Assembly: GCA_947460345.1 (NCBI GenBank)
Contig: CANHGM010000028.1
Location: 1-32,859, forward strand
Source of the DNA: Bacteroidota bacterium
GTDB lineage: Bacteria > Bacteroidota > Bacteroidia > UKL13-3
Reading direction: 5' to 3'
Length of the DNA: 32,859 nucleotides
Below the pieces are notes generated by a model. The model was not told where the DNA came from. It searched no databases and saw only the letters and a program-made list of their open reading frames with translations. The position numbers and the translations under genes were made by a program. Of the stretch, positions 1 through 32,859 are shown one piece after another (positions within the stretch are counted from its first letter, which is position 1; the number at the start of each line of letters is the position of its first letter).

Positions 1-49
1 CGATAGCCATCGGAACAGTAGGTGCTTGGTTCGATTCCAAGTGGGCCCA
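1..49 (+). tRNA. 3' end of a tRNA-like gene (T arm and acceptor strand), cut by the window edge
   Basis: Positions 25-41 form a perfect T arm: stem CTTGG/CCAAG around loop TTCGATT. The next seven bases, TGGGCCC (42-48), with A49 as discriminator, look like the 3' acceptor strand, so the missing 5' end should read GGGCCCA. CCA is not encoded. Bases 1-24 do not fold into a normal anticodon arm: no seven-base loop with U33 and a paired five-base stem fits. The piece may therefore be a tRNA tail duplicated at an integration site, an interrupted tRNA, or an unusual tRNA. A tmRNA is unlikely, because its acceptor normally ends in CUCCA. Confidence 0.45.
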
Positions 50-72
50 CAAATTTTTATTTGATTATCAAG

Positions 73-101
73 CACTTACGTTATTGTAGGTGTTTTTTTT
101 T
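73..101 (+). terminator. Rho-independent terminator after the tRNA-like gene
   Basis: CACTTAC (73-79) pairs with GTAGGTG (86-92) around a six-base loop, followed by a run of nine T (93-101). It lies 24 bases after the tRNA-like 3' end and probably ends that transcript. Confidence 0.75.
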
Positions 102-171
102 GAAATTACCGTAACTATTGCTGAAACAGATTTAGTTATAACCTTGTTCTCGCCAATCTATTGCTTGCTTG

Positions 172-325
172 TTGTCGCCGTTCTACAAGAACGGTGACCT
201 AAATATAAAAGCACGGTCTGTGACCTGGGAATGTTAAGAATGGTTTTAAAGTATTGATATGTTTGAAATCGGGTTGCAAACCCTACTATTATAAATATAT
301 CACCGTTCTTGAAGAACGGCGATAA
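172..325 (+). repeat. Dispersed hairpin-ended repeat, complete copy A (MITE/REPIN-like)
   Basis: A 154-bp element. Its left end (172-197) and the reverse complement of its right end (300-325) match at about 24 of 26 positions. Each end is itself palindromic; the right one has CCGTTCTT-G-AAGAACGG. The interior is AT-rich and carries a small hairpin, GGGTT-GCA-AACCC (271-283). Copy B at 3117-3266 is nearly identical, and decayed copies occur further on. No coding capacity is evident. A target-site duplication is not obvious. Confidence 0.85.
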
Positions 326-329
326 GGTA

Positions 330-413
330 TTGGGCTCTGGTGGAAAACCAAGCACAACTGGCAATCCTTCAGGCAAAGGAAGAGACAACGCTACTCATGC
401 AACTAAGAAGTAA
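330..413 (+). CDS. Short Gly/Ser/Pro-rich peptide or C-terminal gene remnant next to repeat copy A
   Basis: Directly after the right end of repeat copy A, a frame reads GSGGKPSTTGNPSG, then KGRDNATHATKK and TAA (411-413). The frame is open back to about 267, through the repeat end, but contains no ATG. The only reasonable start is TTG at 330, giving 27 residues. The low-complexity PST-TGNPSG-GRDN pattern looks like a real protein tail and vaguely recalls small Bacteroidota proteins ending in PSGxGRxN, but that is memory, not a search. It could be a small gene whose 5' part was displaced by the repeat, or a chance frame. A strong terminator follows at 516. Function is unknown. Confidence 0.35.
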   Translation: MGSGGKPSTTGNPSGKGRDNATHATKK

Positions 414-515
414 TTATTAGGAATCATTTCTATCCACTATGCTTAGAATAAGACTAAGCTCTACAGAACCTTCAGACTCTATAATGAGTCTCTCCTATCC
501 TATGTGACACAAATT

Positions 516-546
516 AAAAAGGCCTTCAATGATTGAAGGCCTTTTT
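516..546 (+). terminator. Strong, near-symmetrical terminator
   Basis: AAAAAGGCCTTCAAT (516-530) pairs with ATTGAAGGCCTTTTT (532-546): a very long stem with A-tract and T-tract sides, so it could work in both directions. It separates the short open frame at 330-413 from the nuclease gene. A related hairpin (AAGCCTTCAA-tagc-TTGAAGGCTT) lies at 8534-8557. Confidence 0.8.
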
Positions 547-580
547 GTTTATAGAATAATTAAAAAATGTTCACAAGTAG

Positions 581-612
581 TTTGTCAGTATCGGTGGTAC
601 AATCTTACTTTG
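581..612 (+). promoter_or_regulatory. Candidate Bacteroidota promoter of the nuclease gene
   Basis: TTTG (581-584) lies about 20 bases upstream of TTACTTTG (605-612), a one-mismatch version of the TAnnTTTG -7 box. Transcription would start near 619, 17 bases before the ATG at 636. Confidence 0.4.
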
Positions 613-635
613 CATACCTTAATTAAAATAACATT

Positions 636-1703
636 ATGGAATTCAAAGACCAAATAAAAGCATTGACTACTAGAGTGCTGAATATGAAAGACCAACTTTC
701 AACAGAAGAAGCAACAAAGAATGCTCTAATTATGCCATTCATTCGTGAACTAGGTTACGACGTTTTCAATCCTAATGAAGTAACACCAGAGTTAACTGCT
801 GATATTGGAATGAAGCAGGGTGAGAAAATTGATTATGCTATTATGCAAAATGGGGAACCTATTATTTTAATAGAGTGCAAATGGAGTGGAGCAACTTTAA
901 ATATACATAACGAATCACAGTTATTCAGGTATTTTCATACAACCAAAGCAAAGTTTGCTATTCTAACAAATGGTATTGAATATAAATTCTACACAGATTT
1001 ATTAGAGCCAAACAAAATGGATGAAAAGCCATTCTTTGCATTTAATATTCTTGATATAAAAGATAATCAAATTGAAGAACTTAAGAAATTCCATAAAGCT
1101 CATTATGATTTTAACAATATAGTCAATACTGCAAGTGAGTTAAAATATACGAATGAATTAAAAGTATTATTGAATAATGATTTTGCAAATCCAAGTCCTG
1201 ATTTTGTAAAGTATTTTGCTAAAAAAGTTTATCCAAGTGTGATTACTGCAAAAGTGTTAGAGCAATTTACAGCACTGGTTAAAAAATCTATTCATCAAAA
1301 TATAAATGATATGATAAACGATAGATTAAAAGCTGCTTTATCAAAAGAAGATGAAGAAGCTAAAAAGCAGGAAGCATTAGAAATAGCAAATAAACCAGAA
1401 GAAAGTAAAGTAGTGACGACTGATGAAGAATTGGAAGCGTTTATGATTGTTAAAACTATATTGAGGCAGAAGATAAAAGCTGATAGGGTTACTCATAGAG
1501 ATGCTCAGTCATACTTTGCGATATTACTTGACGATAATAACAGAAAAACTATATGTAGATTATATATAGGTGCCAAAAAACAGATTGGATTTTTGGATGA
1601 ACAGAAAAAGGAAAACAAATTTGAATTAAATATATTGGATGATATATTTAATCATTCAGAGATGTTGTTTAAGGCGGTTGAGAGTTACGATAAAATGAGT
1701 TAA
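636..1703 (+). CDS. Solitary restriction-type nuclease with HsdR N-terminal (PD-(D/E)xK) domain
   Basis: This 355-residue protein resembles the N-terminal nuclease domain of type I restriction subunit R (HSDR_N/HSDR_N_2). The PD-(D/E)xK core is visible: E25 in STEEATKN, D66 in EKIDYAI, then E80 and K82 in LIECKW, and a Q95 motif in NESQLFRY that is typical of these nucleases. No helicase motor, specificity or methyltransferase subunit is encoded, and none lies nearby. Full HsdR proteins have roughly 1,000 residues, so this is the stand-alone form often seen in prophages and accessory DNA. Residues 225-265 are lysine- and glutamate-rich and probably helical; the C-terminal 90 residues form a second domain of unknown role. 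ATG 636 has no Shine-Dalgarno site, as usual in this phylum. The next gene starts six bases after the stop. Confidence 0.8.
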   Translation: MEFKDQIKALTTRVLNMKDQLSTEEATKNALIMPFIRELGYDVFNPNEVTPELTADIGMKQGEKIDYAIMQNGEPIILIECKWSGATLNIHNESQLFRYFHTTKAKFAILTNGIEYKFYTDLLEPNKMDEKPFFAFNILDIKDNQIEELKKFHKAHYDFNNIVNTASELKYTNELKVLLNNDFANPSPDFVKYFAKKVYPSVITAKVLEQFTALVKKSIHQNINDMINDRLKAALSKEDEEAKKQEALEIANKPEESKVVTTDEELEAFMIVKTILRQKIKADRVTHRDAQSYFAILLDDNNRKTICRLYIGAKKQIGFLDEQKKENKFELNILDDIFNHSEMLFKAVESYDKMS

Positions 1704-1709
1704 GTATAA

Positions 1710-1976
1710 ATGAAGAATAAAGTATATTTAAGAATAATAGGCTTGCTGCTTTTTCTGACATTATACAGTGATGCTGAAACCAATATAACAAATTACATTT
1801 TTGTATCAAGTGTCCTTACACCAAATGACACTTGCTATTTGTCCGATAAGAGAAATGAATATACTGGCGAAAGAAATGTAAGCTATATAACCGCTAGTGA
1901 TGGTTATAGTTATGTAATTTCTAAAATAAACAAAGGGCCTGTTAGTATTTATATTCAGCTCGAACCAGCCCTCTAA
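1710..1976 (+). CDS. Small secreted protein of unknown function
   Basis: I do not recognise this 88-residue protein. Residues 1-22 look like a signal peptide: KNK, a leucine-rich core (IIGLLLFLTL), then YSDA. The remainder has scattered tyrosine and serine, two possible beta strands and one cysteine. It starts six bases after the nuclease gene and is probably co-transcribed with it. The stop codon TAA overlaps the first copy of a palindromic repeat at 1976, so the last residues may be a truncation product. Only context and the signal peptide support a secreted location. Confidence 0.5.
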   Translation: MKNKVYLRIIGLLLFLTLYSDAETNITNYIFVSSVLTPNDTCYLSDKRNEYTGERNVSYITASDGYSYVISKINKGPVSIYIQLEPAL

Positions 1977-2019
1977 AGACTCCAGTCTTGTGAGTTCAAA
2001 AGGCAAGACTCCAGTCTTG
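1976..2019. repeat. Two direct copies of a 16-base palindrome (AAGACTCCAGTCTTG)
   Basis: AAGACTCCAGTCTTG occurs at 1976-1990, and again as CAAGACTCCAGTCTTG at 2004-2019. Each folds into a CAAGACT/AGTCTTG-type hairpin with a two-base centre. The first copy begins at the stop codon of the 88-residue gene. No T-run follows, so a simple terminator is unlikely. Confidence 0.7.
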
Positions 2020-2130
2020 CGTATATATAACTTAAAAAAGTCATATAAATACCATATGTGGAGGCCTTATACTTACTGAAAATCGAGCTACTATAACAAA
2101 TCAACGTCAATGGTAAAATAAATAAACAAT

Positions 2131-2949
2131 ATGAAACATTTTAAATTAATGATGATAGCACTAATGATGTGTTTAAGTTCTACTGCATTTTGTCAAGAGG
2201 ATAGTTCAAAAATGACTATTACAAATTATAATAATTTTTGTAATCATAAAATTAGATTTGAAAATAATAGTGACTTTTTAGAAAATATGTTTACTTATAA
2301 TTTTTCAGATGCTAAATTTTATCGTATTAGTCTTATTAAATACAATAGCATATTTAATGATACTTTTACTATTTTTAAAATTAAAACTTATAGTGATAAT
2401 TTAACATTTTTAATAGAAGTAAATAAGGGTAATGATACATTATATTATGAATTTAAACAAGGTACTAATAATTTTTATTATACAGACACTTTAATTTTAA
2501 ATCATAAATATATTAAAAGAATTAATGATAGTATTGAACGAATTAAAATATGTGAAGGAATAGAATTAAAGACTGATAAATTTTCTGATAAAAAAACATA
2601 TAAATTTGATGATGATGGCGGTGATATTTCTTTTTATAAAATTATTGAAAATGGTATATCGATTTACTATTTAAGTATTTATTCAAAAACTAGTGGAATA
2701 TATACTGGAACCGGTGTAAATTTAATACTATCTAATGGTAGTAAATATTCCTTTCCTACAGCAAAAGTAGATAACTCCTATATTTCATCAGATTTTTATA
2801 GCACTTGTTTTATAAAATTAAATATTAATGATATTAATACTTTTAAAAAATATGGAATAAAAGATTATAAACTTTATATTGTTGAAGGTAGCTCTATATC
2901 ATATGACAAAAGTATTAAATTATTTAATTGTTTAATTAATAAAAAATAA
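2131..2949 (+). CDS. AT-rich secreted protein of unknown function
   Basis: A 272-residue protein of unknown family. Residues 1-21 form a signal peptide (MKHFKLMMIALMMCLSSTAF, then C|QE). The cysteine at 21 lacks a convincing lipobox, so a periplasmic or surface protein is more likely than a lipoprotein. The mature part is rich in N, K, I, Y and S, with alternating patterns that suggest beta strands. Codons are extremely AT-rich (AAT, TTT, ATT, AAA), more than in the housekeeping genes, which fits acquired DNA or weak expression. No T9SS sorting domain or transmembrane helix is visible. The ATG at 2131 immediately precedes the signal peptide, and a terminator follows 30 bases after the stop. 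Confidence 0.55.
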   Translation: MKHFKLMMIALMMCLSSTAFCQEDSSKMTITNYNNFCNHKIRFENNSDFLENMFTYNFSDAKFYRISLIKYNSIFNDTFTIFKIKTYSDNLTFLIEVNKGNDTLYYEFKQGTNNFYYTDTLILNHKYIKRINDSIERIKICEGIELKTDKFSDKKTYKFDDDGGDISFYKIIENGISIYYLSIYSKTSGIYTGTGVNLILSNGSKYSFPTAKVDNSYISSDFYSTCFIKLNINDINTFKKYGIKDYKLYIVEGSSISYDKSIKLFNCLINKK

Positions 2950-2978
2950 GGCCAGCTCTCGCGAAAACAATAAGTAAG

Positions 2979-3005
2979 GCTAGAATTAATTCTAGCTTTT
3001 TTTTT
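2979..3005 (+). terminator. Rho-independent terminator after the 272-residue gene
   Basis: GCTAGAATT (2979-2987) pairs perfectly with AATTCTAGC (2988-2996), followed by nine T (2997-3005). The minimal loop would open in practice. Confidence 0.85.
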
Positions 3006-3038
3006 ATTTACAGAAAATCGATGTCTTTAACGATTTAA

Positions 3039-3077
3039 AACCCACGCCGTAATGCTTTCGGCGGGTTCTTGGTTTTG
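3039..3077. repeat. 39-base hairpin repeat, left member flanking repeat copy B
   Basis: AACCCACGCCG (3039-3049) pairs with CGGCGGGTT (3059-3067). The 39-base stretch matches 28 of 39 positions of 3305-3343 in the same orientation; both end in CTTGGTTTTG. The two copies bracket repeat copy B (3117-3266). Nothing else is seen in 3006-3116. Confidence 0.45.
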
Positions 3078-3116
3078 TGGTCAGATTGTTTTCAGATTGC
3101 AATCACTCAAGTAGAA

Positions 3117-3266
3117 GTCGTTCTTCATAAACAGTGACTTAAATATAAAAGCACGGTCTGTGACCTGGGAATGTTAAGAATGGTTTTTAAAGTATTGCTA
3201 TGTTTGAAATCGGGTTGCAAACCCTACTAATATAAATATATCACCATTCTTGAAGAACGGTGATAA
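3117..3266 (+). repeat. Dispersed hairpin-ended repeat, copy B
   Basis: About 150 bp, nearly identical to copy A from 3134 to 3266. The right end (3241-3266) keeps the hairpin, with one change in each arm (CACCATTCTT-G-AAGAACGGTG); the left end (3117-3135) is eroded. The shared interior includes the stretch around CACGGTCTGTGACCTGGG and the GGGTT-GCA-AACCC hairpin. Confidence 0.85.
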
Positions 3267-3304
3267 AGTGAGGGGGTTAAAATTATTTGTATATAAAAAA
3301 ATTG

Positions 3305-3343
3305 AACCTTGGCCAAAACGTTTTCGGCAAGACCTTGGTTTTG
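3305..3343. repeat. 39-base hairpin repeat, right member flanking repeat copy B
   Basis: Direct partner of 3039-3077, with 28 of 39 positions equal by eye. It contains an imperfect stem around AAAACGTTTT. It lies just after the end of the toxin pseudogene, which is on the other strand. Confidence 0.4.
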
Positions 3344-3350
3344 AGAATAC

Positions 3351-3742
3351 TTATAAACTAAAAAGATCTATAATTTTCAATCCTTCAATGTTGTTAAAAT
3401 CTGTCACATTGCGAGTAATCAAGGTGAAGCCATAAACAATAGCAGTGGAGGCTATAATTGCATCAGGAAGCTTAAGCTTATATTTCTTTCTTATATATGC
3501 TGTTTTTAATTTAATCTGTTGTTCTAATTCTACAACTTCTATGTCATTAATAAAGCCATGTAAAAGTTCTATGTCTTCTTCAGCAGAGTATTCCAACAAA
3601 GCAACTCAATCTCTGAAATGACAGAAATAAGAGGTTTGTCATTCACAAGTAGTTAGTCTATGAATTTCTCAGCTTGGGGTGAAAATTGTTTCTGCAAATA
3701 ATAAATTACAGTATTAGTATCCCAAAGGTATCTTATTCCCAT
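3351..3742 (-). pseudogene. vapC: VapC-type PIN-domain toxin, inactivated by a stop and a frameshift
   Basis: Read from ATG 3742, the frame gives MGIRYLWDTNTVIYYLQ, whose D8 is the first PIN-domain acid, and then meets TAA at codon 30 (3655-3653). The same frame continues as LLVNDKPLISVISEIELL, carrying the conserved SEIE glutamate. A frameshift near 3600 moves the rest into another frame (3599-3351), which holds LPDAIIASTA and TRNVTDF with the remaining acidic residues. All four family blocks are present, so the full-length ancestor had about 130 residues and was a VapC ribonuclease. With a stop plus a net one-base deletion the product cannot be active unless both are sequencing errors. ATG 3742 overlaps the antitoxin stop by ten bases (ATGGGAATAA), the usual coupling in these operons. 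Confidence 0.8.
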
Positions 3743-3948
3743 CCGTTACGCAATTGGTCTAATTGGATATCAATGTTTGTTTGAGATTCTCTAGTCATTT
3801 TCCCTTTATATTTATCAGCCCAGTTTGTTGTAGAAGTATCTGGTTCTAATTTTTCTTGTCTCAATCTTATAAGATCAAGGAATTCCAAATCCCGCAAGAG
3901 TCTTATGGCTTTGTTGTTAATGATATCAATGGTGATAGTACGTATCAT
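3733..3948 (-). CDS. VapB-like antitoxin (intact)
   Basis: A 71-residue protein upstream of, and overlapping, the vapC pseudogene. The start MIRTITIDIINNKAIRLLRD matches the beta strand plus helix seen in Bacteroidota antitoxins paired with PIN toxins; the C-terminal half is charged and probably wraps the toxin (RESQTNIDIQLDQLRNGWE). No classical AbrB or RHH motif is evident, so the assignment rests mainly on position and size. It would bind and neutralise VapC and repress the operon. A perfect TAnnTTTG box lies 29 bases upstream of the ATG. Since the toxin is broken, the antitoxin may now be a leftover or may protect against a related toxin elsewhere. Confidence 0.65.
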   Translation of the reverse strand: MIRTITIDIINNKAIRLLRDLEFLDLIRLRQEKLEPDTSTTNWADKYKGKMTRESQTNIDIQLDQLRNGWE

Positions 3949-3976
3949 GAATTTATTATTTCTATGATTGTTATTA

Positions 3977-3984
3977 CAAATATA
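3977..3984 (-). promoter_or_regulatory. -7 promoter box of the toxin-antitoxin operon
   Basis: TATATTTG on the minus strand (3984 to 3977) is a perfect TAnnTTTG box, 29 bases before the antitoxin ATG. No clear -33 TTG is seen. Confidence 0.45.
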
Positions 3985-4080
3985 GTAATAATTCTTGAGT
4001 TTTTGAATGATTTGAATCTTTAATTAAATTAAGCTATTGAAACTTGAATAATAAACAGAGGCTCTCTCAAAACTATATAT

Positions 4081-4242
4081 GCGGCCTAGTTGGCAGCGGC
4101 ACACAGTATGGCTGATAGCTGCAGTGCCTGAGTAGGTGGGGCGTCCTGTATAGCTATCGGGAGGCAAGAAGCCAACAACCGCCAGAGCAATGCGAGCTAG
4201 GCAGCTATGAAGGGTATAGCGTACAGCCAGAAATGTACGCCT
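4081..4242. ncRNA. GC-rich patch folding into nested stems: structured RNA candidate
   Basis: This 160-base block is much richer in GC than its surroundings, and its complementary segments nest: GCCTAG (4084-4089) with CTAGGC (4197-4202); TTGGC (4090-4094) with GCCAA (4171-4175); GATAGCT (4114-4120) with AGCTATC (4152-4158). A separate hairpin, GCGTACA/TGTACGC, lies at 4219-4240. Because the stems are symmetrical, the strand is not determined. The minus strand would place it about 130 bases upstream of the antitoxin gene. I cannot match it to a known family. It could equally be the remnant of a mobile element such as a group II intron or an IS-associated guide RNA. A stop-free minus-strand frame crosses it but has no start. 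Confidence 0.4.
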
Positions 4243-4315
4243 TAAAATTATATATATACCTGGCCATCGTGAATTATATAAAAAAAGTTCTGTAATCTGT
4301 GATCGAAAAACTAGG

Positions 4316-4397
4316 TATATAAAGTATTGCTATGTTTGAAATCGGGTTGCAAACCCTACTAATATAAATATATCACCATTCTTGAAGAACGGTGATA
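4316..4397 (+). repeat. Dispersed hairpin-ended repeat, partial copy C (right half)
   Basis: From the AAAGTATTGCTATG stretch (4321 on) to GGTGATA (4397) this matches copy B almost base for base, including the GGGTT-GCA-AACCC hairpin and the right-end hairpin. The left half is replaced by unrelated or highly diverged sequence. Confidence 0.8.
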
Positions 4398-4406
4398 GCG
4401 AGGGCA

Positions 4407-4442
4407 TAAAAAAAACCGCGTATCGAGTTCCGAAACGCGGTT
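4407..4442 (-). terminator. Terminator of the 515-residue T9SS cargo gene
   Basis: On the minus strand AACCGCGT (4442-4435) pairs with ACGCGGTT (4421-4414), followed by a run of T (4415-4408). It lies 21 bases after the stop codon of the gene at 4463-6010. Confidence 0.85.
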
Positions 4443-4462
4443 GCTTGTAAATCAAATGCAGT

Positions 4463-6010
4463 TTATTTTTGAATAATGATCGGATATACCTTGTATTGGT
4501 CTCCAGAAATAATTCTCATATGATATAAACCATTGGAGAAGTTGGTGAAATCAAATTTATGGGTATAAGAACCGGCAGATTGCATAACTCTTAATTGAGA
4601 TTGAATCAACTGACCGTTCATATTATAAATTTCAATTTCAATTTCTTTGGGTTCTTTCAAATTATATTCAATCAAAGAAAAATCATTGGTAGGATTTGGA
4701 TAGATTGAAAATTGTTCAAAAATGCCTGATGAAACAGGCTCAGATAAACCTAATTCAGGTGTTAAACTACTTCCACCACCTTTGCAGTCCTTGATATATA
4801 TTTTTTGTGCAGCTGAGAGTTGGATGGGCCCAACTTGATTTACAATACTGTTTATTCTAAAGTAATAAGAACTGCCGAAAGTGTTTGCAAGCAATTCTTT
4901 AGTTACGGTTCCGTTGCTATTTACAGTTCCAAAAGTATAAAATGTGGTATTGACACCATACTGTGCGTTACCGCCTGAAATGGTTTTATTATTACAATCC
5001 ACAAATGCCAGCGTCACGGGAACCGTCTGAAATGTTACAACCGGTGCTGGTGATTTACTCATATCAAAATAGCCCAATTGCTGACGAGCACCAGCATAAT
5101 TCATTCTAAAATATACATAATCTCTATAGGGTGCAAGCGGAGCAGCAGGGAGATTAACAACAGCATAGCCTGATGCATTTGTAGTAGCGACATTGTTGGT
5201 ATAAGAAGGATATTTGGTATTAGTGAAATTCCAAAAATCAACTGTACCTCCAGCAATCCCTTGACCCTTGCTGTCAATCAAACGAACAGTTGCCGTGCGG
5301 TTTGAGGTAATACAGCCATTCACACCAACTACATTTTCTTGTCCTGCTGAATTTTTAAAAGTATAATTCCCGGCCAACAAATAGCCCCCAGCCCAAGGAA
5401 AATAGGAAGTAGTATCAAGACCTCTATATAACAAACTAGGATTCACCGGCACCTGTACATAGGAGGCCAGAAAATCAACATTTTGTGTTACACCACTAAC
5501 TGTGACAGTTGATTTCCTTTCACTTCCTCTGCGATAATCCATCTGAAAATCATAGGTACCCGGCAACAAATAGATACTTTTCACCCCTTTGGAGGTAATA
5601 CCTACTAAATAATCTGTACTTTGAGCATTGCCTTTAGTATATACACTGGCATTTAAACCGGTAGTAATGATACTATCACAACTTGTCAAACGCATGCTCA
5701 ATTTAGTTGTTTGCACAGTAGGGAGATTGGTACCTGCCAAAATGGAAAAATCATAATTAGCCGAATTATAATTGACCCTAAACATATAGGTTTGCCCAAC
5801 TGTCAAATTACTAATATTCAATAAACCATTTTTGGTTAATCCTTTAAACACAAAACCCGAAGCGTCTTTTAAATAAACGCTGGCAGAAGCACCTGTAATA
5901 GTATTTACACTTGATTCATCAAGTAATTTAACATCTACATTGATGGTTGAAGCATTTATGACCTTGATAGAAACCATCAAAATCATTAAAAGAAAGTATA
6001 ATTTTTTCAT
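4463..6010 (-). CDS. Secreted T9SS cargo protein with repeated beta-sandwich modules and type A sorting domain
   Basis: The 515-residue protein starts with a signal peptide (MKKLYFLLMILMVSIKVINA). Residues 21-430 look like several tandem beta-sandwich modules of the carboxypeptidase-regulatory or prealbumin type: repeated phrases such as VDVKLLDESS, ATVRLIDSKGQGIAGG and TVPVTLAFVDCNNKTISGG, each followed by an aromatic GxYxF(R/Q)xNY strand. Residues 434-515 are a type A C-terminal sorting domain: YPNPTNDF, then IEIYNMNGQLI, and the ending GLYHMRII and KVYPIIIQK. The protein is therefore expected to cross the outer membrane by T9SS and be surface-attached or released. No enzymatic domain is visible, so it may be structural or adhesive. 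A terminator follows directly. Confidence 0.8.
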   Translation of the reverse strand: MKKLYFLLMILMVSIKVINASTINVDVKLLDESSVNTITGASASVYLKDASGFVFKGLTKNGLLNISNLTVGQTYMFRVNYNSANYDFSILAGTNLPTVQTTKLSMRLTSCDSIITTGLNASVYTKGNAQSTDYLVGITSKGVKSIYLLPGTYDFQMDYRRGSERKSTVTVSGVTQNVDFLASYVQVPVNPSLLYRGLDTTSYFPWAGGYLLAGNYTFKNSAGQENVVGVNGCITSNRTATVRLIDSKGQGIAGGTVDFWNFTNTKYPSYTNNVATTNASGYAVVNLPAAPLAPYRDYVYFRMNYAGARQQLGYFDMSKSPAPVVTFQTVPVTLAFVDCNNKTISGGNAQYGVNTTFYTFGTVNSNGTVTKELLANTFGSSYYFRINSIVNQVGPIQLSAAQKIYIKDCKGGGSSLTPELGLSEPVSSGIFEQFSIYPNPTNDFSLIEYNLKEPKEIEIEIYNMNGQLIQSQLRVMQSAGSYTHKFDFTNFSNGLYHMRIISGDQYKVYPIIIQK

Positions 6011-6112
6011 ATTAATTTATTTTGTTACGCAAATCAACTATAAACCTTTCACATTTCCAAATTTTTTTTTATTATTTTTTAAGTTGTTGTTTTTCAAGCT
6101 AATATGAGGCTG

Positions 6113-6195
6113 TTGTCGCCGTTCTACAATAACAGTAACCAAAACATAAAACCAACTGCACTATACTACTATTAAATATATATATTGCTATGATA
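6113..6195 (+). repeat. Dispersed hairpin-ended repeat, decayed copy D (left end)
   Basis: TTGTCGCCGTTCTACAA (6113-6129) equals the left end of copy A. The following bases (AACAGTAACCAAAACATAAAA) still align, with about five changes, and then similarity fades into ATATAT sequence with only ATTGCTATG recognisable. The hairpin arm is disrupted. Confidence 0.65.
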
Positions 6196-6233
6196 TATAT
6201 ATACTTTGATTCTTTGCCCCATATTCATCATCA

Positions 6234-6269
6234 TACCGAAAGCCAACTAGGTTATAGAGACTTTCGGTA
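6234..6269 (-). terminator. Hairpin after the endonuclease gene
   Basis: TACCGAAAG (6234-6242) pairs perfectly with CTTTCGGTA (6261-6269), 32 bases beyond the stop codon of the minus-strand gene at 6301. No T-run follows, so it may stabilise a 3' end rather than terminate. Nothing else is visible in 6011-6112. Confidence 0.5.
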
Positions 6270-6300
6270 AGGATGAACAAATAAACTACCTATAAATTAA

Positions 6301-8319
6301 CTACTCTTTGATTACTTTTATCACTTGTCCGTTGCCTATAATTTTAACTATATATATACCGCTTGGCCAATTTTCTGTGTTGTAGGTATACGCATTAAAA
6401 CCATAACTAATGTCGATAGACTTTTGTTCTACTAACTTGCCTGTAATATCATATATATGCAATTGCGTTTTCATGTCTTCATTCGCATTCATGCTAATGA
6501 TTAACTCACCATTAAATGGATTAGGCATGGCATACATTTTAAATGGATTGTTTACCGCAGATTCTAAGCCATTTGCTTGGTCGTCATTACCTGTTTTGTT
6601 AGAACCTGTAGTGCTATATGTTACGTTATGAAAGTTTATATAATTTACATACTCTGGGTGGTCAACAAAAGGGTTTCTGTTTCCTTGTATAGAATACACA
6701 TAATCGTTTCTAGCTACTTCATAACTATCAACAGGGTCGGCAGCGTGCCATGCGAGTAATGTTGCTACACTTTGAGAATCTTCAGTTAATGCTACTAAAG
6801 TTGTTTTGTTTAAGTAATTAAATGTCCAGTCGTAACCAGATACACCATTATACCTCACAGCCATATATAACAATGCTCTAGCTGTATTTCCTTTATGGTT
6901 GTTTTGAGGCTCATATACTACTTTACCATTGGCATTTGTACCAATTTTTGCGTTTAAGTAAGTAGAAGTAACTGTAGTTACAACTCCTTCAGGATGGTTG
7001 CTTCTTACACCATTGGCATGTGCCTGTTCTGTAGGGAATAGGTGGTGTTGGTCGCTATATTCTGCACCTGAGGTTGAACTATAAGTTGGCATCCAGCTAT
7101 GGCACCATGAATGTTCTCTACTAAAAGTACCAGTGGTGTACCAAGCAAAAGTGGTATATACATATTTATCTCCTGAATATACACAAGATACAACCCTTTG
7201 GCCTGCAGCAGTATCACGATACGCAAAATCTGCAATCATGGTAGTGGTATAATTGGTATAAGAAATTTTAGTGGTGTTCCTTCTGATTTTAGCTTGTAAA
7301 GAATCTAAAAATTTGTTACTCGCTGTGTTGCAACCGCTGTAATAACTACCCATCATATTACTTAACGAAGTTATACTTCCTGCAAGTGGAGCAGTTGTTT
7401 TATAGTTGATAGTACTCGCACTGCCATTATAAGAAAATATTTTATAATAATAAGTAGTACCTGCTTCAATGCTTCCTTTTTGAGTATATGTAGTGCCAGC
7501 TCCTATATATCCCACTTTAGCATCGCCAATTGCATCGCCAACATTATATGTTACGCCATCTGTAGGGCTGCTGCTAGGGCTGCTTCCTTTTTTCCATAAA
7601 ACCAAATAGCCATTTGCGGCAGGAGAAGCAGCAGTATATTTTACATCAAATTTATACGATTTTACATTTAATGACGTAAGAGCAGTTGGAGAAGCAGTAG
7701 GTTCTGTTGCAAAACTATTTAAACTAAAAGTCCAAGCGGTCCAAGAAGTGATGCGAGTATCTGTATTTGTCCAATTGGTTAAAGTATATATAGAAGCAGC
7801 AATACTACTAGCACTTCCACTGTTGGTCACAACATTATACTGTCCATCATCTTTTTCGGTACTAAACGCAATGCAATTGGTACCAGCTGTTAAAGCAGCA
7901 GGTTTATAAGAAGTAGTAGAAGAAATTGCTCCAGAAGTAATAAATGGAGTTGTGCTAATACCGGTAATAAAAGTAGGTGAAGCAGCAATTCCTTGATATA
8001 TAAAAATTTGATCGCCAGAAGTTGAAAAAGCAACAGCAGTTGGGCTTATACTTATCACTGTACCTTTAGACACAGCACTAGCAAATGTATAAGTATATGT
8101 GCCTTCTGTGGTAGAAAGAGCTGTGCCTGTCCACCCGTTATCAGTTATGCTAATGGTTGTGCCGCTAGTTACATCAACCAACACAACAATTTTAAGTTCA
8201 TCTGGGTCGTCATAGTTGTATCCAATAATGCCAATTTCGCCCGCGTTAAAAGTGGTTGCATCCATAACATTAAAAGACAGAACAAAGAAGAACAGGAATA
8301 ATAGTTTAAGTATTTTCAT
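6301..8319 (-). CDS. Secreted endonuclease I family nuclease with type A T9SS sorting domain
   Basis: 672 residues in four parts. Residues 1-21 are a signal peptide. Residues 22-205 form a lamin-tail-like or anchor-type beta domain (FNAGEIGIIGYN, ISITDNGW). Residues 210-320 resemble a fibronectin type III module. Residues 325-570 are an endonuclease I (EndA/NucM) domain: the catalytic motif REHSW (401-405), DQHHLFP (423-429), NGVRSNHP (436-443), and the family's closing NRNPFVDHPE. Residues 595-672 are a type A sorting domain (MPNPFNGEL to VIKVIKE). It should cut DNA or RNA non-specifically outside the cell, with metal at the His-based site, probably for nutrient scavenging. A perfect -7 box lies at 8348-8341, and a hairpin follows the stop. 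Confidence 0.88.
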   Translation of the reverse strand: MKILKLLFLFFFVLSFNVMDATTFNAGEIGIIGYNYDDPDELKIVVLVDVTSGTTISITDNGWTGTALSTTEGTYTYTFASAVSKGTVISISPTAVAFSTSGDQIFIYQGIAASPTFITGISTTPFITSGAISSTTSYKPAALTAGTNCIAFSTEKDDGQYNVVTNSGSASSIAASIYTLTNWTNTDTRITSWTAWTFSLNSFATEPTASPTALTSLNVKSYKFDVKYTAASPAANGYLVLWKKGSSPSSSPTDGVTYNVGDAIGDAKVGYIGAGTTYTQKGSIEAGTTYYYKIFSYNGSASTINYKTTAPLAGSITSLSNMMGSYYSGCNTASNKFLDSLQAKIRRNTTKISYTNYTTTMIADFAYRDTAAGQRVVSCVYSGDKYVYTTFAWYTTGTFSREHSWCHSWMPTYSSTSGAEYSDQHHLFPTEQAHANGVRSNHPEGVVTTVTSTYLNAKIGTNANGKVVYEPQNNHKGNTARALLYMAVRYNGVSGYDWTFNYLNKTTLVALTEDSQSVATLLAWHAADPVDSYEVARNDYVYSIQGNRNPFVDHPEYVNYINFHNVTYSTTGSNKTGNDDQANGLESAVNNPFKMYAMPNPFNGELIISMNANEDMKTQLHIYDITGKLVEQKSIDISYGFNAYTYNTENWPSGIYIVKIIGNGQVIKVIKE

Positions 8320-8340
8320 ATGATATATAAATTAATGAAT

Positions 8341-8348
8341 CAAAAGTA
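8341..8348 (-). promoter_or_regulatory. -7 promoter box of the endonuclease gene
   Basis: TACTTTTG on the minus strand (8348 to 8341) matches TAnnTTTG. The transcript would start near 8334, about 15 bases before the ATG at 8319. No -33 TTG is seen. Confidence 0.45.
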
Positions 8349-8420
8349 TCGGTGGTAAAAAAACTTACGATTAGCTTAATGTGAAGAATAAATGAATTGA
8401 ATATGAGTATAAAATGAACA

Positions 8421-8512
8421 CTAGGTCTGTTTTACATATAAAGTATTGAAATATTTGAAAATGGGTTTTAAACCTTATATATATATATCTTAGATCTTGG
8501 AGAACGCGACTA
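8421..8512 (+). repeat. Dispersed hairpin-ended repeat, decayed copy E
   Basis: CTAGGT, ATATAAAGTATTG, TTTGAAA-TGGGTT and TCTTGGAGAACG align in order with copies B and C, with many substitutions. Like copy C it shares the CTAGGT leader and lacks the left end. It lies between the lipoprotein gene and the endonuclease promoter. Confidence 0.55.
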
Positions 8513-8528
8513 CGCTTTAGCTTCAAAA

Positions 8529-8557
8529 GAAAAAAGCCTTCAATAGCTTGAAGGCTT
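8529..8557 (-). terminator. Terminator of the small lipoprotein gene
   Basis: On the minus strand AAGCCTTCAA (8557-8548) pairs with TTGAAGGCTT (8543-8534), followed by T-rich sequence. It lies 31 bases after the stop codon at 8588. Confidence 0.8.
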
Positions 8558-8587
8558 ATTCTATCAAAACTATATATCAACTCAAAA

Positions 8588-9001
8588 TTATTTCACGTTG
8601 GGGTCAATCACAAAATCTATAGTGATTATATAATCATTCTCTTCTGCATGACACGTGCCTTTGGGGCGATTAGGGCCATGCGGCTTTTTGCCTGTATGCG
8701 TTTCTTCTACAGTTGACAACACTACATGGTCGGTGCCTGTATAGTCTAGTATAGGTGTATAGGTATATATTTTATTGCCTGCTGAATCAAGGCCTAATAC
8801 ATTTACAAGAGCATGGGTTGGGTTGGTGGTTATTACAAACTCATCATCCGTATTGGTAGGTAAGGTAAACGTATATGTTTCGTTTGCTTTGATGTGGTAT
8901 GTATAACTAGGCGTGAGCAAGGTCTCCGTTTTTTTGTTGCATGATGCTAAAAATATAGCTACCACACTTAGCATCATGAATACTTTAAATGACTTTTTCA
9001 T
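8588..9001 (-). CDS. Small lipoprotein of unknown function
   Basis: 137 residues. The signal peptide ends in a clear lipobox, LASC, with the lipidated cysteine at 21, so the protein should be anchored in a membrane. The rest is one small beta-rich domain; the segment KIYTYTPILDYTGTDHV recalls bacterial Ig- or cadherin-like repeats (YTPxxDYTGxD). A short His/Lys/Pro-rich loop (GKKPHGPNRPKGTCHAEEND) interrupts it and might bind metal, which is speculation. It has its own terminator and no obvious promoter box, and sits divergently from aspS. I do not recognise a named family. Confidence 0.65.
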   Translation of the reverse strand: MKKSFKVFMMLSVVAIFLASCNKKTETLLTPSYTYHIKANETYTFTLPTNTDDEFVITTNPTHALVNVLGLDSAGNKIYTYTPILDYTGTDHVVLSTVEETHTGKKPHGPNRPKGTCHAEENDYIITIDFVIDPNVK

Positions 9002-9143
9002 ATTTTAATTTATTTAATTGGTTACACTACTCAATACGGATACGTTTTGAGAAAGGTGGGGTGACTGTATTTTAATTTTAAATTCGAAAAAAGTCAATCA
9101 AACTTTATACTTAATTTCGCGACTCATTCTAAAATATATTTTT

Positions 9144-10886
9144 ATGTATAGATCACATACTTGCGGAGAGTTAAATATGAACCATGTAGGTCAAACCGTG
9201 CAATTGGCTGGTTGGCTTCAAAAAAGCAGAGATTTAGGCGGACTCACTTTTATAGATTTAAGAGACCGTTTTGGGTTAACACAACTTACTTTTAATATGG
9301 ACACCGATGAAGCTCTATGCAAACAGGCTAGAAGTTTGGGTCGTGAATTTGTGTTGCAAGTAACGGGTGTAGTTAAAGAGCGTGAGTCAAAAAACCTAAA
9401 AATGCCTACTGGTGAAATAGAAATAATAGTAACCCAAATACATATACTTAACGAAAGCATTACCCCACCGTTTACCATAGAAGATGAAACCGATGGCGGT
9501 GAGGATTTGCGAATGAAATATAGGTACCTAGATATAAGAAGAAATACCGTTCGCGAGAAATTAGAACTAAGACACCGCGTGTCTACTGAAACCAGAAACT
9601 ACTTAGACAAGCAACGTTTTATGGAGGTTGAAACCCCTGTGCTTATCAAATCTACGCCTGAAGGTGCAAGAGATTTTGTGGTGCCTAGTAGATTAAACCC
9701 TGGTCAGTTTTATGCCTTGCCTCAAAGTCCGCAAACGTTTAAACAGTTACTAATGGTGGCAGGTTGCGATAGGTATTTTCAATTGGTTAAATGTTTTAGA
9801 GACGAAGACCTAAGGGCCGACCGCCAACCTGAGTTTACACAAATAGACTGCGAGATGGCTTTTGTAGAAAGAGAAGATATATTAAATACGTTTGAAGGAT
9901 TGGTTAAGCATCTGTTTATGCAAGTAAAAGGCGTTGATATACAAGAGATACCACGCATGAGTTATGATGATGCCATGCGTTACTATGGTTGCGATAAACC
10001 TGATACACGTTTTGAGATGAAATTTGTTGAACTCAAAAACCATGAAAGTAATGACCTAGTGGCAGGTGCAGATTTTAAAGTGTTTGATGATGCTGAGTTG
10101 GTATTGGCTATTAATGCAAGCAACTGTGCAGTATATACCCGCAAGCAATTAGACGAGCTCACTGATTGGGTAAAAGACAAAGGCATGAGCGGAATGATAT
10201 ATGCCCGTGTAGAGGCTGATGGTAACGTAAAATCGAGCGTAGATAAGTTTTATAACCAAGAACGTTTGCAAGCATGGGCATTAGCGTCACAAGCCAAACC
10301 GGGCGATTTACTTTTGGTACTTAGTGGCAAAAAAGATTTGACTCAAAAAGTGATGGGCGACTTGCGTTTAGAGATGGGTCAACGTTTGGGGTTGAGAGAT
10401 AAAACTAAGTTTAGTTGCTTATGGGTATTAGATTTCCCGTTGGTTGAGTGGAGCGAAGAAGATAAACGTTGGTATGCTATGCACCATCCGTTCACCAGTC
10501 CAAGACCAGAACATATACATATGCTAGAATCCAACCCTGGTGATGTAAAAGCCAATGCGTATGACTTAGTGATAAATGGTTGGGAAGTAGGGGGCGGCAG
10601 TATACGTATACACGACCGTACGCTACAAGGACAGATGTTTAACTTATTAGGATTTACTGCTGAAGAAACCCAAGAAAAATTTGGGTTTTTGTTAGATGCT
10701 TTTAAATATGGTGCTCCTCCACATGGTGGAATTGCTTTTGGATTAGACCGTTTGTGTAGCTTGTTTGGTGGGGCTGATAGCATCAGAGACTTTATAGCTT
10801 TCCCTAAAAACAACTCGGGCAGAGATGTGATGATAGATGCCCCGGGACCAATAGACGAAAAACAAAGAAAAGAATTGGGATTATAA
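9144..10886 (+). CDS. aspS: Aspartate--tRNA ligase
   Basis: This 580-residue enzyme charges tRNA-Asp with aspartate, using ATP, in the cytoplasm. It has the bacterial layout: an OB-fold anticodon-binding domain (about 1-105), class II motif 1 around residues 145-167 (MEVETPVL), motif 2 ([18 protein letters not shown]), a GAD insertion (roughly 290-400), and motif 3 [10 protein letters not shown] (528-537). The length is normal. The ATG is preceded by TAATTTCG (9112-9119), a near match to the -7 box, which would start transcription about 18 bases upstream. A loose ATATAT hairpin separates it from rlmF 53 bases later; the two may share a transcript. Confidence 0.98.
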
Positions 10887-10939
10887 ATTATATATATATT
10901 CAAGAAGATATATATAGAGCCGTTATATCATCCATATAT

Positions 10940-11902
10940 ATGCAACCCAAAAAGGAAAATACTTCTGAAAAAAGCAATCTTCACCCCAGAAGTAAGCATA
11001 GAGAGAGGTATGATTTTGAAAAACTAATTGCTAGTTGTAGTGAACTAAAACCATTTGTTCATAAAAACATATATGGAGATGAGTCGATAGATTTTTTTAA
11101 CCCAAAGGCTGTGAAAACCCTAAATAAGTCACTTTTATTGCATTTTTACAACTTACAATATTGGGACATACCAGAGCCTTATTTATGCCCGCCGGTGCCC
11201 GGCAGAGCAGACTATATACACTATATGGCAGATGTGTTGGCTCGTGTAAATCAAAACCTAATTCCAAGGGGAAACAAAGTAACTTGTTTAGACATAGGTG
11301 TTGGTGCTAATATGATATATCCTATTGTAGGAATAAGCGAATATGATTGGAACTTTATAGGGAGTGATATAGACCTTAAAGCACTTGATGTGGCTAGAAA
11401 TATTATATCTCAACATATATATATGCCTAACAAAATAGACCTTCGTTTTCAACCTCAGTTACAACATATATTTATAAACATCATCCATCAAAAAGAGTAT
11501 ATAGATATAACTATATGCAACCCACCTTTTCATGCTTCTATGGCCGATGGTCAAGCTGGAACACGAAGAAAACTGAATAACTTAACAGGTAAAAAAAACA
11601 ATAAAACTATATTGAATTTTGGTGGCCAAGAAAACGAGTTGTGGTGCGAGGGTGGCGAACTTGCCTTTATTAAAACTATGATTGAAGAAAGTAAACTATA
11701 TGCCAAGCAAGTGCTTTGGTTTTCGAGTTTGGTGTCAAAACAATCACACCTAAAAAGTATTATATATATATTAAAAACTATAGGTGTAAGTGAATATAAA
11801 ACTATAGAGATGGCTCAAGGAAACAAGGTAAGTAGAGTAATTGTATGGACTTATTTAACCAAAGCAGAACAGCAAGATTGGGCTAAAACCCGCTGGAAAT
11901 AA
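10940..11902 (+). CDS. rlmF: 23S rRNA (adenine-1618-N6)-methyltransferase
   Basis: A 320-residue member of the RlmF (YbiN) family, which methylates N6 of A1618 in 23S rRNA using S-adenosylmethionine. The family start is clear: LHPRSKHRERYDF, then FNPKAVKTLNKSLL and the YLCPPVPGRADYIHY block. The SAM-binding loop is LDIGVGAN (117-124), and the catalytic NPPF motif is at 194-197, followed by HASMADGQAGTRRK. The start is the ATG at 10940, just before a basic N-terminus. It converges with pth, with only two bases between the stop codons and no terminator. The coding sequence is notable for long ATATAT runs. Confidence 0.93.
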   Translation: MQPKKENTSEKSNLHPRSKHRERYDFEKLIASCSELKPFVHKNIYGDESIDFFNPKAVKTLNKSLLLHFYNLQYWDIPEPYLCPPVPGRADYIHYMADVLARVNQNLIPRGNKVTCLDIGVGANMIYPIVGISEYDWNFIGSDIDLKALDVARNIISQHIYMPNKIDLRFQPQLQHIFINIIHQKEYIDITICNPPFHASMADGQAGTRRKLNNLTGKKNNKTILNFGGQENELWCEGGELAFIKTMIEESKLYAKQVLWFSSLVSKQSHLKSIIYILKTIGVSEYKTIEMAQGNKVSRVIVWTYLTKAEQQDWAKTRWK

Positions 11903-11904
11903 TC

Positions 11905-12465
11905 TTATTTATTAAACTGATTCATGGCTTGAACCAAGCCAGCGAATATAAAAGTTTCGGCTGCTAGGGCTGATTTTTCTATTTGCAACGCCACCTCTTC
12001 TTCTTCTTCTTTATACCAACGGCTGAGCACATATTGCACTTGCATGCCTTTAGGAAAATTGCTGCCAATTCCAAAGCGTAAACGAGGAAACTCAGCTGTG
12101 TGCAAACTATCCATAATATTGCTTAAACCATTGTGTCCGCCTGGGCTTCCACCTTGTCTGAGTCTAATTTTCCCGAGCGGCAACGATAAATCATCGGTGA
12201 TGGTAAGACTATTTTGAATATTAATTTTTTCAGCTTGAAGCCAGTAGTTTAGGGCTTTGCCACTCAGATTCATATAAGTGGTGGGCTTGATAAGAACTAC
12301 TTGTCTGCCTCTGATTTTAATTTCGCAAACCTGGGCAAGTTTTTCGGTTTTGAAAACACCTTCGTGTTTCATGGCTAAATACTCTACAACTGAGAAGCCA
12401 ATATTATGTCTTGTAAAATCATATTCAGCACCAATATTTCCTAAACCAGCAATTAAATATTTCAT
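11905..12465 (-). CDS. pth: Peptidyl-tRNA hydrolase
   Basis: A 186-residue bacterial Pth, which releases tRNA from prematurely dropped peptidyl-tRNA. The signature is complete: GLGNIGAEYDFTRHNIGF with N10 and catalytic H20, YMNLSG with N66, the DD pair at 91-92, and GGHNGL with N112. Length is typical. It lies 38 bases downstream of fabH on the same strand and is probably co-transcribed with it. Its 3' end converges on rlmF. Confidence 0.97.
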   Translation of the reverse strand: MKYLIAGLGNIGAEYDFTRHNIGFSVVEYLAMKHEGVFKTEKLAQVCEIKIRGRQVVLIKPTTYMNLSGKALNYWLQAEKINIQNSLTITDDLSLPLGKIRLRQGGSPGGHNGLSNIMDSLHTAEFPRLRFGIGSNFPKGMQVQYVLSRWYKEEEEEVALQIEKSALAAETFIFAGLVQAMNQFNK

Positions 12466-12503
12466 ATATATAATTGAAAAAATTAAAAACTTGGCTATAT
12501 ATA

Positions 12504-13490
12504 TTATTTAGTATCGTAGGCCCATTTAATCCAAATAGAGCCCCAAGTAAATCCACCTCCAAATGCAGAAAGTATGATATTGTCACCTTTTTTCATTTGA
12601 TTTTCCCATTCCCATAAGCACAATGGCAAGGTACCGTTGGTGGTATTACCATATCTCATGATGTTTAACATCACTCTGTCTGGACCAATACCCATCCTAT
12701 CAGCAGTGGCATCTATTATGCGTTTGTTAGCTTGATGAGGAACCAACCATGCAATGTCTTCAGCTTTCAAATTGTTTCTATCCATGATTTGGCGAGAAAC
12801 TTCAGTCATATTGGTCACCGCAAACTTATATACCGTTTGACCTTCTTGGTACACATAATGAAGGCGTTGGTCAATGGTTGCTTGTGTTGGAGGCATACTA
12901 GAGCCACCAGCTTTCTGATGTAAAAAGGCTCTTCCTGAACCATCTACATGCAAAACACTATCCATAATACCTTCGTTTTCTTCGGTTGGTTCAAGTAAAA
13001 CACCACCTAAACCATCGCCAAAAATGATACAAGTATTTCTATCCGTATAATCGATGATAGATGACATGCGGTCGCCACCTAAAACAATCACTTTTTTATA
13101 CTTACCAGATTCAATCATTTTACTGCCTGTTTCTAAACCAAACAAGAAACCAGAGCATGCTGCTGATAAGTCATATCCCCATGCGTTTTTCATACCGGTT
13201 TTATCAGCGATGATGCAAGCAGAGGCAGGAAATATCATATCACCAGTAATGGTACAGCAGATAATCATATCTATTTCAAGTGGCGAAATGCCTCTTTTTT
13301 CTAAAATCATATTTACAGCAGCAGCACCCATATCACTAAACTCTAAGTTTTTAAGAATGCGGCGTTCTTTAATTCCTGTTCTTGAGGTTATCCATTCATC
13401 GGTAGTGTCAACCATTTTTTCTAGGTCTTGGTTGGTCAGAATGTCTTTGGGAACATAGCCTCCGGTAGCTGTAATTGCTGCTTTTATCAT
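12504..13490 (-). CDS. fabH: 3-oxoacyl-ACP synthase III (KAS III)
   Basis: A 328-residue FabH, which starts fatty acid synthesis by condensing an acyl-CoA with malonyl-ACP. The catalytic triad is in place: C112 in SAACSGF, H252 in VPHQANKRI and N282 in YGNTTNGT. The N-terminal TATGGYVPKDILTN and the DEWITSRTGIKERR block are characteristic. It is divergent from the glycosyltransferase at 13615, across 124 bases. No rpmF-plsX neighbours are present, so this may be one of several FabH copies, as is common in Bacteroidota. Confidence 0.95.
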   Translation of the reverse strand: MIKAAITATGGYVPKDILTNQDLEKMVDTTDEWITSRTGIKERRILKNLEFSDMGAAAVNMILEKRGISPLEIDMIICCTITGDMIFPASACIIADKTGMKNAWGYDLSAACSGFLFGLETGSKMIESGKYKKVIVLGGDRMSSIIDYTDRNTCIIFGDGLGGVLLEPTEENEGIMDSVLHVDGSGRAFLHQKAGGSSMPPTQATIDQRLHYVYQEGQTVYKFAVTNMTEVSRQIMDRNNLKAEDIAWLVPHQANKRIIDATADRMGIGPDRVMLNIMRYGNTTNGTLPLCLWEWENQMKKGDNIILSAFGGGFTWGSIWIKWAYDTK

Positions 13491-13589
13491 CTATTCAGGT
13501 ATTAAAATGGGTTCAAATAATTTCAGCCACAATATTCACTAAATTTTCTCAAAAAAAAAACCTTTAATTATATACACTGTAAATATTAA

Positions 13590-13597
13590 TATCTTTG
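13590..13597 (+). promoter_or_regulatory. -7 promoter box of the membrane glycosyltransferase gene
   Basis: TATCTTTG matches TAnnTTTG, placing the start of transcription near 13604, about 11 bases before the ATG. The -33 element is weak. Confidence 0.5.
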
Positions 13598-13614
13598 ACC
13601 TTTAAATCGTCTAA

Positions 13615-14697
13615 ATGCTTGCTTTTGAAATATATATTTTTATATACTTGGGTATCATGTTTTTTTCTTTGGTTTCTTTTCTTTGGCTAGCCCAAGAGCA
13701 AGTAAAAAACAATGATATGGAAGTGTGTCCAAGTGTGTCCATTTTAATAGCTGCAAGAAACGAAGAAACAAACATTGAAAATTGTATCAAAAGTATTAAA
13801 GCTTTAGACTATCCGCTCAATAAGTTGCATATATATATAGGCAATGATCAATCTACAGACAACACAGAAAGTGTAGCATTAGCAGCTATTGGAGAAGATA
13901 CCAGGTTTCAGTTATATACCATAAATGAGAATATTGGATTGGCTAAAGGCAAAGCAAATGTGTTGGCTCAATTGGCCCAAAAAACCACCAGTGAATATAT
14001 ATTTATAACAGATGCTGATATATGTGTAAACCCACGATGGATTAAAACTTTACTCAACACATTTGATGATAAAACACATTTAGTTTCGGGCTCAACACTA
14101 ATAAACATTGGGAGCTGGCAAGATTTAGATTGGCGATATTTTACTATGGTGCTTCAGGCTATGGCCAATGTGGGTATAGGCTGTACAGCGGTGGGCAACA
14201 ATATGGCTATACGAAGAGAAACCTATGAAAAGTTAGGTGGGTATGAAAATATTCCATTCTCAATAGTAGAAGACCACGCCTTGTTTGAAAAAGTAAAGAA
14301 AAATGGCTATGGGTGGAAAAATATATATACTATAGATAGCCTGAATTATACTTATGAAGCTGAGAGTCTAAAAAAACTTTTACAGCAAAGAAAAAGATGG
14401 GCAAAAGGCGGAGTGGCAGGGTTCAATTGGTTTTGGAGAGGGCTGTTTGGTATTTTCGGTATCTTTCATTTGGTGATTTTTGCCCTACTTTTTTTGAATC
14501 CAATATTAGCAATTGGTTTTTTTATCACAAAATATATACTGCAATTGGTCATACATATATTGTTAAAATACAAACTCCATTTAAAACTAAATTATATATA
14601 TGTATTGACTTATGAGTTTTACTCTATCTTCTTTAATACACTTTTATCGTTTGCTATTTTAATACCAGGTGTAGAATGGAAAAACAGGAAGTATTAG
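13615..14697 (+). CDS. Membrane-bound family 2 glycosyltransferase
   Basis: 360 residues. A transmembrane helix (about 4-26) leads into a GT-A domain: VSILIAARNEE (41-51), the metal-binding DAD at 133-135, the ED acid pair at 219-220 and QQRKRW at 257-262, the pattern of processive, membrane-associated GT2 enzymes. Two or three more helices follow (about 278-355). It should transfer a nucleotide-activated sugar to a lipid or polymer at the inner face of the cytoplasmic membrane; donor and acceptor cannot be read from sequence. It stands alone, with its own -7 box, and its stop overlaps a minus-strand remnant frame. Confidence 0.88.
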   Translation: MLAFEIYIFIYLGIMFFSLVSFLWLAQEQVKNNDMEVCPSVSILIAARNEETNIENCIKSIKALDYPLNKLHIYIGNDQSTDNTESVALAAIGEDTRFQLYTINENIGLAKGKANVLAQLAQKTTSEYIFITDADICVNPRWIKTLLNTFDDKTHLVSGSTLINIGSWQDLDWRYFTMVLQAMANVGIGCTAVGNNMAIRRETYEKLGGYENIPFSIVEDHALFEKVKKNGYGWKNIYTIDSLNYTYEAESLKKLLQQRKRWAKGGVAGFNWFWRGLFGIFGIFHLVIFALLFLNPILAIGFFITKYILQLVIHILLKYKLHLKLNYIYVLTYEFYSIFFNTLLSFAILIPGVEWKNRKY

Positions 14698-14817
14698 TTC
14701 CTATAATCAATTACTAAACGTATACGACCTCCCAGGCAATGAAGCCCCAAATGCCAATTAGACTGTAGCTTGTACCACTGGTGAATATTCTTTCATAAAT
14801 ATATAAATTTTTAACTT
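14694..14817 (-). other. Possible gene-tail remnant in an otherwise non-coding stretch
   Basis: Two overlapping minus-strand frames look protein-like. One reads HQWYKLQSNWHLGLHCLGG, then RIRLVIDYRN and a stop at 14694-14696. The other reads ERIFTSGTSYSLIGIWGF, then IAWEVVYV and a stop near 14708. Neither has a start. They may be the tail of a destroyed gene or part of a repeat adjoining copy F. Nothing more is visible in 14698-14820. Confidence 0.25.
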
Positions 14818-14820
14818 TGA

Positions 14821-14878
14821 ATACCAGGTCACAGTCCTTACTTTTATATATAAGTCACCGTTTTTGAAGAACGGCGAG
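14821..14878 (-). repeat. Dispersed hairpin-ended repeat, partial copy F (left half, reversed)
   Basis: The reverse complement reads CGCCGTTCTTCAAAAACGGT, followed by GACTTATATATAAAAGTAAG and GACTGTGACCTGGTAT. It aligns with the left 58 bases of copy A. The end hairpin (CCGTTTTTGAAGAACGG) is nearly intact. The right half is missing. Confidence 0.75.
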
Positions 14879-14920
14879 AACTTCCTTTTTTATGTTTCTA
14901 TACTTTAAATTGAGATTTAT

Positions 14921-15307
14921 TCATCCTTTTTTCTTTAAGTCAAATTTTATTTGATTAATAACTATAGTGATTATCATAACGACAAAATACAATATCACTC
15001 CATCAAGATTAAACGGATGACCTTCTAAGAAAAAAACACCAATAAATAGTATAAAAATCCAAATTAAAGCTGATATTGATAGTAAATTATTTAAGTTGTT
15101 TGTTCCTTTTAAACTTAAAAAAGCACTTATATTATAACCAAAGAATACACCAAGCCCAAGTAGCATCGATACATCGGCTAATGGCCAATGCAATAAATGT
15201 AAAATCCATCCAATCACTATAATTATCATTGAAACTATAAGAGGGACTTTATTCAACTTTGTACTTTGAAAAACATTGTTGTAATTTTCACTATCTATTG
15301 GTTCCAT
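14921..15307 (-). CDS. Small four-helix membrane protein
   Basis: 128 residues with about four transmembrane helices (22-40, 46-64, 76-94, 100-118) after a polar start. The segment GWILHLLHWPLADVSMLLGLG resembles the HWPxA motif in GldL and in related small Bacteroidota membrane proteins, but the protein lacks GldL's long C-terminal region, so it is not GldL. Function is unknown. It is flanked by two reversed repeat copies (F and G) and has no operon partner. Confidence 0.6.
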   Translation of the reverse strand: MEPIDSENYNNVFQSTKLNKVPLIVSMIIIVIGWILHLLHWPLADVSMLLGLGVFFGYNISAFLSLKGTNNLNNLLSISALIWIFILFIGVFFLEGHPFNLDGVILYFVVMIITIVINQIKFDLKKKG

Positions 15308-15399
15308 CTATTTTTTTATTTTATGATTCTTTAATTCAGGATATTTAATGCTTTCTACTTCAATGTTTTTTCTTTCAAGAAAAAAACCAATTTATCACG

Positions 15400-15601
15400 T
15401 TATCGCTGTTCTCCAAGAACCAAGATACATTTATATATGTAGGGTTTGTATCCGGTATTGGTGCATATTATTGTTCATTGCTTTGAGTACATGCAAATAT
15501 ATCTCGCAATTTATTTATACTTAAAGAAAATATTTTACCTTGTATTGCCAAGACACAGACCTTGCTTATATATAAGTCAACATTCTTGAAGATTGGTAAC
15601 A
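15400..15601 (-). repeat. Dispersed hairpin-ended repeat, decayed and enlarged copy G (reversed)
   Basis: The right end lies at 15400-15455 (TATCGCTGTTCTCCAAGAAC, later GTAGGGTTTGTA) and the left end at 15541-15601 (AGACACAGACCTTGCTTATA, then CATTCTTGAAGATTGG), both reversed. The distance of about 200 bases exceeds the standard 154, so the middle has grown or been replaced. Confidence 0.6.
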
Positions 15602-15691
15602 CCTACCACGCAATCTATTGGCATATGCGGCAATTATCTTTAAACAGTTTCTATTATCTTTTAAAATGAGTGTCTGCCATTATGCCTATAT

Positions 15692-15706
15692 TCTAACTTG
15701 GTTAGA
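15692..15706. promoter_or_regulatory. Perfect palindrome TCTAAC-TTG-GTTAGA, possible operator
   Basis: A 6-3-6 inverted repeat 46 bases upstream of the -33 element of the sigma-54 activator promoter. Longer complementary TGTCTG (15671-15676) and CAGACA flank it more widely. No T-run follows. It could be a binding site for a dimeric regulator. Nothing else is seen between 15602 and 15750. Confidence 0.35.
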
Positions 15707-15751
15707 TTTTTGAAAATATCAACGTAAACAGACATACAAACAAGCTATTTG

Positions 15752-15783
15752 TTGTAAATAACCATTTAAATAGATTACATTTG
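15752..15783 (+). promoter_or_regulatory. Bacteroidota promoter of the sigma-54 activator gene
   Basis: TTG (15752-15754), 21 bases, then a perfect TACATTTG (15776-15783). Transcription should start near 15790, some 19 bases before the ATG. Confidence 0.65.
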
Positions 15784-15808
15784 TGAGTCAAAAAGTCAGA
15801 CAAAAAAT

Positions 15809-17080
15809 ATGAATATTCAAGACGTTAAAAATAGATTTGAAATTATAGGAAAGTCTCCTTTGCTAAACATAGCCCTTGAAACAGCTATAAAAGTAGCACC
15901 TACAGAAATGTCGGTTTTGATCAATGGAGAAAGTGGTGTAGGTAAAGAAAATTTTTCAAAAATTATACATGCATTAAGTTTAAGAAAACACGGACCTTTT
16001 ATCGCTGTTAACTGTGGTGCCATTCCTGAAGGAACTATTGATTCAGAATTATTTGGTCATGAGAAAGGAGCTTTTACCGGAGCACATGATACCAGAAAAG
16101 GCTATTTTGAAACCGTAAATACTGGTACTATTTTCTTAGACGAAATAGGCGAAATGCCACTTGAAACACAATCGCGTTTATTGAGAATTTTAGAATCAGG
16201 TGAGTTTATAAAAGTAGGGGCTAGTAAAGCCCAAAAAACCGATGTGAGGGTGATAGCTGCTACCAATAAAGATTTATTAGAGTTAACTTCAAAAGGCAGG
16301 TTTAGAGAAGACTTATATTACAGGTTGTGCACTGTGCCTATCAAAGTGCCACCATTAAGAGAAAGAGGTGCTGATATATTGATGATATTTAAAAAATTTG
16401 CTCAAGACTTTGCTGAAAAATATAGAGTAACTCCTGTTATATTAGACGAACAAGCCCAACAAGTATTAGTTACCTATAGATGGCCAGGTAATATTCGTCA
16501 ATTAAAAAATATATGTGAGCAATTGACTGTTTTAGTAGAAGACAGAAATATATCGGCTGAAAATATATATCAATACTTACCTAAAGAATATCCTTCGGTG
16601 CCTATGGTTTCATCAAACTCTAATGACACAGGTATTTCAGAAAGAGATATTTTTTATAAAGTGTTGTTTGACCTAAGAAAAGACATGAATGATTTGAAGC
16701 AAATTGTGTTTGGTATGATAGGTCAAAATCCTGAAATGCCTATTGAAAATAATGAAGTACTTAATAGAATCATGAGTACTGATACTGCCTTACAAGTGCA
16801 ATCTAAAAATCAAACCAATTTCAACCAGCATTTTAATCTTCCACAAAACAATATTCAATCTCAGCCATCATATGTGATTCATCAACCAGTAGAGGAGATT
16901 ATAGAAATAAAAGAACAACCCAAAGAAGAAATTCTCTCTCTTGAAAAAAAGGAATTAGAACTTATCAAAAGAGCTCTTGAAAAACATAGAGGGAGAAGAA
17001 GAAGAGCAGCTAAAGAATTGGGCATCTCAGAGCGAACACTATATAGAAAAATAAAACAATATAACTTAGAAGAATATTAA
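15809..17080 (+). CDS. Sigma-54-dependent transcription activator without a receiver domain
   Basis: 423 residues. The AAA+ domain begins almost at the N-terminus: Walker A GESGVGKE (40-47), GAFTGA (87-92) for sigma-54 contact, Walker B GTIFLDEIGE (106-115), and the LYYRL and RWPGNIRQL motifs. A linker of about 110 residues, rich in Gln, Asn and Glu, leads to a Fis-type helix-turn-helix (about 378-420, RRRRAAKELGISERTLYRKI). No response-regulator, GAF or PAS domain precedes the ATPase and no sensor kinase lies nearby, so control must come through other partners or through its own promoter. It should hydrolyse ATP to open RpoN-bound promoters. Its stop codon overlaps that of the receptor gene on the other strand. 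Confidence 0.93.
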   Translation: MNIQDVKNRFEIIGKSPLLNIALETAIKVAPTEMSVLINGESGVGKENFSKIIHALSLRKHGPFIAVNCGAIPEGTIDSELFGHEKGAFTGAHDTRKGYFETVNTGTIFLDEIGEMPLETQSRLLRILESGEFIKVGASKAQKTDVRVIAATNKDLLELTSKGRFREDLYYRLCTVPIKVPPLRERGADILMIFKKFAQDFAEKYRVTPVILDEQAQQVLVTYRWPGNIRQLKNICEQLTVLVEDRNISAENIYQYLPKEYPSVPMVSSNSNDTGISERDIFYKVLFDLRKDMNDLKQIVFGMIGQNPEMPIENNEVLNRIMSTDTALQVQSKNQTNFNQHFNLPQNNIQSQPSYVIHQPVEEIIEIKEQPKEEILSLEKKELELIKRALEKHRGRRRRAAKELGISERTLYRKIKQYNLEEY

Positions 17081-19503
17081 AAATCTAAGGTAACTTTTAA
17101 TAAGAAATTAGTTCCAGCTGAAGGATAATAAAAGTTGTTGTTTACTCTTTGTGCTCCAAACATCCAACCATAGGTATATCCGTTGTTTTCATACTTTGTG
17201 TTGAATATATTATTGCACAACAAATTCAAATTAATCTTACCAAAATTGTTTGTTTGAAAGCTATATATAAATTGTAAATCGTTTAAAAAATACGATTTTA
17301 GCTTTCTTTCATCACTTTGGGTATTGTCTAAATACTGAGTAGCTATATATTTTGTGATATATATTAGTCGTGCGTTTTTGTTAATTGTGTATTTAAATAT
17401 GGATGACCCCACAGCATTGGGTGAAAATGCCAAATCAATATTCTTATAGGTTTTATATATACCGTTTCCTACATAGTTATAGTTTGAATCATAACTATCA
17501 ATATACTCATTAAAGTTGATTATTTTATTTCTTGAAACAGCTACAGACAATGTCCAATCAAGCTTTTTAGAAAAAGTATATATTGAAGAAAACTCTATTC
17601 CTGCTCTGTAACTTTTGGGCACATTTATTCTGTTGTATGCCCCTACATCATTCACACTTCCGTCGTTAATCAATTGATTGGTATAATACATTCCATATAT
17701 ATTGGTTTGTAATAATAACTTGTTAAGTTTTATAGCATGACTTAATTCTAAATTATACAATCTCTCTGGTTTTGGTTCAGATTTTTTAGTGGCATTTATT
17801 AAATCATCTCTCACGGGCTCTCTGTTGCCTAATCCTAAGTATATATAATAGATACCTCTTTTGTTTGTTTTATATTCAGCACCCGCTTTAGGATTAAAAA
17901 ACAAATAGTTTTTATTGGCATTATAAGGAAGCAACACCCCTGAATTATCATTCACTCCTGATGTTTTATATATAATATTTCTGCATTGAAAATCTCCCCA
18001 AATTTTAACTTTGTTGTTCAGTTGATAGTTTATCTTTTCGTAAATATTTATGTCCGTTTTATTGCTATTGCCATTATAGTATGGATGGTTTATTTCAGTG
18101 TTTCCACTATATCTAGCCCAAATAACTTCACCTAAATGCTTACCTATATATGTATTTGCTCCACCACCGGTTATAAACTGAAACTTAGTATTTGTATATA
18201 TATGCGAAAAAACCATCCCCAAAAAGTGGTTATCAAGCCAACGTCTTCTAATCAAGTCTGTTGTGGTTATATGCAGTGAACTATCAACTACTATTTGGTA
18301 ATCTGCTAAAGACCTGTCTTTTTTATACTCTTCATAATAGCCTTTGCCTCTGGTATAGTGCAATGCAATATTAAATACATTTCTTTTATTAAACTCATGA
18401 TTGAGGTGCAATTGGCTATGCGATTGCATGTAATTATCTGTTTGATTGGGATAGGTAAACTCGTTATATATTCTGTTTGGATTATAAGCAAATCCCTTAG
18501 TGCTATATAGAATTTCTTCAGGTATGCCATTCCAAGCTTGGCCTGTTTTTTCTTTACCAGCAAAATGTATCAATTTAAATAACGTTTTATTAATTTTTTT
18601 AACTGCAGATAAATAATATGATTGCAAATCACTTTGGCTTCTGAGCACATATCCATCACTTTTTATATATGACAAACGTGCGGTTATATATCCATTATTA
18701 ATGTTTCCGGTATTGATCATAACGTTAGACAAAGCAGATGTTCTATTGCCTGGGTATTGCTGATATTGCTTGCTTTCTGGTATGATATATCCTGCACCTA
18801 TATTTAAACTTGTACTGGCATTTTCTTGTGCTTCGTTTGTTTGCATGTTTATAGTACTACCAAATGCCCCTGCTCCATTAGTAGAACTTCCAAGCCCCCT
18901 TTGTATTTGAATACTTTGTAATGAAGAAGCAAAATCAGGCATATTTACAAAAAACACAGTTTGACTTTCAGCATCATTTAGCGGTACACCATTTACAGTG
19001 ATATTGGTACGTGTGGGGTCAGCCCCTCTTATTCTCAAACCTGTATATCCTATACCATTGCCTGCATCGCTTGTAGCTACAGCATTGGGTGTTTGGCTAA
19101 GTATCATGGGTATATCTCTACCTGTATTATAATTCTTAATTTCACTAACGCTATAGTGCGTATTCGTTGGATTTGGATTCTCTCTTGTTGCTTTGATAAT
19201 TACGCTTTCTAAACTTACCACATCACTGTTCATATATATAATCGCTTTTGAAGCATTGGATTCATACACATATATATATGTCTTGTAAGAAGGCTTGAGT
19301 ATATTACACTTTGCATTACTTTGAACTTTTGCTGTATAAACAATAGCTCCTGAGGTATCAGTAGTAGCTACTATTTGGTTATTATCTACTTGCGAAATTT
19401 TAGCTCCTACAATGGGTTTAAAGGTATCTGCATCAAGCACTTTTTGAGCAAATGCGTCCATTGTAATAATAGAAAGTAAAATAGAAAGAATTCTTGTTCT
19501 CAT
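17077..19503 (-). CDS. TonB-dependent outer membrane receptor, predicted thiamine uptake (Omr1-like)
   Basis: 808 residues from the ATG at 19503, chosen because MRTRILSILLSIITMDAFAQ is a proper signal peptide. The longer frame back to 19563 would run into the leader hairpin. A carboxypeptidase-regulatory-like domain (about 20-105) precedes the plug (ILSQTPNAVATSDAGNGIG, RIRGADPTRTNITVNGVPL) and the 22-strand barrel, which ends in the usual aromatic residue (KVTLDF). A TPP riboswitch sits in the leader, so the substrate is probably thiamine, its phosphates or a precursor; such receptors have been predicted in Bacteroidota and called Omr1. The usual companion pnuT is not next to it. It needs TonB-ExbBD for energy. 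The stop overlaps the sigma-54 activator stop by four bases. Confidence 0.88.
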   Translation of the reverse strand: MRTRILSILLSIITMDAFAQKVLDADTFKPIVGAKISQVDNNQIVATTDTSGAIVYTAKVQSNAKCNILKPSYKTYIYVYESNASKAIIYMNSDVVSLESVIIKATRENPNPTNTHYSVSEIKNYNTGRDIPMILSQTPNAVATSDAGNGIGYTGLRIRGADPTRTNITVNGVPLNDAESQTVFFVNMPDFASSLQSIQIQRGLGSSTNGAGAFGSTINMQTNEAQENASTSLNIGAGYIIPESKQYQQYPGNRTSALSNVMINTGNINNGYITARLSYIKSDGYVLRSQSDLQSYYLSAVKKINKTLFKLIHFAGKEKTGQAWNGIPEEILYSTKGFAYNPNRIYNEFTYPNQTDNYMQSHSQLHLNHEFNKRNVFNIALHYTRGKGYYEEYKKDRSLADYQIVVDSSLHITTTDLIRRRWLDNHFLGMVFSHIYTNTKFQFITGGGANTYIGKHLGEVIWARYSGNTEINHPYYNGNSNKTDINIYEKINYQLNNKVKIWGDFQCRNIIYKTSGVNDNSGVLLPYNANKNYLFFNPKAGAEYKTNKRGIYYIYLGLGNREPVRDDLINATKKSEPKPERLYNLELSHAIKLNKLLLQTNIYGMYYTNQLINDGSVNDVGAYNRINVPKSYRAGIEFSSIYTFSKKLDWTLSVAVSRNKIINFNEYIDSYDSNYNYVGNGIYKTYKNIDLAFSPNAVGSSIFKYTINKNARLIYITKYIATQYLDNTQSDERKLKSYFLNDLQFIYSFQTNNFGKINLNLLCNNIFNTKYENNGYTYGWMFGAQRVNNNFYYPSAGTNFLLKVTLDF

Positions 19504-19557
19504 GTTCTGATTAATTAAAATAGAAGCATAAACACACGAGAATTGCTTAGAAAGCAT

Positions 19558-19576
19558 AGACAAAATGTATTTGTCT
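19558..19576 (-). promoter_or_regulatory. Hairpin after the TPP aptamer, possible expression platform
   Basis: On the minus strand AGACAAA (19576-19570) pairs with TTTGTCT (19564-19558) around a five-base loop, directly after the aptamer. No T-run follows, so control by translation or by a longer rearrangement is more likely than a simple terminator. Confidence 0.4.
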
Positions 19577-19577
19577 T

Positions 19578-19653
19578 ATCTTTTCCCTACGCAGGTATAA
19601 TCCTGATCAGGTTCTAAGGGTAATTCTCAGTCTGTATAGACACCCCTAAAGAT
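19578..19653 (-). promoter_or_regulatory. TPP riboswitch (THI element)
   Basis: Read on the minus strand, the thi-box consensus is plain: GGGGTGTC, CTGAGA, ACCCTT, AACCTGAT, then ATACCTGCGTAGGGAA. The closing stem ATCTTT (19653-19648) pairs with AAAGAT (19583-19578). The aptamer binds thiamine pyrophosphate and should switch off the receptor gene, whose ATG is 74 bases downstream. A perfect -7 box eight bases upstream puts the transcript start at the aptamer's first stem. Confidence 0.95.
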
Positions 19654-19661
19654 TTATTTGG

Positions 19662-19669
19662 CAAATGTA
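19662..19669 (-). promoter_or_regulatory. -7 promoter box upstream of the TPP riboswitch
   Basis: TACATTTG on the minus strand (19669 to 19662) is a perfect TAnnTTTG box. The predicted start near 19655 coincides with the riboswitch 5' end. No -33 TTG is evident. Confidence 0.55.
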
Positions 19670-19688
19670 TGTATATAAAAGGTATTAC

Positions 19689-20864
19689 TTAAAAAATATT
19701 TTCAATTTTGTTCACATCCATTTCTCCAAAAGTATGGTCTCTTAAATAGTGAACCATTTTTAACACTTCAAATCCATCAAACCAATGAAAAAGTCTTTTT
19801 AAATAATTTTTCTCATTTGTCGATTGACGCTTGATAGATGTTAATTGTTGTATATAATTATTTGTTTGTATATAGGCTATTAACTCTTGAGGTACATAGT
19901 CAAAAGCATTGTCATGGTTATAAAAATCTGTCATTTGCGAAACATATACCTTAATTACTTTAAATATTTCGGGATGATAGGTCTTTAATGAAATATGGTT
20001 TTCGAAGATTATTTCATTCATAGCTTTACCTGTTCCAAAAGGCACTCTATCTGATATTCTAGCAGAAGGGTAAACACAAGCATTTTCTATATATTGGTGT
20101 GTATATGTTTTGGCTAGTTTATGTAAAAAATAAAAATCTTCTCCAGCTTTTCTTTTATTCATTCCACCACTAAGCATATATGGAATAACCTTAACAACCA
20201 TGCACGATCCAACCGTTTGAAAGTGGTAGGGCAACTGGCAATAATTTAGTGCATCAGAATAATAGTTTAAGTGTTTTTCATACAGAGTAATTGACTGAGC
20301 ATATATTGGATCTAAACCTTCTAATAGATGTTTATATTTAATAGTTGCAAAATCAGTTTTGGCGTTTCTTTCAAATGTTGAAATTATTTCATCTATATAG
20401 TTTTCAGAAACCGTACAATCAGCATCTAAACAAATAATAATACCATCTGGGTTATGGTTTAATGAAAATTTTCTGGCTGCTTCGTCCATGCCTACTTTTC
20501 TTGCTAGACCTACCCCTGCATGTTTTTTAGGCATGTCTTCAAATACTATAGTATATATATTGTTCACTCCATACTTCAAACAAAAAGCTTCAATGTCTTG
20601 TATCGATTGTTGGTTTTGCTCTTTCACCTGTTGTGGTGATTCATCAGCAGCGTTCACTACAACTATACATTTAAATATGGTAGTATTTATTTGGGTATTA
20701 TATACGCTTTCAAGACAAGCTGTTATATTAGGCTCGTTATAGCAAGGTATAACAATGATAGCTTTAAGTTTATCATTGGATGTGTCTGGTGTATGAAAAG
20801 AAATATAATCGAATCGAGATATATATTGATTAAAAACATCTGAAATAGGCTCAGGTTTTTTCAT
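19689..20864 (-). CDS. Family 2 glycosyltransferase
   Basis: 391 residues without a clear membrane helix. The GT-A fold shows in IIVIPCYNEPNITACLESVY (residues 36-55), the metal-binding DAD at 147-149 (ICLDADCTV) and the GEDFYFLHKLAK block with the acid pair. An unusual feature is KKHAGVGLARKVGMDEA before the DxD, a cue used to pass over existing chain members and seen in some GT2 proteins. It is the last gene of the meaB operon, 11 bases after the previous stop. The sugar and acceptor are not readable; a role in surface glycan synthesis is an inference. Confidence 0.85.
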   Translation of the reverse strand: MKKPEPISDVFNQYISRFDYISFHTPDTSNDKLKAIIVIPCYNEPNITACLESVYNTQINTTIFKCIVVVNAADESPQQVKEQNQQSIQDIEAFCLKYGVNNIYTIVFEDMPKKHAGVGLARKVGMDEAARKFSLNHNPDGIIICLDADCTVSENYIDEIISTFERNAKTDFATIKYKHLLEGLDPIYAQSITLYEKHLNYYSDALNYCQLPYHFQTVGSCMVVKVIPYMLSGGMNKRKAGEDFYFLHKLAKTYTHQYIENACVYPSARISDRVPFGTGKAMNEIIFENHISLKTYHPEIFKVIKVYVSQMTDFYNHDNAFDYVPQELIAYIQTNNYIQQLTSIKRQSTNEKNYLKRLFHWFDGFEVLKMVHYLRDHTFGEMDVNKIENIF

Positions 20865-20875
20865 TGATATATAGC

Positions 20876-21781
20876 CTATAAATTAAACCAACGCTTTAGT
20901 TTTCTAATACCAATGGTCCAAAGTGTTGGATAAAAGGTATCATATACAGCATAGGTATCAGCTTCAGTATTCGGCATCACAATAGATGGATGTTTCAATT
21001 TTCCGATGTCAAATGAAGGTACATCTGCCATTCTATTTTTAGTGTTTTTGGTATTGAGTGATAATTCTCCAAAACCAATATTTGAAACCAAATTTACTTG
21101 AGGAACAATAGCCAAACCATTTTGCATCCACATGTTCATGGTCCATTGAAAATCCCAAGTAACTATAGTTCCCTCGTGTAATAATCTAAAGTGCAATTTC
21201 CAATAATCAATTTCGCGTTTGTCTTTAAATATATGTTTAAAATAATCTTTTTCTACAAATTCAGTATAAGAAGAGAAACTGTTGTCGTAATATTTCCAAG
21301 CCCGACGCCAGGTTGCAAAACCCCATATATGATTGTATCTAGAAAAATAATATGAATCATCGCCATACTTTTTTCCATACTGAAAACTATCACCACCTAT
21401 ATGCATGATTCTATCGTCATTCCTATACTTTTCTAGTAATTCTGAACAATAGCCAAAGAAACTTGGGTGAGGCAAACAATCATGTTCTAAAATAATACCT
21501 TCTTCTTCATTTTCAAAAAACCAAGTAATGGCTTCTCCAACAGCCACACGCGGTCCTTTATTTACTTCATAAAAATTAGTAACTACTTGGCACGGCCAAT
21601 CTATCAGGCTTAAAAGCCTCTGTTGAACTTCATTAAGCTTAAGGGTTTCATTTTCATTTCTTCCACCATCACAAAATATATATAATTTAGTAACTTCAGC
21701 TCGTTTTATTTCGGCCAATACTTTCTCTGAAGTGTCTAACCTATTGAAAATAATAAATAAAACAGGGGTATTACATTTCAT
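20876..21781 (-). CDS. Nucleotide-diphospho-sugar transferase, HlpA/GNT-I-like
   Basis: 301 residues. It starts with TPVLFIIFNRLDTSEKVLAE, typical of the group annotated as hemolytic protein HlpA-like or GNT-I-like sugar transferases, followed by YIFCDGGR, the EHD metal-binding motif (99-101, ILEHDCLPH) and the W-rich IWGFATWRRAW segment. It should transfer a sugar from a nucleotide donor in the cytoplasm; the name hemolytic is historical and not evidence of toxicity. It sits 24 bases after meaB and 11 bases before a GT2 gene. Confidence 0.8.
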   Translation of the reverse strand: MKCNTPVLFIIFNRLDTSEKVLAEIKRAEVTKLYIFCDGGRNENETLKLNEVQQRLLSLIDWPCQVVTNFYEVNKGPRVAVGEAITWFFENEEEGIILEHDCLPHPSFFGYCSELLEKYRNDDRIMHIGGDSFQYGKKYGDDSYYFSRYNHIWGFATWRRAWKYYDNSFSSYTEFVEKDYFKHIFKDKREIDYWKLHFRLLHEGTIVTWDFQWTMNMWMQNGLAIVPQVNLVSNIGFGELSLNTKNTKNRMADVPSFDIGKLKHPSIVMPNTEADTYAVYDTFYPTLWTIGIRKLKRWFNL

Positions 21782-21805
21782 GTGGCAAATATAAGTATGA
21801 ATATT

Positions 21806-22708
21806 TTATATATACTTTTTTACAAACTGGTATATATTAAATCCTTCTTTAGATTGGTTTTGATTTAAATCTTTAAAAATGGTATCCGTATCAAGCTGTC
21901 TTATTCGTTCATCTTTAATAATGGCTAATACTTTTTCCATCATTATATATATTTTTTTATCTATTGCTCTTGTTGAAGCTAAATGTTTACATACAGCTTC
22001 ATACAGCTCTTGAACTCCTTCACTTTTAGAAGCAACTGTTTTAACTATTGGGGTTTGCCAATCAGATAGCTCTCTTTCGTGTAATAACATATGTAAATTT
22101 TTAGCAAAAATACCTGCACCATCTCTATCAGCTTTGTTTACTACATAAATATCTGCTATTTCCATGATACCAGATTTTAAAGTTTGGACTTCATCTCCGG
22201 CCTCAGGCACCAAAACTAAAATAGTAGTATCGGCTAAACCTGCAACTTCTACTTCACTTTGCCCTACGCCTACTGTTTCAATTATAATATAATCAAACCC
22301 TGCTGATTGCATCAAATGAATCACTTCAAATGTGCGAGGACTTAAACCACCTAACGAACCTCGAGTGGCCAAACTTCTAATATATACGTTTGGGTTTAAA
22401 AACAAGCTGCTCATCCTTACCCTATCACCCAAAAGCGAACCTTTGTTAAAAGGACTCGTAGGATCTACTGCAATAATTCCTACTTTAAGTCCTTTTTGAA
22501 CTAAAAATTCAGTAAAAGAATTTATTAAAGTGCTTTTACCAGCTCCTGGAGGTCCCGTAAAACCAAGCACAGGCGTGTGTTTTTGAGGAGTTAATATAGA
22601 GAGTAATTCTCTGCCCGTTTGAGTTTGATTTTCAACCTCAGTAATGCCCTTAGCCAATCCTCTAAGGTTGTTTTGTTCAATCAGCGTTTTAAGTTGTTCG
22701 CTCTCCAT
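21806..22708 (-). CDS. meaB: Methylmalonyl-CoA mutase-associated GTPase
   Basis: A 300-residue G3E-family GTPase (MeaB, formerly ArgK) that guards and helps reload the B12-dependent methylmalonyl-CoA mutase. Visible motifs: P-loop GPPGAGKS (52-59), the VDPTSP switch region, ETVGVGQSE, and NKAD for guanine recognition. Length is slightly below the family's usual 310-330. The mutase genes are not in the window. TATATTCG (22728 to 22721), close to a -7 box, lies 12 bases before the ATG. It heads an operon with two sugar transferases, with no obvious metabolic link. Confidence 0.93.
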   Translation of the reverse strand: MESEQLKTLIEQNNLRGLAKGITEVENQTQTGRELLSILTPQKHTPVLGFTGPPGAGKSTLINSFTEFLVQKGLKVGIIAVDPTSPFNKGSLLGDRVRMSSLFLNPNVYIRSLATRGSLGGLSPRTFEVIHLMQSAGFDYIIIETVGVGQSEVEVAGLADTTILVLVPEAGDEVQTLKSGIMEIADIYVVNKADRDGAGIFAKNLHMLLHERELSDWQTPIVKTVASKSEGVQELYEAVCKHLASTRAIDKKIYIMMEKVLAIIKDERIRQLDTDTIFKDLNQNQSKEGFNIYQFVKKYI

Positions 22709-22757
22709 TTATATTTGCTGCGAATATAACGAGTGAACTTATAAAGGTTAACCACTT

Positions 22758-23663
22758 TTGCAAAATACTATACAAACGATTGATACAATTGATACCACTA
22801 AAAGTGTGGTGCAAGCTTTGAATTTACAAGCATTCAAAGAAAAAGGTATTGAAGTATATATCAAGCGTGATGATTTGATACATCCACTTATTTCAGGTAA
22901 TAAATGGAGAAAACTCAAATATTTAATCACTCATGCAAATGATATTGGTATAAAAAAAATAGTCAGTTTTGGCGGGGCATATTCAAATCATTTACCTGCT
23001 ATGGCTTTGGCTGCTAAAATCTATGGCTTTGAAAGTGCCGCTTTTGTCAGAGGAGATGAGTTAAACGCCAACTCAAACCACAGACTTAGTTTTTTAAAAT
23101 CATGTGGTATGAACTTGCATTTCACCACTCGTGAATTGTATAGAGATAAACAAAGTTTATATAACAATATATATGGCAATGACCCAGAAACTTTATTTGT
23201 AGATGAAGGCGGCAAAAGTAATTGGGCAATTGAGGGATGCGAAGAAATTGTAAAAGAAATTGATAGACATTTTGATCATATCATATTGCCCGTTGGAACT
23301 GGAGCTACGCTATCTGGAGTGGTTTCTGGTTGCCATCAATTTCAACCCAATGCATATACACACGGAGTGGTGGTGCTCAAAGGTGCAGAATACTTGAATG
23401 ATGAAGTTAAAAAATTAATACCCCGTTTATCAAACTATTCCATGCATCATCAGTTTCATGAAGGTGGATACGCCAAAAAATCCATTGAACTTGAAAATAC
23501 CATGAAACAATTTTATAATGAAACGGGCATTCCAACAGAACATATATATAGCGGTAAAATGATTTTAGCTGCTTATAAATTATTACAAAATAAATCATTT
23601 ATAGCTGGAGATAAAATAATGTTATTACACACTGGAGGCATATTAAACATAGACCAACTTTGA
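22758..23663 (+). CDS. PLP-dependent 1-aminocyclopropane-1-carboxylate deaminase / D-cysteine desulfhydrase family enzyme
   Basis: A 301-residue fold-type II PLP enzyme. VYIKRDDLIHP leads to SGNKWRK, where K49 is the Schiff-base lysine; FGGAYSNH binds the substrate carboxylate and PVGTGATLSG binds the PLP phosphate. Family members deaminate ACC or release sulfide from D-cysteine; sequence alone does not decide, and in this phylum D-cysteine or another D-amino acid is at least as likely as ACC. No ATG exists near the start. The frame begins at TTG 22758, with GTG at codons 17-18 as alternatives. It is divergent from meaB over 49 bases, and its TGA overlaps the next start (TTGA). Confidence 0.85.
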   Translation: MQNTIQTIDTIDTTKSVVQALNLQAFKEKGIEVYIKRDDLIHPLISGNKWRKLKYLITHANDIGIKKIVSFGGAYSNHLPAMALAAKIYGFESAAFVRGDELNANSNHRLSFLKSCGMNLHFTTRELYRDKQSLYNNIYGNDPETLFVDEGGKSNWAIEGCEEIVKEIDRHFDHIILPVGTGATLSGVVSGCHQFQPNAYTHGVVVLKGAEYLNDEVKKLIPRLSNYSMHHQFHEGGYAKKSIELENTMKQFYNETGIPTEHIYSGKMILAAYKLLQNKSFIAGDKIMLLHTGGILNIDQL

Positions 23664-25012
23664 GAGCAGTAAAAGCACATACTTTTTTTGCCAAAACATT
23701 ACTTGCTATCATAGTTCCAGCTTGCTATGTTTTAAAATTTGTTAAATATAAAAAATGGCAATATGCAAAAAACAATTTTAGTGAGGACCCATTACTATAT
23801 AACACCAAAGATTTAATCTATTTTGCTTATAAGTATTTTGGTTTTCCTCACCAAAAAAGCAATATAGATTTTGATGCAGAAACTTTTTTTAGTGAGCAAC
23901 TTATATATACGCTCAATCAAGATAAAAAAGAAAATATTGACAATAAAGTCACCTTGCATATTGGTGGAGATTTGATGCCTTATGAATGGATAAAACCATC
24001 GTTTTGTAAGCATTTGTGGGATGATATAGGTGATGATTTTTTTAATGGAGATTTGGTTTTTGCGAATTTAGAAACACCCATAGTTAAAGATAAAAAAGTT
24101 TCATATGTACCTGAAATGATGCTGTCAAATATGTTGTTTAATGGCTCAGATGATATGTTTAGTATATTTAATGGAAACGGTCATTATAAAGGGTTTGACG
24201 TTCTAAGTACTGCCAACAATCACTCGCTTGATATGGATGCTGAGGGTGTTGAAAAAACAATAGCGTTTTTAGAATCTAAAAAAATTAAGTATACCGGAAC
24301 TGCCAGAAGTATTGAAGAACAAAACGCTTTTCCTATCATCGAAAAAAATGGAATTAAAATAGCCTTTTTAGCATATACTTATTCTTTAAATCAATTTAAA
24401 AACCCAATAGATAAGCCATATCTATCTAATTATATAGAATTAAACAAACCCGATGTGTCTTTAGAGTTGATATATAACCATGTAAAAATTGCGAAGTCAA
24501 AAGGGGCTGATTTTATTGTTGCGTCACTTCATTATGGCAATGCATACCAACTCTTCCCTTCAAAACATATCATAGATAATACACATAGGGTTTTTACAGA
24601 GTGCGGTGTCGATTTAATTTTAGGTGGGCACCCACACAATATCCAACCCATGGAAAAATATACATATAATTGTCCGTTTACTAAGCAGTCAAAAACAGGA
24701 TATGTAGTATATAGCTTAGCCGATTTTGTGGCTTATGATATATTTTTATGGTGTCATTTGCCGGTATATATAAAATTTGAAGTGGTAAAAGTTAATAACA
24801 TCACGCAATTAAATGCCATTGAGGTAGTGCCAGTTTATATGGCTGGGAATTATAAAAACACTCAGAATAGAGACCTCAGATTATTAAACGCCGAAAGAGT
24901 TTGGGAAGATTTAAAACAACATAAAAACTCCTTTCACTTAACTCGTGCACAAATAAAAGAGGCAACAGCTCTCGAAAATTACTACAAAGAAGGTTTTAAG
25001 AAATGTCTTTAA
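23660..25012 (+). CDS. CapA-family metallophosphatase-like protein
   Basis: 450 residues. The start is TTG 23660, overlapping the previous stop as TTGA, so translation is coupled; no in-frame ATG occurs before the conserved domain. A hydrophobic stretch (about 9-28) may anchor it. The CapA/PgsA fold, related to calcineurin-like phosphatases, begins near residue 97: HIGGDLMPYEW with D104, NLETP, TANNHSLDMDAEG, SLHYGN and GGHPHNIQPME. Family members act in poly-gamma-glutamate or capsule systems in some bacteria, but most are of unknown substrate. No other capsule gene is adjacent. Confidence 0.85.
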   Translation: MRAVKAHTFFAKTLLAIIVPACYVLKFVKYKKWQYAKNNFSEDPLLYNTKDLIYFAYKYFGFPHQKSNIDFDAETFFSEQLIYTLNQDKKENIDNKVTLHIGGDLMPYEWIKPSFCKHLWDDIGDDFFNGDLVFANLETPIVKDKKVSYVPEMMLSNMLFNGSDDMFSIFNGNGHYKGFDVLSTANNHSLDMDAEGVEKTIAFLESKKIKYTGTARSIEEQNAFPIIEKNGIKIAFLAYTYSLNQFKNPIDKPYLSNYIELNKPDVSLELIYNHVKIAKSKGADFIVASLHYGNAYQLFPSKHIIDNTHRVFTECGVDLILGGHPHNIQPMEKYTYNCPFTKQSKTGYVVYSLADFVAYDIFLWCHLPVYIKFEVVKVNNITQLNAIEVVPVYMAGNYKNTQNRDLRLLNAERVWEDLKQHKNSFHLTRAQIKEATALENYYKEGFKKCL

Positions 25013-25140
25013 ATTAGCCAACTAAAGAGCATCATCTAACGCTTGGGTTTTATTTCAATTATATAGATTGTTTATTAAATTTATTTAACCTTCTGTTTAG
25101 TAATGTATTACAAAACGTTAATTTTTTTTTAATTATAGGT

Positions 25141-25170
25141 TTGGTAGATACTGTATTTCGCATAAATTTG
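25141..25170 (+). promoter_or_regulatory. Consensus promoter driving tRNA-Gln and probably prs
   Basis: TTG (25141-25143), exactly 19 bases, then TAAATTTG (25163-25170): a full match to TTG-N19-TAnnTTTG. Transcription should start near 25177, about 18 bases before the tRNA. In 25013-25140 I see nothing beyond AT-rich spacer. Confidence 0.75.
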
Positions 25171-25194
25171 CACCACTTTTAACGAAGTAAAGAT

Positions 25195-25265
25195 TGCCCG
25201 ATCGTCTAATGGCAGGACAACGGTTTTTGGTTCCGTTTGTGGAGGTTCGAATCCTCCTCGGGCAA
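25195..25265 (+). tRNA. tRNA-Gln (anticodon TTG)
   Basis: The acceptor strands TGCCCGA (25195-25201) and TCGGGCA (25258-25264) pair fully, with A25265 as discriminator. The T arm is GGAGG-TTCGAAT-CCTCC. The anticodon stem ACGG/CCGT encloses a loop with T33 and TTG at 34-36. CCA is not encoded. The prs start codon follows 16 bases later. Confidence 0.95.
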
Positions 25266-25281
25266 CTTAATTTAATTAACC

Positions 25282-26250
25282 ATGGTTAGTTCCATCACCA
25301 ATCAAGTGAAACTGTTCTCAGGAACTTCCTCTCTCTACCTTGCCGAAAAAATAGCTGAAGCTCACCAATCAAAATTGGGTGATATTACTGTTTTACGCTT
25401 TGCTGATGGAGAGTTTCAACCTAGCATCAATGAAACCGTTCGTGGATGTGATGTATTTTTTATTCAAAGTACATTTGCCCCTAGCGACAATTTAATGGAA
25501 TTGCTTTTAATGATTGATGCAGCCAAAAGAGCTTCTGCACACTATATCACTGCAGTAATACCTTATTTTGGTTTGGCTAGACAAGATAGAAAAGATAAAC
25601 CTCGTGTGTCCATCGGCTCTAAACTTGTTGCAGATTTGCTTCATGCAGCAGGTGCAAGTAGGGTTATGACCATGGATTTACATGCTGCTCAAATCCAAGC
25701 TTTTTTTGATATTCCTGTTGATCACCTAGATGCATCAACAGTATTTTTACCATATATCAGAAGTTTAAATTTACCTAACTTAGTTATTGGTGCTCCTGAT
25801 ATGGGCGGAACAGCCCGTGCTCGTGTTTTTGCTAAAGCATTAAATTGTGATATGATTATATGCGACAAAGAAAGAAAACGTGCCAACGAAATTGCTTCGA
25901 TGACTGTTATAGGCGATGTAACAGATGCAGATATCGTTTTAGTTGATGACTTAATTGATACCGGTGGAACGCTTACCAAATCAGCAAAAATGCTTATGGA
26001 TAAAGGTGCTCGTTCTGTTAGAGCCGTTTGTACGCACCCTGTGCTTTCTGGTAATGCTTATGAAAATGTAGAAAATTCTGTGCTTTCAGAGTTAATCGTT
26101 TGCGATACCATTCCGTTAAAGAAGAACATCGATAAGATTAAAGTAATTACTGTTGCCCCTTTATTTGCCAATGCTATTCGTTCAGTATACGAACACACTT
26201 CTATTAGCTCTTTGTTTGAAAACAGCAAACAAGAGATCTTAAAATTTTAA
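25282..26250 (+). CDS. prs: Ribose-phosphate pyrophosphokinase
   Basis: This 322-residue enzyme makes PRPP from ribose 5-phosphate and ATP, feeding purine, pyrimidine, histidine, tryptophan and NAD synthesis. The family signatures are complete: FADGEFQPSINETVRG (40-55), the ATP-binding PYFGLARQDRKDKPR (94-108), MDLHAAQIQAFFD (131-143) and the PRPP loop VDDLIDTGGT (221-230). It is 16 bases from the tRNA-Gln 3' end, with no separate promoter visible. The gene has far fewer ATATAT runs than its neighbours, in keeping with high expression. Confidence 0.97.
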   Translation: MVSSITNQVKLFSGTSSLYLAEKIAEAHQSKLGDITVLRFADGEFQPSINETVRGCDVFFIQSTFAPSDNLMELLLMIDAAKRASAHYITAVIPYFGLARQDRKDKPRVSIGSKLVADLLHAAGASRVMTMDLHAAQIQAFFDIPVDHLDASTVFLPYIRSLNLPNLVIGAPDMGGTARARVFAKALNCDMIICDKERKRANEIASMTVIGDVTDADIVLVDDLIDTGGTLTKSAKMLMDKGARSVRAVCTHPVLSGNAYENVENSVLSELIVCDTIPLKKNIDKIKVITVAPLFANAIRSVYEHTSISSLFENSKQEILKF

Positions 26251-26265
26251 CTTAATAGCCTAGCC

Positions 26266-27465
26266 ATGCAGCTGTCAAATAGGCAACTTTTTTTGCTTCA
26301 TAATGCACAGACTAGCACATCACCTTTAATGCTTGAGGCTGAAAAAGCTGAGGGTAGTATTATTTATGATATACATGGCAAAGAATATATAGACCTTATT
26401 TCGGGTATAAGTGTTAGCAATATAGGTCATCGGCACCCAAAGGTTTTAAAAGCTATTGACCATCAATTACAAAAATATATGCACTTAATGGTTTATGGTG
26501 AATATATACAAACACCTCAAACTTTATTAGCTAAATATATAAATGATTTACTCATAGCCGACTTTAATGGACCTGTAAGTACTTACTTCACAAACTCAGG
26601 TGCTGAAGCTGTTGAGGGAGCCATGAAATTAGCCAAAAGATATACAGGTAGAAGTAATTTTATTGCTTGTAATCAAGCTTATCATGGCCATACACATGGC
26701 CCCATGAGTTTGATGAGTGACGAACAATACCGCAAAACTTTTAGTCCATTGCTGCCTGGTGTTAAGTTTATCAACCATAATTCTCTCGAAAATATTGATT
26801 ATATAGACGAAACTGTTGCTGCTGTATTTATAGAAATAGTTCAAGCCGAAACAGGTTATATACCAGCAGAAATGGCGTTTTTAGAGGCTATATATATGCA
26901 ATGTAAAAAAACGGGTGCTTTGTTAATTATTGATGAAATACAAACAGGTTGTGGACGCACAGGTTCTCTATTTGCATTTCAAAAAACACAAATCAAACCT
27001 GATGTTTTATTGCTAGCTAAAGGATTTGGAGGTGGTATGCCAATAGGTGCTTTTATTGCTTCTAATCAAGTAATGAATTCGCTTTCTGAAAACCCTATCT
27101 TGGGGCATTTAACTACCTTTGGCGGGCATCCTGTTTGCTGTGCATCTGCACTAGCTACTTTGCAAGTGATTGTTGAAGAAAACCTAATGGAGCAAGCCAC
27201 CATTAAAGGTAAATATATTCATGAATATATAAAAAAACATCTGGCCATAGAAACAGAAGGTTTAGGTCTTATGCAATCAATAACTTTTAAAAATTTTGAT
27301 ACTTGCAAATTAATTATAGATACATGTTTAGAAAACGGAATATTAACTGATTGGTTTTTGTTTTCTTCAAATAAACTGAGGATTAGTCCGCCTTTAAATA
27401 TTGAAACTAGCTTGTTAGAAAAGGCTTTGGCAACTCTTGTTGCTATAGTTAAAAAATATATCTAA
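26266..27465 (+). CDS. Class III PLP aminotransferase (ArgD-like)
   Basis: A 399-residue fold-type I aminotransferase. YFTNSGAEAVEGAMKLAKR (107-125) is the cofactor phosphate region, IIDEIQTGCGRTG (221-233) holds the D that binds the pyridine ring, and K252 in LLLAKGFGGGMPIGAF forms the Schiff base. Relatives include acetylornithine, ornithine, 4-aminobutyrate and lysine aminotransferases. The group typically annotated aspartate aminotransferase family protein in Bacteroidota fits best, but the substrate cannot be fixed here because no arginine or lysine pathway gene is adjacent. It starts 15 bases after prs and is probably in the same operon. Confidence 0.88.
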   Translation: MQLSNRQLFLLHNAQTSTSPLMLEAEKAEGSIIYDIHGKEYIDLISGISVSNIGHRHPKVLKAIDHQLQKYMHLMVYGEYIQTPQTLLAKYINDLLIADFNGPVSTYFTNSGAEAVEGAMKLAKRYTGRSNFIACNQAYHGHTHGPMSLMSDEQYRKTFSPLLPGVKFINHNSLENIDYIDETVAAVFIEIVQAETGYIPAEMAFLEAIYMQCKKTGALLIIDEIQTGCGRTGSLFAFQKTQIKPDVLLLAKGFGGGMPIGAFIASNQVMNSLSENPILGHLTTFGGHPVCCASALATLQVIVEENLMEQATIKGKYIHEYIKKHLAIETEGLGLMQSITFKNFDTCKLIIDTCLENGILTDWFLFSSNKLRISPPLNIETSLLEKALATLVAIVKKYI

Positions 27466-27490
27466 ATTCTATTAATTTCGTGTTCAAATT

Positions 27491-27832
27491 ATGCGTGTAT
27501 TTTGGGTGTTTTTACTATTTTCATTTGTTGCTCTAAACAATATAGTTAAGGCACAATGTGGTAGTATAGACTTTTCAATCAATAATACAACAGGTTGTAT
27601 ACCTCTTTCTATTCACTACAACCACAACAAACCTACATTACAGTTCAAAATGGTAATATACGAAAGATGGGGTGAAAAAATATTTGAAACAGAAGAAATA
27701 ACAGAAGGTTGGGACGGAAAAATAAAAGATAAACCAGGTGACGTGGGAGTTTATTATTATAGAATTTATGCTGTGCCTTATGATGGCTACGAAAAAATAA
27801 AGCTAAACGGTCAGTTTTTGCTCTTGAGATGA
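27491..27832 (+). CDS. Internally deleted T9SS type B secreted protein: signal peptide joined to the sorting-domain tail
   Basis: 113 residues, composed of the two ends of a much larger type of protein. Residues 1-21 are a signal peptide (ending VKAQ). Residues 22-43 (CGSIDFSINNTTGCIPLSI) look like the opening of a PKD-type surface protein. From about residue 51 the sequence is the second half of the gliding-motility-associated CHU_C (type B) sorting domain: MVIYERWGEKIFE, EGWDGK, GVYYYRIYA and the terminal GQFLLLR. The first half of that domain, normally opening with PNAFTPNGDG, and everything between are missing. The reading frame is intact, so a small protein could still be made. Its last 30 bases overlap the converging membrane-protein gene. 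Confidence 0.7.
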   Translation: MRVFWVFLLFSFVALNNIVKAQCGSIDFSINNTTGCIPLSIHYNHNKPTLQFKMVIYERWGEKIFETEEITEGWDGKIKDKPGDVGVYYYRIYAVPYDGYEKIKLNGQFLLLR

Positions 27833-28987
27833 TTTTAAAGTAAAGACTGCACAATAAAGCACAGCCCAAATAGCTACAATTGGTGTGGCATATCTATCAC
27901 CTTGTTTAAAGCTTAATCCAGTAGTCAAAACCATATATGAGAATAGAATGATTAAAAACCTAAGTTCTTTTCTTTTGACAAATACAAACAATAACGGAAT
28001 TATAAGTATAAGATGTAAATAAAACTTCATGTGATTAAGTTGCTTTGTGTATATATATAATTTTTCATGCCTATCAGGAAAAGTAAAGTATATAGGGTCT
28101 CCATCAAAATTTTCATGTAACAAATCTAAATAGGTATTGAAGTAAACAACAGGGTTGCTCATTATGGTGCTAAACGTTTGAATAGTATTATAATCCTTCA
28201 CAACAACTCTTGCTGAATCAAAACTAATGTGGTGTAAATTACTAGTTCCCTGAGCAAAGTAATATCTATTTAATGCTATTTTGCCAATCTCTGAAAAACC
28301 AACTTTATGGTATTTAGATGTATAAATTGTTATTTGTAAAAGTATTGGTAGCAGTGTTAGAAATATATATGTATTGAGCTTTTTTTCTTTTGATATATTG
28401 AATAGGTATATTATAAATATCAATAAATAAAAACTTAAAAACACAGGTTTAACACAAGAAAGAATTGACAAAATCCAACATATATGAATATAATACTTTT
28501 TACTTTGGTTGCTTTTAATATATAAAAACACAATCAAAGAGGTGAAAAAAGCAACATAAATTTCTGTTAAACCATGCCCACACAAAGCTATTAAACTTAG
28601 CTCAGAAACATAAAACATACACGACACAAAAACCCAATATCTACTTTTGGTCAATTGCCAAACAGACAACAAAACAATATTACCTGTTACAAACCACAAC
28701 AAAGTATTCACCCAAAATATTCCATGAAACGAAAATAAAAAATTGAATATATATACAATTAAAGGAAACAAAAATGGTCTTATATTTATATATTCTCCTG
28801 CTCCCGAACCAAACAGCCACGCTCCAGAGCTTCTATAAGATTGAGAATCAAATGTGTTAAATACAAAATTCTCATCAGGATACCCAAGCGTAACCCAAAC
28901 ATATATATATACTAAAAGAAAAACAATATTGAGAAATCCAAAATAGATTAAATCTTTTCGGTTTAACATGTTAAACATATAATACAA
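27803..28987 (-). CDS. Polytopic membrane protein, GT-C (mannosyltransferase-like)
   Basis: 394 residues with about ten transmembrane helices. A first helix (about 12-34) is followed by a periplasmic loop with NTFDSQSYRSSGAWLFGSG; acidic residues after helix 1 are the hallmark of GT-C enzymes that use lipid-linked sugars. A large loop between the seventh and eighth helices (about 235-315) holds aromatic and charged residues. Assignment to the dolichol-phosphate-mannose/ArnT type is by topology, not by a clear motif. Three Met codons occur in the first seven residues (28987, 28978, 28969), so the start is uncertain. It lies 17 bases after the lipoprotein gene and overlaps the truncated T9SS gene by 30 bases. 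Confidence 0.6.
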   Translation of the reverse strand: MYYMFNMLNRKDLIYFGFLNIVFLLVYIYVWVTLGYPDENFVFNTFDSQSYRSSGAWLFGSGAGEYINIRPFLFPLIVYIFNFLFSFHGIFWVNTLLWFVTGNIVLLSVWQLTKSRYWVFVSCMFYVSELSLIALCGHGLTEIYVAFFTSLIVFLYIKSNQSKKYYIHICWILSILSCVKPVFLSFYLLIFIIYLFNISKEKKLNTYIFLTLLPILLQITIYTSKYHKVGFSEIGKIALNRYYFAQGTSNLHHISFDSARVVVKDYNTIQTFSTIMSNPVVYFNTYLDLLHENFDGDPIYFTFPDRHEKLYIYTKQLNHMKFYLHLILIIPLLFVFVKRKELRFLIILFSYMVLTTGLSFKQGDRYATPIVAIWAVLYCAVFTLKSSQEQKLTV

Positions 28988-29004
28988 CTTTAAGTTGCTT
29001 TAGT

Positions 29005-29439
29005 TTATTTTTTTTCTAATGCTATGTGTTCTTTAGCATTTACCAATGTTTGAGTGTTCTCGTCATACTCAAGTTTTTCTAACCCTTTTAGATTTACAGT
29101 TTTGCCTTCTAAGCTCCATTTACCAGCCTGAGATGAATTTACGCCCATGGCTGATTGTGAAGACTCAAAAGTACCATCTGCTTTTAATTTAACTGTAAGC
29201 TTAGCTGATACACTCATCCCTCCTCCACTTGCTGTTTCTTTTTGCTCCCAATTTCCTGCTAAATCTTCCATGCTTAACTCTTTTTTCTCAGGCTCTTCTG
29301 TAGCTATTGCCTCTGACTTAGTTCCTTCTGTTACAACAGTTTCTTCTGTTTTTGGCTCTTCTGCATTTTCTGTTTTGGGGCTATTATTACATGCCGACAA
29401 AGTGGCTAAAACTAAAATAGATATATATATTTTTTTCAT
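29005..29439 (-). CDS. Lipoprotein with lipocalin-like C-terminal domain
   Basis: 144 residues. The signal peptide ends in the lipobox LSAC, lipid cysteine 17. A Glu/Thr/Lys-rich spacer (about 20-55) leads to a domain starting LAGNWEQKE, followed by alternating strands (LTVKLKADGTFESS, GKWSLEGKTVNLKG), the pattern of small lipocalin-like proteins common in this phylum. Such proteins reach the outer membrane, but ligands are rarely known. TATTTTCG (29460 to 29453) is a near match to the -7 box just upstream. It is followed on the same strand by the membrane-protein gene. Confidence 0.7.
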   Translation of the reverse strand: MKKIYISILVLATLSACNNSPKTENAEEPKTEETVVTEGTKSEAIATEEPEKKELSMEDLAGNWEQKETASGGGMSVSAKLTVKLKADGTFESSQSAMGVNSSQAGKWSLEGKTVNLKGLEKLEYDENTQTLVNAKEHIALEKK

Positions 29440-29526
29440 GTTGTTTTTTTAGCGAAAATAACAAACAAATTCATGAGAAAAAAAATAATACTAATTTTTG
29501 TCATAAAATATAAGAATTAGTGAGGG

Positions 29527-29534
29527 TAACTTTG
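29527..29534 (+). promoter_or_regulatory. -7 promoter box of the di-haem lipoprotein gene
   Basis: TAACTTTG is a perfect TAnnTTTG box, 12 bases before the ATG at 29547. It lies inside the longer GTG-started frame (29520), which argues for the ATG as the true start. Confidence 0.55.
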
Positions 29535-29546
29535 CACAATAAAGTA

Positions 29547-30248
29547 ATGAAAAAACAAATAATATATATTCTTTCTATCGTTGTTATTACCATATCGGTT
29601 GTTGGGGGTTGTAAACACCATCCTATAATCCCTAAAAAACAAGACTCGTTGCCAATAGATACCAATATAGTTAAACCACCTACAAATCCTAAAGACAGCG
29701 TTTGTTTTGACGAAGAAATTTTACCCATATTAAATTCTAATTGTGCCATGAGCGGTTGCCACGACCCAGGTTCTGCTCAAGAAGGAATTATTTTAAACAA
29801 TTATTCAAACGTTCAAAGTACTATTTCATCAAATAAGCTTATTACTTATATTACTACAACAGTATCAAGCAAAAGAATGCCCCCACCTCCAATGAGTGCT
29901 TTAACACAAACCCAAATAGATTTAATTAAGAAATGGATCAATGAAGGAAGAAAACAAAATATTGATTGTGGCAAAGGATGCGATACAAGCAATGTAACTT
30001 TTAGTAAAACAATAGGGCCAATCATTCAAACATATTGTCAAGGTTGCCACAGCAACAGCAATCCTTCTGGCGGTATAAACCTACAAGGATATGCTAATAT
30101 TAAAACCTATGCTGATTTTGGAAGTTTGCTAGGTACTGTTATTCATGACCCAAAATATTCTCCAATGCCTAAAGGTGGAAACAAAATAGATGATTGCAAA
30201 ATAGCACAATTAAAAATTTGGCTAAAGGCTGGAGCACCTAACAATTAA
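29547..30248 (+). CDS. Lipoprotein with two c-type haem domains
   Basis: 233 residues from the ATG at 29547, chosen because it opens a lipoprotein signal peptide (KKQIIYILSIVVITISV then VGGC, lipid cysteine 22). Two tandem modules follow, each with the same order: an (I/L)xPII/IL segment, a haem-binding cysteine motif, a glycine/asparagine stretch, a proline-flanked methionine and a closing WIxxG/WLKAG helix. Module 1 has CAMSGCH (66-72), a CX4CH spacing, with M111 in RMPPPP. Module 2 has the normal CQGCH (164-168), with M207 in SPMPKGG. Both resemble the planctomycete-type cytochrome c domains widespread in Bacteroidota surface proteins. Haem attachment is inferred. The stop shares TTAA with the PAP2 gene. 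Confidence 0.8.
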   Translation: MKKQIIYILSIVVITISVVGGCKHHPIIPKKQDSLPIDTNIVKPPTNPKDSVCFDEEILPILNSNCAMSGCHDPGSAQEGIILNNYSNVQSTISSNKLITYITTTVSSKRMPPPPMSALTQTQIDLIKKWINEGRKQNIDCGKGCDTSNVTFSKTIGPIIQTYCQGCHSNSNPSGGINLQGYANIKTYADFGSLLGTVIHDPKYSPMPKGGNKIDDCKIAQLKIWLKAGAPNN

Positions 30249-30859
30249 CTTTTAATTTTTTTGGAGTGGTTAAAAAGCTTTTTATTTAAATAGTAACACA
30301 ACACAGCCGAACCACTGCCAATAACCGCTCCGGCTAAAACATCACTAGGGTAGTGAACGCCTTGATACATCCTACTATATGCTACACTTCCAGCCCATAT
30401 ACATGAAGGTACTACAACATACCATTTAGGATATTGTATAGCTACAGAAGTGGCTAATGAAAAGGCAGAGGAAGTATGCCCTGAAGGAAATGACGGACTT
30501 CCGCCCGTGGACCTTTTGACCAAATCAGGATAAGTAATAAATGGTCTAGTACGGTTAATTGTATATTTTAAAGTAGTAGAGATGCCCGCTGCTGTTATAA
30601 GTGAAGCACCTATCACAAAACTTTTTTGATGTATATATTTTTTGTTTTTGATTGCATGATAACCATAAATGGCTAGCGGTAAACCTATGCTCATTGGCGT
30701 AACTGAATTGGCCATAACATTTGTATAATAATTCATCGCCACACTTTCATTTCTGTTAATACTTCTTAGTGTATTAATATCTAAATTTTGTCCAACAGCG
30801 GTTAACGCTTGTATGGTACATGCGATAAAAAATATATATGTATTTAAGGCTGTTTTCAA
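30245..30859 (-). CDS. PAP2-family phosphatase
   Basis: 204 residues from TTG 30859, which opens a signal-like N-terminus (KTALNTYIFFIACTIQALT). The longer frame begins with a TTG inside a -7 box and is unlikely. The three PAP2 motifs are present: KYTINRTRP, PSFPSGH, and SRMYQGVHYPSDV with the catalytic histidines. Several hydrophobic segments suggest an inner-membrane enzyme acting on lipid phosphates, for example undecaprenyl pyrophosphate or phosphatidic acid; the substrate is not determined. It converges with the di-haem lipoprotein gene, sharing four bases. Confidence 0.88.
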   Translation of the reverse strand: MKTALNTYIFFIACTIQALTAVGQNLDINTLRSINRNESVAMNYYTNVMANSVTPMSIGLPLAIYGYHAIKNKKYIHQKSFVIGASLITAAGISTTLKYTINRTRPFITYPDLVKRSTGGSPSFPSGHTSSAFSLATSVAIQYPKWYVVVPSCIWAGSVAYSRMYQGVHYPSDVLAGAVIGSGSAVLCYYLNKKLFNHSKKIKS

Positions 30860-30880
30860 AGCTGTATTAAAAATATAAAT

Positions 30881-30888
30881 CAAAGGTA
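30881..30888 (-). promoter_or_regulatory. -7 promoter box of the PAP2 gene
   Basis: TACCTTTG on the minus strand (30888 to 30881) matches TAnnTTTG. The predicted transcript start, near 30874, lies after the first possible TTG codon (30883) and before TTG 30859. Confidence 0.5.
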
Positions 30889-30953
30889 CGTCGATACTTT
30901 TTAAGTAGATGTGTATAAAAAAAAATTGAATGTGGATTTGTATATAATGCTAG

Positions 30954-30985
30954 TTGAAATAAAATAATTATAGATAGTATATTTG
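30954..30985 (+). promoter_or_regulatory. Bacteroidota promoter of the YifB/ComM gene
   Basis: TTG (30954-30956), 21 bases, then TATATTTG (30978-30985), a perfect -7 box. The start would be near 30992, 14 bases before the ATG. Confidence 0.6.
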
Positions 30986-31005
30986 TAGTTATTAATTTTT
31001 TATAT

Positions 31006-32550
31006 ATGTTAGTTAAGACATTTGGAAGTGCGGTTTATGGCGTAAATGCAATAACAATTACAGTGGAGGTGAGTGTAAGTGGAGGTGAAAAATATTATAT
31101 GGTGGGGCTGCCTGACAATGCAGTAAAGGAAAGTCAACAAAGAATTGATACAGCTCTAAAAGAAACTGGTTATAAAATGCCACGCATGAAAGTGGTTATA
31201 AACATGGCACCAGCCGACATCAGAAAAGAAGGTTCGGCTTACGACTTGCCTATTGCCATTGGCATTCTTACTTCTTCTAATCAAATACAGCCTACATTAG
31301 ATTTAAGTAAATATATTATCATGGGTGAGCTTAGTTTAGATGGTGAATTAAAACCCATCAAAGGAGCTTTGCCTATTGCCATTCAAGCCAAAAAAGAAGG
31401 ATTCGAAGGTTTTATATTGCCTGCCCAAAACGCAAAAGAAGCAGCTATTGTGAGCGATTTAAAAGTATATGGAGCTTCTCACCTAAACGATGTGGTTGAT
31501 ATACTCCATGGCACTTCAAGTATTGAACCTCTTACTCTGAACACCCGTGACGAATTTGCTACACATGAGAACCATTACAATATAGATTTTTCTGATGTAC
31601 GTGGTCAAGAAAATATAAAACGAGCTTTAGAAATTGCTGCCGCTGGTGGTCATAACGCCATCCTTATTGGTCCGCCAGGAGCTGGCAAAACCATGCTAGC
31701 GAAGCGTCTTCCAACCATTCTTCCTCCGCTTACTTTGCACGAAGCATTAGAAACAACCAAGATACATTCGGTGGCAGGTAAACTAGGAAGCAATATTGGG
31801 TTGATGCCTATACGTCCCTTCAGGTCTCCACATCACACCGTTAGTAATGTGGCTTTGGTAGGCGGGGGTAATACACCACAACCCGGTGAAATTTCACTAG
31901 CACATAATGGAGTGTTGTTTTTAGATGAATTGCCAGAGTTTGATAAAAAAGCTTTGGAGGTTTTAAGGCAACCTCTCGAAGAAAGACAAGTGGTGATATC
32001 AAGAGCCAAATATAGTATCGAATATCCCGCTAGCTTTATGCTCATAGCTTCTATGAATCCTTGCCCGTGTGGATACTACAACCATCCAGAGAAAGATTGT
32101 GTATGCCCGCCCGGAACAGTGCAAAAATATTTAGGTAAAGTATCAGGGCCTTTGCTCGATAGAATAGATATACATATAGAAGTAACGCCTGTAAACTTTG
32201 ACCAACTTAGCGACAACAGAAAATCTGAACCTAGTGCAAATGTTAGAGAGCGTGTAATGAAAGCCAGAGAGGTGCAAACCCAAAGATATATAGACACCAA
32301 AGGTATATATAGCAATGCCCAAATGAGTGCCCAAATGGTGAGAGAAATTTGCCAGATATCTACAGCCGGACAAAACCTATTAAAAAACGCCATGGAGCGG
32401 TTGAATCTCTCTGCCCGAGCCTATGACAGAATATTAAAAGTAAGTCGTACCATTGCCGATTTATCAGGAAGTGCTGATATACAAATTGAACACTTAGCAG
32501 AAGCTATACATTATAGAAGTTTGGATAGAGAAGATTGGGCGGGAAATTGA
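31006..32550 (+). CDS. YifB/ComM family Mg-chelatase-like AAA+ ATPase
   Basis: 514 residues, the family's normal size. The N-terminal third has the Lon-protease-like fold (VGLPDNAVKESQQR, VINMAPADIRKEGSAYDLP); the AAA+ core has Walker A GPPGAGKT (222-229), Walker B GVLFLDELPEF and SRAKYSIEYPASF. The cysteine cluster CPCGYYNHPEKDCVC (about 353-367) is typical of the family. In proteobacteria ComM is a helicase that extends heteroduplex DNA during natural transformation; a recombination role here is by homology. No competence gene is adjacent. No terminator is visible in 32551-32728. Confidence 0.93.
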   Translation: MLVKTFGSAVYGVNAITITVEVSVSGGEKYYMVGLPDNAVKESQQRIDTALKETGYKMPRMKVVINMAPADIRKEGSAYDLPIAIGILTSSNQIQPTLDLSKYIIMGELSLDGELKPIKGALPIAIQAKKEGFEGFILPAQNAKEAAIVSDLKVYGASHLNDVVDILHGTSSIEPLTLNTRDEFATHENHYNIDFSDVRGQENIKRALEIAAAGGHNAILIGPPGAGKTMLAKRLPTILPPLTLHEALETTKIHSVAGKLGSNIGLMPIRPFRSPHHTVSNVALVGGGNTPQPGEISLAHNGVLFLDELPEFDKKALEVLRQPLEERQVVISRAKYSIEYPASFMLIASMNPCPCGYYNHPEKDCVCPPGTVQKYLGKVSGPLLDRIDIHIEVTPVNFDQLSDNRKSEPSANVRERVMKAREVQTQRYIDTKGIYSNAQMSAQMVREICQISTAGQNLLKNAMERLNLSARAYDRILKVSRTIADLSGSADIQIEHLAEAIHYRSLDREDWAGN

Positions 32551-32728
32551 TGAATTTTCCTAGATTATATATTTCGAAAATTAGCAAAGAATTTTTCAGA
32601 AGCTAGGATCAACCGTGTTTTCCAGCCTTTAAAGTAGAAACAATCAAAACATAGGACTGGCATGTCTTTTTGTTATAAAGTAGGGAAATATTTTTTATTT
32701 AGTTTTTTTATTTATCCCAAAATTGTCA

Positions 32729-32857
32729 TTAGAAATAAAAAGCAGTTGATTTACTTATATTATTAATGTTCATCCAAAGTCCAGTAAACCATTCTCGTCG
32801 CTTCATAGCAAGTGATAGTTTTAATATTCTATGATTACCATTTTTCACTATATATCC
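32729..32857 (-). CDS. C-terminal part of an unidentified gene running off the window edge
   Basis: On the minus strand a frame open for 43 codons enters from the right edge and ends at TAA (32731-32729). It reads GYIVKNGNHRILKLSLAMKR, then REWFTGLWMNINNISKSTAFYF. The basic, aromatic composition looks protein-like and recalls tails of some transposases or DNA-binding proteins, but no motif is decisive. A chance frame in AT-rich DNA of this length is possible. Confidence 0.3.
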   Translation of the reverse strand, partial: GYIVKNGNHRILKLSLAMKRREWFTGLWMNINNISKSTAFYF

Positions 32858-32859
32858 AC

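Follow-up and report, generated by a model that had tools for sequence, protein, structure and literature searches.

The question raised by this locus is whether a short GC-rich stretch in a gene-free gap of an AT-rich Bacteroidota genome is a structured RNA or a piece of DNA with another history. The stretch occupies positions 4081–4242 of the window (the whole 32,859-nt piece of DNA that was analysed). An earlier note, made from the sequence alone, had taken nested complementary segments at this place as a pointer to a folded RNA and had left a stand-alone RNA, a mobile-element RNA and an antitoxin-linked leader as options. We found that the true anomaly of the segment is its base composition, not the nesting; the earlier note was right to be cautious and keep several options in view, but wrong in its central argument from nested stems.

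Composition, edges and flanking repeats

The G+C content of 4081–4242 is 56.8% vs a window mean of 33.7%. When 103,648 non-coding 160-nt positions, taken from 2.41 of the 3.00 Mb of the genome (80%), were ranked by G+C content, 4081–4240 came out at the top with 56.9%; the intergenic background of the host genome has a mean of 28.2% and a standard deviation of 6.5% (160-nt windows). Next in the ranking are tRNA gene pairs (56.2, 53.8 and 51.2%), and a tmRNA-like stretch, which by its sequence resembles the 5′ part of tmRNA, stands at 49.4%. Both edges of the segment are abrupt: at 4080/4081 the G+C content rises from 30 to 75%, and at 4240/4241 it falls from 50 to 15%. A stop-free frame of 101 codons spans the segment on the − strand (4027–4329). 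Searches with the frames of the segment yielded no matches in Pfam, PHROGs and NCBIfam, nor in tblastn comparisons with phages and plasmids; the segment has no recognisable coding content. As had been claimed, the locus is gene-free and GC-rich in AT-rich surroundings.

The segment and the repeats at its sides are as follows.

4081–4243, no strand assigned: GC-rich orphan segment, proposed 163-bp insertion, with 57% GC, abrupt edges and no relatives found
4069–4080, + strand: left flanking direct repeat AAAACTATATAT, identical to 4244–4255 at 11 of 12 positions
4244–4255, + strand: right flanking direct repeat AAAATTATATAT, pairing with 4069–4080

A match of 11/12 is equalled in 18 of 20,000 (0.09%) equally spaced, AT-matched pairs from the same genome, a figure to be read with the fact that the repeats are AT-rich, of low complexity and were spotted post hoc.

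The insertion reading

We put at about even odds (a probability of about 0.5) the reading that 4081–4243 is a short (about 163 bp) piece of foreign GC-rich DNA inserted at an AT-rich site in a variable chromosomal region. This reading is favoured because the edges are abrupt, 12-bp repeats flank the segment, no relatives were found, and REP-like repeats and a broken vapC gene lie nearby; it is favoured also because the segment is present in a single copy, has the highest G+C content of the genome's ranked non-coding 160-nt windows and sits in a rearranged neighbourhood. For the same reasons (edges, repeats, lack of relatives, neighbourhood) the mobile-element option fits best among those that the earlier note had offered.

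The composition, edges, flanking repeats and lack of detectable relatives were observed directly; the insertion itself, and the enzyme responsible, are inferred. The insertion would have left or used a 12-bp direct repeat (AAAAYTATATAT) on either side, so that the AT-rich target, once duplicated, would now flank the segment. As the likeliest mechanism, either the enzyme of another element would have mobilised a non-autonomous fragment, or a DNA fragment would have been captured at a staggered break. The ends of the segment carry no terminal inverted repeats (in 95% of shuffles the 30-nt ends match each other at least as well; p 0.95), and no second copy, attached transposase or related insertion sequence was found for it; thus, no known transposition mechanism is matched. 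An empty site could not be demonstrated because close relatives lack the locus. It counts against the insertion that equally high G+C content would be expected here of a native gene for a structured RNA, the runners-up in the ranking being tRNA pairs and the tmRNA-like stretch. It would be a long shot, by analogy with eukaryotic short retroelements, that the segment is a small mobile element consisting of little beyond a structured RNA, which duplicates a 12-bp target on insertion, by a mechanism free of terminal inverted repeats.

Stems and predicted fold

All four pairings described in the earlier note are present: 4084–4089 with 4197–4202 (GCCTAG/CTAGGC), 4090–4094 with 4171–4175 (TTGGC/GCCAA), 4114–4120 with 4152–4158 (GATAGCT/AGCTATC), and the complementary hairpin arms 4219–4225 and 4234–4240. 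The nesting as such did not bear out a folded RNA, since shuffles match it in 31–38% of cases and the fold has a z-score of −1.60. Specifically, of 1000 dinucleotide shuffles, 31% contain nested perfect helices totalling at least 19 bp (the total observed) and 38% contain ones totalling at least 18 bp (the total of the earlier note); a 7-bp hairpin whose loop is no longer than 8 nt arises in 6% of dinucleotide shuffles. The elements of the predicted fold are listed below.

4081–4205, + strand: closing stem (4081–4095 with 4191–4205), pair probabilities about 0.85–0.93 by thermodynamic prediction only
4112–4160, + strand: long hairpin with irregular pairing (GATAGCTGCAG... / ...CTGTATAGCTATC), its pairs reaching probabilities of 0.90
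4163–4173, + strand: small hairpin GGC-AAGAA-GCC, pair probability 0.89
4219–4240, + strand: 7-bp hairpin GCGTACA...TGTACGC, equally good in 6% of shuffles

The best + strand fold has a minimum free energy of −62.3 kcal/mol and a z-score of −1.60, a stability that 9 of 200 shuffles attain; the − strand fold has a z-score of −0.97. The segment is the most stable 160-nt fold in the whole window; among 953 real 162-nt pieces of equal G+C content, 3.7% fold equally well or better. The middle stem proposed earlier (4090–4094/4171–4175) is absent from the best fold, which lengthens the closing stem to 4095/4191 and adds the GGC-AAGAA-GCC hairpin in its place; a structure drawn with that middle stem reaches −44.9 vs −62.3 kcal/mol, and an alternative 8-bp pairing, 4115–4122/4201–4208, gives −53.4 kcal/mol. 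The stable folds are probably in large part a by-product of the high G+C content of the segment. On the + strand we found neither a Bacteroidota promoter (TTG-N17-23-TAnnTTTG) just 5′ of the segment nor an intrinsic terminator 3′ of it. The hairpin 4219–4240 was ruled out as an intrinsic terminator because the T-run behind it is missing.

Search for relatives of the segment

Neither of the searches that had been proposed as checks, a comparison with Rfam covariance models and a collection of homologues by nucleotide search, produced a credible family or a relative. Rfam 15 gave no match on the locus at gathering thresholds, and the hits up to E 10 were at chance level. By BLAST the segment is single copy in its own genome; no true match was seen in 58 relatives and 64 same-order genomes, or in phage, plasmid and E. 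coli collections. A covariance model built from the single sequence found no relatives in 395 genomes of the class and 395 of the phylum (overlapping draws), and with laxer filters no matches in 40 relatives. The reach of a single-sequence model is limited, so distant relatives may exist. Exact 18–20-mers of the segment are absent from the viral and genome contigs searched; 27 genome contigs and one viral contig contain a 16-mer of the closing stem, with no model match near it. A search with a 14-mer pattern was uninformative, the pattern being too short.

Four hits were dismissed as chance. The sole BLAST relative (30 nt; locus L045 of genome G003) falls within a coding frame of 1005 aa and folds differently; away from the locus, the covariance model gave a single hit (L167), a stretch of 72 nt with 71% GC in which most of the model is missing. 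The other two were a 28-nt phage hit with an E-value of 0.06 and a 28-nt hit in the own genome (L002) that sits inside a membrane-protein ORF.

Genomic neighbourhood

The features around the segment are these.

179–328, + strand: REP-like paired repeat, copy 1, 93–95% identical to copy 2
3119–3270, + strand: REP-like paired repeat, copy 2
3351–3742, − strand: broken vapC (PIN domain), with an early in-frame stop and the conserved C-terminal half in another frame
3733–3948, − strand: VapB-like antitoxin ORF, 71 aa, with relatives in 10 other Bacteroidota genomes
4314–4397, + strand: REP-like paired repeat, copy 3, which lacks its left half, 98% identical to 3148–3270

Three direct copies of the REP-like repeat are thus found inside 4.4 kb. 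The repeat is about 150 bp long, and its two halves, inverted relative to each other, both carry a GAACGG-type hairpin; it occurs, complete or partial, at about 20 places in the genome (e.g. L025–L027), and half-units are also found alone. Three Y1 (PF01797) transposase genes are present in the genome, and one of them, on contig C17, lies ∼0.7 kb from a repeat copy. We infer that the repeats and the Y1 genes form a REP/RAYT system, the layout being that of REPINs.

The antitoxin ORF is intact while its vapC partner, still recognised by Pfam as a PIN domain (3.8e-8 on 3351–3599), is broken by the in-frame stop and the change of frame. To the right of the segment, a gene for a secreted protein (4463–6010, − strand) had no hit at 1e-20 in any of the 63 remaining genomes of the order. 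The contig begins, ∼4 kb to the left of the segment, in what from its sequence appears to be the 3′ end of a tRNA gene (1–60 of the window); this start adjoins a gene with an HSDR_N domain (636–1703) and unique ORFs, and is possibly that of a tRNA-borne island. The surroundings of the segment are a variable, often rearranged region, given the REP-like copies, the broken vapC, the lack of same-order matches to 4463–6010 and the tRNA-like contig start.

Alternative explanations

The main rival to the insertion is a stand-alone small RNA, encoded on the + strand and specific to this lineage, made up of the predicted closing stem 4081–4095/4191–4205, hairpins 4112–4160 and 4163–4173 and the 3′ hairpin 4219–4240; it would possibly act in trans or bind a protein, RNA polymerase for instance. 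We regard it as a tentative possibility. GC-rich intergenic regions of AT-rich genomes are enriched in structured RNAs (PMC2704228, PMC6429828), the windows ranked next here include the tRNA pairs and the tmRNA-like stretch, stem pair probabilities rise to about 0.9, and the 160-nt fold is the top one of the window in stability. However, the z-score is only −1.6 and 3.7% of GC-matched real DNA is equally stable, Rfam is empty up to E 10 and no relatives were found, and the + strand has neither the promoter just 5′ nor the terminator 3′. The small RNA and the insertion are not mutually exclusive. That the segment instead belongs to an RNA or mobile ribozyme already described (6S RNA, a group II intron piece, HEARO/omega RNA or retron RNA) is most improbable: with its closing stem, open central part and terminal hairpin, the fold does resemble the general plan of 6S RNA, and the stem order on the − strand looks retron-like, but the Rfam scan up to E 10 lists none of these families. 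The 6S-Flavo model (RF01685) misses the segment, has no matches in the own genome or at the locus, and is weak or absent in relatives, being above its cut-off in 0 of 40; no reverse transcriptase was recognised among the listed ORFs of the window, judged by reading, with some scanned against Pfam.

Rather doubtful is the reading that the segment is the decayed remnant of a protein-coding gene acquired from a GC-richer donor, with no RNA function. The 101-codon frame across the segment (4027–4329, − strand) points that way, and higher G+C content in a single copy is compatible with acquired coding DNA; yet the frame continues beyond the segment into AT-rich flanking DNA, as expected of a frame open by chance, and Pfam, PHROGs, NCBIfam and tblastn against phages and plasmids are all empty. 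The segment also lies 133 bp 5′ of the antitoxin start (− strand), where it could serve as a leader of the VapBC-like antitoxin gene or regulate that gene from upstream. We consider this very unlikely because 11 relatives of the antitoxin, from ten other genomes, lack a similar upstream segment: the covariance model had no matches at these 11 loci, and the DNA 5′ of the relatives is AT-rich non-coding or unrelated sequence. Bacteroidota-type −7 boxes (TAnnTTTG) on the − strand at 3977–3984 and 4068–4075 intervene between the segment and the gene; as an argument against a leader they are suggestive only, because no full Bacteroidota promoter was found there. The vapC partner, moreover, is broken. 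The antitoxin-linked option of the earlier note is accordingly disfavoured.

Comparison with known systems

Like MITEs and other small non-autonomous bacterial insertions (PMC10969869), the segment is short, non-coding, intergenic and foldable, and lies between direct repeats that, although of low complexity and spotted post hoc, resemble a target-site duplication. It differs from them in having no terminal inverted repeats, one genomic copy and no parental insertion sequence found; the several copies or parental insertion sequence expected of MITEs were absent from the own genome, the 64 same-order genomes and plasmids. The segment is not a demonstrated MITE, because terminal inverted repeats and sibling copies are missing.

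Composition screens have found GC-rich intergenic RNAs in AT-rich genomes (PMC2704228, PMC6429828). The segment is likewise a GC-rich island, ranked among tRNA genes, but it is unconserved and so has no consensus structure, and its folding is marginally above chance. Repeats of the REP/REPIN kind with their RAYT genes (PMC3116915, PMC3733652) are represented by the copies that flank the segment (3119–3270, 4314–4397) and by the three Y1 genes of the host genome, one of them near a repeat copy. The segment itself differs in being unrepeated and in sharing no sequence with the nearby repeats; the REP-like repeats were not matched in the own-genome search with the segment.

At present the segment matters little, as a single orphan GC-rich insert without relatives. 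Should it prove to be transcribed, its rank above tRNA pairs, in the type of composition screen that has brought new classes of RNA to light in AT-rich genomes elsewhere, would make it a good candidate for a new RNA specific to its lineage.

Additional observations

Several other elements were seen in the window and the host genome. A hairpin element at 3039–3107 of the window (CCCACGCCGTAATGCTTTCGGCGGG) recurs at several places in the genome (contigs C24 and C1). Two GC-rich intergenic stretches of locus L269 (G000:C3:1-20000), at 2487–2646 and 4282–4441, have the motif CTGCAAAACGT in common, one of the two continuing as TATGCGGC; these are perhaps cassette repeats resembling recombination sites. 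A further GC-rich intergenic repeat family of the host genome (GACGGGCATTGGA...GCAGAAAAACAAGAAACAGTTTTGTGCTGAGGGC...) is found in L226 (2467–2626 and 8018–8177) and L220 (1336–1495). A TPP riboswitch (19567–19657, − strand; 77.5 bits) is located directly 5′ of a TonB-receptor-like gene (17077–19563, − strand), which suggests a role in thiamine uptake.
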